From positions 27,964 to 91,963 of the forward strand of contig JAISIZ010000108.1 of the NCBI GenBank assembly GCA_031261785.1: a DNA stretch of 64,000 bases, written 5' to 3'. Shown here piece after piece: positions 1 to 64,000 of this stretch. Numbering within the stretch: the stretch's first letter is position 1; every line of letters starts with the position of its first letter. The position numbers and the translations under genes are program-made. Source of the DNA: Mediterranea sp. (in: CFB group bacteria) (GTDB lineage: Bacteria; Bacteroidota; Bacteroidia; Bacteroidales; Bacteroidaceae). The notes beneath the pieces were generated by a model that saw nothing but the letters and a program-made list of their open reading frames with translations, did not search any database and was not told the origin of the DNA.

Positions 1-2
1 GT

Positions 3-275
3 TGCTTCCGCGAGGACGAGCGCTTCTACTACTTCAGCTTCGCCGACACCGGCGTGGGCGTGTCGCCGCAACACCTCAACCGCCTCTTCGAACGATTTTA
101 CCGCGTGGACAAGGGACGCTCGCGCAAGCTCGGCGGAACGGGACTGGGGCTGGCCATCGTCAAGAACGCCGTCATCATGCACGGCGGGAGCATCTCGGCC
201 AAGAACGCCCCGGGCGGAGGACTGGAGTTTGTCTTCACGCTGGCGAAAGGAAAGGCCGAAAGCGGCGGGACATGA
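3..275 (+). CDS. Sensor histidine kinase, C-terminal ATPase portion (5' end outside window)
   Basis: Frame 3 reads ...[50 protein letters not shown]: HATPase_c G1/F/G2 boxes. Confidence 0.9.
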
Positions 276-320
276 ACACGCGCGAAGTTCGGTACTAACC
301 CTTGATCAATGGCGGGGCGG

Positions 321-490
321 GTAACTCTGAGTCCTCCCTTCCAACGGAGGGGAGGTGGCCCGAAGGGCCGGAGGGGAGGGAAGAATAATCAATATACCTA
401 TTTATGTAAAAGCGGTACGTTCATTGTTTTTCCCTCCCCTCCGCCCTTCGGGCACCTCCCCTCCGTTGGAAGGGAGGACTCAGAGTTACC
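321..490. repeat. Long imperfect inverted repeat (arms about 60 bp, loop about 48 bp)
   Basis: gtaactctgagtcctcccttccaacggaggggaggtggcccgaagggccggaggggaggg (321-380) is nearly the reverse complement of ccctcccctccgcccttcgggcacctcccctccgttggaagggaggactcagagttac (431-488). Confidence 0.9.
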
Positions 491-586
491 CCCTCGCGGA
501 TCTGCTGCTAGTTGCTTCTCGCGGATTTGCTGCGAGGTCTAAGCATTGCTGTCTTGGAGGGTGCTGTGGCCGGTGTCGGGGGAGTG

Positions 587-942
587 AAAAATTTTGGGCG
601 TTTCTCCGCGAGAAGAAGTCCTCAAAAAAAATTTTAGGCGTTTCTCCGCGAGGAGAAGTCCTCAAAAAAATTTTTGGCTGTTTCTCCGCGAGGAGAAGTC
701 CTCAAAAAAAAATTTTGGCCGTTTCTCCGCGAGGAGAAGTCCTCAAAAAAAATTTTTGGCCGTTTCTCCGCGAGGAGATGTCCTCAAAAAAAAATTTTAG
801 GCGTTTCTCCGCGAGGAGATGTCCTCAAAAAAAAAATTTTGGGCGTTTCTCCGCGAGGAGAAGTCCTCAAAAAAAAATTTTGGGCATTTCTCCTCGAGGA
901 GATGACCCCAAAAAAAATTTTTGGGCGTTTCTCCCGCGATTT
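587..942. repeat. Tandem array A, 9 units of 40-42 bp
   Basis: 'tttctcc' of each unit starts at 601,641,681,722,763,804,846,887,928; unit approx. AAATTTTGGGCGTTTCTCCGCGAGGAGAAGTCCTCAAAAA with variable A-tract length. Confidence 0.95.
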
Positions 943-946
943 ACGC

Positions 947-990
947 GAAAGCCCGACTGGAAATTGCTCTCCAGCCGGGCTTTCTTTTTA
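947..990. terminator. Probable bidirectional intrinsic terminator
   Basis: GAAAGCCCGACTGGAaattgctcTCCAGCCGGGCTTTCTTTTT, 14-bp stem with one mismatch and T-run. Confidence 0.8.
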
Positions 991-1035
991 TAAATAGATT
1001 AAAGCGATGTCCGTCTATCCGGGGTAGGCGTCCCT

Positions 1036-2478
1036 TTATTGCTGGGGGATGGCCGCGTCCCAGTTTTCGTTCGGCTGCGTCATGAATCCGGCGTTCGTCT
1101 CACTGGCCGGTATGGGAAGCACGAATTTGGCGATGTCGAACAGGTCGTTGAAGCCCGACATTTTCACCTTGTCGCCCATGCGCCGGGCGTCGTAGAGGCG
1201 ATGTCCCTCGCCGGCGAACTCACGGACGCGCTCCTCGGAGATGAACGTCAGCAGCTCGTCGGTCGTGCCGGGGAGGTCGTCGACGGAGGTGATGGCCGTA
1301 TTGCGCTTGGCGGTGTACAGCAGGTAGTTCCTCGCTTCGGCGATGTTGTTGGCGCGCGCGGCCACCTCGGCGATGATCAGGCTCATCTCCGACTTGCGGA
1401 AGATGGGTATGTTGCTCGTGGCTTCCGACGTGGGCAATCCGGCGTACTTGAGTGTCGTCATGCCGGCCACGTCTATCACCCCTTTCCGGATGTCGGTCTC
1501 GGAATACGCGTTCACCGTCGAGTTCGTCAGCGTGCAGAGATACGAGCCGTAGAGCGTGTTCAGGGCGAAAGACGATAGGTTGTCGGCCTCGTTCTTGGCG
1601 ATGGTGAAAATGTCTTCGTCGGTGATGGCCAGCGAACGCCACATGGTCTGGTAGTTGTCGTCGCTCGGCTTGTTGTCGCTCCCCGTCCCGTCGCCGGCGT
1701 TTTTCAGCTTGATGGCTTGCTTGGCTGCCGTGGCGGCATCGTCGTATTTCTCCATGTCCATGCAGACGCGGGCCTTCAGCGCTTGCAGTCCCATCTGTCC
1801 CATATAGAAAGCCGAAAGCTTCACGCCTTGTTGGGCGGCCTGCTCGAGATAGTCCTCGGCCAGCTTGATGTTCGAGTTGATCTGCGCGTAGGTTTCGCCT
1901 ACCGTGGCGCGGTCGACCTTGGTGAAGGGAGGTATCGGCTCGTCCTTCACCAACGGCAGTCCCAGGTTCTCCGTCCCGCTCTTGTACGGATAGGCGAAGA
2001 GGTTGACCAGGTAGTAGTTGGCCAACGCCTTCAGGGCGTAGCATTGTCCCATGTACGAGGCCAGGTTGGCTTCGTCCTCGTCGGTGAGGTGTAGCGCCTC
2101 CTTGTTGGCCATCACTTTCTTGGCTCCGGCGATGGTGCGCGTGCAGCGGTCGATTACCTTGAAGCCATAGTACCAGCAGTCGGTCATCTCCGCGTTTGTA
2201 TCCTCGATGGTCAGCGTACTCATGGAGTACATGTGTCCGGTGCTCGGGCTTCCGTCGGAAATGCCGGCGAAGAAATCGCCGAAAGCGACGGCGTAGTCGC
2301 CCAGAAACTCGTACGATCCGAGGGCGTTGTATGCGCCCGTCATGCCGTTCTGCACGTCCTGCACGGTTTTGTACTCCTCGCCGCCGGGCAGCTCTTGGTA
2401 GTTCTTCGTGTCGAAGTCGCACGCGAAGAGGCTGAACGACAAGGTGGCCGCCAAAGCCCATTGATATATATTTCTCAT
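1036..2478 (-). CDS. SusD/RagB-family outer membrane lipoprotein
   Basis: 480 aa, lipobox-like FSLFAC, SusD-like C-terminus (EERVREFAGEGHRLYDARRMG); directly downstream of a SusC-like gene. Confidence 0.9.
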   Translation of the reverse strand: MRNIYQWALAATLSFSLFACDFDTKNYQELPGGEEYKTVQDVQNGMTGAYNALGSYEFLGDYAVAFGDFFAGISDGSPSTGHMYSMSTLTIEDTNAEMTDCWYYGFKVIDRCTRTIAGAKKVMANKEALHLTDEDEANLASYMGQCYALKALANYYLVNLFAYPYKSGTENLGLPLVKDEPIPPFTKVDRATVGETYAQINSNIKLAEDYLEQAAQQGVKLSAFYMGQMGLQALKARVCMDMEKYDDAATAAKQAIKLKNAGDGTGSDNKPSDDNYQTMWRSLAITDEDIFTIAKNEADNLSSFALNTLYGSYLCTLTNSTVNAYSETDIRKGVIDVAGMTTLKYAGLPTSEATSNIPIFRKSEMSLIIAEVAARANNIAEARNYLLYTAKRNTAITSVDDLPGTTDELLTFISEERVREFAGEGHRLYDARRMGDKVKMSGFNDLFDIAKFVLPIPASETNAGFMTQPNENWDAAIPQQ

Positions 2479-2510
2479 CTTAATCTAAACTGTTTGCTAA
2501 GTTGCACAAA

Positions 2511-5500
2511 TCAAAATCCTAAATTCACGCCGAACATGAATGTCCGGGGTTGCGGGTAGTTGAACCATTGCTCTCCGCTGGCTCCCACGCTGCTGGGGTC
2601 GAATCCCCGGTAATTGCTGGCGGATACGGTGTAGAGGTTCTCCAGGTTGGCGAAGAATCGGCAGTTCTGGATGAAGACTTTCTCCAGCACCTCTTTGGGC
2701 AGGCTGTATCCTATGGAGATGGATCGTATCTTGAGGTAATCGGCGTCCATGAGGAAACGCGACGAGGCCTTGTCGGCGTTGGTGGCGGTGGTCGTCACGC
2801 GCGGCACGTCGGTGATGTCGCCCGGTTGGCGCCAATGGTTGTCGTACACGTACCGCGAATAGTTCTGGTAGAACGACGTTCCCGTCTGCTCCCTGTACCG
2901 CAGGCTGTTGCCATAAATCTTTCCGCCGAGCGAATAGTTGAGTTGCAGGCCGAAATCGATCCCTTTCCACTTCAGCGTGGTGTTGAACGAGCCGGCGAAA
3001 TCGGGCAGCGGGCTGCCGAGGTAGCGTTTCGTGGCGGCGTTGTAATTGGTCGTCGTCTCGTCGCCGGTGGCGTTCTTGTACCACATGGCGGCGCCCGTCT
3101 GGGGATCCACGCCCGCATATTCCTTCATCTTGAACTGTCCGATGGGATAGCCCACTTCGGTAATCTGGTAAGTTCCCTCAATGGGGTTGTCGGTGCTCAG
3201 CTTCTCCACCTTGTTCTTGTTCACCGCCCCGCTGAGGGTGGCGTCCCATTTCCAGTCCTTGTTCCGTATCAGCACGGCGTTGATCGAGGCCTCGAATCCT
3301 TTGTTGGACAGCTTGCCGATGTTGCGGTAGTAGGACTTCAGGCCGGTGGTCATCGAGAGGGGGACGTTGAACACCATGTCGCGTGTTTGGTGATTGTAGT
3401 AGTCCAACGTGATGTTGACGCGATTGAACAAGCTGATGTCGAGGCCCACGTTGAACTTGCCCGTCTGCTCCCATTTCAGGTCGTCGTTGCCGAATTGGGA
3501 GTGTCCCATGCCCGGAAGATTGTTGTAGACATATCCGAAGTTGAACAGGTCGCGCGCCGCGTACCACGAGTCCGATCCCGTGGCGCCCACTTCCTGGTTG
3601 CCCGACGTACCGTAGCTCGCGCGTATGGTGAGGTTGGTCAGCCAGTTTTGCGTCGTCTCCATGAATTTCTCGGCCGTGAGGCGATACTTGGCTCCCACCG
3701 ACCAGAAGGGTGCCCAGCGGTGGTTGCTTCCGAAGCGCGACGAGCCGTCGTAACGGAAGCTTCCCGAAACGTAGTACTTGTCGTCGTAGTCGTACTGCGC
3801 GTTGGCGAAGTAGGAGTTGAGCACCAGGTCGTACCGCTCTGTCGACGCGCTTCCGGGCACTGCCGTGAGGCCCACCTCATTGAGGTTTTCCACCGGATAG
3901 TTGGTGCCGGCGAGGTAGGCTACCTTCTTCATCGTCTTGATGCCCTCCTGCCCTATCAGGAAGTTGACGTGATGATGTTCGTTGAAGGTGTCGATGTAGT
4001 TCAGCGTGTTGGTGATGCTCAGCTGTAGGTTCGAGGTGTTGGTGTCCTCGCCCATGCCTCGCATCTCGTTGCCTTGCGGTTGTAGGAACGACCAGTATCC
4101 AAACTCGTCGACGAAGAGCAGGTCGACGCTGGCGCGGGTCATCCACGTCAGCTTCTTCGTGAAGTTGATCTGCAGATAGGGCGCTATGATGGCCCTGTAC
4201 TGTTTGGACGTGTTCTTGTCTCCATCCTCGCTTCTCATGGCGACGGGGTTGTAGCCTCCCTGCGAGGTGTCGAAGTTCCATTCCCCTTCGGGCGTCTTCA
4301 CGGGGGTGAGCGGATTCATCATTGAGGCGATGGTGATGGGGTCGGTGAAGTATCCTCCGCCCGCGCCCATCTCGGTCTTGGTGTACGAGAGGTTGGAGTT
4401 CACCCCGTATTTCACGTACCTGGAAGGCTCGTGCTCGAGGTTGGTACGGAAAGCGTAGCGCGTAAGTCCCTTGCCGATGACCATCGCGTCCTCGTTCATG
4501 TAATCCAGCGACACGTAGTACTTGGGCGCGTTGTTGGAGCTTCCTCCCCCGCTCACGTCGAATCCGTATTCCTGTACCAGTCCGCTGCGGGTCACCGCCT
4601 TGGTCCAGTCGGTGTCGTACCCGTACTTCTCGGCGGCCGATACCCATCCCTCGGTGTACCAGTCGTAGAAGTTTTTGGCTCCGGCCTTGTCGTAGGCGAA
4701 GCCCAAGCCATATCCTTCGTTATACATGCCGAATACGGAGGAAGCTCCCCTGTCGGCGTATCCGTTGAGCAACGCCTCGGTGACCATGTCGATGTTTTGC
4801 TCGGCGTTGGTCTGCTTGAAGCGGTCCGTATAGGAGGGCATCGTCTCCACGCCCAGCTTGGCGGTGAAGTTCACCCGGGGCTTTCCGGAGGCTCCCTTCT
4901 TGGTGGTGATCACGATCACGCCGTTGGCCGCGCGCGAACCATAGATGGAGGTCGCGGTGGCGTCCTTGAGCACGGTCACGCTCTCGATATCGTTGGCGTT
5001 GAGCGAGGCTAAGGGCGAAACCGTTACGCCCTCGCTGGCCCTCATTCCCACGGCGTCGGCGAAATAGCTCACTCCGTCCACCACGTAGAGGGGTTGCGTA
5101 CCCGAGTTCAGCGAATTGCGGCCTCGGATATAGATGTCGGCAGGCGCGCCGGGTTGTCCGCTGGTCATGCTCATTTGCAAGCCCGGCACGGCGCCGTCGA
5201 GCGCCTTGATGGGGTTGGCGTCGTGTTTGCTCTCCATGACGGAGTTATCGAGCGTGGCGGCAGCCCCCGTGAAGGCGGCCTTGCGCGTCACGCCGTAGCC
5301 TGTTATTATGACCTCGTTCAACGCCTTGGCGTCGGAGGCCAGCGTAACCTTCAGGGTAGGTTTGATAGCCACTTCTTGCGCGGTCATGCCGATGTACGAT
5401 ATACGTAGCGTCTTGGCGGTGGCTGGCAGGTTCGTAAGGGAGAAGTTCCCGTCGATGTCGGTGATCGTGCCCAGCGTGGTGCCTGTTACCAGCACCGACG

Positions 5501-5624
5501 CGCCCACGATAGGTTGCCCGTCGTCGGCCGAGAACACCTGGCCGGTGACTTTCTGTGTTTGGGCGTAGAGTTGGCTCAAACCCGCTAACAGGCAAGCCAA
5601 CAGCAACATTACTTTTCTCATCAT
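2511..5624 (-). CDS. SusC/RagA-family TonB-dependent outer membrane transporter
   Basis: 1037 aa with carboxypeptidase-like N-terminal domain, plug motif (VLKDATATSIYGSRAANGVIVITTKKG), C-terminal GVNLGF. Confidence 0.95.
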   Translation of the reverse strand: MMRKVMLLLACLLAGLSQLYAQTQKVTGQVFSADDGQPIVGASVLVTGTTLGTITDIDGNFSLTNLPATAKTLRISYIGMTAQEVAIKPTLKVTLASDAKALNEVIITGYGVTRKAAFTGAAATLDNSVMESKHDANPIKALDGAVPGLQMSMTSGQPGAPADIYIRGRNSLNSGTQPLYVVDGVSYFADAVGMRASEGVTVSPLASLNANDIESVTVLKDATATSIYGSRAANGVIVITTKKGASGKPRVNFTAKLGVETMPSYTDRFKQTNAEQNIDMVTEALLNGYADRGASSVFGMYNEGYGLGFAYDKAGAKNFYDWYTEGWVSAAEKYGYDTDWTKAVTRSGLVQEYGFDVSGGGSSNNAPKYYVSLDYMNEDAMVIGKGLTRYAFRTNLEHEPSRYVKYGVNSNLSYTKTEMGAGGGYFTDPITIASMMNPLTPVKTPEGEWNFDTSQGGYNPVAMRSEDGDKNTSKQYRAIIAPYLQINFTKKLTWMTRASVDLLFVDEFGYWSFLQPQGNEMRGMGEDTNTSNLQLSITNTLNYIDTFNEHHHVNFLIGQEGIKTMKKVAYLAGTNYPVENLNEVGLTAVPGSASTERYDLVLNSYFANAQYDYDDKYYVSGSFRYDGSSRFGSNHRWAPFWSVGAKYRLTAEKFMETTQNWLTNLTIRASYGTSGNQEVGATGSDSWYAARDLFNFGYVYNNLPGMGHSQFGNDDLKWEQTGKFNVGLDISLFNRVNITLDYYNHQTRDMVFNVPLSMTTGLKSYYRNIGKLSNKGFEASINAVLIRNKDWKWDATLSGAVNKNKVEKLSTDNPIEGTYQITEVGYPIGQFKMKEYAGVDPQTGAAMWYKNATGDETTTNYNAATKRYLGSPLPDFAGSFNTTLKWKGIDFGLQLNYSLGGKIYGNSLRYREQTGTSFYQNYSRYVYDNHWRQPGDITDVPRVTTTATNADKASSRFLMDADYLKIRSISIGYSLPKEVLEKVFIQNCRFFANLENLYTVSASNYRGFDPSSVGASGEQWFNYPQPRTFMFGVNLGF

Positions 5625-5892
5625 AAACTAAAAAAACTCTCAAAAGTTAGACTTCACATTTGTTTATTGTACCTAATCATTGGATATAGAGCGGACAAGG
5701 CGTTTAGGGTAACCTCTGTCCACTATTTTATTCCTATCGGGGCGCGAAATTAGGCATCCGCGCCGAAAAAAACAATTTTTCAGTTAAGAAAGCTCGCTTA
5801 TATGACAAATTGTAAGCGCTCCGGCCCGTTTTTTGGCGATATTGGAAGATTTCACTTCACCGGAGCTCCCCTGCCCGCCTCCGGGCTGACGA

Positions 5893-6825
5893 TTACACTT
5901 CGCTGGGGCTTATGCCGAATTGTTTCTTGAAGACGGTGCTGAAATACTTGGAATCCACGAAGCCTACCTCGCGCGCCGCCTCGCCAACGAGATACTGGCG
6001 GGTGAGCAGCAATTCCCTGGCCTTGTTGAGCCTGACGATGCGGACAAACTCGTTGGGCGTCTGCCCCGTAAGATTCTTTATCTTGTTGAAGATGGCCGTG
6101 CGGCTCATCCCCATCCGCCGTCCCAGTTCGGCGATGGAGAGTTCGGGATTGCCGATGTTCTGGTGGATGGTATCGATGACCTGGTCCAGGAACTCGCGGT
6201 CGAGCGTGGTGGTATCCAATTCGGCGGCGTCGGCGGGTTCGTCGGCGGCGAGCAGGGTGTGCCGCAGGCGTTGCCGGTTGGCGAGGATGCTCCGCAGGCG
6301 CGCCTTGAGCACGGCGAGGTCGACGGGCTTCACGATGTAGTCGGTGGCTCCGGCCTCGAGGCCGTGTACGATGTCGACGCTCTCGCCCAGTCCGCTCAGC
6401 AACACGACGGGTATGTGGCTGGTCTCTATGTCGCCCTTCAGGGCACGGCACAGCTCGTCGTTGCGCGAGTCGCCCCGCGGTGTCATGCCGAGCACGGCGA
6501 TGTCGGGATTGGCCTCGCGGGCCAGCTCCAGCACGTCGCGCGCGGTGCGGGCCACGCGCAGGCCGAACTCCCCGTCCAGCGCGTCGGCGAGCCGCCCGCG
6601 CAAGTCGTCGTCGCTCTCTATCAATAATAAGGTATTCACGGAGGGGCCGGGAAGCGCGTCGGGTTCATCGTCCTCCTCCTTCGCCATGGACGTGACGGTC
6701 CGCGGCCCGCGCAGGCGGCGCAATTCCCGCCTCGCGCGCCAGAGGGCGAACGAAAGCCAGAGGATAACGAGCGAAGCGGCGGCGAGGGCCGCGAGCGTCA
6801 AGGTGTCTTTTTCATACAAAATCAT
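5893..6825 (-). CDS. Membrane-anchored regulator: TM segment + degenerate receiver domain + AraC-type HTH
   Basis: N-terminal TM (TLAALAAASLVILWLSFALW), REC-like domain (TLLLIESDDDLR...VVLLSG...DYIVKPVDLAVLKARL), C-terminal AraC HTH (SIAELGRRMGMSRTAIFNKIKNLTGQTPNEFVRIVRLNKA...GFVDSKYFSTVFKKQFGISPSEV). Confidence 0.88.
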   Translation of the reverse strand: MILYEKDTLTLAALAAASLVILWLSFALWRARRELRRLRGPRTVTSMAKEEDDEPDALPGPSVNTLLLIESDDDLRGRLADALDGEFGLRVARTARDVLELAREANPDIAVLGMTPRGDSRNDELCRALKGDIETSHIPVVLLSGLGESVDIVHGLEAGATDYIVKPVDLAVLKARLRSILANRQRLRHTLLAADEPADAAELDTTTLDREFLDQVIDTIHQNIGNPELSIAELGRRMGMSRTAIFNKIKNLTGQTPNEFVRIVRLNKARELLLTRQYLVGEAAREVGFVDSKYFSTVFKKQFGISPSEV

Positions 6826-6909
6826 CCGTCAGGAAGGGTTGTTTCCAAAAGGTTGGGTGGTTCTTTTCACAGCCCGAAAATAGAAGAAGAAAATGACCCG
6901 CGCAAGCGT

Positions 6910-6989
6910 TTGTACGATTTCAAACCATTTTTGTACGATTGTCCCCCATCGCTGTACGATTTCAAACCATATTGTACGATTTCAAACCT
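6910..6989. promoter_or_regulatory. Four-copy direct-repeat operator-like array (TTGTACGATTTCAAACC)
   Basis: TGTACGAT begins at 6911, 6932, 6953 and 6973; three of four copies continue as TTCAAACC; lies in the divergent intergenic region. Confidence 0.85.
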
Positions 6990-7071
6990 CCTTTCTCGCG
7001 AAAAGCGCGTATCATTGTACCCATGAAATCACTAAGAAACCACCATCGTAAAACCATCAACCAATATAAGC

Positions 7072-8010
7072 ATGGAAACATACATCGGAATTGATTTGGG
7101 TGGCACGAAGCTACTCATTGGCGAGATCGACAGCCACGGGAATATCCTGCGGTACAAGAAGTACGAATCCGCCTTCTTCAACCAGCACGACGCCGTGAAC
7201 ATCATCAAGGCGTCGCTGGACGACTACATCGGCACCGTAGGCTGGTACGAGAAGAAACCGCTGGCCATGGGCGTGGGACTGATAGGGCGCGTGGACACCA
7301 AGAACGGCATCTGGCTACAGATCGACCCGGGGCGCACGCACCCCATCAACCTCGCCGAGGAACTCTCGGGCGCCTACGGCATGCCCTGCCACATCGACAA
7401 CGACGTGAAGAGCGCCACCCGCGCCGAGAGGGTGTGGGGCTTCGGTCTCATCACCCGCAACTTCGTCTATATTAATATAGGTACAGGCATAGCCGCGGGC
7501 ATGGTGGTCAACGGACGGCAGATCCGCGGCAGCCATTGCAACGCCGGCGAGGTGGGACACATACGCGTCGGCGTGGGCGTGGGCGTGCGCTGCTCGTGCG
7601 GCAAGATCGATTGCGTGGAAGCCATCGCCTCGGGCATCGGCTTCGACCAGTGCGCGAGGCTTCTGGCCGACCGCTACGAGACGCAGCTCGAGATACCCGA
7701 CAGCGACGAGCGCGTACCCACCGCCGAAATATTCGCCCTGAGCAAGAAAGGCGACCCGCTATGCGTCAAGCTGGTGGAGAACGCCGCCGAGGCCATCTCG
7801 AACCTCATCATGAACATGGTGCGTATGTGCGACCCCGACGCCGTGGTGCTGGGCGGAGGCGTGGTGGCCGACGGCTACCTGCACTCCAAGGTGCTCGAGC
7901 GACTGCATCCCACCACCATGCGCTTCGTGCAGAACGAGGTCGTCATCACGAAGTTGAACCCCGACTTTATCGGATTGCTCGGCGCCGGCGCCGTGGCCAT
8001 GGGAAAGTGA
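7072..8010 (+). CDS. ROK-family sugar kinase/regulator-like protein
   Basis: GIDLGGTK phosphate-binding motif, ROK zinc motif CSCGKIDCVE. Confidence 0.9.
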   Translation: METYIGIDLGGTKLLIGEIDSHGNILRYKKYESAFFNQHDAVNIIKASLDDYIGTVGWYEKKPLAMGVGLIGRVDTKNGIWLQIDPGRTHPINLAEELSGAYGMPCHIDNDVKSATRAERVWGFGLITRNFVYINIGTGIAAGMVVNGRQIRGSHCNAGEVGHIRVGVGVGVRCSCGKIDCVEAIASGIGFDQCARLLADRYETQLEIPDSDERVPTAEIFALSKKGDPLCVKLVENAAEAISNLIMNMVRMCDPDAVVLGGGVVADGYLHSKVLERLHPTTMRFVQNEVVITKLNPDFIGLLGAGAVAMGK

Positions 8011-8014
8011 CGCG

Positions 8015-8731
8015 ATGATAACGATTGCCGATACCGAACAAGCGTTCGACCGCCAAGCCGCCAGCCGCGTCGTCGAGCAGATATGCCGCAAGCCCGATTC
8101 TGTTGTCGGACTGTCGACGGGACAGACCACGAAGGGCATGCACCGCCTGCTCACGGAAGCCTACCGGGCGGGCAGATTCGACCCGTCGCGCGTCACCTTT
8201 TTCGGCGTGGACGAGGTGGTGAACGTGCCGCGCTCCTACGCCGGGTCGTGCTACACCCTGCTGCGCACCGAGCTGATGGACGCGCTGGAGGTCCCCGACG
8301 AACGGTTCCTCATGTTGCCCGTCGAACCCGAGCGGTTCGAGGACGGCGCCATAGCCTTCCAGGCGGAGCTGAAGCGACGCGGGGGCATCGACCTCCTCGT
8401 GCTGGGGTTGGGACGCAACGGGCATCTCGGCTTCAACCAGCCCGGCACGCCTTTCAACTCGGTGACGCGCCTGGCGCGGATGGACGAGGAACTCGAGGCG
8501 CGCATACGCCGCGAGACAGGCATCGCCCCGCAAGTGAAGCTCTTCGGCGCCACGCTGGGGCTGAAAGACATCATGCATGCCCGCGCGCTGCTGCTCACCG
8601 CCAAGGGAGAGTGCAAGGCGGACATCGTGAAGCGGATGCTCGAGGGCGACATCAGTCCCGACGTGCCCGCCTCCATCCTCCAGCTACACCCCAATTGCGA
8701 ATTCCTGCTGCAAGCCGACGCCACACCCTAA
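8015..8731 (+). CDS. Glucosamine-6-phosphate deaminase/isomerase-like (NagB family)
   Basis: GLSTGQTTKGMH, FFGVDEVV, LGLGRNGHLGFNQPG motifs of the NagB family. Confidence 0.8.
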   Translation: MITIADTEQAFDRQAASRVVEQICRKPDSVVGLSTGQTTKGMHRLLTEAYRAGRFDPSRVTFFGVDEVVNVPRSYAGSCYTLLRTELMDALEVPDERFLMLPVEPERFEDGAIAFQAELKRRGGIDLLVLGLGRNGHLGFNQPGTPFNSVTRLARMDEELEARIRRETGIAPQVKLFGATLGLKDIMHARALLLTAKGECKADIVKRMLEGDISPDVPASILQLHPNCEFLLQADATP

Positions 8732-8751
8732 AACAGAAATACGCCCAACCC

Positions 8752-10023
8752 ATGAAAACAAATCCAGAGACATCCACCAGCTACGTAGGGCCGTTCCTTA
8801 CGATGGTTTTCCTATTCCTCGTGGTGGGATTCCTCACCACCGCCAACACCCAGTTCCAGGGACCCCTCAAGGCGACGTTCCTGGCCGAGGTGGGCGACCT
8901 GAAGAACACGTTCGCCACGCTCATCACCTTCTCCTGGTTCCTGGCCTATCCGCTCTGCGGCGGGTTGGGGGCACGGTGGGTCAACCGGGCGGGCTACAAA
9001 GTCACGCTCATGCGCGGCCTGCTGGTCATGGTGGCCGGCCTGCTGCTCTTCTTCGCCTCGTCGTGGTTCACGGTGCGTTTCCCCGAGGCGGGCCTCACCG
9101 CGGGCGAGAGCGTACGTGTGCCCTACGGCTTCCTCATCTTCCTGGCCGGCTCGTTCGTCGTGGGCGCGTCGGCTACCATCCTCCAGGTGGTGATCAACCC
9201 CTACCTCACCGCCTGCTACGTCAAAGGTACGCAACCCGTGCAACGGCTCGCCATCGGCGGCACGGCCAACTCCATAGGCACCACGCTGGCGCCCTACTTC
9301 GTCACGGGCGTCGTGTTCGGCGGCCTGTCGATGGAGCGCATCGCCATCAGCCAGCTCATGCTGCCGTTCCTGGCGCTGGCCCTCGTCATCGGCTGCGTCT
9401 GGCTGGGACTCATGGCCGTGAAGCTGCCCAACATCGAGGGCACGCGGGCCGACGGCGACGAGCGGCTGGAGCGCAGCGTATGGTCGTTCCGCCACCTCAC
9501 GCTGGGCGTGGTGGCCATCTTCTGCTACGTGGGCGTGGAGGTGTGCATAGGCGCCAACATCAACCTGTACGCCATCGAGCTGGGTCGGGCCGGACAAGCG
9601 GCGCTGATGGCCACCCTCTACTGGGGCGGCATGCTCGTGGGGCGGCTGGTGGGCAGCTCCCTCGCGCGCGTCACGCCCCGCACGCAGCTCACCGTCACCA
9701 CGGTGGTGGCCACCCTGCTGGTGGCCGTCGCCGTGACGCTCGACAACCCGTGGGTGCTCGTCGCCGTGGGGCTGTTCCACTCCATTATGTGGGGCGCCAT
9801 CTTCACCCTCTCCACCACGGGGCTGGGCAAGTACACCTCGGCGGCTTCGGGCGTGTTCATGATCGGCGTGGTGGGCGGCGCCGCGCTGCCGTTGGCGCAA
9901 GGCGCCATCGCCGACGCCGCCGGAGGCTGGCGCTGGTCGTGGCTGCTGGTCATCGCCGGCGAACTCTTCATGCTGTGGTACGCCCGCCAGGGAAGCCGCG
10001 TCCATCCTTCGTCAAACCCCTAA
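8752..10023 (+). CDS. MFS sugar transporter, FucP-like
   Basis: Multi-TM protein starting MKTNPETSTSYVGPFLTMVFLFLVVGFLTTANTQFQGPLK; the longer upstream ORF extension overlaps the NagB-like gene and is rejected. Confidence 0.85.
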   Translation: MKTNPETSTSYVGPFLTMVFLFLVVGFLTTANTQFQGPLKATFLAEVGDLKNTFATLITFSWFLAYPLCGGLGARWVNRAGYKVTLMRGLLVMVAGLLLFFASSWFTVRFPEAGLTAGESVRVPYGFLIFLAGSFVVGASATILQVVINPYLTACYVKGTQPVQRLAIGGTANSIGTTLAPYFVTGVVFGGLSMERIAISQLMLPFLALALVIGCVWLGLMAVKLPNIEGTRADGDERLERSVWSFRHLTLGVVAIFCYVGVEVCIGANINLYAIELGRAGQAALMATLYWGGMLVGRLVGSSLARVTPRTQLTVTTVVATLLVAVAVTLDNPWVLVAVGLFHSIMWGAIFTLSTTGLGKYTSAASGVFMIGVVGGAALPLAQGAIADAAGGWRWSWLLVIAGELFMLWYARQGSRVHPSSNP

Positions 10024-10039
10024 AATCTTCTTCCCCATT

Positions 10040-11806
10040 ATGAAACGATTCACTTACCTCACCCTCTTACTCATCGCCCTCGCCCTCGCGGCCTGCGGCG
10101 GTACCCGGAGCGGCGTGCGGAGCGCCGGGGCACTGCCGCCGGTAGCCACGCCCGAACCCCAACCGGTGGTGGTGGCCTACGTCACCTCGTGGAGCGGCGA
10201 AATGCCCGATCCGCAATACATGACGCACATCAACTACGCCTTCGGGCACGTCAGCGAGACGTTCGACGGCGTACGCGTAGACAACGGGGCGCGCCTCCAC
10301 CAAATCGTCGCCCTCAAACAGCGGAAACCCGCGCTCGTCGTCATGCTATCCATCGGCGGATGGGGCAGCGGACGATTCAGCGAGATGGCGGCGAGCGACG
10401 CCAACCGGCAATCCTTCGCCGCCGATTGCCAACGCGTGGTGAACGAGTTCGGGCTGGATGGCATCGACATCGACTGGGAATACCCCACGAGCCGGGCCGC
10501 CGACATATCCGCCTCGCCCGACGATACGAAGAACTTCACGCTGCTGATGCGCGACATACGCGCCGCCATCGGTCCCGACAAATGGCTCACGCTGGCCACC
10601 GTGGCGGGAGCGCGCTACATCGACTTCAAGGGCATTGACCCCTACGTGGACCTCGTCAACGTGATGTCGTACGACATGGCCAGCGCACCCAAGCACCACT
10701 CGGCCCTCTATCCGTCGGACCATAGCGGCGGAATCACCACCGACGAGGCCGTGAAGGCGCACCTCGCCGCGGGCGTGCCGCGCGCGAAGCTGGTGGTGGG
10801 CATGCCCTTCTACGGACGGGGAGGCAAGCTCACGCCACGCGGGTTCGACATGTGGAAAGCCGCCGAATCGCCCCTGTTCATCCCCCGGTGGGATCGCGTG
10901 GGCAAGGTGCCTTTCTTCGAGAACAAGGACAACATCTTCGTGATGGGCTACGAGAACGCCCGCTCGCTCGCCATCAAGTGCGAGTACGTCAAGTCGCACG
11001 GACTGCGAGGCGCCATGTACTGGAGCTACGACGGCGACAACGACCGGAACGAGCTGCGAGCCACTCTGCGACAGGCCATCATCGAGGGGAAGAGCTTCGC
11101 CGACCAGGATCCGCGCCCCATGCGCGTGCTCGTCATCGCCGAGAACGGCGGACACCACGTGCCCTTCAGCAACGCCGGCCTGCGCTGGCTGGAACGCCTC
11201 GGCGAACGCTACAACCTCGACTTCACCCGCGTCACCAACGCGCGGCCTATCGTCAACGACGACTACCTGGCGCAGTTCGGACTCATCGTCCAGCTCGACT
11301 TCGTGCCCTACACCTGGCCCGAGGAGGCGCAACGGGCTTTCATCAAATACATCGACGAGGGACGGGGCGCCTGGATAGGGTTCCATCACGCCACGCTGCT
11401 GGGCAACTTCGACGGCTACCCGATGTGGCCCTGGTTTTCGGACTTCATGGGCGGCATCACGTATCGTAACTACATCGCCCCGCTGGCCACCGGAACGGTG
11501 CGCGTGGAGGACGCCACGCACCCGGTGATGAAAGGCGTGCCCGCGCGGTTCGATATCCCCGACGACGAGTGGTACACGTTCGACAAGTCGCCCCGCCCCA
11601 ACGTGCGCGTGCTGGCCAATGTCGACGAAAGCTCGTACACGCCCGCGTCGGACATCAAGATGGGCGACCACCCCGTGGTGTGGACCAACGAGAGCAAACG
11701 GGCGAAGAATGTCTACTTCCTCTTCGGCCACAGCCCGAAGCTGTTCGACGTCGACGCCTTCACCACGATGTTCGAGAACGCCATCCGCTGGACAACCAAC
11801 CGGTAA
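10040..11806 (+). CDS. Lipoprotein: GH18 (chitinase-like) domain fused to a C-terminal ThuA-like domain
   Basis: Lipobox LALAACGG; GH18 motif DGIDIDWEYP; C-terminal half (RVLVIAENGGHHVPFSNAGLRWLERLGE...GAWIGFHHATL...WTNESKRAKNVYFLFGHSPKLFD) resembles ThuA/trehalose-utilisation domain. Confidence 0.85.
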   Translation: MKRFTYLTLLLIALALAACGGTRSGVRSAGALPPVATPEPQPVVVAYVTSWSGEMPDPQYMTHINYAFGHVSETFDGVRVDNGARLHQIVALKQRKPALVVMLSIGGWGSGRFSEMAASDANRQSFAADCQRVVNEFGLDGIDIDWEYPTSRAADISASPDDTKNFTLLMRDIRAAIGPDKWLTLATVAGARYIDFKGIDPYVDLVNVMSYDMASAPKHHSALYPSDHSGGITTDEAVKAHLAAGVPRAKLVVGMPFYGRGGKLTPRGFDMWKAAESPLFIPRWDRVGKVPFFENKDNIFVMGYENARSLAIKCEYVKSHGLRGAMYWSYDGDNDRNELRATLRQAIIEGKSFADQDPRPMRVLVIAENGGHHVPFSNAGLRWLERLGERYNLDFTRVTNARPIVNDDYLAQFGLIVQLDFVPYTWPEEAQRAFIKYIDEGRGAWIGFHHATLLGNFDGYPMWPWFSDFMGGITYRNYIAPLATGTVRVEDATHPVMKGVPARFDIPDDEWYTFDKSPRPNVRVLANVDESSYTPASDIKMGDHPVVWTNESKRAKNVYFLFGHSPKLFDVDAFTTMFENAIRWTTNR

Positions 11807-11818
11807 TCGGCCGACATC

Positions 11819-14191
11819 ATGAAACCCATACTCACCACTCCGATCCTCCTGACGCTCGTCGGCTACCTGTCGACAGCGGCAGCGCAACCTCGCCCGCTGG
11901 CCAACGACAGCCTGCTTGCCAGGCAAGTGTTGGCCACGGGCTTGGCGCACGCGCCGCTGCCCGTCGACACCCTCCACACCATGGAGGCCGCCGAACGACG
12001 GAAGCCCGTGACGCGCAGCCACGACCTACTCGGACCGGAGGGACACGTCGCGCTCTCGTTCGCCACCACGCCCCAACGCAGGGCGGTAGGCTCGCCCGGC
12101 GACCCCGACTACGCCACGTATGGCGACACCCGGATCGCGTTCGGCATGGACCACCTACGCGACTGGTCGGCCTATAACCGCCTCTACTTCGAGGTCTACC
12201 CCGTGGAGGGAGGAGCGAGGGTGATGAACCTCAACGTGCGCACGCCAGCCGGCTCGCATCTCGTCAATCTGGTGCCCGGACGCTGGAACACGTGCACGCT
12301 GAACCTCGACGGATACCCCCGCGCGGAGGTGCGTGGCATCAGCTTCACCGCCGCCCTCAACGGGCGCGACCAGGCCACCGCCGACAGCATCACCTACCTC
12401 ATCCGCAACGTCAGGCTCCAGCAGGTGGAACGTCCGCTGAAAACCCTCGGGTGGATGCCCGACACCGACGCCATCGTCTACTCCACCACCGGCTACCGGA
12501 CGGGCGACGCGAAGACGGCCATCGTGAACGGCGACACGCGGCGGGAGACGACGTACAGCCTCGTCGACGCGTCGACCGGCGCCGTCGTCCACCAGGGGGC
12601 GATGGCCTACGCCAACACCACCATCGGACGCTATGGCGTGGCCGACTTCTCCGGCTTCCGCCGCGCGGGAAGCTACATCCTACGCGTCGGCGACCTCGCG
12701 ACGCCGCCTTTCCGCATAGCCGACACGTTGTGGGACGATTCGCTGTGGCGCGTGGTCAGTTTCCTCTTCGGGCAACGCTGCGGACACCCCGTGCCGGGCG
12801 TGCATGGCACTTGCCACCCCGACCTCTTCTCGGAGCACGACGGACGGCGGATCTCCTACGCCGGCGGATGGCACGACGCGGGCGACCTGTCGCAACAAAC
12901 CTTGCAGACGGGCGACGTCACCTTCGCCCTGCTCGAAGCCTACCGGGCCACGAAGGCGACCAATCCCGCCCTCGCCGCCCGCCTGCTCGAGGAAGCCCGC
13001 TGGGGACTGGAGTTTATCCTGCGCCAGCGCTATGGCGACGGCTACCGAGCGTCGAGCATGGGCCTGCTCATCTGGCTCGACGGCGTGGAACGGACGTTCG
13101 ACGACATCAGCTCCGTGCGCCTGCAAAACCACTCTTTCGACAACTTCCTGCACGCCGCCTACGAGGCGTACGCCGCCATGACCATCGACGACGACCCGGC
13201 CTTGCGCCAACACCTCATCGGCGTGGCCGCGGCCGATTACGACTTCGCCTCGAAGCAATACGCCGACGAGGGCATACGCCCCTTCGCCCACATCTACGAG
13301 CATAGCTACAATACCTCGGAGAGCCAGTACGTCGCCACCGCGGCGTGGGCGTCGGCCTTGATGCACCAGCTCACCGGCAAGGAGGAGTACGCGCGCCGGG
13401 CCATCGACTTCGGCAGCCGCCTCCTCGCCTACCAGCAACCCGCGGCCTCCCCGGGGAAAGCCGCCGAGCTGGGCGGATACTTTTGCCGCGACCTGACGAG
13501 GCGGATGCCCGTGCACTTCAACCACCAGTCGCGCGACGCCATCTATATGCAGGCGCTCACGCTGCTGATCGAGCTATTCCCCCGCCACGCCGACGCAACC
13601 CGCTGGACCGATGCCGTACGTGCCTACGGCGACTACCTGAAGGCGCTGATGCCCTACACCGCGCCCTACGGCATGGTGCCGAGCGGCACCTACAGGCTCG
13701 ACGAACCGACGGACGAGGCGGGATTCAGCGCCCTGAACATTTTCGCCGGCGAAGGTGCCGACCGGGAGTTCGCCAAGTACGTGCGGGCCGGCGCCCGCGT
13801 CGACGACCTGCACTATGTGCGCCGCTTCCCGCCCTGGTTCACCATCTACAACGGCAACACCGCCGTGATGCTCGCCACCGGCAAGGCCGCCGCCCTCTGC
13901 GGCAAGGCGCTCGGCGACGAGGAGTTGCTGCGCGTAGCCGCCGAGCAGCTCTACTGGACGGTGGGAAAGAATCCCTTCGGACAGTCGCTCATCTACGGCG
14001 AGGGGCGCAACTATCCGCAGATGAACAGCTTCTCGTCGGGCGAGCTGACGGGCGAGATGCCCGTGGGCATACGCACGCTCGACGCGACGGACGTGCCCTA
14101 CTGGCCGCAGACCAACAACGCCTGCTACAAGGAGGTGTGGACTACGTCGGCTGGCAAGTGGATATCGCTTGTGGCGAGCCTAACGCCTTGA
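11819..14191 (+). CDS. Glycoside hydrolase family 9-like protein with N-terminal Ig-like domain
   Basis: AGGWHDAGDLSQQ catalytic motif, TVGKNPFGQSLIYGEG, C-terminal NNACYKEVWTTSAGKW. Confidence 0.85.
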   Translation: MKPILTTPILLTLVGYLSTAAAQPRPLANDSLLARQVLATGLAHAPLPVDTLHTMEAAERRKPVTRSHDLLGPEGHVALSFATTPQRRAVGSPGDPDYATYGDTRIAFGMDHLRDWSAYNRLYFEVYPVEGGARVMNLNVRTPAGSHLVNLVPGRWNTCTLNLDGYPRAEVRGISFTAALNGRDQATADSITYLIRNVRLQQVERPLKTLGWMPDTDAIVYSTTGYRTGDAKTAIVNGDTRRETTYSLVDASTGAVVHQGAMAYANTTIGRYGVADFSGFRRAGSYILRVGDLATPPFRIADTLWDDSLWRVVSFLFGQRCGHPVPGVHGTCHPDLFSEHDGRRISYAGGWHDAGDLSQQTLQTGDVTFALLEAYRATKATNPALAARLLEEARWGLEFILRQRYGDGYRASSMGLLIWLDGVERTFDDISSVRLQNHSFDNFLHAAYEAYAAMTIDDDPALRQHLIGVAAADYDFASKQYADEGIRPFAHIYEHSYNTSESQYVATAAWASALMHQLTGKEEYARRAIDFGSRLLAYQQPAASPGKAAELGGYFCRDLTRRMPVHFNHQSRDAIYMQALTLLIELFPRHADATRWTDAVRAYGDYLKALMPYTAPYGMVPSGTYRLDEPTDEAGFSALNIFAGEGADREFAKYVRAGARVDDLHYVRRFPPWFTIYNGNTAVMLATGKAAALCGKALGDEELLRVAAEQLYWTVGKNPFGQSLIYGEGRNYPQMNSFSSGELTGEMPVGIRTLDATDVPYWPQTNNACYKEVWTTSAGKWISLVASLTP

Positions 14192-14268
14192 AACTATGTT
14201 TGATATACGAATATGCTAACGCTAAAGATGAACTAAGTAATACCATTAAAATAAACTTCTAACATCTC

Positions 14269-15075
14269 ATGAAACGATTGATTCTTTCCCTCATCGCCCT
14301 CCTCACGCTCGCTCTCGCCAGCGCGCAGGATCCGGCGGGCTATCCCGCCAACTATGCCCGGGCGCCACGCTTCAAGGCGCTCGTCTACTACGCCACGTAC
14401 GCCGAAGAGGCGCACGTGCAGTTCGCCCGGCAGGCCGTGGAATTCTTCAAGAAGCTGAACTACGGCGACGGATTCGTGCTCGACGTGGTGACCGACCTCG
14501 GCGGCTACACCTACGAGAAGCTGAAGACGTACAGCGTGGTGGTGATGCTCGACGGCTACCCCATGGACAAGGCCGGCCGCGAGGCTTTCGAGAAATACAT
14601 GGAGAACGGTGGCGGATGGGTAGGCTTCCACGCCTCGGCCTACAACGACCGCAACACCCAGTGGCCCTGGTTCGTGAAATTCCTCGGCGGCGGCGTGTTC
14701 TATTGCAACAACTGGCCCCCGCAGCCCGCGCTGATGGAAGTGGACGTGAAGGACCACCCCGTCACCCGCAACCTGCCCGCCGAATTTGTGGTGCCCGCCA
14801 GCGAGTTCTACCAATGGAATCCCTCGCCAAGGCAAGACCCCGACGTGCGGGTACTGCTCTCCCTATCGCCCAAGAACTACCCCATCGGCATCAAGGACGT
14901 GGTGAGCTTTGGCGACTTCCCCATCGTGTGGACCAATACCAAGTACCGCATGATCTACCTCAACGTGGGGCATGGTGACGAAGAGTTCATCGACGCCACG
15001 CAAAACCTACTCCTGGTCAACGCCTTCCGATGGGTGGTAAGCACCGACCCGGCGGGCGATCCATTCAAAAAATAA
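14269..15075 (+). CDS. ThuA-like domain secreted protein
   Basis: Signal peptide; FKALVYYATYAEEAHVQFARQAVEFFKKL...GGGWVGFHASAYNDRNTQWPWFVKFLGGG...PIVWTNTKYRMIYLNVGHG. Confidence 0.85.
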   Translation: MKRLILSLIALLTLALASAQDPAGYPANYARAPRFKALVYYATYAEEAHVQFARQAVEFFKKLNYGDGFVLDVVTDLGGYTYEKLKTYSVVVMLDGYPMDKAGREAFEKYMENGGGWVGFHASAYNDRNTQWPWFVKFLGGGVFYCNNWPPQPALMEVDVKDHPVTRNLPAEFVVPASEFYQWNPSPRQDPDVRVLLSLSPKNYPIGIKDVVSFGDFPIVWTNTKYRMIYLNVGHGDEEFIDATQNLLLVNAFRWVVSTDPAGDPFKK

Positions 15076-15097
15076 CCGAACGGAAAACAGCGAAAGA

Positions 15098-18097
15098 ATG
15101 TCAAATATAACTCTACGGACGGCATGGACAATGGTCATGTCGCTGCTCCTCACATGCTTTTCCGCGACGCGGGCCACGCAGATGAACTCGGTCTACACCC
15201 AGCGTCCCGACGACCCCGAGGCGCTCTACTTCGCCCCGCCAACCTACGCCATCAACGCCGATGGAAAGGGCGACGTGTCGGCGGAATTGCAACGGGCCAT
15301 CAACGACGTGAAGCGCCTTCGCAACTTCGGCATCCTCTTCGTTCCCGAAGGCAGGTATCGCCTTAGCCGCACCATCTACATCCCGCCCGGCGTCCGCCTG
15401 ATAGGCTACGGCAAACGACGTCCGGAGTTCATCCTGGCCGCACGCTCGCCAGGCTTCGACCGTGAGGTGCCCGCGGACAAGGGCAAGGCCAAGTATCTCT
15501 TCTGGTTTACCGGGGGGATGGTGGAGAACGACGCCAACGGCCGCGTGCCCGACGCCAGCGCCGGCACGTTCTACAGCGCCATGAGCAACGTCGACATCCG
15601 CATAGAGAAAGGAAACCCGCACGCCGTGGCCCTGCGTACGCACTATGCCCAGCATTCGTTCGTCAGCTACATGACCATCTGGATCGGAGAGGGCAAGGCG
15701 GGACTGTTCGACGCGGGCAACGAGATGGAGAACGTGGCCTTCTACGGAGGCGACTATGGCATCTACACCACCAAGTCGTCGCCCGGATGGCCGGTGATGC
15801 TGGTCGACGCCACCTTCGAGGGACAGCGCAAGGCCGCCATCCGCTGCCAGGAATCGGGGCTGGCCATGGTGAACCTGCACGTGAGCCGCGTACCCCGCGT
15901 ATTCGACATCGACGCCAATTACTGCGACAAGCTCTTCCTCGAGAACAGCTACATCAGCGACGTCAGCGAGGCGCTGGTCAGCGTGGCCAACGAGAACAAC
16001 AGCAACAACCAGATCAATTTCCGCGACGTGTACTGCCGCGACGTACCCGTGCTGGCCAGCTACGCGCGCAGCGGCACACGGACCGAGGTGGCGCACAAGA
16101 TTTACCTAATCCGCGACTATACCCACGGCCTGTGCCTGGAAAGCCTCGACGCCGAACCCGCCTACCGTACGACAGTACGGACCGAAGCCGTAGGACGGAT
16201 GCCCCAGGCGCCGGCCAACGACCTGCCGCGGCTCGCCGGCATGGGAACGTGGGTGAACATCCGCGACCTCGGAGCCAAGGGCGACAACGTCGCCGACGAC
16301 ACGCAGGCTTTCCAGGCGGCCATCGACAAGTACGACCACATCTACGTGCCGCAAGGCTGGTATCGCCTCACCAAGACGCTCCGCCTGCGGGCCAACACGC
16401 AACTGATCGGCCTGCATCCCTACGGCACGCAGCTCCGCTTAGACAATGGCACGGCGGCCTTCAGCGGATTCGGCGCGCCGGTGGCGATGGTGGAGACCGC
16501 ACGGGGAGGCAACGCCGCGCTCAACGGCATAGGCATAGACACCGGACAGTACAACTACCGCGCCGTGGGCGTGAAGTGGATGGCCGGAGCCGGTTCGTAC
16601 CTCAACGACGTGAAGTTCGTTGGCGGACATGGCGGCATGCGCAAGCCTGGAGCCACCGAGCCGCGCGACGCCGCCCAACGACGCGCCTGGAGCGACCAAC
16701 ACCTCGCCTGGGACAGCCAGTACTGGAGCCTGTGGGTGACCGACGGAGGAGGCGGAACCTTCAAGGACATCTGGAGCGCCAGCACCTTCGCCTCCGCCGG
16801 ATTCTACGCCGAGCGCACACGGACACCCGCCCGCGTCTACGCCATGTCCGTGGAGCATCACGTACGCGAGGAAGTGCGCTTCAACGACGTGGCCAACTGG
16901 AAAGTATATGCCCTACAGACCGAAGAAGAGAGCCGCGAGAGCACCGAGTGCCAACCCATCGAGATGGACGGCTGCCGCGACATCACCTTCGCCAACCTCT
17001 ATATGTTCAGGGTCATCAGGGTGAACAAACCCTATTACAGCTCCGTGAGGATGCGGGGATGCGCGGCCATCGACTTCCTCAACCTCCACAATTACGCCCA
17101 GACGCAATACGCCAACACCATAGCCGTGTACGACGCGGGAAAGGACATTGACATCCGTCCGTGGGAGCTGGCCCGGCTCACGGTCACGGGCAAGGAGAAA
17201 TCCCGCCACACGCCGCCTGCCGCGGAGGGAGAGGTGACGACGATCGGCTCCGACTTTGAATTTGCCCAAGGAGTGGCCGCCGACAGCAGAGGCAATGTCT
17301 ACTTCTGCGACCAGCGGATGCGCCGCGTCTATCGCTGGCGAGCCGAGACGGGCACGCTCTCGCTCGTCGCCGACTTCCCGTGGAAGCCGGCCTGTCTGGC
17401 CGTCGACACGGAAGACCACCTGCTCGTACTCTTCCGATACGACCCGCAACCGGGATGGAACGTCGACGGCAAGCCCGCCGAAACCGTAGTGAACCTCCCC
17501 GACGCCGGAGGTACATCGTTCAGCGGCTGGGGAAACTCGGGATTCGAGATGCGCGTGTACGCCATCGACCCCGACGCTCCCGAGAAAACCATCCGCCAGC
17601 TGCCGCGGGTAGAGAGGGGCACGGTGCGAACGGTGGCCAAAGCCCTCTACCCCGCCAACCGCTGGCGCGACTTCCACGACTTCAACGACGTGACGACGCG
17701 CGTGCCGAGCCATTGCTTCGTGGCACCCGATGGCGTGACCATCATCCCTCATTGCTACGACCTGGCACGCTGCTCCTCGCTCCTCCCCGCCTGGCCGGGC
17801 AAGCCGTTCTACGCGTCGGACGAGTACGATCGGCGCGTCGTGCGCTGCGACGTGGCAGCCGACGGCACCCTCACCAACCTCACCTACTTCGCCGAGCAAG
17901 GCGAGATGGGACTGGCCACCGACCGCGACGGCAACGTGTACGTGGCCGACGGGCAGATCTATATATTCAATCCTAACGGCGAGCGGACGCGGATGATCCG
18001 TATCCCCGAGCGTCCCTCCACATTGGTGGTGGGTGGCGCGGAGGGGAACATGCTCTTCATCACCGGGCGCGCGAAACTTTTTGCCGTGAAGTTATAA
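15098..18097 (+). CDS. Tandem pectate-lyase-like/GH55-like beta-helix protein with C-terminal SMP-30/NHL-like propeller
   Basis: Two helix starts (INADGKGDVSAELQRAINDVK...ILFVPEGRYRL and NIRDLGAKGDNVADDTQAFQAAIDKYDHIYVPQGWYRL); C-terminal FAQGVAADSRGNVYFCDQRMRRVYRW and MGLATDRDGNVYVADGQIYIFNPNGE repeats. Confidence 0.75.
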   Translation: MSNITLRTAWTMVMSLLLTCFSATRATQMNSVYTQRPDDPEALYFAPPTYAINADGKGDVSAELQRAINDVKRLRNFGILFVPEGRYRLSRTIYIPPGVRLIGYGKRRPEFILAARSPGFDREVPADKGKAKYLFWFTGGMVENDANGRVPDASAGTFYSAMSNVDIRIEKGNPHAVALRTHYAQHSFVSYMTIWIGEGKAGLFDAGNEMENVAFYGGDYGIYTTKSSPGWPVMLVDATFEGQRKAAIRCQESGLAMVNLHVSRVPRVFDIDANYCDKLFLENSYISDVSEALVSVANENNSNNQINFRDVYCRDVPVLASYARSGTRTEVAHKIYLIRDYTHGLCLESLDAEPAYRTTVRTEAVGRMPQAPANDLPRLAGMGTWVNIRDLGAKGDNVADDTQAFQAAIDKYDHIYVPQGWYRLTKTLRLRANTQLIGLHPYGTQLRLDNGTAAFSGFGAPVAMVETARGGNAALNGIGIDTGQYNYRAVGVKWMAGAGSYLNDVKFVGGHGGMRKPGATEPRDAAQRRAWSDQHLAWDSQYWSLWVTDGGGGTFKDIWSASTFASAGFYAERTRTPARVYAMSVEHHVREEVRFNDVANWKVYALQTEEESRESTECQPIEMDGCRDITFANLYMFRVIRVNKPYYSSVRMRGCAAIDFLNLHNYAQTQYANTIAVYDAGKDIDIRPWELARLTVTGKEKSRHTPPAAEGEVTTIGSDFEFAQGVAADSRGNVYFCDQRMRRVYRWRAETGTLSLVADFPWKPACLAVDTEDHLLVLFRYDPQPGWNVDGKPAETVVNLPDAGGTSFSGWGNSGFEMRVYAIDPDAPEKTIRQLPRVERGTVRTVAKALYPANRWRDFHDFNDVTTRVPSHCFVAPDGVTIIPHCYDLARCSSLLPAWPGKPFYASDEYDRRVVRCDVAADGTLTNLTYFAEQGEMGLATDRDGNVYVADGQIYIFNPNGERTRMIRIPERPSTLVVGGAEGNMLFITGRAKLFAVKL

Positions 18098-18161
18098 CAT
18101 ATATATTCACCTCATAAATTTGATCTACTTACAAGTTATTAACCCATCCAATTGTTATAGT

Positions 18162-21100
18162 ATGAAACACAGAGAATGTTTGTTCATGCTGCTCCTGGCG
18201 ATGCTTTTACCGCATGTTCCAGTAGCGGCGCAAAACCGAGCCGTACAAGGCTTGGTCATGGATGCTCAAGGAACGCCGTTGCCCGGCGTCAGCATCTACG
18301 TGAAAGGCAACGAGACACGGGGAGTAGTCAGCAACATCGACGGACGATACGTCCTGGCGGAGCTGGCCGCGCGCGACACCCTGACCTTCACCTACATAGG
18401 CTTCAGGTCGCAGAATATCCTGGTAGGCAACCAAACCGTCATCGACGTGGTGATGCAGGAGGATGCCCAGATGCTCGCGGAAGCTGTCGTAGTCGCTTTC
18501 GGCAAGCAGACGAAAGAGAGCATGATAGGCTCCATAAACACCATCAGCCCCAAGGAGCTGAAAGTGCCGCAAAGCAACCTCACCACAGCCCTGGCCGGAC
18601 GCCTGGCGGGTATCATCTCCTACCAGCGCAGCGGAGAACCGGGGCGCGACAACGCCGAATTCTTCGTGCGCGGCGTCACTACCTTCGGCTACAAGAGCAG
18701 CCCGCTCATCCTCATCGACGGACTGGAGGTGACATCCGACGACCTGGCGCGCCTCGAACCCGAAAACGTGGCCAGCTTCTCCATCATGAAGGACGCCACC
18801 GCCACCTCGCTCTACGGCGCGCGGGGAGCCAACGGCGTGATACTCGTCACCACCAAGTCGGGCAAGAAGGGAAAGATACAGATCACCGCCCGCGTGGAGA
18901 TGAACATATCCACCCCCACCAAGATCCAGGAGATGCTGGGCGGCGTGGAATACATGCAGCTCTACAACATCGCCCAGCGGGCGCGCAACCCCGAGTCCAC
19001 GCCCACCTACTCCATGGACAAGATAGAGAACACCCGCCGGGGAACCAACGCCCTGCTCTATCCCAACGTCGACTGGTACGGCGAGCTGTTCAACAACTCG
19101 GCCTTCAACACCAAGGCCACCATCACGGCCTCGGGCGGTGGCGAGGTGGCGCAGTACTACCTCTCCGTGGCCTACACCAACGAGAAGGGACTGATGAAGG
19201 TGGACAAGATGAACAACTTCAACAACAACATCAACATCAACCGCTACAACATCCGCGCCAACATCGACGTGAACCTCACGAAGACGACCAAGGGTTCGGT
19301 GAAGGTCTACTCCCTGCTCGACCGCTACAACGGACCCGCCGCGGCGACGACGGACATCTTCGACGGCATCATGCGCGCCAACCCCGTGAACTTCCCCAAG
19401 GCGTACGACAAGTCCATCGACCCCTCGTACCAGTACGTCAAGCACATCCTCTTCGGCAACATGGGTAACGGGACCTATCCCAATCCCTACGCACAGATGG
19501 TGACCGGATATTCCGACAGCTTCACCTCGACCACCAACGCCATCTTCCAGATCGAACAAGACCTCGACATGATTACCGAGGGACTGAAGGCGCGAGGCAT
19601 GGCCTCGTTCTCTTCCTACGGCAGGAACGAGAATAGGCGCACCATGGCACCCTTCTACTACGGCCTGCAGACCGTGGAGGGAGAGACGGGCGTGACGCAC
19701 ACCCTGAACCAGCTCACCGAAGGCTCGGAGACGCTGGGCGACCCCGCGTCGACCAACACCGCCAACAGCTCCTTCTACTTCGAGCTGGCGTTGCAATGGG
19801 CGCGCAACTTCGGCAAGAAGCACGACCTTAGCGCCCTCCTGGTGGGACAAGCCAAGGAATCGCTCAATACCATCGGCGGCGACAACGCCTTCGCCACCCT
19901 ACCCTCGCGCAACCTCGGCCTGTCGGGACGTTTCACCTACGGATTCGACAACCGTTACTTCATCGAGGGCAACTTCGGATACAACGGCTCCGAGAAGTTC
20001 TCCAAGCAGAACCGTTTCGGATTCTTCCCCTCCGTAGGACTGGCCTACCTCGTGAGCAACGAGAAGTTCTATCCCGCCTCGCTGAAGGAGGTGATTCCCA
20101 CCCTCAAGCTGAAGGCCACCTACGGATTGGTGGGTAACGACGCCATCTCCGATCCCTCCGACCGATTCTTCTACCTCTCGCAGGTGAACACCAACAGCGC
20201 GGCGTGGGGCTACACCTTCGGACTAAGCTCGAACGTGGCCTACAACGGATACCTCATCCAGCGCTACGCCAATCCGAACATCGGATGGGAAGTGTCGACC
20301 AAGGCCAACTACGGCATCGAGATGAATCTCTTGGACAAGGTGAACGTGCAGCTGGAATATTTCACCGAGAACCGCAAGGACATCTACCAGGAACGGCAAT
20401 CCACGCCCTACACGCTGGGCACGTCGGCTCCCATCACGGGTAACATCGGAAAGGCGAAATCGCACGGCATCGACGCCTCTGTCGACCTCAACTGGAGCAT
20501 CACCCGCGACTGGTGGATGCAGGGACGCTTCAACTGGACATACGCCGTGAGCGAATACATCGACGGCGGCGACCTGAAGTACCCCGATGCCTGGCGCAAC
20601 AAGATGGGCTACTCGCTCAACCAACAATGGGGCTACGTGGCCGAGCGCCTCTTCATCGACTGGGAGGACATCCGCAACTCACCCAACCAGTTTGGCGCCG
20701 TCTACGGCAGCAGCGAGGTGATGCCGGGCGACATCAAGTACGTCGACATCAACCGCGACGGAGCCATCAACGAGAGAGACCAGGTGGCCATCGGCTACCC
20801 CACCGTACCCGAAGTGGTGTACGGCTTCGGTCTCTCCACGGGCTACAAGCTGGTGGATTTCTCCTTCTTCTTCCAAGGCTCAGCCCGCTCGTCGTTCTTC
20901 ATCACGCCCAGCAACATCGAGCCGTTCACCGACTACCGCAACGCCCTGCGCATCGTGGCCGACGACTACTGGTCGGAAAGCAACCCCGACCCGCACGCCT
21001 TCTGGCCGCGCCTCTCCACCGCCACGGTGGCCAACAACAACCATCAGTCCACCTGGTGGCTGCGCAACGGCTCCTTCCTCCGCCTGAAGACGCTCGAGAT

Positions 21101-21284
21101 CGGCGTGTCGCTCCCCAGCAAGGTGCTCCAGAAATGGGGACTGACGCAAGGCCGCGTCTTCCTGTCGGGCAACAACCTGCTTTGCTTCAGCGGCTTCAAG
21201 CTGTGGGATCCCGAAATGGGAGGCTCAGGCATCGGTTACCCCACGCAACGTATCTATAACATCGGCTTCAACTTGGCCTTCTAA
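18162..21284 (+). CDS. SusC/RagA-family TonB-dependent transporter
   Basis: MKHRECLFMLLLAMLL signal; VQGLVMDAQGTPLPGVSIYVKG; MKDATATSLYGARGANGVILVTTKSGKKG. Confidence 0.95.
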   Translation: MKHRECLFMLLLAMLLPHVPVAAQNRAVQGLVMDAQGTPLPGVSIYVKGNETRGVVSNIDGRYVLAELAARDTLTFTYIGFRSQNILVGNQTVIDVVMQEDAQMLAEAVVVAFGKQTKESMIGSINTISPKELKVPQSNLTTALAGRLAGIISYQRSGEPGRDNAEFFVRGVTTFGYKSSPLILIDGLEVTSDDLARLEPENVASFSIMKDATATSLYGARGANGVILVTTKSGKKGKIQITARVEMNISTPTKIQEMLGGVEYMQLYNIAQRARNPESTPTYSMDKIENTRRGTNALLYPNVDWYGELFNNSAFNTKATITASGGGEVAQYYLSVAYTNEKGLMKVDKMNNFNNNININRYNIRANIDVNLTKTTKGSVKVYSLLDRYNGPAAATTDIFDGIMRANPVNFPKAYDKSIDPSYQYVKHILFGNMGNGTYPNPYAQMVTGYSDSFTSTTNAIFQIEQDLDMITEGLKARGMASFSSYGRNENRRTMAPFYYGLQTVEGETGVTHTLNQLTEGSETLGDPASTNTANSSFYFELALQWARNFGKKHDLSALLVGQAKESLNTIGGDNAFATLPSRNLGLSGRFTYGFDNRYFIEGNFGYNGSEKFSKQNRFGFFPSVGLAYLVSNEKFYPASLKEVIPTLKLKATYGLVGNDAISDPSDRFFYLSQVNTNSAAWGYTFGLSSNVAYNGYLIQRYANPNIGWEVSTKANYGIEMNLLDKVNVQLEYFTENRKDIYQERQSTPYTLGTSAPITGNIGKAKSHGIDASVDLNWSITRDWWMQGRFNWTYAVSEYIDGGDLKYPDAWRNKMGYSLNQQWGYVAERLFIDWEDIRNSPNQFGAVYGSSEVMPGDIKYVDINRDGAINERDQVAIGYPTVPEVVYGFGLSTGYKLVDFSFFFQGSARSSFFITPSNIEPFTDYRNALRIVADDYWSESNPDPHAFWPRLSTATVANNNHQSTWWLRNGSFLRLKTLEIGVSLPSKVLQKWGLTQGRVFLSGNNLLCFSGFKLWDPEMGGSGIGYPTQRIYNIGFNLAF

Positions 21285-21300
21285 ACAACAAGAAAGATAT

Positions 21301-23262
21301 ATGAAAAAGATATGCAAATACACGTTGGTCGCGCTCCTCGCCGTGGCGAGTAGCGGATGCGCGGACTACTTAGACGTAGTGCCCGACAAGACGCAGGAGA
21401 TCAGCCTCCTGTTCGACCGCCGCGAATCGGCCTACCGAGCGTTGGCCACCTGCTACACCTACATGCCGCAATACGACCTCACGTACGGATTGCTGGGATC
21501 TTCGGACGAGATGATCATGACCTACGACCGCGTCACCCACGGCAAGCAGGTGATGATGGGTATGCTTACCGCCGACTATCCCGTGATGAGCTATTGGTCG
21601 GGCAGCTCCGACGGCTGGGGCGCGCTGGTCAACACCACCGCCTACAACGCCGGAGTGTACGACACCTCCCCGCTCTGGGACGCCATACGGGTGTGCAACA
21701 CCTTCATGGAGAACATCGCGCACGTGCCCGACATGACCGATACCGAACGTTCCCGCTGGATAGCCGAGGTGAAGGCGCTCAAGGCCTACTACCACTTCCT
21801 GCTCTTCGCGCAGTACGGCCCCATACCGCTCATCCGCAACAGCGTATCCATCGACGTGACCGACGCCGCGCTCTACGTGCCCCGCGAGCCGGTTGACGTC
21901 GTGGTGGACTACATCGTGCAGCTGTTCGACGAAGCCATCGACGGCGGACTGCCCGCCCGCGTGGTGTCGGCCGCCGAGCTGGGACGCGTCGACGGCACCG
22001 CGGCCGCCGCCCTCAAGGCCAAGACGCTGCTCTATGCCGCCAGCCCGCTGTTCAACAACAACCCCATGTACGGATCCATGCAGAACGCCGACGGCACCAA
22101 GCTGTTCCCCATGGTCGACGAGGCCGGGGCCACGCAGAAATGGGTGCGCGCCGCCGACGCGCTGAAAGCCGCCATCGACATGGCCCAGGCCAACGGCGTA
22201 TCGCTCTACCGCTACGACGCCAGCGTGATACCCGACTACGACACCAACAACTTCGTGAACCATCCCGACCGCCTGCCCTATATGTACAACTACCAGTACA
22301 TGATGGTAGACCGCTGGAACTCCGAGGTGATCTGGGGTGAGTCGCGACTCAACACCGACTGGCACGAAGTGCAGCGCTCCATCAACTATAAGGACCGCAA
22401 CGAATCGAGCACGGGCGACGCCTGGCAGTGGTTCAACCCCACGATGAACTCCACCGAATTCTTCTACACCAAGAACGGGCTGCCGATGGACGAGGATCCC
22501 ACGTTCGACTACGAGGGACGCTACACCACCACCACCATCCCCGTCGGCTATGAGGACGTGGCGCAAGAGGGTGAGTTGACGGCCAAGATGCACCTCGACC
22601 GCGAACCCCGTTTCTATGCCTCCATCGGCTTCGACCGCTCCAGGGTACGCGGATACGGCCGCCTGTACGACCTCAAGATCCGCTTCGGCGAGAGCAACGG
22701 ACGCGCCTCCACGGCCGATGTCGACAACTCCCTCTCGGGATACTTCCTGCGCAAGCTGATGCACCCCGACACCCGCGGCGACGGCACCATCGTGCGCTAT
22801 CCCTGGCCCATCGTCAGGTTGGGCGAGCTGTACCTCAGCTACGCCGAGGCGCTGAACGAGGCCTACGGCACGGCCCGCCAGGACGAGGTGCTGCGCTACG
22901 TCAACGACGTGCGCGAACGCTCGGGCGTGCCCACCGTGCAGACGGCCTGGGCCAACGCGTCGGTTCACCCCAACTGGTACCAGTCGCAAGAAGGCATGCG
23001 CGAGATCATCCACCAGGAGCGTACCATCGAACTCGCCTTCGAGGGCTACCGCAACGACGACGTGCGTCGCTGGCTCAAGGGCAGCGAGTTCAACGAGCAG
23101 ATTTTCGGATGGAACGTCAACGCCAGCGACCCCGCCGGCTTCTACACCCCTACCGAGATGGTGCAGCTGCTGCACGTGTTCAGCTCGCGCAACTACCTCT
23201 GGCCCATCCCCTCCAACGAGCTGGTGAACAATATGAACCTCATACAGAATCCCGGATACTAA
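21301..23262 (+). CDS. SusD/RagB-family lipoprotein
   Basis: LLAVASSGCADYLDVVPDKTQE; RTIELAFEGYRNDDVRRWLKG; YLWPIPSNELVNNMNLIQNPGY. Confidence 0.95.
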   Translation: MKKICKYTLVALLAVASSGCADYLDVVPDKTQEISLLFDRRESAYRALATCYTYMPQYDLTYGLLGSSDEMIMTYDRVTHGKQVMMGMLTADYPVMSYWSGSSDGWGALVNTTAYNAGVYDTSPLWDAIRVCNTFMENIAHVPDMTDTERSRWIAEVKALKAYYHFLLFAQYGPIPLIRNSVSIDVTDAALYVPREPVDVVVDYIVQLFDEAIDGGLPARVVSAAELGRVDGTAAAALKAKTLLYAASPLFNNNPMYGSMQNADGTKLFPMVDEAGATQKWVRAADALKAAIDMAQANGVSLYRYDASVIPDYDTNNFVNHPDRLPYMYNYQYMMVDRWNSEVIWGESRLNTDWHEVQRSINYKDRNESSTGDAWQWFNPTMNSTEFFYTKNGLPMDEDPTFDYEGRYTTTTIPVGYEDVAQEGELTAKMHLDREPRFYASIGFDRSRVRGYGRLYDLKIRFGESNGRASTADVDNSLSGYFLRKLMHPDTRGDGTIVRYPWPIVRLGELYLSYAEALNEAYGTARQDEVLRYVNDVRERSGVPTVQTAWANASVHPNWYQSQEGMREIIHQERTIELAFEGYRNDDVRRWLKGSEFNEQIFGWNVNASDPAGFYTPTEMVQLLHVFSSRNYLWPIPSNELVNNMNLIQNPGY

Positions 23263-23278
23263 AAAAACGAATAGAAGC

Positions 23279-24646
23279 ATGAAAAAGATATTATCAACCC
23301 TGTGCGCCGTCGCGCTCGCCCTCACGCTTCCCGTCCTCTTCCCGTCCTGCCAGGACGAGGCCTCGACGGATCTCGGCGCCGTGACGAATATCGAATGGTC
23401 GCCCACCAGCGGAGGGGCCATCATCACCTTCACCGCCCCGAAGAACGACAACCTGCTTTACGTCAAGGCCGTGTATGTCAACTCGCTGGGCAACGAAGTG
23501 TTCAACGTAGCGAGCATCTACGAGAACCGGATAGAGATAGGCGGACTGGTCGACGACAGCCGCGAGTATCCCGTCAACCTCTTCGCCGTCGACAAGAACG
23601 GCGCCGAATCGCCCGTGGCCACCGTCAACGTACGGCCGGGACAGTCGTACATCAACATCGTCTACGCCAACCTTACCATGACGGAGATCGTGGGCGGCGT
23701 GCAGGTGGAATGGACCAACCCGTCGGGTGCCGCCACCGGAGGCAAGCCCGTCTACATCACCATCAACTACACCGACGAGAACGGAAAGACGCAGACCCGC
23801 TACATCAGCTCCTCCCAGGAGAGCGTGACCCTGAAGGTACGCGGCATAGATCCGGGCGACTACAACTTCAGCTACACGGTGGAAGACGCCATGGGCAACA
23901 AGACCCCCGAGTCGCAACCCATCGCCATGACGATGCGCGAGGAGCTGACCATACCCAAGTACGTCGACGACGCCAACGGCTTCCGCACCTACCTCTGGAC
24001 GCTGGTACCCGGACAGACCACGCTGCGACAGGTGTACGAGAACCTCAACGCGGCCATCTTCGACGGCGTGATCGACACCAAGGAATCGGCCTCGGACAAC
24101 AGCTACATGGGCACCAACCGTGACCAGTACGGCGGCACGTTGCCCTGGAACTCCGACCAAATGGACATCGTGATCGACATGCAGGAGACCTACGTCATCT
24201 CGCGCATCCGAGCCTGGCAACGCGCCCATTGGTATGGATGGAACGAGTACACCGACTGGGGAGACGGAGGAGCATGGGTCACCGACGGCACCAGCCCCGA
24301 CCCCTTCTTCTACCGGTACAGCAACATCAAGTCTTTCTCGCTCTACGGCTCCATGACGGGCGAGGCCAACGACTGGTTCATCATCGAGAACTGCGACATC
24401 GCCACCAATACCACCGCCGGCGCCTTGCCGCAATGGGGATCGGGCGACTGGTACGGCAACTCCAACGCCTGGATGCCCACCGCGGTATCCATGAACGCCG
24501 CTCTCGAAGGACACCTCTGGGAACTGCCCACCATGAGCGATCCGTGCCGCTACATCCGCCTGCGCTTCACCTCCACGTGGGACATGTCGCAGGCCGAGGC
24601 CTCCGGACTTTCCGAACTCACGCTCTATGGCGCCATCGCCGAATAA
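23279..24646 (+). CDS. SusD-linked surface lipoprotein with fibronectin-like N-terminus and discoidin-like C-terminus (DUF4959/DUF5000-like)
   Basis: Lipobox-like LFPSCQDEAS; TNIEWSPTSGGAIITFTAPKNDNLLYVKAVY; C-terminal CRYIRLRFTSTWDMSQAEASGLSELTLYG. Confidence 0.75.
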   Translation: MKKILSTLCAVALALTLPVLFPSCQDEASTDLGAVTNIEWSPTSGGAIITFTAPKNDNLLYVKAVYVNSLGNEVFNVASIYENRIEIGGLVDDSREYPVNLFAVDKNGAESPVATVNVRPGQSYINIVYANLTMTEIVGGVQVEWTNPSGAATGGKPVYITINYTDENGKTQTRYISSSQESVTLKVRGIDPGDYNFSYTVEDAMGNKTPESQPIAMTMREELTIPKYVDDANGFRTYLWTLVPGQTTLRQVYENLNAAIFDGVIDTKESASDNSYMGTNRDQYGGTLPWNSDQMDIVIDMQETYVISRIRAWQRAHWYGWNEYTDWGDGGAWVTDGTSPDPFFYRYSNIKSFSLYGSMTGEANDWFIIENCDIATNTTAGALPQWGSGDWYGNSNAWMPTAVSMNAALEGHLWELPTMSDPCRYIRLRFTSTWDMSQAEASGLSELTLYGAIAE

Positions 24647-24666
24647 CCTTTTAATACGAAACAGCA

Positions 24667-25053
24667 ATGAAAAAGAAGATTATATCCCTGCTCACCGTCC
24701 TGCTCTGCCTCACCGCTTGCGGAGGCATGGACGAGAATTACAGCCAGTATCTCGAAGAAATCCCCACCTACTCGCCAGCCGTGTCGGCCCTCTCGGCCGT
24801 GTCGCCCGAGCCGGGCACGCTCGTGCTGAGCTGGACGCTCCCCGCGGGCGAACTGGCCCAGTCGGTCGAGATTGTCGTGAAAGCCTCCTCCTCGTCGGAG
24901 GAAAGCGTGGAACTTGATCTCATCACCACGCACACCTTCACCGGCCTCGAGCTGCAAGGCTATGAGTTCAGCGTGTACACCAAGGACATCTTTGGCAACC
25001 GCTCCATCCCCGTCACGCATACCTTCACGCCTATACCGGGACGCGAAGGATAA
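24667..25053 (+). CDS. Small lipoprotein with fibronectin/Ig-like domain
   Basis: LLCLTACGGMDENY; GTLVLSWTLPAGELAQSVEIVVKAS. Confidence 0.7.
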   Translation: MKKKIISLLTVLLCLTACGGMDENYSQYLEEIPTYSPAVSALSAVSPEPGTLVLSWTLPAGELAQSVEIVVKASSSSEESVELDLITTHTFTGLELQGYEFSVYTKDIFGNRSIPVTHTFTPIPGREG

Positions 25054-25057
25054 GAGA

Positions 25058-25209
25058 AATAGTGATTAGTGATTAGTGGAGAAATTCACCACAGAGGACA
25101 CAGAGTTGCACAGAGTTTTAATAGGGGTGCTGATTGGCTATGTCGCCCATCATCCAAATAAAGGCTCTGTGTAACTGTGGTGAATCTCACTAATCACTAA
25201 ACACTAATT
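25058..25209. repeat. Imperfect inverted-repeat element (about 150 bp)
   Basis: tagtgattagtgattagtggagaaattcaccacagaggacacagagttgcacagag pairs with ctctgtgtaactgtggtgaatctcactaatcactaaacacta. Confidence 0.8.
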
Positions 25210-25219
25210 TATTCCGCTT

Positions 25220-25558
25220 ATGGCAACCGACAAAGAGCAACTTCATCAACTGGGACGCTTCACATTCAATGTACGTCAATACACGCTTCGCGACAATCAT
25301 ACCGGGAGCGTCCAGCCATTGACGTCCATAACGACGCGAATACTCCGGACGCTCTGCACCCACAAGAACGGAGTAGTGCGACGGGATGTACTCATTCACC
25401 AAATATGGGGCGGCAAAGTCGACCGCGATTCCGCCTCACGCCGCCTGGATGTTTTCGTCCACAAACTACGTGGATATATCCAATCCGATCCCAGCTTGCG
25501 AATACAGACGCTTCGAGGCATCGGGCTGAAATTGGTGGAGGAGAATGCGGAAAAATAA
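25220..25558 (+). CDS. Stand-alone OmpR/PhoB-type winged-helix DNA-binding protein
   Basis: 112 aa: ITTRILRTLCTHKNGVVRRDVLIHQIWGGKVDRDSASRRLDVFVHKLRGYIQSDPSLRIQTLRGIGLKL; no receiver domain. Confidence 0.8.
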   Translation: MATDKEQLHQLGRFTFNVRQYTLRDNHTGSVQPLTSITTRILRTLCTHKNGVVRRDVLIHQIWGGKVDRDSASRRLDVFVHKLRGYIQSDPSLRIQTLRGIGLKLVEENAEK

Positions 25559-25632
25559 CGTCGTGCAATAAAAACGCACTCCATTAGTATTAATTGTGCA
25601 GTTTGGATACACTTTATGTGCCGCAAGATCTC

Positions 25633-25640
25633 TATCTTTG
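25633..25640 (+). promoter_or_regulatory. Bacteroidetes -7 promoter element (TATCTTTG)
   Basis: Matches TAnnTTTG consensus upstream of the 25704 ORF. Confidence 0.6.
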
Positions 25641-25703
25641 CGACACTTAGTAAAGGGGCTAAGTGTCGACACTGATTTTATTCATAAAAAAACACGTATT
25701 GAG

Positions 25704-25907
25704 ATGAAAACAAAAGAGATACTTAAAAGAATCACATTCTGGAGAGTTTGCACAATTTGCATGTTTTGGTTCTTCTTTAGCATTGTCATATTGAAGTTTC
25801 ACGGCGTTATTTTCGAAATTACCTCAGTTCTATTAGGCTGTGCGGTGATCATCACTTTCATAAAAGACATTGTGCTCAAGAGGGCAAACCGAACGCATAT
25901 CCCGTGA
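25704..25907 (+). CDS. Small membrane protein of unknown function
   Basis: 67 aa, two hydrophobic segments; consensus promoter upstream. Confidence 0.55.
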   Translation: MKTKEILKRITFWRVCTICMFWFFFSIVILKFHGVIFEITSVLLGCAVIITFIKDIVLKRANRTHIP

Positions 25908-26134
25908 ACAACCATATCCGCGATGCCATCATCCAAGCTTGAGCCGCACGTCGAAGAGATTTGGCGTGCCGCGTCTCCATCAACGGACATGGCCTATCTT
26001 AAAAATCATGGCCGTAACTTGATCAAGGGGGGTATTCCCTCCACCAAAAAATAACGTAAAAATAACGTAGCCATGAAGGCTGAAGCGGAATTTATTCCTC
26101 ATCTTTGCGGCGAAGAAGAACTTTAAAACGCCCA

Positions 26135-26362
26135 ATGACGATGAATATAAAGACCTTTGCCTCCATGTTTATCTTCTCCGCACTGACCTTTACGAGCTGT
26201 GCGGATAAAGTTCCCGTTGTTCGCTACGATGGCACTTTCGGAGAGGCGTTGTCGTACGCCCAAGAGTTCGACAAACCTCTGTGCGTCGTTCTCATGGATT
26301 CTATCTGGCGGATTTCCAAAGAAATGCATGGGATTGCCCAAGACCTCCTTGACAGCTTATGA
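26135..26362 (+). CDS. Truncated lipoprotein, possibly thioredoxin-like remnant
   Basis: Lipobox SALTFTSC; YAQEFDKPLCVVLMDSIW; ends abruptly at the repeated boundary AGCTTATGAAATTCACCGTACTAA. Confidence 0.5.
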   Translation: MTMNIKTFASMFIFSALTFTSCADKVPVVRYDGTFGEALSYAQEFDKPLCVVLMDSIWRISKEMHGIAQDLLDSL

Positions 26363-26871
26363 AATTCACCGTACTAAGCATCAACAAGATGCCGTTCTAT
26401 ATCCCGCAATCGGATGTTGGGTTCATCAGTATCTATCAGAATTACGAAGGAACCCAAATAGAATGCTTTTGCAAAAAAGAACGGAAACACCGAAAGATGA
26501 AGCTGAACGAAGTCGTGGAGATAGAGCTTATGGCCATCAACGCCGAGCTTAATCCATCGGTGTTCAAATGGGCACATTCCACATTCATTTCGCCCCAATT
26601 GGACGAGCGTGAGTGCGAGGGCTTTGAGATATTCGTGCGCGGCAAGACGTTTTACATCCCGTTCCAAGAGGTAGGAGGAGCAGCCTGCTTCCTGATAACG
26701 GTTACCAAAGACAAAGTCGAAATCAGCATAAGCGGTATGACAAAAGACATCCTCATGCTTGATTATTATCGCGCCGAGATGGAAATCGGACAACACATAA
26801 GCGTGGCGTACACGCACCTAAAAAAGATCACCGAGCCATCGCGCAAGCGCCGGTACTTAGAAGAGCCATAA
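26359..26871 (+). CDS. Unknown protein with two copies of a small beta-rich domain (array gene 1)
   Basis: INKMPFYIPQSDVGFISIYQNYEG... and VRGKTFYIPFQEVGGAACFLITVTKD...EMEIGQHISVAYTHL appear to be an internal duplication. Confidence 0.7.
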   Translation: MKFTVLSINKMPFYIPQSDVGFISIYQNYEGTQIECFCKKERKHRKMKLNEVVEIELMAINAELNPSVFKWAHSTFISPQLDERECEGFEIFVRGKTFYIPFQEVGGAACFLITVTKDKVEISISGMTKDILMLDYYRAEMEIGQHISVAYTHLKKITEPSRKRRYLEEP

Positions 26872-26885
26872 ATACCATCCAGCTT

Positions 26886-27206
26886 ATGCAGTGCATTGAA
26901 ATCACCTACCGAGGCGACATCTCCTACATCCCTCTCGAGAAAGGCGCCTTATTGACGATTACCATCAATTGGATGCCTCCCTATATGTTCGTGCAGAACC
27001 ATCGTTACGAAGACGAGAACAGTAACTATTGGCATGAAATGGCACCGATCGAATTGGGAGGAACAGTGATTATGAAAAGGGTGGAAAGCGACGTGACCAC
27101 TCCTCCCCAGAAGGTCGAGGCGACGTACAAGATGCATACTCCTCCTTCGGAGCTGGAACTTTTTCGCTCCATCGAAGCATACGTGAAAGAACAAGGATGG
27201 ATATGA
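26886..27206 (+). CDS. Unknown small protein (array gene 2)
   Basis: YRGDISYIPLEKGALLTITIN... pattern shared with neighbours; C-terminal SELELFRSIEAYVKEQGWI. Confidence 0.7.
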   Translation: MQCIEITYRGDISYIPLEKGALLTITINWMPPYMFVQNHRYEDENSNYWHEMAPIELGGTVIMKRVESDVTTPPQKVEATYKMHTPPSELELFRSIEAYVKEQGWI

Positions 27207-27535
27207 AAGGATTAGTATTGGAAATAGGCGGACAACGCTTCGTCGGCCGCGAGACGGATTTTCCCGGACTGATCATCACCAACAAAGAGGATCCGGAGGA
27301 ATACCGGGTCCTCTTCAGCGGAATGAACGCCGACAGTTCGGTATTCTATCACTGGTACGGCCAGCCGCTCGAAGAGGGCGAAGTGCTGCGAATAAGCTAC
27401 CAGGAGATCGGCGAAGCCGAGAGTTCCACCCCGATAAGCATTCGGGACACGAGAGACAAGGAGCAAGAAAAGCGATTGATTCTGGAGAATTACTACCGAC
27501 TGAAGGAAAAACTCACCAAAGAAGGAAAGATATGA
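27203..27535 (+). CDS. Unknown small protein (array gene 3)
   Basis: ATGA overlap with gene 2; W.GQPLEEGEVLRISYQEIGEAESSTP; C-terminal LILENYYRLKEKLTKEGKI. Confidence 0.7.
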   Translation: MKGLVLEIGGQRFVGRETDFPGLIITNKEDPEEYRVLFSGMNADSSVFYHWYGQPLEEGEVLRISYQEIGEAESSTPISIRDTRDKEQEKRLILENYYRLKEKLTKEGKI

Positions 27536-27843
27536 TTGGACTTAAAGTACAAATCAATGACGAGGAACCTGTCGTAGCAGTGACCGAATCCCTTGTTCTC
27601 ATCTTAGATTATGCAAGCTATATAGAGAGCGGACATCTCTATTTGGGAGGTACTGACAGGGACTATTATAGACCGAAATGGATCGACCAAAACTTAAATC
27701 TCGGCGACAAAATCAGCGTGAAGGTAGTGGACACGGAAACGACATCCCCCACCCTTAGCGCGGAGGCTATCGACCGCCTCGAGCTGATGCAGGATTTCGA
27801 GAAACTTCGCAAAGAACTTATCCGGAAAGGAGCCATACAATGA
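27532..27843 (+). CDS. Unknown small protein (array gene 4)
   Basis: ATGA overlap; KWIDQNLNLGDKISVKVVDTETTSPT; C-terminal LMQDFEKLRKELIRKGAIQ. Confidence 0.7.
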   Translation: MIGLKVQINDEEPVVAVTESLVLILDYASYIESGHLYLGGTDRDYYRPKWIDQNLNLGDKISVKVVDTETTSPTLSAEAIDRLELMQDFEKLRKELIRKGAIQ

Positions 27844-28193
27844 TCGGGTTCATCGTTAAATCAAAGAACGGGATATGCCGGGTAGGCATTCCCGTCGAAT
27901 CCGTTGTAGACATGGTAGCCAACGTTTTGGCCTATCGGCAAAACTGGATCCTTGGAGGAATGGAACGCTCGGGGGAGAAACATTTCGCTTGGCCAGGCGG
28001 TGATCTTGAGGTTGGCGACGAGTTCGAGATAGAAATCGCCGAATTCGACGAAGCCTCCGAGCCTATCGACCAAACAGGATGGACACCGCCAGTGATTGAT
28101 GAAGCTGAAATATTGGAAGGACAATTGATACGCTACCGCGAACTGAAAAGAGTGTTGACGGCGGAAGGGTTTCTCAAGGAGGAGAGCTTATGA
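27840..28193 (+). CDS. Unknown small protein (array gene 5)
   Basis: ATGA overlap; AWPGGDLEVGDEFEIEIAEFDEASEPI; C-terminal LEGQLIRYRELKRVLTAEGFL. Confidence 0.7.
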   Translation: MIGFIVKSKNGICRVGIPVESVVDMVANVLAYRQNWILGGMERSGEKHFAWPGGDLEVGDEFEIEIAEFDEASEPIDQTGWTPPVIDEAEILEGQLIRYRELKRVLTAEGFLKEESL

Positions 28194-28337
28194 AATTCAC
28201 CGTACTAAACATCAACAAGATGCCGTTCTATATCCCGCGAACGGACGTTGGAATTTCCAATCAATATTTGGCACAACTATGAAGGAGATAGAAGTTCGGG
28301 CTTTTGTAATCATGTTTTGCGTGCGGAGAAAAAATGA
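28190..28337 (+). pseudogene. Truncated, frameshifted second copy of array gene 1
   Basis: atgaaattcaccgtactaaacatcaacaagatgccgttctatatcccgcgaacggacgttgg closely matches 26359-26420; after a frameshift NIWHNYEG aligns with SIYQNYEG. Confidence 0.85.
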
Positions 28338-28710
28338 ACGGTTAAATACGCGGCGCGGATTTCTTCGCCAGAATCTGGAATGTTAATTGTTGGATGCGGA
28401 TTTCTTCTCCGGAAAATGAGATGTTAAATACGCGGCGCGGATTTCTTCGCCAGAATTTGAAATGTTAATTGTTGGGCGCGGATTTCTTCTCTGGAAAATG
28501 AGATGTTAAATACGCGGCGCGGATTTAACCATCGAAAATCAAATGATAAAATCCGCGGGCGCGGATCACGTCTCCAAAAATTTTTGATTACATCCGCGGG
28601 CGCGGATCGCGTCTCCAGATTTTTTTGAAGAAATATGCAGGTGCGGATTGCGTCTACAGAATCTGATGGGCAAATCCGTGAGTGCGGATTCGTCTACAGA
28701 AATTTTCGGG
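28321..28710. repeat. Tandem array B, 9 units of 41-42 bp plus a partial unit
   Basis: 'gcgga' at 28355,28396,28437,28478,28519,28561,28602,28643,28684; partial 'gcgga' at 28323. Confidence 0.93.
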
Positions 28711-28735
28711 TCAATACGCGTCCCGCGTATTGACC
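28709..28735. terminator. Perfect 12-bp hairpin, possible terminator
   Basis: GGTCAATACGCG tcc CGCGTATTGACC between convergent transcription units. Confidence 0.6.
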
Positions 28736-29017
28736 TTTCGCCATGCAAACCACATATTGCAAGCTGCTATCGTTGTCAAGCATTTGATTAATCAAGTCGC
28801 TCCCTTCTTCCTTGATAAGTTCGGTGTTTATGCAATCTCGGTAATATGCAATCTGTTCTCCGATGAGTAACGAACACAAATCGTAAGCGAGCCAATAGGC
28901 ACCAGCTACATACCTATCAAAAGCCTTCATGCCATACACTTCCGGATGAACTTTTCTGTCCATATTGGCATCGAAATAGTTATACCTCGTGCGGAGTAAT
29001 TTTGTGCAATGATTTTT

Positions 29018-29089
29018 TAGACACTGATGACACGGATGACACGGATTTATATATTTTAGATCCGTGTTATCCGTGTCATCAGCGTCTAA
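29018..29089. repeat. Palindromic element of the 'gacacggat' type
   Basis: tagacactgatgacacggatgacacggat...atccgtgttatccgtgtcatcagcgtcta. Confidence 0.85.
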
Positions 29090-29308
29090 TGAGTTTCGCT
29101 TTGTCCCAATGCGTGCCTTTCGCCCCAAGCACAAAACGGGCCGCACGAAGTATAAATCCCTTGTTTTGCGTGAGGATGCTGTTCCTGCCAGTTGTTGCAG
29201 AACGATGTCTCTCGCTGTTGCTCCTATTACGAAGAATTGAAAATCCAGTTTAGCGAAGACCTCTGTCAGCTTTCGGAGTAAAGCGACAACAGCGGGTTGT
29301 CCAGTTCC

Positions 29309-30325
29309 TCACTTGATATGCTTAAATCCATGTTCGGCTATTCTTTGTGCGGCTTCAAGGCTTCGGCTCTCACCGCTACCCATCAAATCGGCGTATATTA
29401 ATAGTATAGGGGCAATGTTACTCTCGGCATCCCACGTCCAGAACCTCTGGTAGATGCGTATCTCACCTCCGTCATCAGGCATTACATAGCCGGTTTTCAG
29501 CAGGTTTGCCGTTGGAATAGAAGTATAGACATCAAAACTACCTGGTTCCAAATAGCCATCCAACAGAGAGGCACCACTTTCACCTCCCCAACACATACCT
29601 ATGGGCAAAGCAATCTCTGCCCACTTCTTTTTATGTTCGATATCACGAAAGGTCATCTCGCCCATCCATAGCTTGGGCTTTAGCACTTGGTTGAAACTCA
29701 TTACCCATTGGTCTAACAGTTTTTTCTTGTTCTTTAAGAAACGCCCTCGCTCCGAGATAAGCACATACCGTTGGGCAACCAGTTCCTCAATGACATTCTT
29801 GACAGTCCCCAAAGATACACCCGTGTTTTCTTGAATCACCCGATAGGGCTTGTTTACGTGAGTGTCATCTTGCAACAGGTAGAATATCACTTTTATGCCT
29901 GCATCTTGAAAAGCCGGCTGAGTTCGTTCTTTCGTAAACACATTCTTCTCTCCCTTATTGGAGAGTTGAAATATCATCTGTCCGCCTTTCATATAACGGA
30001 TGTGGCAATTACCTGCACAGTCCAATACATTCAGATTGTTGAGAATAGCTTGCTCCATGATCGCAGGATTGATATATTTGGTGACCAGCAATACGGGGCG
30101 TGTCTCACCTTCCTGCATAGCATGTATCGCATTCAATGTCCAATTAAAAGTCACGTTATTTAGCAAGCCTATGATGGTACACGCAAAATCGACCCCCATA
30201 ATTCCTACTACCACGTCAAAAGCACCTCTATCTGCTTCCGATTGCACCATAGCGTCAGGGCAGGCAAACTTCTCTTTCAGTGTGCCTAACGCTTTATTTA
30301 GTATTTCCAAATATGTCAGTTTCAT
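29309..30325 (-). CDS. AbiEi-family type IV antitoxin-like protein
   Basis: 338 aa; NVLDCAGNCHIRYMKGGQMIFQLSNKGEKN; winged-helix-like KPYRVIQENTGVSLGTVKNVIEELVAQRYV. Confidence 0.75.
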   Translation of the reverse strand: MKLTYLEILNKALGTLKEKFACPDAMVQSEADRGAFDVVVGIMGVDFACTIIGLLNNVTFNWTLNAIHAMQEGETRPVLLVTKYINPAIMEQAILNNLNVLDCAGNCHIRYMKGGQMIFQLSNKGEKNVFTKERTQPAFQDAGIKVIFYLLQDDTHVNKPYRVIQENTGVSLGTVKNVIEELVAQRYVLISERGRFLKNKKKLLDQWVMSFNQVLKPKLWMGEMTFRDIEHKKKWAEIALPIGMCWGGESGASLLDGYLEPGSFDVYTSIPTANLLKTGYVMPDDGGEIRIYQRFWTWDAESNIAPILLIYADLMGSGESRSLEAAQRIAEHGFKHIK

Positions 30326-30371
30326 AATCTGAGCTTATTCTACACATTACTACTAAACTACTTTAACGGCG

Positions 30372-30379
30372 CAAAGTTA
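30372..30379 (-). promoter_or_regulatory. -7 promoter element (TAACTTTG) for the AbiEi-like gene
   Basis: caaagtta on plus strand; TAnnTTTG consensus. Confidence 0.55.
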
Positions 30380-30564
30380 CTGATTATAAATGAGTATGCA
30401 ACTGTTTTGTTCAATATTTCATCGTGTTCAATTGAATTGAACATGGATGCATAATGAACAAACGGCACTTGAATGTGCCAACCCATTCTTACTAAAAAAG
30501 CCCGCAGAACCAACGTTCTACAGGCTTTTCTTCATGTTGCTTGCCGCTCCTTGCAGCTTCCGGC

Positions 30565-30650
30565 GGAAAGCGAGGGATTCGAACCCCCGGTACAGTTACC
30601 CGTACACCGCATTTCGAGTGCGGCCCGATCGACCACTCCGGCAGCTTTCC
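30565..30650 (-). tRNA. tRNA-Ser(CGA)
   Basis: Minus strand GGAAAGCTGCCGGAGTGGTCGATCGGGCCGCACTCGAAATGCGGTGTACGGGTAACTGTACCGGGGGTTCGAATCCCTCGCTTTCC: 7-bp acceptor stem, CTCGAAA anticodon loop, variable arm, GGTTCGAATCC T-loop. Confidence 0.95.
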
Positions 30651-30687
30651 CTCTCCCTGTCGGGAGGTACTTTGGTCTAAAGCGGTG

Positions 30688-30695
30688 CAAAGATA
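30688..30695 (-). promoter_or_regulatory. -7 promoter element (TATCTTTG) for tRNA-Ser
   Basis: caaagata upstream of the tRNA. Confidence 0.6.
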
Positions 30696-30797
30696 CGAAT
30701 AAGTTTGAAAGATGCCATGATTTTCCTCTAAAAAAACAGGACTATCACGGAAAGTCGCCCTTCAGGCTGTCGTACGAGCACATAGATGGAGGTTGAT

Positions 30798-31436
30798 TCA
30801 GTTCGTCATCTTCTCGTTGAGCGACAGGAAGACCTCCTCGGTAGTCTGGTTGGCGATGACAAGCAGCTCGCGCATCTCCTGGCCTATCGCTTCGGGAGGG
30901 AGGTTGAGGATGAGCGTGTTGAGCACCATCTTGATGGAACCGAGTGGCGCGCGCAACTCGTCGGCTATGGTGGCGTAGAGTGTTTCGTTGCCCATGATGC
31001 TTTTGCGCAACTCCTCCATGCGGGCCATGAGAACGCGCTTCTCGGACACGAGCGAGAGCTGGTGAGCGACACGCACCATCAGTTCTTCCTTGTTGAAGGG
31101 TTTGGAGATGAAGTCGGCTCCACCCACCTCGAAGCCCCGCACGATGTCGGCCGTGGCGTTCAGCGCCGTGAGGAAAAGTATAGGCACGTACGCCGTGTCG
31201 GCGTCGGCTTTCAGCTTTTCGGCGACCTCGAAGCCGCTCATGTCGGGCATCATCACGTCGAGCAGCACCAAGTCGGGTTTCTCCTTCTTGGCGATGTCCA
31301 GCGCTTGCTGACCGCTGGTGGCGGTGAGCAAGTTGAATTTCCTGTTGCCAAGCAGCGCTTCCAGCAAGAGGATGTTCGAGGGTACGTCGTCCACTATCAA
31401 TATCCGGTAGTCGGACGGATTTACGTTCATGTCCAT
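30798..31436 (-). CDS. Response regulator receiver protein with C-terminal DHp-like segment lacking the His
   Basis: REC domain complete (ILIVDDV, LVLLDVMMPDMSG, LFLTA, KPF); C-terminal ADELRAPLGSIKMVLNTL resembles HisKA; no ATPase domain. Confidence 0.85.
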   Translation of the reverse strand: MDMNVNPSDYRILIVDDVPSNILLLEALLGNRKFNLLTATSGQQALDIAKKEKPDLVLLDVMMPDMSGFEVAEKLKADADTAYVPILFLTALNATADIVRGFEVGGADFISKPFNKEELMVRVAHQLSLVSEKRVLMARMEELRKSIMGNETLYATIADELRAPLGSIKMVLNTLILNLPPEAIGQEMRELLVIANQTTEEVFLSLNEKMTN

Positions 31437-31528
31437 AAACTAAAGTATTTTAAGGTCCTAATTCATATACAACACCCGCGACGGCGGAAAGTTCGCCCGG
31501 GCGCGAAAAAAAAATCGTTCCCTCTCCC

Positions 31529-33205
<1,677 letters not shown>

Positions 33206-33229
33206 TTAGGCGAATAATACACGCCCACC

Positions 33230-33248
33230 TTATGCCAATGTGGCATAA
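33230..33248. promoter_or_regulatory. Inverted repeat TTATGCCA-ATG-TGGCATAA upstream of grpE-dnaJ
   Basis: Perfect 8-bp arms, followed by a TATCTTCG promoter-like element. Confidence 0.6.
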
Positions 33249-33337
33249 ATATAGTATCTTCGCGGCGATTTTGGCAAAAACGGCAAAGTTTTTGCTCCTT
33301 TCTTATCCAAACAACAAGTATTTAATATAAGCAAGAT

Positions 33338-33901
33338 ATGGACCCGAAAGAAAAGACAACGAAGGAAGAAGTGGAAGTGAAAGTGGAATCGGCCGAGGAG
33401 ACCGCCGAGACCGAGGCTACCGACACCCTCATCCCTGAAGAGGAGGCACGGAAAGAGCTGGAAGAAGCCCAAGCCACCATTGAGGAGCAGAAGGACAAAT
33501 ACCTGCGCCTCTCTGCCGAGTTTGACAACTATCGCAAACGCACCATGAAGGAGAAGGCCGAACTTATCCTGAGCGGCGGCGAGAAAGCTATCGGCAGCAT
33601 ACTCCCCGTAGTGGACGACCTTGAGCGCGCCATGAAGACCATGGAGACGGCCGAAGACGTGGAGGCCGTGAAGCAAGGCGTGGAGCTGATATACAACAAG
33701 TTCATCGCCACCTTGGCACAGAACGGCGTGAAGCCCATCGACACGATGGACCAGCCACTCAACACCGATTATCACGAGGCCATCGCCGTGATCCCCGCCC
33801 CCACCGAGGAGCAAAAAGGCAAGATACTGGATTGCGTACAGACTGGATACACGCTAAACGACAAAGTGATACGCCACGCCAAGGTGGTTGTGGGCGAATA
33901 A
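33338..33901 (+). CDS. grpE: Nucleotide exchange factor GrpE
   Basis: DKYLRLSAEFDNYRKRTMKEKAEL...LPVVDDLERAM; adjacent to dnaJ. Confidence 0.95.
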   Translation: MDPKEKTTKEEVEVKVESAEETAETEATDTLIPEEEARKELEEAQATIEEQKDKYLRLSAEFDNYRKRTMKEKAELILSGGEKAIGSILPVVDDLERAMKTMETAEDVEAVKQGVELIYNKFIATLAQNGVKPIDTMDQPLNTDYHEAIAVIPAPTEEQKGKILDCVQTGYTLNDKVIRHAKVVVGE

Positions 33902-33929
33902 CTGGCATATTAAATAGGCAAGAACAACC

Positions 33930-35099
33930 ATGGCTGAGAAAAGAGATTACTACGAAGTGCTGGAAGTGGCGAAGACCGCGACGGCAGAAGAGATCAAAAA
34001 GGCGTACCGCAAGAAAGCTATCCAATACCATCCCGACAAAAATCCTGGTGACAAAGAGGCGGAGGATAAGTTCAAGGAGGCCGCCGAAGCGTACGAGGTG
34101 CTTAGCAACCCCGACAAACGCTCGCGCTACGACCAGTTCGGGCACGCCGGCGTGAGCGGGGCGGCAGGCAACGGAGGGCCTTTTGGCGGGTTCGATGGCG
34201 GAATGTCTATGGACGACATCTTCTCCATGTTCGGCGATATCTTCGGCGGACGGCGCGGATTCGGAGGATTCGGAGGATATGGTGGCGGAGGCGCCTCGCA
34301 ACAACGACGATACCGCGGCAGTGACCTTCGCGTAAAGGTGAAACTCACGCTGAAAGAGATTTCCACCGGCGTAGAAAAGAAGTTCAAGCTGAAGAAATAC
34401 GTACCCTGCGACCACTGTCACGGCACGGGTGCCGAAGGTAACGGAGGTTCCGAGACTTGCTCCACCTGTAAGGGGAGCGGCACGATAATACGCAATCAGC
34501 AGACCATACTGGGTACCATGCAGACCCGCACCACCTGTCCCACTTGCAATGGCGAGGGCAAAATCATCAAGAACAAATGCGCCAAATGCGTCGGCGAGGG
34601 CATCGTCTACGGCGAGGAGGTGGTGACAGTGAAGATTCCCGCTGGCGTGGCCGACGGCATGCAGCTCTCCATGGGCGGGAAAGGCAACGCCGGCAAGCAT
34701 AATGGCGTGCCGGGCGATCTGCTCATACTTGTCGAAGAGGAGCAACACCCTGACCTGATACGCGACGACAACGACCTCATCTACAACCTCCTCATCAGCT
34801 TCCCCACGGCAGCGTTGGGTGGAGCGGTGGAGATCCCCACCATCGACAGCCGGGTGAAAGTGAAAATCGATCCGGGCACGCAACCCGGCAAGGTGCTGCG
34901 CCTGCGCGGCAAGGGCTTGCCCGACGTGAACGGCTACAGCACGGGCGACCTGCTGGTCAACGTCAGTGTCTACATTCCCGAGACCTTGAGCAAGGACGAG
35001 AAGAATACGCTCGAGAAGATGGAGACATCCGACAACTTCAAGCCCAGCACATCGGTGAAAGAGAAAATCTTTAAGAAGTTCAAGAGCTTCTTTGACTAA
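33930..35099 (+). CDS. dnaJ: Chaperone DnaJ
   Basis: J-domain with HPD, G/F region, four CxxCxGxG-type zinc repeats. Confidence 0.97.
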
Positions 35100-35101
35100 C
35101 T

Positions 35102-35190
35102 TTTAGGCACGGATTTCACGGGGATACGATTTCAGGCACGGATTTCACGTTCCTTTGCGGGAATATACACTGCGTGAAATCCGTGCCTAA
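35102..35190. repeat. ggcacggatttcacg direct/inverted repeat, terminator-like
   Basis: ttaggcacggatttcacg at 35102 and aggcacggatttcacg near 35132, with reverse complement cgtgaaatccgtgcctaa near 35173. Confidence 0.8.
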
Positions 35191-35314
35191 TTTGTATCTT
35201 CTCTCTGCATTTCCTTGTTTTTGCAGAAGTACGGAAAAAGAGCGGAATCTGACAAAAATATAGCGCACTCCTTTCAGCCGGGTATCTTGGCCTATATGCG
35301 CCATTTCTATGCTT

Positions 35315-36310
35315 TCAATCCCCCTCGTAATATTCGCCGAGGAATCTGCGCGCGACAAAATCCCAGTTGTCTCGCAGCAATTCCCTGCCATGTTCGAAAG
35401 GGAACGCGGCATCGGTCAACAGGCCGTGTTCCATGCCGTATTTTAGCAAATCGAACGGACAGAAACCTTGCGTGACGAACATGGCGTACGCTTCCTTCGC
35501 GGCTATATCGGCATTGTAGAGTGGATTGCGCTTGTCGGCAAAGTAAGGAGCCACATCGGGCGCCACGAGCACCCCCTTTGGGTTGGCGTATAAGACAAAG
35601 TCAAGGCTATGCTTCAGCTCGGGGAGCAGACCGTCGTCCCCATTGCCCCATTTCAGTGTCTCTACGAAGAACCTCCTCAGGTCGTCGTAAGAGCCGAAGA
35701 AGAGCAAGGCTTCTCCCCCACTCGCCTCCAGGAAACGCTTCGTGTCGATCGGCAATTTAGTGTCGGGAAGAATGGTCGGCAAGGGAGTACGTCCCTTCAG
35801 CATCTCCTCCTTAGGCATCACCCAGTATGAACTCAAGGTAGGGGCATCGGCAATGGGAGCTTCTTCGAATAAGGTATCAAGCAATTGGTACACGCTGTCG
35901 GCCCATTCCCACAACCCGGGATCGAGCGGACTCAGCACGCTGTCCTTTTCTTCATCCAAGGCGCACATATCCCAAAGCAGGAAGGCCACATCCTCGCGGT
36001 TGATCTCATCGGGGTAATACCCCTCACCCAGCGCGTAGAACGGCAAGTAGCGTCCGTAACACTCCTTATGCCAGTGGATGAACTGCCTCCAACCACCCGC
36101 GTTGGCTACACAATCTTCCATGTACAAGGCAAGTCGCAAGGCTATCGGCGACCAAGATACTGGCTCCGCCAGCCGCCGTGAGGAGAGCGGCAGCAGCCTA
36201 TTGGCCAGCTCCACATACCAGCCGTCCGTGTCCGTGGCTCTCTTGCGGGCATGGGCATCCATCCACGCTTTCAGGTATATCCGCGATTCTTTCATCCTCG
36301 CCCTACTCAC
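35315..36310 (-). CDS. Uncharacterised protein, DUF3843-like
   Basis: 331 aa; overlaps ruvA by 4 nt; family recalled from similarity only. Confidence 0.6.
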
Positions 36311-36912
36311 AGTCTCTTCAGTGCCAGCTTGATCACTGTCTCCACGGGTGCGTCGGGCTGTTCCTTGAGTATGGCCACCACTACCTTTTGCGAAGGCGCG
36401 ACGGCGAAGCCGAGCATGGTGAGGGCGGCCACGGCCTCCTCGAGCACCTCGGCGTTGGAGGCTGGCATCATGCCGCCTGCGGCCGTTCCGCCTGCGGATA
36501 GTGGCAGGCCGACGGTCTGTATCTTGTCCTTCAGCTCCACGATGATGCGTTGCGCCGTCTTCAGTCCGATACCTTTCACGGTTTTCAGCAGGTTGGCGTT
36601 CTCGGAACTGATGACATTGACCAGCTCCGAGGGCGAGAGGGCGGAGAGAATCATCCGTGCCGTGTTGCCACCGATGCCCGACACGGAGATGAGCAGCAGG
36701 AAGATGGCTCGTTCCAGGCGGTCGGCGAAGCCGTAGAGCACGTACGCGTCCTCGCGAATGGCCTCGTAGACGTAGAGTTTACACTGCTTCTTGCCTTGGA
36801 TGGCCGAATAGGTATTCAGGGATATGTTGGCGGCGTAGCCTACCCCGTTGCAATCGATCACGGCGACGGCGGGAGTAAGCTCGGCCAAGTCGCCTCTAAC
36901 GTATTCTATCAT
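36307..36912 (-). CDS. ruvA: Holliday junction branch migration protein RuvA
   Basis: [65 protein letters not shown]. Confidence 0.95.
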
Positions 36913-39116
36913 ATCAAATCAAGCATTAACGGAATATCTTCCTCGCGGATACCCAGTTTCAGCAGCGAAGGCACGTCCTTGTCGAACATCTCGACGAATG
37001 TCGCCCGCTTGCCACCTCCGGTAGCTACGGCCTTGCCGTAAAGTTCGGCAGCCCGCACGATGTCTCCCATCACCCAGGCCACGTGTCCGGCGTTCATATA
37101 GTCTATGGGCAAGGGTTTCAGTTCCAATATCTTCTCATAGTAACGCGTGGCTTGTTCGTACTTCTGGCTCACGAACGAGCACCAGCCTATGCCTCTCCAC
37201 GCCTTCACGTTGTCGGGGCGCATGAAGTCGAGCTTGAAGAAGGTATTCAGCGCCTCGGCGTAGTTGCCCAGCTCGGCCTGGCAGGTGGCTATGTGGAATA
37301 CGATGCCTGCATCGTTGGGTACCACCTCGGATACTTTGTTATAATATGAAAGCGCGGTGGTGTATTGCTTCGTCAGGCGGTAGCAGGTGGCCAGGCGACG
37401 ATTGTTCCATACGTTGTCGGGACAGAGCGTGTCCGACCTCTGGTAAGCGTGTATCGCCTCTTGGTAACGCTTGCCGCGTTGCAAGGCGTATCCCCACTTC
37501 TGGAACGCTTCGGCATCCTCCGCGCCAAGGATGCCGACACGTTCCATCTCTTCATAGATTTCGACGGCCTCGATCCAATGCTCCTTCTTGAGGTAGAAGT
37601 CGCAGATGGAATACAACGTTTCCCGGTTGAAAAGCATCCCCGAAAGTCCGGGCACGTGATAGAGGTCGAATTTCTCCTCAAAGATATCACGGAAGTCGGC
37701 CTTCTTGGCGAAGAGCTTGAAGAAGCGGTAGAGGTCGTGCAAATACTGGTTGCTCACGTTGTTTGCCTGTCGGGCGTATTTCTTTATCTGTTCCAGGTCT
37801 TCCATCAAGTCCATTCCACTTTCCTCACTGATTTGGTTGAGCAACAGCATCTGCTGCGCTTTGGGCATCCCGAGCACGCTGAAGAAAAAGGAATACTTGT
37901 CGCTGTTGTTGAATAAGCTGGAGTCGGATATGACGTTCAGCATAGGTATCTTCCCTATCTCACTGTCCGACAACTTCTTGTAGATATCCGACTGCAAGCG
38001 CGTGAACGGGTAGAACCAGTTATTCATATCGTCGAAGAAGGGGAAGTTTTTCAATGCGGCAAAGGTACTCATGAATACGTCGGCGCCCTCCATTTGCAAA
38101 TCGGTTAGCTCGCGCATCTTGTCTTCCAGCCCGGCCTGTTCGAAGGCATTGCTCCAGTCGGGGTTGAAGTCGTCTTCCTCGTCGCCCTCCTCCGAGCCAA
38201 AGCGCATGTTCTTCATCGACGACACGGTCTTCATCATCTCGGGGATAATCTCCTCGCGCATCCTCTTCTCGATCTTCTCGGTCTCTTGGCTGAGCAACAA
38301 TTGGCGATAGACGCACCCTACGTCGCGACGCAACGCGGGCAACTCGTCGTCCATCAGGCTGATCTTGCTCAGCAAATCAGGGTATAAGGGCATACGTTTC
38401 CGGTAGATATGTGCGATGATGATCACGCCCACCAGCGCGCGTTGGCTCACCCCTACCCGGCTGTCGCGGTAGGTGTCGAGCAGGACGGCGAATCGGCGGA
38501 GGTCGAAAAATTCCATCAAGCTGAGCATGAGGGCGCTCACGTAGATGCAGAGATCTTCTCCCCTGATGGTCTCCGAGGTGAGCAACGCACGTGCCGCCGC
38601 CTCCTCGTCTTCTCCCCATTGGGAGCCTGTCCATGTGCGCAGGAAGAGCAACTTGAGGGTGAAGTCGTGCCTATCGAGCAGTCTATATCTTTCCTCCTCG
38701 GGTAGCTCGTCGAGCGTCTTCGCCTCTTCGGCGAATTCCATCAGCCTTTCGCGTGCCCCTATCATGCCCTCCTTCTCGGTGACCGGGGTTACCCCCAGCA
38801 AACGGCGGGAAAAGAAGTAATATTTAGAGGACGAAGTAGTGAGCGAGAGCGCGCGTATGTAGTCGGCCAGGCTCCAGGCGTCGACCAGCAACTTACGGTA
38901 CAGGTCGGGCCTGCTGGGATCGTCCACACCCTGCTTCATGTACTCCAACATAAAGTCGTAAGAAGTCTGCAACCGCTCCAGCATGGTGCGCGAGTCCCAG
39001 TCGGGAAACTGCCAAAGCAACGCCTCCAGCTGCGCCAGCGCTTCTTTCAGCCTCTTCTCTTCGAGCAGGGAGCTGATGTACTTGTATTGCTCGTTCAATG
39101 TCTTCTCGTCAATCAT
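36909..39116 (-). CDS. Tetratricopeptide repeat protein
   Basis: 735 aa with TPR-like repeats ([29 protein letters not shown]..., [30 protein letters not shown]...). Confidence 0.85.
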
Positions 39117-39262
39117 TCACGAATCGATATTAGTTGATAGAAAAACGAGGGCACCTCTTTTCGCAAAGAACTGCCCTCTCTATTATATTCTCTTCAATAG
39201 CATGCACCTAAATAGGATAAGGAGCGCATTGGAGAGAATAATTGGAAAAATCTAAACATTTC

Positions 39263-40522
39263 TTATACTTGGATAGCTGCGATGCCTGGGAGCACCTTGC
39301 CCTCGATGGCCTCGAGCAACGCTCCGCCACCTGTCGAGACGTAGGAAACGCCGTCGGCCAGGCCAAACTTGTTGACACAAGCCACCGAGTCGCCACCACC
39401 CACAAGCGAGAACGCTCCGTTTTTGGTTGCCTCAACGATGGCCTCGCCAACCGTGCGCGAGCCATGGGTGAAGTTATCGAACTCGAACACGCCCGTAGGA
39501 CCGTTCCAGAGGATGGTTTTCGACTGCTTGATGACGTTGGCGAAGATCTCTTCCGTCTTCGGGCCTATGTCCAGCCCTTCCCATCCGTCGGGTATCTCGC
39601 CCACGGCGCAGAAGTCGGTATGCGCGTCGTTGGAGAAGTCGTCGGCGATCTTGGCGTCCACGGCCAGTACCAAGTTGACGCCCTTCTCCTTGGCTTTCTT
39701 TATCAGTTCGAGCGCCAGGTCCAGCTTATCATCCTCGCACAGCGATTTGCCGATGCGTCCGCCTTGTGCCTTGGTGAAGGTATAGGTCATTCCGCCCGCG
39801 ATGATGAGGTTGTCCACCTTGTTCAGCAGGTTCTCGATGATCTCGATCTTGGAAGAGACCTTGGATCCGCCCATGATGGCGGTAAAGGGGCGATGGATGT
39901 CGTTCATCACTTTATCGACGGCCTTCACCTCTTTTTCCATCAGGTAGCCGAACATCTTGTGGTCCACGTCGAAGTACTGCGCGATGAGCGCCGTAGAGGC
40001 ATGGGCACGGTGCGCGGTGCCGAACGCGTCGTTCACGTAGCAGTCGGCATACGAGGCCAGTCTCTTGGTGAACTCCTTCTGGCTCTCTTTGACCGCTTTC
40101 TTGGCTGCCGCCTTCTCCTCGTCGGTAGCGTCGTCGGCCAAGCCTCTGGGCTTGCCCTCTTCCTCGGCGTAGAAGCGCAGGTTCTCGAGCAGCAATACCT
40201 CACCGGACTGTAGGGCCGCCGCCTTCATGGCCGCCTCTTCGCCCATGCAGTCGGAGGCAAATTGCACTTCCGTACCCAACAAGTCGGACAAGTGTTTGAG
40301 GATATGTTTTAGAGAGAATTTGTCGGTAACGCCTTTGGGACGGCCCAGGTGGGAACCGATGATGACGCTTCCGCCGTCGCCCAGAATTTTCTTCAACGTG
40401 GGAAGCGCCGCACGCATGCGGGTGTCGTCCGTGATGTTGAAGTTCTCGTCGAGGGGTACGTTGAAGTCCACGCGAACGAAGGCCTTTTTACCGGAAAAGT
40501 TGAATTTGTCAATTGTCTGCAT
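39263..40522 (-). CDS. pgk: Phosphoglycerate kinase
   Basis: [44 protein letters not shown]. Confidence 0.97.
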
Positions 40523-40588
40523 AATAAATTACTCTATTTTAAACGTTAATCTGTTTCGTATGCTTATCACTCTTACAATTAGTGAGCG

Positions 40589-40596
40589 CAAAGTTA
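40589..40596 (-). promoter_or_regulatory. -7 promoter element (TAACTTTG) for pgk
   Basis: caaagtta on plus strand. Confidence 0.5.
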
Positions 40597-40628
40597 CGAC
40601 ATATTTCCGTTTATCGTCATCCGTCCGG

Positions 40629-41306
40629 TCACTTTTTCTTGACCGCCGTCTCCTCTTTCGTTATTTTATGCCTACTTAGGAAATATTTGCACGCCAGTTG
40701 TAGCCCGCAATCGTCGCAATGGGGTGTGCGTGCCTGGCAGACGTAGCGTCCGTGCAAGATGAGCCAATGGTGCGCCTTAGGGATCAGTTCCTTGGGGATA
40801 TTCTTCGTCAGCTCCTTTTCCACGCTGAGTGGCGTAGTGTGGTTCTCGCCCGCCAGTCCGATGCGGTGACTGACACGGAACACGTGCGTGTCCACCGCCA
40901 TTGCCGCCTTGTTGAACACCACGGACTGTATCACGTTGGCTGTCTTCCGTCCCACCCCGGGCAGCCGCACCAGCTCCTCGAGCTTGTCGGGTACCTCGCC
41001 CTGGTAATCGTCCATCAGCATCCGAGCCATGCCCACCAGATGCTTGGCTTTATTGTTGGGGTAGGATACGCTCTTGACGTACTCGAATACCACCTCGGGC
41101 GTGGTAGCCGCCAAGGCCTCCGCCGTGGGGAAGTCGCGAAACAGTGCGGGAGTGATCATGTTCACCCGTTTGTCCGTGCACTGTGCCGACAGGACAACCG
41201 CCACCAACAGCTCATAAGGGTTGGTGTAGTGCAGCTCCGTTTCAGCCACGGGCATGTTTCGCTCGAACCAGGCTATCACTTGCGCGTATCGCTCCTTCTT
41301 AGTCAC
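40629..41306 (-). CDS. nth: Endonuclease III
   Basis: VLSAQCTDKRVN; LPGVGRKTANVI; C-terminal Fe-S cluster CX6CX2CX5C. Confidence 0.95.
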   Translation of the reverse strand: MTKKERYAQVIAWFERNMPVAETELHYTNPYELLVAVVLSAQCTDKRVNMITPALFRDFPTAEALAATTPEVVFEYVKSVSYPNNKAKHLVGMARMLMDDYQGEVPDKLEELVRLPGVGRKTANVIQSVVFNKAAMAVDTHVFRVSHRIGLAGENHTTPLSVEKELTKNIPKELIPKAHHWLILHGRYVCQARTPHCDDCGLQLACKYFLSRHKITKEETAVKKK

Positions 41307-41470
41307 TTCTTAAATTGAAAATTGAGAATTAAAAAATAAATGATTGGATGATTGATATGTATAGATGCGGCATGCCACGTCTTGTCGCTTGCGAGGAGAC
41401 GAAATAGGTTGCCCCTCCATGAAACATCTCTAACGTTAAACTCCTCATACCGTATTTTCTAATTTCCAAT

Positions 41471-42490
41471 TTACCAAGCTGCTTCAAACTCCCTAAGGAA
41501 GCGTGTGTCGTTCTCCGAGAAGAGGCGCAGGTCCTTCACTTGGTATTTCAGGTTGGTGATGCGTTCCACGCCCATGCCGAAGGCATATCCACTATACAGC
41601 TTGCTATCGATGCCGTTGGCGTCGAGCACGTTGGGATCCACCATTCCGCAGCCCAGAATTTCCACCCATCCCGTATGTTTGCAGAACGAGCAACCCTTTC
41701 CTCCGCAGATGTTGCAGCTGATGTCCATCTCCGCGCTCGGCTCCGTGAAGGGGAAATACGAGGGACGCAGGCGAATCTTTGTGTCGGAGCCAAACATTTC
41801 CTTGGCGAAGAGCAGTAGCACTTGCTTCAAGTCGGTGAACGACACCTCCTTGTCGATATACAATCCCTCCACCTGGTGGAAAAAGCAGTGGGCGCGCGCG
41901 CTGATCGCCTCGTTGCGATACACACGTCCCGGGCAGATGACACGGATAGGGGGCTGCGTGGTCTCCATCACCCGGCTCTGTACGGACGAAGTGTGCGTGC
42001 GCAGCACGATGTCGGGTTGAGCCTCTACGAAGAACGTGTCCTGCATGTCACGTGCCGGATGGTCAGGTGCGAAGTTCAATGCCGAGAACACGTGCCAGTC
42101 GTCCTCCACCTCTGGACCTTCGGCGATGCAGAACCCCAGTCGGGCGAAGATATCGATGATTTCGTTCTTTACGATCGAGAGCGGGTGGCGTGTGCCCAGT
42201 CCGATGGGATAGGACGTGCGGGTGAGGTCGATGCCCTCCGTTCCGCTCTCCTGGTTCTCGAACTGCTCTTTCAAGAAGTTGATTTTCTCTTGCGCCTTGT
42301 CCTTCAGTTCGTTCAGCCTCATTCCCACCTCTTTCTTCTGCTCGGGAGGCACGTTCCTGAAGTCCGCCATCAATGCGTTGATGGCTCCTTTCTTACTGAG
42401 AAACTTGATGCGTAGCGCTTCCAATTCTTCGGCGTTTGCGGCCGTGGCGGCTTCCACCTCCGTCAGGAGTTGTTCTATCTTAGCTATCAT
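41471..42490 (-). CDS. pheS: Phenylalanyl-tRNA synthetase alpha subunit
   Basis: HPLSIVKNEIIDIFARLGF; DTFF; RNEAISARAHCFFHQVEGLYID; GFAFGMGVER-like. Confidence 0.97.
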   Translation of the reverse strand: MIAKIEQLLTEVEAATAANAEELEALRIKFLSKKGAINALMADFRNVPPEQKKEVGMRLNELKDKAQEKINFLKEQFENQESGTEGIDLTRTSYPIGLGTRHPLSIVKNEIIDIFARLGFCIAEGPEVEDDWHVFSALNFAPDHPARDMQDTFFVEAQPDIVLRTHTSSVQSRVMETTQPPIRVICPGRVYRNEAISARAHCFFHQVEGLYIDKEVSFTDLKQVLLLFAKEMFGSDTKIRLRPSYFPFTEPSAEMDISCNICGGKGCSFCKHTGWVEILGCGMVDPNVLDANGIDSKLYSGYAFGMGVERITNLKYQVKDLRLFSENDTRFLREFEAAW

Positions 42491-42765
42491 ATTCGTTTAC
42501 ACTTTGCTATATAGCCGCGAAGATAGGACTAAAATCACAATCCCCCAAACAGTAAAAGGAAAATAAGCTGGGCGAATCTATCATTCTAATCTTTGAGGCA
42601 ACCTATCGGAACGACATACACCCATCCCTATTTCGATAAGCTAATCAGCTGGCAGCCGTCAGCACCATGAGGGATGAAGGGTTTTCCATCCAATATCAAA
42701 GCGGATCATGCACGGATTATTGCGCATGAGTCGCTTTTACACATCCGCTCGCCGTATGCAAGTGA

Positions 42766-43644
42766 TCATGAATGGGTCTGGTTGGCCAGTTTCCCAATCT
42801 CCTCCATCGATAGCCCGGTGGATTTGGAGATGGTCTCGAAAGGAATGCCGCTCTCTATCAGCGAGAGGGCGATTTCGTGACGGGCTTTCTCTTCTCCTTC
42901 GACTCTACCCTCTGCTCTTCCTTTGGCTTCTCCCCTCCGCTCGTGGCTGCTGATCAACGTCTTCTCCACGCTGATGATGTCCCAGAACTTCTCGTACCTG
43001 AGTAATTGGGCATCGGTGAACGCCGCTTCCTGGATCACGGTCATGGCCTTGCTGATGTCGGGATTGTCCAGCAGCTCCTTGGGCACCTCGCGGGTACGTT
43101 CGTTGATCTCCGTGAGGAAGCGGAGCCAGAGTACCTTCATTTTCTTCTCCCGGTAAGTTTGAGGGTTGTATTTGGGGAGTTCCACGAAGACGAGGTGCAG
43201 GCCGTCGATCACCTTGTCGGTGTGCTCCACGTGAACCAGCTGGTAATAGTGGTAATAGCCTTGCAGGCCTGGCTCGAACACCTCGTTGACCAGGTTGAGG
43301 GAATAGACGGGCTGCAACAGGTGGTAGTCGTCGCCCACTCCGATCTGCCGCACGTAGGCCTTGGAGGCGTTGAACAGCACCCGCTGCTTGAACTCCGGCG
43401 ACCAGATCATCTGCATCTCCACGAGGAACTGCCGTCCGAGGTTGTCGCGGCAGCGCACGTCGACGATGCTGTATTTGCGCAACGGGTTGTCGGGCACCAG
43501 CTCGGGAGGAAGATATTCTATCTCTCTTATCTCCTGTCCCGGATCCAAGGGGAGCAGGGCGTTGAGGAAGCTCAACGCCAAGTCGAGATGTTCGCCGAAC
43601 ACTTGCTTGAAAGTCAGGTCGGCTTTTGGATCTAAGTATCTCAT
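42766..43644 (-). CDS. Rpn-family PD-(D/E)XK recombination-promoting nuclease
   Basis: DPKADLTFKQVFGE; SIVDVRCRDNLGRQFLVEMQ. Confidence 0.88.
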   Translation of the reverse strand: MRYLDPKADLTFKQVFGEHLDLALSFLNALLPLDPGQEIREIEYLPPELVPDNPLRKYSIVDVRCRDNLGRQFLVEMQMIWSPEFKQRVLFNASKAYVRQIGVGDDYHLLQPVYSLNLVNEVFEPGLQGYYHYYQLVHVEHTDKVIDGLHLVFVELPKYNPQTYREKKMKVLWLRFLTEINERTREVPKELLDNPDISKAMTVIQEAAFTDAQLLRYEKFWDIISVEKTLISSHERRGEAKGRAEGRVEGEEKARHEIALSLIESGIPFETISKSTGLSMEEIGKLANQTHS

Positions 43645-43758
43645 ATACTATTCCGTATAGGGTTCCGTGACCGCAAAAATAGCGAGAAAAAAGGTGGAAA
43701 ACAACAGATTAGCGGATAAAACAGCACTTCGCAAGTGCTTAGAGCAGATTTCAAGGGT

Positions 43759-44523
43759 CTACTTGCCGCACGTCGCATCGGGTTTGCTGAGATATTGCGG
43801 CACTTTGGACAGGATCTTCCCGGCCAAAGCCCAGTAAGGCGCGAACCCATGCGAGCGATAGTTGCGCAAGTCCTCCGCCCATTTGCGCCGCATAGTGCTT
43901 GGTGCGGTAGATAGGCCGCCCATGCGCATACGTACGATATACTCGTCAAGATAAACCACGCGCAGCTCTCCCTCGTACATATAGCGCACCAAGAAGTCCG
44001 AGTCGGCGGCTATCCGGTAGCTCTCGTCGTATCCGCCCAAGCATTCTATGCATTCTCGCCTGACGTACACCGTGGGATGCAGTGGCAGCCATCCTCGGCG
44101 CATCTTCCGGCGGTCGAATGATCCGCTCCTCCAGTCGCGTATCACCCGGCTGGTATCCTGGGCATCCACGAACACGCCGTTGCCGTAGACGAGTTCGGCA
44201 CCCGTACGTTCCATTTCTTCGACGATGCGCCCCACCACGCTGGCGGAATAGAACATATCGTCGGAATGCATCAGGCCGACCACATCTCCCGTGGCCGCCC
44301 GTATTCCTTTATTGATAGCCTCGTACATCCCGTGGTCGGGTTCGGAGATCACCTTAGCGATGCGGTCTCCGTATCGCCGTATCACGTCCAGGCTCCTGTC
44401 CTTAGAAGCTCCGTCCACCACGATATACTCTATATTTGGATGCGTCTGTGCCAGTACACTCTCCACTGTATCGCCAATAGTCGCTTCACGATTGAAGCAG
44501 GAAGTTATTATCGAAACTTTCAT
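43759..44523 (-). CDS. Glycosyltransferase family 2
   Basis: MKVSIITSCFNREATIGDTVESVLAQTHPNIEYIVVDGASKD; LMHSDDMF. Confidence 0.9.
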   Translation of the reverse strand: MKVSIITSCFNREATIGDTVESVLAQTHPNIEYIVVDGASKDRSLDVIRRYGDRIAKVISEPDHGMYEAINKGIRAATGDVVGLMHSDDMFYSASVVGRIVEEMERTGAELVYGNGVFVDAQDTSRVIRDWRSGSFDRRKMRRGWLPLHPTVYVRRECIECLGGYDESYRIAADSDFLVRYMYEGELRVVYLDEYIVRMRMGGLSTAPSTMRRKWAEDLRNYRSHGFAPYWALAGKILSKVPQYLSKPDATCGK

Positions 44524-44550
44524 GTCCTGTCTCAAGGGAGGGCTTTATTG

Positions 44551-45450
44551 TCAGCCTTTACGTTGATTGCCTAAATATTGTTCACGGATATATTCCTTTA
44601 TTCGTTCTTCGTCCCAACCCAATCTCTTCTTGATCTCGAAAACTTTGGCATCAGCAAGCGAACGATACCAGAATCCTTGCAGGAAATGCCACAAGAAGCC
44701 CTCCTTGCCATCCAAAAAACCCAAGCGAAAGATATATCGGTAAACGAAATACGCGAACGTTCTCCAGAACAAGGGCATCTTGACGTATTTCAGTTTATTT
44801 TTTCTCACCGCGCTGGAATGGCTACCCGGATTCATCGAGACGTCCTGTGGCAACAATCCATATTCCGTCATCAGCAAGTCAACCGCCTCTCGGGTGGCGT
44901 ATCCATTATGTTTTGTGGTCCACCACGTCAAGTCGTTGAGATTATCATCGAAAAACGGATTCTTCAGCTCTCCCACTACCCCTTCTGTTATTTGGATATG
45001 CTCGTCCATAAATCGCTCTTCACATACGCCATACTTCCGTTTAAACAGCCGAAGCAAAATTAGGGGAATAATACCATGCTTGATGTATCGTCCCATAAAA
45101 ATGCGTAAGCATGGAGCGGTAAAGCCGTTTATATCGGCAGGAATCTTGGGCAGCCTATCGTGCAGTTCATCAATCAGTTCGTCCGAAAGGTATTCGTCCG
45201 CATCCTGACGCCACACCCATTCGGTCGAGATGGGCAGATGATTCAATCCCCAATTGAATTGTCTGGAATAGTTCTCCCAAGCGTGTTGATACACCTTCGC
45301 TCCCAAACTTTCCGCAATCTCTACCGTCCCGTCTGTCGAGAAAGAATCCACCACGAATATTTCTTTGGCGAATTTCTTTGCGTTATTCAGGCAACGTTCT
45401 ATATGTATCTCTTCGTTATATGTCAGTATGATGACCGTTATGTCCAGCAT
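44551..45450 (-). CDS. Glycosyltransferase family 2
   Basis: MLDITVIILTYNEEIHIERCLNNAKKFAKEIFVVDSFSTDGT; WVWRQDADEYL. Confidence 0.9.
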   Translation of the reverse strand: MLDITVIILTYNEEIHIERCLNNAKKFAKEIFVVDSFSTDGTVEIAESLGAKVYQHAWENYSRQFNWGLNHLPISTEWVWRQDADEYLSDELIDELHDRLPKIPADINGFTAPCLRIFMGRYIKHGIIPLILLRLFKRKYGVCEERFMDEHIQITEGVVGELKNPFFDDNLNDLTWWTTKHNGYATREAVDLLMTEYGLLPQDVSMNPGSHSSAVRKNKLKYVKMPLFWRTFAYFVYRYIFRLGFLDGKEGFLWHFLQGFWYRSLADAKVFEIKKRLGWDEERIKEYIREQYLGNQRKG

Positions 45451-45452
45451 CC

Positions 45453-46007
45453 TTATCCTTCCTTGATCACTCTTTTTTTTAGGAACTTTGCGGGATTTCC
45501 ACCGACTACCGTCCATGGCTCCACGTCCTTAAATACGGCTGCACGCGCACCTACCACGGCACCTTCACCAATGGTGACGCCTGGGCCGACACAAGCTTCC
45601 GCCGCCACCCAAGCCCTGTCCCCGATTACGATAGGCTTTTCTATTTGCTCATGTCGAGGAGAAGAGATGTTGTGAGAAGCGGTACAAAGAAACGCACGTT
45701 TGGAAACCGTAACGTTAGCCCCAAGTGTTATTCTTGCGGGATTGTAACAATCCACTCCACCAGCGATGCAAGCATGCGCCTTCAATTCCAAATTCCAGGG
45801 CATGAATATACGGGCAGAGGGATGCACATAAGCGTTGTCCGCTATCTTGCAACCGAAACGACGCAAGAGAAAATGCTTCCACCCATTGAGCATCCATTTT
45901 GGGAATGGCCGATACAAAAGGTTCCATGTGATCTCCCAACCGAGACGTTTCAATTTCTCCGGACGCGTATACGGCGTCTCGAATTTAGCCTCATTCTCCA
46001 CTTTCAT
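45453..46007 (-). CDS. Left-handed beta-helix acetyltransferase (WcaF-like)
   Basis: Hexapeptide repeats; RAWVAAEACVGPGVTIGEGAVVGARAAVFKDVEPWTVVGGNPAKFLKKR. Confidence 0.88.
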   Translation of the reverse strand: MKVENEAKFETPYTRPEKLKRLGWEITWNLLYRPFPKWMLNGWKHFLLRRFGCKIADNAYVHPSARIFMPWNLELKAHACIAGGVDCYNPARITLGANVTVSKRAFLCTASHNISSPRHEQIEKPIVIGDRAWVAAEACVGPGVTIGEGAVVGARAAVFKDVEPWTVVGGNPAKFLKKRVIKEG

Positions 46008-46786
46008 AAATTATTATTCCAGTTAATAAAACGATGTTTGTCTCTATTGATCATCTGGACAAAATGCAGCATATCACGATATTCGTCAGATCTCCATGCG
46101 TCTACATGTCCCGGGTGGACACCTATTTCTATGGTCGCTTCAGGTCGAAGCGATTCCATTTGTCGATTTATGGCTTCTCCCCAAAATATATCCATTTGAT
46201 TGGCAGGCATATAAAAATAATCTGTTGTCTCAAAGTTCTTCGCTATATACATATTAAAGAGAGAATTGAGTATTCCGGAGAGCGAAATCGTCGGCCTATG
46301 GACAAACATATTTTGCACCCGCCTGATTTTATAAATGCCTGTCCGTTTGACCACCTCTCTCATAGCCAACAGGAAAGCGGGGAATTTGTGCAAATGCCCG
46401 TGAGAGTCTAAATGAGAAATTTCTACCCCACTGTTTCGCAGCCGATTTATCTGATTCATCGTTTCAGAAACGATTTCACCGCTACGTATCCTTAGCGTCA
46501 AAGCCTTTTTCCTGACTTCTCTTGAGGGTAGAAATTGGGCGTAGTCGTCTACCAATGTCCTAATCTGATATGCAGGTGTAAGCGGAAGCAAACCATCAAC
46601 ATACGTTAAGTGCACACCAAAACTAAATTCGGGATGGTTCTTTGCGTATTCTATGGCCAATGCTGTCGCTGGCATATTGGGCATAATCGTGGCACTCGTT
46701 AGCGCCCCTTCATCAAAAAGCTCAATCGTTGCCTTTGTAGTTTCCTCGTCGTACCCAAAATCATCAGCGTGTAATATGATATTCAT
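46004..46786 (-). CDS. YdjC/ChbG-like carbohydrate deacetylase
   Basis: MNIILHADDFGYDEETTKATIELF; FGVHLTYVDG; HLDSHGHLHKFP. Confidence 0.88.
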   Translation of the reverse strand: MNIILHADDFGYDEETTKATIELFDEGALTSATIMPNMPATALAIEYAKNHPEFSFGVHLTYVDGLLPLTPAYQIRTLVDDYAQFLPSREVRKKALTLRIRSGEIVSETMNQINRLRNSGVEISHLDSHGHLHKFPAFLLAMREVVKRTGIYKIRRVQNMFVHRPTISLSGILNSLFNMYIAKNFETTDYFYMPANQMDIFWGEAINRQMESLRPEATIEIGVHPGHVDAWRSDEYRDMLHFVQMINRDKHRFINWNNNL

Positions 46787-46803
46787 CGCGTCTTTCTCTA
46801 TAT

Positions 46804-47805
46804 TCAAAAGAATAAGACTATCCCTCCCCATGTATATCCAAGGCCCTGGGCTACGGAAAGTACTTTAGTGTTTTCCTTGATAGAACCATCCCGCAAGGCA
46901 TGCACCAATGCGATTGGGATCGTGGAAGAGACAGTATTCCCGCCATCTTCAAAGCAACAATAGTATTTCTCATCCGGTACCCTAAGTTTCTTTCGCTGCA
47001 GCCCTGCGATATATTTGTTCGCCTGATGGAATACGTGCAAGTCTATATCCTCTATAGTCAGTCCATTCTTGCTCAATACTTCAGCGGTTACTTCCGGTAT
47101 CCGCTCCAATGTGTAATTCAGGATCTCCGGCCCATTCATATAGAGATAATCCGAAGAATGCGGATTGCCAAAATCATCGTAAGACAAATCGTTCAATGCC
47201 GCCCGATTGCGCGCTCCACCGGTCTTGAGTATAAGATTGGAAGCTCCTTTCCCGTCGGTGCCAAAAGAAGAATCCCCAATCTTGGCGATGCCCTCCGTAC
47301 TTATCAGAGAGGCCGAAGCGCCATCACCAAAGATCGTGCGATTCCCTTTATCTCTCGGGTGTAAATACTTTGAATACGTTTCCGCCGTAAGCAACAGGAC
47401 ATTTTTTGCTATACCCGCCACGATCAAACCTTTTGCCACAGCAAGCGAAGCTATATATCCCGAACATCCCAAATTGATATCCAATACACCCATCTTGTTT
47501 GACAGTTGAAGCCTTTCTTGAATCAAGCAGGATGTAGTAGGTAAGATATAGTCGAAACTTTCTGAACAGAAGAGGCAAAAATCAATTTCTTCCCGCTCGA
47601 TCGAATACTGCGTGAATAAGTTCTCGGCAGCTTTTACAGCCAAATCTGCCGCAGTCTCGTTCTCCCCCGCTATATGCCTGAACTTAATCCCCAATTTCTT
47701 TTCTATTTTCTCTTCATTCCATTCGGGAAATTCCTTAGCCAAAGTAGCGTTATCTAATATATTCTCCGGCAAATAGTAAGAAATCCCTTTAATATATGCT
47801 TCCAT
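46804..47805 (-). CDS. 3-oxoacyl-ACP synthase III-like (FabH family)
   Basis: LGCSGYIASL (Cys), HVFHQANKYI (His), DGGNTVSSTIPIAL (Asn). Confidence 0.9.
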   Translation of the reverse strand: MEAYIKGISYYLPENILDNATLAKEFPEWNEEKIEKKLGIKFRHIAGENETAADLAVKAAENLFTQYSIEREEIDFCLFCSESFDYILPTTSCLIQERLQLSNKMGVLDINLGCSGYIASLAVAKGLIVAGIAKNVLLLTAETYSKYLHPRDKGNRTIFGDGASASLISTEGIAKIGDSSFGTDGKGASNLILKTGGARNRAALNDLSYDDFGNPHSSDYLYMNGPEILNYTLERIPEVTAEVLSKNGLTIEDIDLHVFHQANKYIAGLQRKKLRVPDEKYYCCFEDGGNTVSSTIPIALVHALRDGSIKENTKVLSVAQGLGYTWGGIVLFF

Positions 47806-47823
47806 TTCGGTTCTATTTTTATG

Positions 47824-48579
47824 TTACATTAAACAAAATCCACCATCTATCAGCAGATTTATACCCGTCACCCAACTCGAAGCGTCAGAAAGTAAATAAA
47901 TGACGCCATTAGCTATATCTTCGGGAGTTCCAACCCTTCTAAGCGGATATTTAGTATGTGCGGTTTCTACTACTCCTCCATCCGAGAAAGCAGTATCGAA
48001 TAATCCGGAAAGCTTAGTTGGAACCATTGCGGGACAAATGGTATTAACGCGCGTACCTTGTGAAGCCAATTCCAGCGCCGCACTTTTTGCGAATCCACTT
48101 AGTGCGCCTTTTGCCGCAGCATAAGAACTCTCTCCTGTATTCGTTACAAATACCCCTGACATCGACGCAATAAATACAATAGAGGCCTTCTTTACTAGTT
48201 TCTTCTTCCTCACAAGCATAGAAGTAAGCACAATTGGAGCTATTTCGTTCGTATTGACTATTTCTTCCAAAACAGATCGATCAATATACTTGACCGGGCA
48301 TAACTTCAATATACCTGCACTATGCACGTATCCATTGATAAGAGGCATTTCATCGACCAGATGTTCAATACCTTCTTGCGAAGACAAATCCGCCAAGATT
48401 GCGGAGTGTCCTGTGTTAACAAGCAAAGATAAAGTTTCGAATAACCGTTCCTTGTTTCTACCCGTAACAACAACCTTGGCTCCCATTTTCGCACACTCCA
48501 CAGCAATACCTCTTCCTATTCCGGAAGAGGCACCTGTAACGAGTATTGTTTTATTTTCTAATGAAAACGGATTGTACAT
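47824..48579 (-). CDS. SDR oxidoreductase, 3-oxoacyl-ACP reductase-like (FabG family)
   Basis: TILVTGASSGIGRGIA; SSYAAAKGALSGFAKSAALELA; VTGINLLIDGGF. Confidence 0.9.
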   Translation of the reverse strand: MYNPFSLENKTILVTGASSGIGRGIAVECAKMGAKVVVTGRNKERLFETLSLLVNTGHSAILADLSSQEGIEHLVDEMPLINGYVHSAGILKLCPVKYIDRSVLEEIVNTNEIAPIVLTSMLVRKKKLVKKASIVFIASMSGVFVTNTGESSYAAAKGALSGFAKSAALELASQGTRVNTICPAMVPTKLSGLFDTAFSDGGVVETAHTKYPLRRVGTPEDIANGVIYLLSDASSWVTGINLLIDGGFCLM

Positions 48580-48586
48580 CGTTATA

Positions 48587-48814
48587 TCATTTAGACAGCG
48601 CCAGATTATACAAATCTTCAATCGTAGCACATTCACGAAGGTCCGCACCTGTAATACGCTTTTCAAGATTTTCATCAACCATGGCAATTATCGAGAGAGA
48701 AGTCAACGACCCCCATTCATCCAATGATTTAAAATCTGTTGTAGCAGTGAATTGATCAGCCGGAGTTTCATCAAACTCATCGGCAAAGGCTTTGATAAAA
48801 TCATTTAATTCCAT
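48587..48814 (-). CDS. Acyl carrier protein
   Basis: 75 aa; DEWGSLTSLSIIAMVDENLEKRI. Confidence 0.85.
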   Translation of the reverse strand: MELNDFIKAFADEFDETPADQFTATTDFKSLDEWGSLTSLSIIAMVDENLEKRITGADLRECATIEDLYNLALSK

Positions 48815-48821
48815 AACTTTC

Positions 48822-49769
48822 CTATTTTAAATTGTTTATATTAATGCTGTATTCCTCATTGTATTCTTTCAAATTGGAATAATTCCATATCGAAGTAACG
48901 AGCTTGTCGGGACATATACGGCTAACTATTTTCTGCAACGTGTCATCAGTCCCTATTTCATAAAACTCGGTAACTCCATCTCTAAGCATGTTTTGGGTCA
49001 TCGAAGTCCATTGTACCCCATGTGTAATATGGAGAATCAGATTCTGACGAATCTCCTCTGGATCAATATGCCTTTCACCGTCCACGCACTGATAAACAGG
49101 TACGGTAGGCGTACCGAAAGGGGTCTTCTTTATTATTTCTCCAAGCTCAATTTCCGCTTCTGCCATATAAGGAGTATGAAAACTTCCGCTAATCATAAGT
49201 GGCACGGCTTTTTTAGCTCCTTCTTTCATAAATGCCTTGCAAGCCAATCGGATTCCCTTCTTCGAGCCAGAGATAACCACTTGGCCAGGCCCGTTGAAGT
49301 TCGCAAAATAGATCGGTTCACCAGTTTCGTCCCAGATTTCTTTAATTCGTTTATCTACATATTCATCGCTTAATCCAATCACGGCCCCCATAGCCGTAGA
49401 GTTTTTCTCACAAACTCGCTGTCCGATCGTAGCACGGTTTCTAACCAAGTTAAGCCCGTCTTCAAAGGAAATACATCCATTTATCACCAATGCCGCAAAT
49501 TCCCCAAGCGAATGACCGGCTACAACATCCGCCTTAACAGCGTCCTGTATGGTAGCGAGCACTGCTTCATAGAGAAATACGGCAGGTTGGGTATTCTTGG
49601 TTTCCAACAGCTCATCCTCTGTGCCATAAAACATCACATCGGATATTCGATGGCCTAAGTAGGTATTAGCTCTTTCGAACATCTCTCGTGCTTGGGAGAA
49701 ATTATCATATAAGGCCTTGCCCATCCCTTTCTTTTGGCAGCCTTGTCCAGGAAATATGAAAGCTTTCAT
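48822..49769 (-). CDS. Malonyl-CoA:ACP transacylase-like (FabD family)
   Basis: FPGQGCQKKGMGKALYD; VVAGHSLGEFAALV. Confidence 0.92.
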   Translation of the reverse strand: MKAFIFPGQGCQKKGMGKALYDNFSQAREMFERANTYLGHRISDVMFYGTEDELLETKNTQPAVFLYEAVLATIQDAVKADVVAGHSLGEFAALVINGCISFEDGLNLVRNRATIGQRVCEKNSTAMGAVIGLSDEYVDKRIKEIWDETGEPIYFANFNGPGQVVISGSKKGIRLACKAFMKEGAKKAVPLMISGSFHTPYMAEAEIELGEIIKKTPFGTPTVPVYQCVDGERHIDPEEIRQNLILHITHGVQWTSMTQNMLRDGVTEFYEIGTDDTLQKIVSRICPDKLVTSIWNYSNLKEYNEEYSININNLK

Positions 49770-49797
49770 TTTTACTTCATTTTGCAAATTAGATGCT

Positions 49798-50910
49798 TCA
49801 GTTAATTATGGTATCTCCGGTAGCTAAACGCATACGCCATTTATGGATATCATCGATTCCATCCACTTTGTTTGTCTGGAACCGGAAGCCCATATATGTA
49901 TCTCCCACATGGAAAAGCCCCAAGCGGCGGAGTTTTTTTTGCACCTTATCATTGGCAGAAGCGATTTGTACCCCATCTATATCATTGGGAAACGATTGTA
50001 TGGCCAACAATTGGATGTCCAATTCGGATAGTTGCACGTCTGGGAGAACTCCCCATTCCATCACTGATCCTAAATAGATATCTTTAAATTTTCCTCCACC
50101 CGCAGCTTCATTATACTCTATTTTGGTCATGAAAAAACCAATTACTTTATCCTTCTTTCGTATAAGAAAAAAATCCTTCTTATTACGAGAATCCATACTT
50201 AGGGTATAATTCAAGCTCCATTCAAACCATTTCTTATCATGAACTTCCATAAAAGACGATCCGTCATTTGCGGACATTTCGCTTATATTATCTGGAATTG
50301 CGATTGCACGCTCTACCGTTATGGAGCGATTTCTGAATTTCGTGAACAGAGCAAGCAGTGAGCGATGTATCCATAGTAGGCCATCCAAGACAACTGTAAT
50401 CGCAAACGTGGCTTTCGTGGCTTTCCCCTCATTCTTCAACACCGACTGGACAGCGCATCTACTCTTCCGTAAAAAGATGTATCGAGGCATCTTCAGGAGC
50501 TTATATTTAAGGATTCTATACATAGGAAGAGCCATTTGAGAAATGCCAGCTACAATCACATTCTTGGTTGGATGCAAATCCTTGATGTACATCAATAGCT
50601 CCGCACCCAGCCCGAACTTCCGATAATCATCTTGAACATACAGGTTAGAAGCCGATTGTGCGTGATATTCTATGCCATTTATGCTCAAACGTGACGAAAA
50701 GCAATTAACACATCCGGCAACGTCTCCATTTACGATAGCAAGTATCTGACAAACCTCCTTGTCCTTATGTCCTGAAGGATTATGAAAAAGAGCCAATTCA
50801 CCCTGCTTATTGATTGTATCGAGAATATGATATTTGTCTGTAAACGGGAGCTGTTTTTTAGTGCGCAACTCTTCGAACGTTCGAAAGTAGTATGATATAT
50901 TAGTTTGCAT
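49798..50910 (-). CDS. GNAT-like acyltransferase
   Basis: LYVQDDYRKFGLGAELLMYIKD acyl-CoA/ACP-binding-like motif. Confidence 0.7.
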   Translation of the reverse strand: MQTNISYYFRTFEELRTKKQLPFTDKYHILDTINKQGELALFHNPSGHKDKEVCQILAIVNGDVAGCVNCFSSRLSINGIEYHAQSASNLYVQDDYRKFGLGAELLMYIKDLHPTKNVIVAGISQMALPMYRILKYKLLKMPRYIFLRKSRCAVQSVLKNEGKATKATFAITVVLDGLLWIHRSLLALFTKFRNRSITVERAIAIPDNISEMSANDGSSFMEVHDKKWFEWSLNYTLSMDSRNKKDFFLIRKKDKVIGFFMTKIEYNEAAGGGKFKDIYLGSVMEWGVLPDVQLSELDIQLLAIQSFPNDIDGVQIASANDKVQKKLRRLGLFHVGDTYMGFRFQTNKVDGIDDIHKWRMRLATGDTIIN

Positions 50911-50959
50911 AAAAATTTAGACTCTCTCTGAAATTTATCAGATGCCAGATTTGCAAGGA

Positions 50960-51559
50960 TTACTTTTCATCCCTATAATTATACCTGTATTTATTGTATT
51001 CCTCCTGCGGCAATCTCTCCGATCGTACAATACATGGAAATCCGAAAGCTATCGTATTTTCTGGAATATCTTTCATGACCAAACTTCTCGCACCTATAAC
51101 TGCCATTTGCCCTATTGTTACCCCGCCTCCTATATAAGAATCCGCACCAATAAATACTCCATCCTTTATTAGAATTGGCGATAACGAAGATTTCAAATTT
51201 CTCGTTCTTAAATCATGTCCACCGGGGATGATATGTACAAACGTTGAGATGCTGACGTAATCACCTATTGTAATAGAAGTGCGAGGTTTGATATATACGT
51301 AGTCGTCTATTGATGTATAATTGCCTATTTTAATGTTCCAAGGTATATAAATTGTAGCCTTGGGGGCTATATAACACCCTTTGCCTATTTGTGCGCCAAA
51401 AAGTCTCAACAGAAAAACTCGCCATCCTGAAAACATCTTTAAACTTGTTTTAAAGAACAAGCCATCCACGCATCGCCATAGTTGCAATTTCAGTTTTTCT
51501 TTCATGCCCATATTACTTGATTCACGATCAAGGGCAAACCACAATTCTTTCGTTTGCAT
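50960..51559 (-). CDS. Left-handed beta-helix acetyltransferase (WcaF-like); exact start uncertain
   Basis: VSISTFVHIIPGGHDLRTRNLKSSLSPILIKDGVFIGADSYIGGGVTIGQMAVIGARSLVMKDIPENTIAFGFP. Confidence 0.88.
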   Translation of the reverse strand: MQTKELWFALDRESSNMGMKEKLKLQLWRCVDGLFFKTSLKMFSGWRVFLLRLFGAQIGKGCYIAPKATIYIPWNIKIGNYTSIDDYVYIKPRTSITIGDYVSISTFVHIIPGGHDLRTRNLKSSLSPILIKDGVFIGADSYIGGGVTIGQMAVIGARSLVMKDIPENTIAFGFPCIVRSERLPQEEYNKYRYNYRDEK

Positions 51560-51580
51560 ATTCAGTTATCTTAGTATTTT

Positions 51581-52705
51581 CTATATATAAACGAATTCAG
51601 GCTTTTCATTTCGGTCTAATACCCATTCGTACAAGTGTTTCATTTTATTCGCTATCACATCTATCGAATAACATTGTTCCATCAAAGTTCGTCCCCGTTC
51701 GCCCATTGCTTTCAATTCATCTGTGGAACATAGGGCCGCATCCATTATCGCATTCGTAATAGCGTCTTGTTTATATTCTACCCACCAGCCACAACGATGA
51801 GTGTTCAAACTTTCCCACGGAGAACCTTTCGTCGCAATACATGGAATCCTACGCACAAGTCCTTCTAATACGACATTTCCCAGATTTTCAAATTCGCTTG
51901 GCATCGCTAATACAGATACAGAGGCTAACGCCTCATCTTTCTCTCGACCTGAAAGAAAACCCACAAAACGGACATTAGGAAGCCCCAGTCTCTTCGCTTC
52001 GTCTCTCAAAAAAGATTCATAGTGTTCGTCCCCCCCCCCTATTATCAACAGTTCGCTTTCGGGCAATTTATCTCTTAATGTGTTCCAAGCGTAAATTAAA
52101 CTCTCCACATTCTTTCGAGGAGATAAACGCCCAATATACCCCAATCGAAAGATACTATCTCGCTTATATGCAGCATACTCTTTTATCTCTACCGGGTTTG
52201 GAATAATCGCAATGGGGGAAGTCACACCCAGATTTCTACAATGCTGCATTTCCTCTTCACAAGTCACATGTACACACGCCGCTTTATTTAAGTCGTTCAA
52301 TAACCTTATTTTCAATGATAGTTTTTTCAAAAAGCCATTTGATTTATCCATATCTCGCGGATAGAGCATTCCTCTCGGTGTAACAAGATAAGGTTTCGCT
52401 TTCTGTTTAGCGGCATCTATCAAAGCGTATGTTATATAAAACCACACGCCTTGAGCGTGATAAATATCATAATCCCCAAGAGCTTTGATAAGTTTTTTCG
52501 ACTTAGGAAAATATAGTAATTTAGAATCCAGCGGCTTACTCGTAAAATGTGTAGGAATACGATCTCCAATAAGTTTCTTTGCGAGTGGATACATCAAAAC
52601 CTCCACCTCCACTCCTAAATGTTGCAATCCGCACAATGTATTGTACGTGCTCATGGCAGGGCCACCAGCGTTGACGTTCAAAGTTCCAGTATGTAATACT
52701 TTCAT
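51581..52705 (-). CDS. Glycosyltransferase family 4
   Basis: FRLGYIGRLSPRKNVESLIYAW; ELLIIGGGDEHYESFLRDEAKRLGLPNVRFVGFLSG; MPSEFENLGNVVLEG. Confidence 0.93.
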   Translation of the reverse strand: MKVLHTGTLNVNAGGPAMSTYNTLCGLQHLGVEVEVLMYPLAKKLIGDRIPTHFTSKPLDSKLLYFPKSKKLIKALGDYDIYHAQGVWFYITYALIDAAKQKAKPYLVTPRGMLYPRDMDKSNGFLKKLSLKIRLLNDLNKAACVHVTCEEEMQHCRNLGVTSPIAIIPNPVEIKEYAAYKRDSIFRLGYIGRLSPRKNVESLIYAWNTLRDKLPESELLIIGGGDEHYESFLRDEAKRLGLPNVRFVGFLSGREKDEALASVSVLAMPSEFENLGNVVLEGLVRRIPCIATKGSPWESLNTHRCGWWVEYKQDAITNAIMDAALCSTDELKAMGERGRTLMEQCYSIDVIANKMKHLYEWVLDRNEKPEFVYI

Positions 52706-53550
52706 GTGATATTCGTTTTATATTTGTTGCCAAAGAGTTTTCCCACAATGATATCTGGCATCAGATTAATAATGTATAAAAACAGACAATAGGACAGTGC
52801 ATTATACAGGCCAAAATGTTTTTTTCTGAAGTAGAAGTTAATGTTAGGGGGAGAACCTAAAGGAGAATGAAGAACTTTCAATCTGGGTATCAAGGAGTAT
52901 CCCCATTTTCTAACTCTACATATATCATTTTTGTATCCAGCCGCAACAGCAATTCTTGTTGTGAAAACCTTTATTCCGTGTTCAATTGCGGTTAACCCGT
53001 AGTCAACGTCACCCAAATCATGATGAAAAACAGGGTCTATAATGCCTATTTCATCGACCACATATTTAGGAATGAGTACGATGTTTCCATTCATATATTT
53101 AATTGATTGAGGAACATCGCTTTTCCTAATCTTTTTTTTTAGCTCATTGCTCCCACCGTATAGGATGGATTCTTTACTAAAATCTTCCACCAGTCCTGAA
53201 ACGATACACTGATATTCTCCATATCGTAGACATTCCATAAGTTCCTGGAAGAAAACTGGATATAACTCAATATCATCATTCAACCACAAATAGTATTCAT
53301 AGTTCCCTCGAATAGCTTCTGCCCAAGCTTTACGCATTCCACGACTCCAATACAAATTTCCGTCAGCTCTGATCACATTCACTTGTGGAAATTGCTTTCT
53401 AATAGCATCAGAAGTCTCATCCGTAGAGCCATCATCGACCAAATAGACCACGCATAGTGGTAGATGTTTGAACAAGGAAGACAGACATTGAATGGTCTTT
53501 TGCTTCCTATTGTGGCATGTAAGCAAGGCTGCAACTGAATCGCTATTCAT
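52702..53550 (-). CDS. Glycosyltransferase family 2
   Basis: VAALLTCHNRKQKTIQCLSSLFKHLPLCVVYLVDDGSTDETSDAIR; LWLNDDIEL. Confidence 0.92.
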   Translation of the reverse strand: MNSDSVAALLTCHNRKQKTIQCLSSLFKHLPLCVVYLVDDGSTDETSDAIRKQFPQVNVIRADGNLYWSRGMRKAWAEAIRGNYEYYLWLNDDIELYPVFFQELMECLRYGEYQCIVSGLVEDFSKESILYGGSNELKKKIRKSDVPQSIKYMNGNIVLIPKYVVDEIGIIDPVFHHDLGDVDYGLTAIEHGIKVFTTRIAVAAGYKNDICRVRKWGYSLIPRLKVLHSPLGSPPNINFYFRKKHFGLYNALSYCLFLYIINLMPDIIVGKLFGNKYKTNIT

Positions 53551-53563
53551 AATGATCTAATCG

Positions 53564-54817
53564 CTATTTAAAAATAGTTCGTAGATATTCCTTCATTTGA
53601 GGATTTGTCATATTTCTAAACGATTTGTTATAACACATACCAATCCACAGCATCAGGTAAAAAGTTGTCCCATTGGTCTTTAATGGAACCTGTACAAATG
53701 AATATAGATACTCAAATGCAATAAATACAGACAGCATTTTCATAAATGTATTTTGTGATCGATTCGCCTTCATGACCGCAAATATTAATAATAAACTATA
53801 TACAACAAATCCCATAAGGCCTCCTTGCTGAATAAAATTCAGGATTCCACTTTCTGATGTCGTTCTCCCATATTTATAGATCAAATTATAATCATGATTA
53901 ACATTAAAAACTAAACTGGTATTAACTTTCCCATTTCCACCAAGACCAAACAGATAAGCGCCTTCTTTCTCTATTCCCGAAAATACGTCAACAAAAATGC
54001 CTGTCCGAGAATCTACGGTCATATTCCGTGCCCCTGTTGAAAGGATATCTAAGCCATTCATACTCTCAAATATATTAAAAGTATGAGTAATGCCCATGAA
54101 TAAGAAAAAAAGTGGAGAGATAATCAAAGCAGAAATTAGCACCTTCCTCACTAAGTCATTTTTCAGAAATCGCCAAAATAAAACAATTAATATCGGTACA
54201 ATAGCATTTATCAGTATAGATCTTCTATCTATATCATAAGAAACAGCCATAAGGGCAACTGCAAGAAACAATATCGAATATTTCTTCTTGATAAAAGGGA
54301 TACAAAGTATAAAGACATCGACAAAATTGACAACAGACATTATACCGATATCATATGGTAGAAAAAAGAATATTATGCAACCAATAGGAATCCCCCATAT
54401 CAGAAAAGAGCGCCATAATAATTTCAGATTATTAGTATTTGGCATATATAGCCAGTATGGAACCAAAAAGGAAAGAAAAAGTAATCCACTAACCATGTTT
54501 ATCCAGTCCGGTCTCCAATCAATATTAAAAAAACCGCGGATATATGTAATAGCATGATATATAAAATAGGCATAAAAAATAGCCTTACCATCAAACTCAT
54601 TGGTATGCCATTCTCTGTGTTTGCTTAAATAAATGAACATAAAAGGATAGAAGCAAATAGCGCTAATTATCACAATTCTATCAGGATGTAAGCATAGGTA
54701 TATTGTCGGAGCAAGAATCAATAACAGCAGATGTTTAAGAAAAAAATCATAAGAGAAGATTTGATTTATTTTCTTTATAATAACGGTGAATAAGGTGGGA
54801 ACGACTAATACATTCAT
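53564..54817 (-). CDS. O-antigen polymerase/ligase-like membrane protein (Wzy-like)
   Basis: About 417 aa multi-TM protein in a glycan cluster; LGGNGKVNTSLVFNVNHDYNLIYKYGRTTSESGILNFIQQGGLMGFVVY. Confidence 0.75.
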   Translation of the reverse strand: MNVLVVPTLFTVIIKKINQIFSYDFFLKHLLLLILAPTIYLCLHPDRIVIISAICFYPFMFIYLSKHREWHTNEFDGKAIFYAYFIYHAITYIRGFFNIDWRPDWINMVSGLLFLSFLVPYWLYMPNTNNLKLLWRSFLIWGIPIGCIIFFFLPYDIGIMSVVNFVDVFILCIPFIKKKYSILFLAVALMAVSYDIDRRSILINAIVPILIVLFWRFLKNDLVRKVLISALIISPLFFLFMGITHTFNIFESMNGLDILSTGARNMTVDSRTGIFVDVFSGIEKEGAYLFGLGGNGKVNTSLVFNVNHDYNLIYKYGRTTSESGILNFIQQGGLMGFVVYSLLLIFAVMKANRSQNTFMKMLSVFIAFEYLYSFVQVPLKTNGTTFYLMLWIGMCYNKSFRNMTNPQMKEYLRTIFK

Positions 54818-55497
54818 AAATCGATTCTTTCAAACATTCTTCTGATTCCTTGTTTTACGACTTTGGCAGGGCTTCCTGCCAATAATGAGTACTTTGGCAC
54901 AAATCGATAATCTTTGTTACATAAACTATTTGATGCGACAGTGGTATATGCTGGAATTATAGTTCCTTTCATGACATTCACGCGATTACCAAACCAGGTG
55001 TAAGAACCTATTTCAATCGAAGCAGTTTTTCTTGACAAGGTATTATTTACGATTGATTGCATATAATGAAAATCAGTATCAAATATCTGGCACTCCCAAC
55101 TAAAGCCTATTTCATCTCCAAAAAAAATCTCTTCCTCACAAAAGATCTTAGTCATAGCCCCGATCCTTACACTATTTCCGAACGAAATCCTTGCCCTATC
55201 CTTTACGCACAAAAGAGAGCCGCACCCCAATTCAACAAAACCATTGAAAAGCACTTTCCCTCTTATATCAATGATCGTAGAATTATGAGAAAACATATCA
55301 CTTCCTCTTGCGCCTACTTTTATCATACCTCGACAAATATTTGATGAATTCAGGACAATCGTTCCTGACAGATTCTCAAAACGTATCTTGTGTGAAAAAT
55401 CAAATGGTAGCCTGATAGCTTGCCTGAAGGGCAACATTTTAAAATTGAAGTATAATATAGCCCAATAATTATGAGATAATACTTTCTTTAAGAACAT
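54814..55497 (-). CDS. Hexapeptide-repeat acyltransferase
   Basis: IRIGAMTKIFCEEEIFFGDEIGFSWECQIFDTDFHYM; YTWFGNRVNVMKGTIIPAYTTVASNSL; SLLAGSPAKVVKQGIRR. Confidence 0.8.
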   Translation of the reverse strand: MFLKKVLSHNYWAILYFNFKMLPFRQAIRLPFDFSHKIRFENLSGTIVLNSSNICRGMIKVGARGSDMFSHNSTIIDIRGKVLFNGFVELGCGSLLCVKDRARISFGNSVRIGAMTKIFCEEEIFFGDEIGFSWECQIFDTDFHYMQSIVNNTLSRKTASIEIGSYTWFGNRVNVMKGTIIPAYTTVASNSLCNKDYRFVPKYSLLAGSPAKVVKQGIRRMFERIDL

Positions 55498-55536
55498 TGT
55501 GATTGAGCGGATTGTAATTACTATTCATTGAAAAGT

Positions 55537-56880
55537 CTATTGAATCCATATTCCTTTAGCACTCTGCCGAATGATCCTTCTTATTTGGGTAGTAAAGACC
55601 ATTGAATACATTGATTTTATAGCTATCATTGAAAAGAGTACTCCATAAGCACCTGCATACCTCCCTATCGCAAAAGAAAGAGGTATATGCAATACTAAGC
55701 CTATCAATGTTACATACGTTTGTAATCGAATAGCCCCTATTCCATTTATCATATTCACTTGTAAACTATCCCAAGTGCTTATCAATACATATATTGCTAC
55801 GCAAGCCGTCATTGTCCATGGAATTGAGGCTTTCTCACCAATCCAAACATGATAAGCTATTGGAGACAGAAATGCCATCACCAAAAGCACTACCATAGAC
55901 ACCAAATAGACAAAGGACATTTTACGATAAATATTGCGCATCCACTCATAATCCTTCTTTGTAAAAGCATCAGTAAAAGCAGGCCACAATGGAGATAAGA
56001 TGATTGCATAGACCATCATTGCGACACTGAGATATTTATAAGCAATATTATAAGATGTTACTTCCTCGGCTCCTGATAGATTAGAAATTAGAATATTAGT
56101 TGCTTGAAACAGCACGACAACTTGAATTTGGATAAGAAAAAACTTAAGTCCCAAACCGAATAGGTCCTTTATTTGAGAGAATTTAATGCAATATATAGAA
56201 GGTTTTACCTTATTAAATCTATTCCCATACAATATCAATGAAGCTATTACAAATACGATTATAGGCATTACAGAAATAGCTAACGCAAGGACTTGTAATG
56301 ACGGTGCAGCAGTTTTCGTTAGGATGAATATAACAATAAGAGAGAGTACATTTCCAATAACAGGAAAAACAGATGATAAAGCGACTCGTTGGAAAGCTGC
56401 TATAACAGATGAAAGCACATTTACTATCATTTGAAGACAGAAACATACCACAAGGACATAGAGAGCATTCCGTATATCTGGAGCATATTTGGCCGGGACA
56501 TTCAAGAACTGTGTCCAATCTATATAAGGGATAGCTAATTCCAGCAATAATAAAAGTGGAATGAATATCACCACCATCATAAAATAGGTAGTAGAGACAA
56601 GTGATTTTCCAAGTTTCCAGTCCTCTAAAGCAATAGCTTCCGCTAAACGGTTCTTCAATCCTAATGTAAAACCTATATCAAAGAAGTTAAGCCAAAGCAT
56701 TATGGATGACAATGTAAGCCATATCCCGTACATCTCAGAATTGACATAACCTAATGTCATGGGTACAAGCATCAATGATACGACAATACTAATACCTTTA
56801 ATAAAAAGAGATGCCACAATATTGCGCTTTACAGCTTTAGTTCGTACATTATTGGAATTAATAAATCTATGTAAAACCAT
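55537..56880 (-). CDS. Polysaccharide flippase (Wzx/MATE-like)
   Basis: 447 aa multi-TM; VKRNIVASLFIKGISIVVSLMLVPMTLGYVNSEMYGIWLTLSSI. Confidence 0.88.
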   Translation of the reverse strand: MVLHRFINSNNVRTKAVKRNIVASLFIKGISIVVSLMLVPMTLGYVNSEMYGIWLTLSSIMLWLNFFDIGFTLGLKNRLAEAIALEDWKLGKSLVSTTYFMMVVIFIPLLLLLELAIPYIDWTQFLNVPAKYAPDIRNALYVLVVCFCLQMIVNVLSSVIAAFQRVALSSVFPVIGNVLSLIVIFILTKTAAPSLQVLALAISVMPIIVFVIASLILYGNRFNKVKPSIYCIKFSQIKDLFGLGLKFFLIQIQVVVLFQATNILISNLSGAEEVTSYNIAYKYLSVAMMVYAIILSPLWPAFTDAFTKKDYEWMRNIYRKMSFVYLVSMVVLLVMAFLSPIAYHVWIGEKASIPWTMTACVAIYVLISTWDSLQVNMINGIGAIRLQTYVTLIGLVLHIPLSFAIGRYAGAYGVLFSMIAIKSMYSMVFTTQIRRIIRQSAKGIWIQ

Positions 56881-56952
56881 CTAATTTTATACTTTGTACA
56901 GGCTAATCTTTATTGCCCTATGCTGTTGTATATACAAAAATTCATCGATGAA

Positions 56953-57873
56953 TTACTTCGAAAAGGATTCATTTAAAGACTCTTCAACCATTGTCTCCAT
57001 GTTTGCGCTTAGATTCTTTTGTCCCTTTACGTTCAGGTGAATACCATCATGATACATGCTAATATCCTCTCTTCCTTCAAACCCATTATATAGAGGAACA
57101 TGGTTTTCATTTGCCCATTTTATAATCAATTGCCCCATTTCATTAAAGCTATTTATCTTCTGTTCTTCCGCATCGGGATGTAGATATATCAAGAAAGGAA
57201 TGTGGGCATTGGCTGCAATCTCCTTCAATTTGAAAAAACCAGGATTAAAATTCTTGCCCTTCTTGACAATGGCTGAATGCAGGACTTGTTCGTCAGGGTC
57301 TAACTGTTTCTTTCTAAACATTCCTTTAAGACGCGGCAACAAATAGCGATCCAACACTTCCACAATAGCCAGTTTATATTGGCTGCTCGGATAACTTGAA
57401 TGCACACCAACCACGGGTTTGAAGTCCATCACATCATAAGCATCGTGACTGCTGCACACAAGAATCATTGCTTTAGCGCCGAACGTGCCGTTTTCTTTCA
57501 AGTAAGCGGCACAATTGTCAGGTCCCCAGCTGCCAGCAGAGATATTCAGCATCTGCATGCCTGTTTCACGAGTGAATATTGAAGTAGCCAATGAATCTTG
57601 GTCTATCCATTGCCCCCCGAAGAGGACAGAGTCGCCCAAACCGAGAATGTGAATTCGGGTGGAATCGGGTTCGTCATTTCGTTGAGAATAAGAATTATAC
57701 AGGATGTTACACCCAAAACGATGATGGCTCTGATTAGGTTGGGCGATGTATTCGTAATGAGGGTCAGAACGATATAAAAGCGCATCACAGAAACCCCACT
57801 TAAAACGTAAAACACATTCCACCGCAAGCAGGCAGACAATAATAGTTAGAGGAATGATTACTTTTTTTTTCAT
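56953..57873 (-). CDS. SGNH-hydrolase-like membrane-anchored protein
   Basis: N-terminal TM; LGLGDSVLFGGQW; C-terminal MYHDGIHLNVKGQ (DxxH). Confidence 0.75.
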   Translation of the reverse strand: MKKKVIIPLTIIVCLLAVECVLRFKWGFCDALLYRSDPHYEYIAQPNQSHHRFGCNILYNSYSQRNDEPDSTRIHILGLGDSVLFGGQWIDQDSLATSIFTRETGMQMLNISAGSWGPDNCAAYLKENGTFGAKAMILVCSSHDAYDVMDFKPVVGVHSSYPSSQYKLAIVEVLDRYLLPRLKGMFRKKQLDPDEQVLHSAIVKKGKNFNPGFFKLKEIAANAHIPFLIYLHPDAEEQKINSFNEMGQLIIKWANENHVPLYNGFEGREDISMYHDGIHLNVKGQKNLSANMETMVEESLNESFSK

Positions 57874-58112
57874 TGGGCATTTAATTACATGTTGTAGTTT
57901 TCGCATCTTTATTATCTTCCTTTTGTTCGCTATTCCTGATGAACAAGCGATTTTCAAGACAACGGAAGTGCCGCTCGCAGATATCTCCTATAAAGGGAGG
58001 GAAGTTGGCGATTGAGAGGTTGGGGTATGCCGTGCCTTATTTGGGCACGGATTACACGGATTTCACCGTTTATGGAATATTTGTATAAAGGAAGGTAGGT
58101 CTTTCCATTCCA

Positions 58113-58685
58113 TCATCCATACAGCTCATCTCCATACTCGAAGAGCCATTCGGCGTCTTTGAGTCGGGGGTGGTGTTGGTCTTTCCCGGAAAGGATGATC
58201 CGGTTGGCGGGAAGTTGCCAGGAGATATGTAGGTCGGGGTCGTTCCAGGCGATGGCGCCTTCGCTTTCGGGGGCGTAGAAGTTGTCGCACTTGTATTGGA
58301 AGAGGACCTCGGGGGAGAGTACGATGAAACCGTGGGCGAAACCGCGGGGGATGAAGAACTGGCGGTGGTTGTCGGCCGTGAGTTCCACGGAGACATGCTG
58401 GCCGAAGGTGGGGGAGCCGCGGCGAATGTCGACCGCCACGTCGAGCACGGCACCCTGGATGACGCGCACCAATTTGCTCTGGGCATGAGGAGGCTTCTGG
58501 AAATGGAGGCCGCGGAGCACGCCGAAGGAGGATCTGCTCTCGTTGTCCTGCACGAAACGGATGGGACGAACCCGTGCGTCGAAGTCCCGCTGGGAAAACG
58601 ATTCGAAGAAGTAGCCGCGGTCGTCGACAAATATCTTCGGTTCGATGATTAGTACACCATCGAGAGCTGTGCGTATTACGTTCAC
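58113..58685 (-). CDS. rfbC: dTDP-4-dehydrorhamnose 3,5-epimerase
   Basis: LIIEPKIFVDDRGYFFESFSQRDF; RGLHFQKPPHAQSKLVRVIQGAVLDVAVDIR; FFIPRGFAHGF; GTG start overlaps upstream stop. Confidence 0.95.
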   Translation of the reverse strand: MNVIRTALDGVLIIEPKIFVDDRGYFFESFSQRDFDARVRPIRFVQDNESRSSFGVLRGLHFQKPPHAQSKLVRVIQGAVLDVAVDIRRGSPTFGQHVSVELTADNHRQFFIPRGFAHGFIVLSPEVLFQYKCDNFYAPESEGAIAWNDPDLHISWQLPANRIILSGKDQHHPRLKDAEWLFEYGDELYG

Positions 58686-58972
58686 AACTGTATTTCTATA
58701 TTCAATTTGCCACCTAATCCACGTTCTATGATATCCAATAGCATTTTGATACTAATGTTGGTCCCATCGTTTTCCACTTTGGATATAAAAGAACGATTTT
58801 TATCAATGCGCTCGGCGAGTTGCTCTTGCGTCATTGAACGTTTTAAACGGGCTTCACGGATTCTCAATCCTATACGAAGCGCCTCCAATTCGCACTCCAA
58901 TTGGTCGCGTTCAGGGGTTCCTACAGCACCATAATAACGGTCTTTTATTTGATCTAATGTCGTTGTATTCAT
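58682..58972 (-). CDS. XRE-family HTH antitoxin (HigA-like)
   Basis: RIREARLKRSMTQEQLAERIDKNRSFISKVENDG. Confidence 0.88.
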   Translation of the reverse strand: MNTTTLDQIKDRYYGAVGTPERDQLECELEALRIGLRIREARLKRSMTQEQLAERIDKNRSFISKVENDGTNISIKMLLDIIERGLGGKLNIEIQL

Positions 58973-59316
58973 AGAATATTCTCCTTTTCTTTATAATATT
59001 CCATCATTATATTTTTGGCTTTTGCCAACTCTTTTTGCGGAGTTTTCTGACTTTTCTTTTGAAATCCTGTCAACAAAATCACGAATTTATCACCATCGAA
59101 GATGCAAAAGACACGAAATATGCTGTTTGCTAATTGCACCCGAATCTCATATAATCCATCAGAATCTACAATGCGCTTTAAATAAGAACCCGGAATGCGT
59201 TCCATTTGTTCTATGGCATCAAATACTTTAATAATTTTGTTTTGGACTTTTTTAGGTTGCGCCTCAAAGAAGTCCGTAAAATAATGCCTGTATGCGATAA
59301 CTTGGCGATATTTCAC
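58969..59316 (-). CDS. RelE/HigB-type toxin
   Basis: KVQNKIIKVFDAIEQMERIPGSYLKRIVDSDGLYEIRVQLANSIFRVFCIFDGDKFVILLTGFQKKSQKTPQKELAKA; ATGA overlap with antitoxin. Confidence 0.88.
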   Translation of the reverse strand: MKYRQVIAYRHYFTDFFEAQPKKVQNKIIKVFDAIEQMERIPGSYLKRIVDSDGLYEIRVQLANSIFRVFCIFDGDKFVILLTGFQKKSQKTPQKELAKAKNIMMEYYKEKENIL

Positions 59317-59333
59317 AAGCTATACTTTTTTAT

Positions 59334-60221
59334 TTATCTCAATCCGTTTGCCACCTTCAGCAAGTATTGCCCGTATTGGTTCTTCAGCATGGGCTGGGCC
59401 AGCTGGCGGAGCTTGTCGGCGGTGATCCAGCCTTGGTGGTAGGCGATGGATTCGAGGCAGGCAATCTTGAGGCCTTGGCGTTTCTCGATGACTTCGATGA
59501 AAGTGCCGGCCTCGGAGAGGGAGTCGTGCGTGCCGGTGTCGAGCCAGGCGAAACCGCGGCCGAGGAGTTGCACGCATAGCTGCTGGTCGTCGAGGAAACG
59601 CTGGTTGACGGTGGTGATTTCCAGTTCACCGCGTGCGGAAGGTTCGATATGCTTGGCCACGTCGACTACCCGATTGGGATAGAAGTAAAGGCCGACGATG
59701 GCGTAGTTGGACTTGGGGCGCTGGGGCTTCTCCTCGATGCTGAGGACGTTGCCGGCGTTGTCGAACTCAGCCACGCCGTAGCGTTCGGGGTCGGCCACCC
59801 AATAGCCGAAGATGGTGGCTTTGCGCTCACCCTCGGCGGCGGCGACCGCCTCGCGGAGGGCACGGGTGAAGCTTTGGCCGTAGAAGATGTTGTCGCCGAG
59901 GACGAGGCAGACGGGATCGTCGCCGATGAATCGCTCGCCGATGAGGAAGGCTTGCGCCAAGCCGTCGGGCGAGGGTTGCTCGGCGTATTCGAGGCGGATG
60001 CCGAAGTCGGAGCCGTCGCCGAGGAGACGCCTGAACGCGGGGAGATCGTCGGGGGTGGAGATGAGGAGTATCTCGCGGATACCCGCCAACATCAGGACCG
60101 AGATGGGGTAATAGACCATCGGCTTGTCGAAGATGGGCAGCAACTGCTTGCTCACTCCTTTGGTGATGGGATAAAGGCGGGTGCCCGATCCACCGGCTAA
60201 TACGATTCCTTTCATTGGCAT
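59334..60221 (-). CDS. rfbA: Glucose-1-phosphate thymidylyltransferase
   Basis: [46 protein letters not shown]. Confidence 0.95.
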
Positions 60222-60223
60222 CT

Positions 60224-60697
60224 TTAGAAGGTTACTTGTTTCGCTATTTTCGTATAAATGGAGATAAGCTCCTCTACCTTGACGAAGAGTTGATTCAGGA
60301 TGGCGACGACGTTGGCTTCGAGCAAAGGGTAATCGTGAGCGAGATCGTTTCGCAAATCGCGTAGATAAATCCACTCGTCGACCGAAGGGAGAAGCTCGTA
60401 GCGTTCCAGGCGGTTCAGCACGTCGCGCATCGGCAGGGAAGTGACATCATCACCCAAATAGCTTAATATAAGGCGGAATATCTTTGCGCCCATGGCATCT
60501 TGCAACTTCGAGAAACGAAAGATAAACTGGTCGACACAGGCAATCTGCTCGTCATTCATATAGACGTAATCGTCGACCGAAAGAGGAATGGGTAGACCCA
60601 ATCGCTCCATGGCCTGGTGAATGCGGAGGATGTGCTTATCGCAGACTTCGAACTCGCGCTTCAGACGTTCCGTTATTTCTTTCTGCTTATCAGTCAT
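60224..60697 (-). CDS. HEPN-domain putative RNase toxin (HepT-like)
   Basis: [13 protein letters not shown] (Rx4H motif) in an all-alpha protein; overlaps MNT gene. Confidence 0.8.
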
Positions 60698-60998
60698 TTT
60701 GTAGCAATATACCGGTTCGTAGCGCTTCGTGGGCTACGGGCGATTCTTCGTCATCGCCTATAATGTCAATCTTCTGGTCGCCGAGATGCCGCTTGACACG
60801 CGCGCCCATCCGGATGCGTGCGAGTACGCCTCTCTTCTCTTCGCCCGTAGTGCGGACTAGAAGGTCGATATCCCCTCCCCGCTTGGTATCATCCGTGCGG
60901 GAACCGAAGAGATATACCCGCACTCCTTCGCCATAGATTTCCCTGGCTACTTGGAGAATGATCTGTATTTCAGTGGGGCGGAGACGCATATTATTCAA
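60690..60998 (-). CDS. Minimal nucleotidyltransferase (MntA-like antitoxin)
   Basis: VYLFGSRTDDTKRGGDIDLLV (GSx10DxD). Confidence 0.88.
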   Translation of the reverse strand: MNNMRLRPTEIQIILQVAREIYGEGVRVYLFGSRTDDTKRGGDIDLLVRTTGEEKRGVLARIRMGARVKRHLGDQKIDIIGDDEESPVAHEALRTGILLQND

Positions 60999-61000
60999 TA

Positions 61001-61131
61001 TTATTTAAATAGTTCCGAATGGGATCCGATACGAAATATTTCTATAAAATCATGCTCTTTATCAAACCATATCAACAAGAAATCATTTTAAAATCTTTCT
61101 TGTATTGCGTACTATAATGTAGTACTTTCAT
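61001..61131 (-). pseudogene. Internally deleted YafQ/RelE-type toxin gene
   Basis: N-terminal MKVLHYSTQYKKDFKMI then, in another frame, DFLLIWFDKEHDFIEIFRIGSHSELFK*; start overlaps antitoxin stop as ATGA. Confidence 0.8.
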
Positions 61132-61367
61132 TTCTCTATTCGCATGATTTCAAGAAAGCCTCCAGTTCCCGCGTATTTTCCCGCCTTAGCTTCTTCCAGA
61201 GCCGCCAAGGTCTCTTCATTAGGCGTATTGTAGATTGCGTCCATCAGGACACACTCAACATACTGATTGAGGCTCCGATGCTCTTCTTTAGCTTTTGCTT
61301 TCAGAAGATTGAGCAATTCCGTATCGAAGCGGAATGCCGTTCTTTTTTTTATTGCAGTCCTTTCCAC
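61128..61367 (-). CDS. RHH/RelB-type antitoxin-like protein
   Basis: TAFRFDTELLNLLKAKAKEEHRSLNQYVECVLMDAI. Confidence 0.75.
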   Translation of the reverse strand: MERTAIKKRTAFRFDTELLNLLKAKAKEEHRSLNQYVECVLMDAIYNTPNEETLAALEEAKAGKYAGTGGFLEIMRIEK

Positions 61368-61486
61368 CCTTTTATTTTTTTAAGTTATGCTACAAAAGTA
61401 TAATACTTCCGCAATTTCCACAAGAATAGTGGGTTATTTAACAATCGTTGGGTTTCGCGAGGAGGGATAAGCCGGGCTTACCGGCG

Positions 61487-62800
61487 TTATCGTCCGATGC
61501 AGTAGTATTCGAAGCCGGCGGCGTGCATGTCGTCGGCGCTGTAGATGTTGCGGCCGTCGATGACGAGGGGTCGGTTCATCGACTTGGCGATGACGCCCCA
61601 CGAGGGGAGGCGGAACTGCTTCCACTCGGTGAGCAGCAGGAGGGCGTCGGCATCGAGCACGGCGTCGTACATGTCGGTGGCGTACTCCACGGCCTCGCCG
61701 AGGCGGCGGCGGCACTCGTCCATGGCGACAGGGTCGAACACCCGCACCCGGCAACCCGCGTCGAGCAGGAGGCGGATGGTGACGAGCGACGTCGCCTCGC
61801 GCATATCGTCGGTCTCGGGCTTGAAAGCCAATCCCCAAAGGGCGATAGTCTTGCCCGAGAGTTCTTCTTTATAATAGGAAGAGAGTTTGTGGAACAGCAC
61901 CAATTTCTGGTCCTCGTTCACCTCCTCCACGGCTTGCAGCACGCGCATGGGGTAGCCGTTCTTGCCGGCCGTCTTGATGAGGGCTTTCACGTCTTTTGGG
62001 AAACAGCTGCCTCCATATCCGCAACCGGGATAGAGGAACTTGTTGCCTATGCGCGTGTCGGCCCCGATGCCCCGACGCACCATGTTGACGTCGGCCCCCA
62101 CCAGCTCGCAGAGGTTGGCGATGTCGTTCATGAAGCTGATGCGTGTGGCCAGCATGGCGTTGGCCGCGTATTTGATCATCTCGGCGGATGGTATGTCGGT
62201 AAAGATCACCCGGAAATTGTTGAGCAGGAAGGGACGGTAGAGGCGCGTCATCAGCTCCTCGGCCTGCTTGCTCTCCACGCCCACCACCACACGGTCGGGC
62301 GACATGAAATCCTTGATGGCCGCCCCCTCCTTGAGGAACTCGGGGTTGCTGGCCACGTCGAACGGCACGTCGACACCCCGGCGTTCCAGCTCCTCGCGTA
62401 TCACGGTTTTCACCTTCAGCGCCGTGCCTACGGGGACGGTCGACTTGGTGACCAGCACCGTGTACTTATTGATATGTTGGCCAAACGTATGTGCCACGGC
62501 CAGGACATAGCTGAGGTCGGCAGATCCATCCTCGTCGGGCGGCGTTCCCACGGCGCTGAACACCACCTCCACGTCGTCGATGCAGGAGGCAAGGTCGGTC
62601 ATGAAGCGCAGGCGTCCCTCACGTACGTTGCGGAGCACCATCTCGTCGAGGCTTGGCTCGTAGATGGGCACCTCCCCGCGGTTCAGGGCGTCGATCTTCT
62701 CTTTGTTGACATCGACACAGGTGACGTTGACGCCCATCTCGGCAAAGCAAGTGCCCGAGACGAGACCTACATATCCCGTGCCCACTATCGCTATATTCAT
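61487..62800 (-). CDS. ugd: UDP-glucose 6-dehydrogenase
   Basis: MNIAIVGTGYVGLVSGTCFAEMG; FLYPGCGYGGSCFPKDVKAL; GLAFKPETDDMREA. Confidence 0.95.
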   Translation of the reverse strand: MNIAIVGTGYVGLVSGTCFAEMGVNVTCVDVNKEKIDALNRGEVPIYEPSLDEMVLRNVREGRLRFMTDLASCIDDVEVVFSAVGTPPDEDGSADLSYVLAVAHTFGQHINKYTVLVTKSTVPVGTALKVKTVIREELERRGVDVPFDVASNPEFLKEGAAIKDFMSPDRVVVGVESKQAEELMTRLYRPFLLNNFRVIFTDIPSAEMIKYAANAMLATRISFMNDIANLCELVGADVNMVRRGIGADTRIGNKFLYPGCGYGGSCFPKDVKALIKTAGKNGYPMRVLQAVEEVNEDQKLVLFHKLSSYYKEELSGKTIALWGLAFKPETDDMREATSLVTIRLLLDAGCRVRVFDPVAMDECRRRLGEAVEYATDMYDAVLDADALLLLTEWKQFRLPSWGVIAKSMNRPLVIDGRNIYSADDMHAAGFEYYCIGR

Positions 62801-62831
62801 ACGCTATCTCTTTAATTATGTTGACTTTACA

Positions 62832-63395
62832 TTAGATCCGTTCCACGTAGCCCTTTGGCATATCCACACAGGCACAGCCCAGCATGTCCAGCCGGACAGC
62901 AATTTGCGACTTCCCCTTGAACTCCCACAGCTCACCTTCCAGTCCGGTGAGAGGGCCTTTGATGACGCGCACAGCTACGCCTTTCTCCAAGGGTGCCTCG
63001 TTGATGGAGACGGTGGTCTCGGAGTAGTCGAGCATGAAGCGGAATCGCTCCATCTGGTCGTCGGGGATGATGGTGGGTTTACCCTCACCGCGCATCACCA
63101 TGTACCGGCTCACGGCCGAGAGCGTCAACACTTCGCGTCGCTCGGTAGGGTCGGCGTGCACGAATATCATCATGGGGATGAGTACCCGTTCCACCGTTTT
63201 CCGCCGGTCGCTCCACTGGTGTACTTCTTGCTGGACAGGGACAAAATTTTCGATGCCCATTTGGCCCAAGCGTTGGCTCACTTTCCTTTCGTGGTGCATC
63301 TTGACGTATGCCGCGTACCAACGTTTAGAGCGAGCTACGCTATTCCCTGTCCCAATGGAGACAGCAGCCGGAAACTCTTCTATCGCTTGACTCAT
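62832..63395 (-). CDS. NusG-like transcription antiterminator of the UpxY type
   Basis: RSKRWYAAYVKMHHERKVSQRLGQMGIENFVPVQQEVHQWSDRRK; C-terminal KOW-like VRVIKGPLTGLEGEL; heads a polysaccharide cluster. Confidence 0.9.
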   Translation of the reverse strand: MSQAIEEFPAAVSIGTGNSVARSKRWYAAYVKMHHERKVSQRLGQMGIENFVPVQQEVHQWSDRRKTVERVLIPMMIFVHADPTERREVLTLSAVSRYMVMRGEGKPTIIPDDQMERFRFMLDYSETTVSINEAPLEKGVAVRVIKGPLTGLEGELWEFKGKSQIAVRLDMLGCACVDMPKGYVERI

Positions 63396-63457
63396 AAATT
63401 TCTCTCCGCTTTGTCCGCCATTCCGTTTTGAGAACAGATGGAAAACAAAATCGACGG

Positions 63458-63465
63458 CAAAGATA
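63458..63465 (-). promoter_or_regulatory. -7 promoter element (TATCTTTG) for the polysaccharide operon
   Basis: caaagata on plus strand, with TTTTGCG about 20 nt further upstream. Confidence 0.6.
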
Positions 63466-63693
63466 AACAAAAGGAGAGAAAAAACGCAAAAAAAAGAAGA
63501 TTTAAAAAAGAGACGCAACATGTTTGTAATACATGTTTCAATCCAATGACCGGCAATCAAAGGGCGGCAAATGCCGATTGGGATACGGATTTCGTGGATT
63601 TCGTAAGTTCCATCCCCTCTTGAGGGCAAAATGGGACGCATACAGCGCGTCGCGTTCGTTCCCGTCCGGACGGCTCCTCCTTTTGTCGGGAAG

Positions 63694-64000
63694 AAATATA
63701 CCGGGTATTTTTCGTCCCGCTGCCGTCTTGGAGAAATATACCGGGTATTTTTTCGTCCCGCTGCCGTCTTGGAGAAATATACCGGGTATTTTTTGTCCCG
63801 CTGCCGTCGCGGAGTGATATACCGGGTATTTTTTCGTCTCGCTGCCGTCTTGGGGAAATATACCGGGTATATTTCGTCCCGCCGCCGTCTTGGAGAAATA
63901 TACCGGGTATTTTTTAGTCTCGCCAGCCTCCGCAGAGAAATATACCGGGTATATTTCGTCTCGCTGCCGTCTTGGGGAAATATACCGGGTATATTTCGTC
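63694..64000. repeat. Tandem array C, at least 8 units of 40-42 bp, running off the window
   Basis: 'ccggg' at 63701,63741,63782,63822,63863,63903,63945,63985; unit approx. GGAGAAATATACCGGGTATTTTTTCGTCCCGCTGCCGTCTT. Confidence 0.95.

Follow-up and report, generated by a model that had tools for sequence, protein, structure and literature searches.

A candidate polyimmunity locus in Mediterranea sp.: an array of overlapping, divergent paralogues from an undescribed protein family that probably forms heterodimers

Within a 64,000-nt stretch of contig JAISIZ010000108.1 from Mediterranea sp. (hereafter "the window", meaning that whole stretch), we characterized a compact cluster of five small genes, g1 to g5. 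Open reading frame (ORF) analysis confirmed that all five are intact, start where the initial annotation had placed them, and lie on the same strand (+) across positions 26359–28193. The cluster and its boundaries comprise the following features:

26141–26362, + strand: g0, 73-aa ORF of a truncated lipoprotein, overlapping g1 by ATGA
26351–26420, + strand: 70-nt direct repeat, copy 1, covering the g1 start and 93% identical to 28182–28251
26359–26871, + strand: g1, 170 aa; each half predicted as six-stranded, C-terminal helix absent; C-terminal half assigned to the family by profile (3e-8)
26886–27206, + strand: g2, 106 aa, type A; profile 1e-7; clade A support 98/98 and 100/99
27203–27535, + strand: g3, 110 aa, type B; profile 1e-19; clade B support 98/97; six predicted strands and a C-terminal helix
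27532–27843, + strand: g4, 103 aa, type C; profile 7e-17; tree support 70/18, then 94/87
27840–28193, + strand: g5, 117 aa, type E; profile 1e-16; tree support 95/94; 39% identical to a B. finegoldii protein (2e-6)
28182–28251, + strand: 70-nt direct repeat, copy 2, 93% identical to copy 1
28190–28330, + strand: g6, frameshifted 5′ remnant of a second gene of the g1 type, in ATGA overlap with g5
28331–28718, no strand assigned: 41-nt tandem-repeat array at which the g6 remnant stops, with no known link to the function of the gene array

The ATGA overlaps originally described as joining g2–g5 and a truncated sixth gene were all recovered (g2/g3, g3/g4, g4/g5, and g5/remnant at 28190), another joins g0 to g1 (26359), and the g1–g2 junction is a 14-nt gap without overlap. 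The sixth gene exists and is ATGA-joined as reported, but rather than a family gene proper it is a pseudogene of the g1 5′ end, 93% identical to g1 over 70 nt, frameshifted after that, and then cut off by the 41-nt tandem repeats. The ATGA-coupled truncated lipoprotein gene g0 upstream of g1 is an addition to the earlier account: it encodes a lipoprotein-type signal, its ORF, which precedes g1, ends within copy 1 of the 70-nt repeat, and it is similar to the N-terminus of a Trx/DUF1573 lipoprotein adjoining a related array in another genome, G1300 (local score equalled by 1–4 of 1000 shuffles). Because scars flank both ends, this suggests that recombination has shortened or shuffled the window array.

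Several other elements were observed around the cluster. The 41-nt array, whose start coincides exactly with the end of the g1 remnant, has a consensus that includes GCGCGGATTTCTTC, and no further copy of its core motif was found within the window. An inverted repeat at 29017–29089 (33-nt arms, 91% complementary, 7-nt loop) contains GATGACACGG-like units, and an AbiEi_2-type regulator/antitoxin gene (29309–30325, − strand; PF09952, 3e-22) has no recognized AbiEii partner adjoining it. Upstream of the array, positions 25220–25558 encode an orphan OmpR-type winged-helix domain of 112 aa without a receiver domain; since this domain is ubiquitous in the genus, we rejected the ORF as a marker of the locus.

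The products of g1–g5 form one shared domain family. Pairwise local alignments yielded z-scores of 6.0–6.3 among g3, g4, and g5, and of 4.6 for g2–g4. A family hidden Markov model (HMM) trained solely on sequences from outside the window recovered g3 (1e-19), g4 (7e-17), g5 (1e-16), the C-terminal half of g1 (3e-8), and g2 (1e-7), with the best of 2000 shuffled control sequences reaching an E-value of about 2. The proposal that the five small genes share one domain is thus upheld by homology above chance. None of the five proteins matched a Pfam or NCBIfam model at E-values up to 1, a PADLOC model at E-values up to 0.01, or any curated immunity-family model, and PHROGs returned a single fragment match at 0.022. 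As suspected from the outset, this is an undescribed family, with a domain of about 100–117 aa, and it is recurrent in Bacteroidota.

In the best AlphaFold2 model of g3 (made with seven sequences; pLDDT 82.5, pTM 0.62), strands were predicted at residues 2–8, 11–16, 21–26, 35–41, 47–55, and 62–68, followed by a seventh, short strand and, at residues 84–106, a helix. The g1 model (pLDDT 80.9 overall, pTM 0.77) consists of two six-strand runs, mutually offset by 84–94 residues and joined by a poorly predicted linker, with both halves mostly at about 87–94 pLDDT and without the C-terminal helix. Confidence varies across the five models per protein, from 82.5 down to 60.8 for g3, so both predicted folds are provisional. 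The g1 model looks like two sheet copies within one chain, which supports the earlier guess of an internal duplication: at the sequence level the duplication is invisible (z-score of only 1.7 for half against half, and no match of the N-terminal half to the outside-trained HMM), but the predicted structure has the same six-strand layout twice. The g3 layout of six strands therefore recurs twice in g1, and the predicted folds are not unrelated. A structure search found no PDB or viral fold at E ≤ 0.001, and a sequence search of the PDB yielded nothing significant, with weak S1-domain matches at 0.4–0.5; accordingly, we did not adopt an OB- or PH-fold reading.

Next, we compared the window genes with relatives from other genomes (designated here by working identifiers) in a maximum-likelihood tree, run twice, the second time with more sequences. 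The tree placed g2 in clade A (98/98; 100/99 with more sequences), g3 in clade B (98/97; 98/95), g4 in clade C (70/18; 94/87), and g5 in clade E (95/94; 94/80), i.e., the window genes group with different partners in other genomes, while type D was made up of G295_8 and the second gene of the G1257 pair (95/88). Individual placements are less sure than the clades because terminal branches are long. Across genomes, types follow a fixed order of A–B and C–D/E: g2–g5 read A-B-C-E, the G295 genes C-E, A-B, and A-B-C-D-E, those of G244 A-B, those of B. finegoldii C-E, and those of G1257 C-D. The A>B junction is a 4-nt overlap in four of four cases, and the C>D/E junctions measure −4, −4, −4, −1, and +9 nt (a 4-nt overlap in three of five). 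Between pairs, junctions are mostly gaps (298, 76, 49, 85, and 199 nt, and 2 nt once), the B>C overlap in the window being the exception. This co-translation and constancy of partners point to A–B and C–D/E heterodimers, and the fused g1 would be the form expected of a joined pair. The pair structure, along with the linked ATPase described below, is beyond what a plain bank of copies predicts and was missed by the initial annotation; the paired design appears new.

Besides the window, the family was detected at 14 further Bacteroidota loci, which are sporadic and mostly contain coupled pairs. The full set of 15 loci comprises the window, G295, G1217 (degraded), G244, L040, a B. finegoldii plasmid (L002), G1257, G1300, G1247, G455, G424, G368, G1149, G1121, and G1198, and leaves out marginal matches in G365, G454, and G722. 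With g3 alone as query, a single genome out of 61 drawn mainly from the genus of the window contained the family. It was found in 3 of 295 genomes of the order, 6 of 395 of the class, and 6 of 398 in a phylum sample; of two taxonomic families, one had it in 5 of 149 genomes and the other in 3 of 125. A genome scan with g1 alone recovered no relative. The number of members per genome ranges from one to nine, with nine in one distant genome, and all matches in the genome of the window (G000) fall at the single locus. This sporadic distribution led us to reject a housekeeping operon. There was likewise no evidence of a phage origin, since viral contigs gave no match with types B, E, and one C-type relative, phages gave no family match, and among plasmids the family was found only in the B. 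finegoldii record. In L040, which comes from a roe deer rectum MAG of the Bacteroidales, one A–B pair has a frameshift in its A gene (9692–10327) and an intact B partner.

The truncated g0, the frameshifted g6, and the repeat array at the ends of the cluster, along with degraded members in G1217, G1247, and L040, could indicate that the window array is a decaying relic without present function. We hold this to be highly improbable, as g1–g5 are intact, the overlaps are kept, and the family profile is retained across large divergence.

Some gene neighborhoods point elsewhere, namely to the NVEALA and fulvocin C-related secreted-peptide loci of Bacteroidales, for which the pairs could be accessory or maturation proteins acting as cytosolic chaperones or regulators. 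The neighborhood of the B. finegoldii pair includes a gene related to fulvocin C and genes for TlpA, DUF1573, and an O-antigen ligase, a G1247 member adjoins a propeller protein 2.3 kb from an NVEALA gene, the G1257 pair adjoins an O-antigen ligase (its neighbors also include discoidin), and the G1300 quartet adjoins the Trx/DUF1573 lipoprotein that g0 resembles. The array relatives in L002 and L082 are part of NVEALA or fulvocin C-related loci (PF14055, NF033852), in which a gene for a secreted, Cys-containing peptide is accompanied by Trx/DUF1573 lipoprotein, O-antigen-ligase, or propeller genes, and this gene set is also partly present in L080 and L081. In contrast, the window has at most the truncated lipoprotein g0, and family members are found well away from such loci too, those in G295, G244, G424, G368, and G1121 lacking any of these genes. 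Moreover, NVEALA is often present in the genus where the family is absent, and the sole NVEALA match of G000 is on a separate contig, so that we rejected NVEALA co-occurrence as a family marker because it is not specific. If the peptides are bacteriocins, immunity genes would be expected in the same loci regardless, and overall we consider an accessory role in peptide loci unlikely. In L002, two genes that lie between the C-E pair and the gene related to fulvocin C each occur twice, one for a secreted protein (5472–6254 and 7835–8491) and one for a small membrane protein (6711–6983 and 8545–8817).

A second recurrent neighbor is an AAA_21-type ATPase, of which close homologues lie directly downstream of family members in G295, G1217, G1247, G1121, and G1198. 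Among 50 genomes, which were not randomly chosen, it was present in 5 of 13 with the family vs none of 37 without, and it weakly matches defence ATPases including MAD3, AriA, and PtuA. The family and this ATPase might together constitute a defence module (e.g., anti-phage) in which the array proteins serve as sensors or restraints of the ATPase, with the window retaining the array part only. However, 10 of the 15 loci, including the window, have no ATPase beside the array (and a search of G000 at E 1e-20 found none), PADLOC models match none of the family members, and MAD3/AriA/PtuA-type models are matched by AAA_21 ATPases of many functions, which together make such a module distinctly unlikely in our estimation.

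At two loci, family members adjoin a lipoprotein with a toxin-like C-terminus. In G455, three members lie 3′ of a lipoprotein ORF whose linker is rich in Gly and whose C-terminal region is hydrophobic and toxin-like; the gene looks frameshifted because its last part lies in another frame. The C-terminal region of a G1198 lipoprotein is similar to that of G455 (E 5e-5) and ends in a Cys-rich tail. The G1198 locus contains, in order, the full lipoprotein gene, a TPR-like gene, a stray C-terminal cassette (71% identical to the C-terminus of the full-length gene upstream), a family member, and the ATPase. Polymorphic toxin loci usually consist of a full gene, an immunity gene, a stray cassette, and a second immunity gene (PMC3482391), a layout that G1198 shares if the TPR-like gene and the family member are taken as candidate immunity genes. 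The toxin-like C-terminus has no Pfam or NCBIfam match, and it was absent from G000 and found only in G455 within the class sample. As first reported, no toxin gene was found in the window. We rejected a 314-aa lipoprotein in L081 as a relative of the G455/G1198 toxin, as it has no similarity to it. The TPR-like gene adjoining the toxin-like lipoprotein in G1198 is duplicated in G1121 and represents a candidate immunity family itself; the weakly related proteins (E 3e-5) are encoded at 4913–5596 of L069 and at 6865–7563 and 7614–8147 (−) of L068, and have no Pfam match.

We then compared the array with known toxin-free immunity gene clusters. Homogeneous polyimmunity loci, as described by Zhang et al. 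2012 (PMC3482391), are tandem arrays of tightly spaced, same-strand, distantly related paralogues, free of toxins and variable in content between genomes, usually with one such locus per genome, and proteins with multiple copies of a domain occur there too. The window array likewise comprises tightly spaced, distantly related paralogues in tandem on one strand, with no room for a toxin gene between g1 and g5, matches in G000 at one place, and a number and type of members that vary between genomes. It differs from the homogeneous loci named in that survey (SUKH, Imm6, 11, 28, 33, 36, 41) in that its family has no Pfam model, and ordered co-translated pairs are not among the published features considered here. 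No recombinase was recognized by eye in the ORF list of the window, a nearby recombinase being a feature of some polyimmunity loci only. The rAID systems of gut Bacteroidales (PMC12247911) are also arrays of orphan, divergent immunity-like genes without a toxin; unlike these, the window array contains no T6SS-type immunity gene (g1–g5 having no Pfam match), and as curated models did not match either, we filed it neither as a rAID system nor as a curated immunity family. It further lacks SUKH and all other known immunity domains as well as any link to type VI effectors, and the recombinase associated with rAID systems was not recognized by eye among the ORFs of the window. In the esaG, tsaI, and tipC immunity strings of Firmicutes (PMC9484751), non-identical paralogues undergo loss and expansion by recombination, and the 70-nt repeat and g1 remnant of the window form a similar scar, whereas the proteins are unrelated, the phylum is another, there is no type VII secretion, and the types in the window array follow a fixed order.

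Taken together, the interpretation that we favor, at somewhat better than even confidence, is that of a homogeneous polyimmunity locus whose immunity proteins belong to an undescribed family and probably work as heterodimers. The array would be a bank of one cytosolic domain, a predicted six-stranded sheet with a C-terminal helix, in which type A members may have type B members as partners, and type C members those of type D or E. The two proteins of a pair, translated from overlapping genes, would associate into a heterodimer able to capture and neutralize a toxin delivered by a rival bacterium. In g1, a single chain with two sheet domains but without the helix, the two partners would be covalently fused, and the window bank would guard against toxins absent from its own genome. 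The tandem, same-strand, tiny-spaced genes with no toxin between them, at a single locus and with one to nine members per genome, parallel published polyimmunity features, and the sporadic distribution, the toxin-like neighbors in G455 and G1198, and the A>B and C>D/E overlaps are consistent with this interpretation. Against it, toxin-like neighbors occur at only 2 of the 15 loci and the toxin itself is a putative one with no counterpart in the genome of the window, the TPR-like gene is equally placed as an immunity candidate in G1198, and neither the type order kept across families nor the ATPase downstream in five loci is needed by a simple immunity bank. The resemblance to an immunity bank noted at the outset therefore holds for the shared domain, the recurrent arrays, and the two toxin-adjacent loci, but does not account for the pairs, their order, or the ATPase. 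Unrelated folds, or homologues never found in arrays or beside toxins, had been named as outcomes that would count against it; instead, the domain is shared, arrays recur elsewhere, and two loci have a toxin-like lipoprotein. We also entertain the unlikely extension that A–B and C–D/E are obligate heterodimers, with six-stranded halves that combine into a larger sheet on the model of the fused g1, and that with the AAA ATPase they constitute an unrecognized Bacteroidota conflict system in which ordered subunit pairs, rather than single immunity proteins, recognize incoming toxins or phage.

Overall, this is a real, undescribed family within a known kind of arrangement. For this recurrent family of Bacteroidota, the analysis provides a profile, a division into types, and a fold prediction, together with a partner structure that can be tested. 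The usual picture in the field is one immunity protein per toxin. If the immunity function is true, the family would add a two-subunit, paired design to this picture, and would point to a matching family of lipoprotein toxins with a Cys-rich C-terminus. Orphan immunity banks of this kind influence which bacteria survive contact with their rivals.
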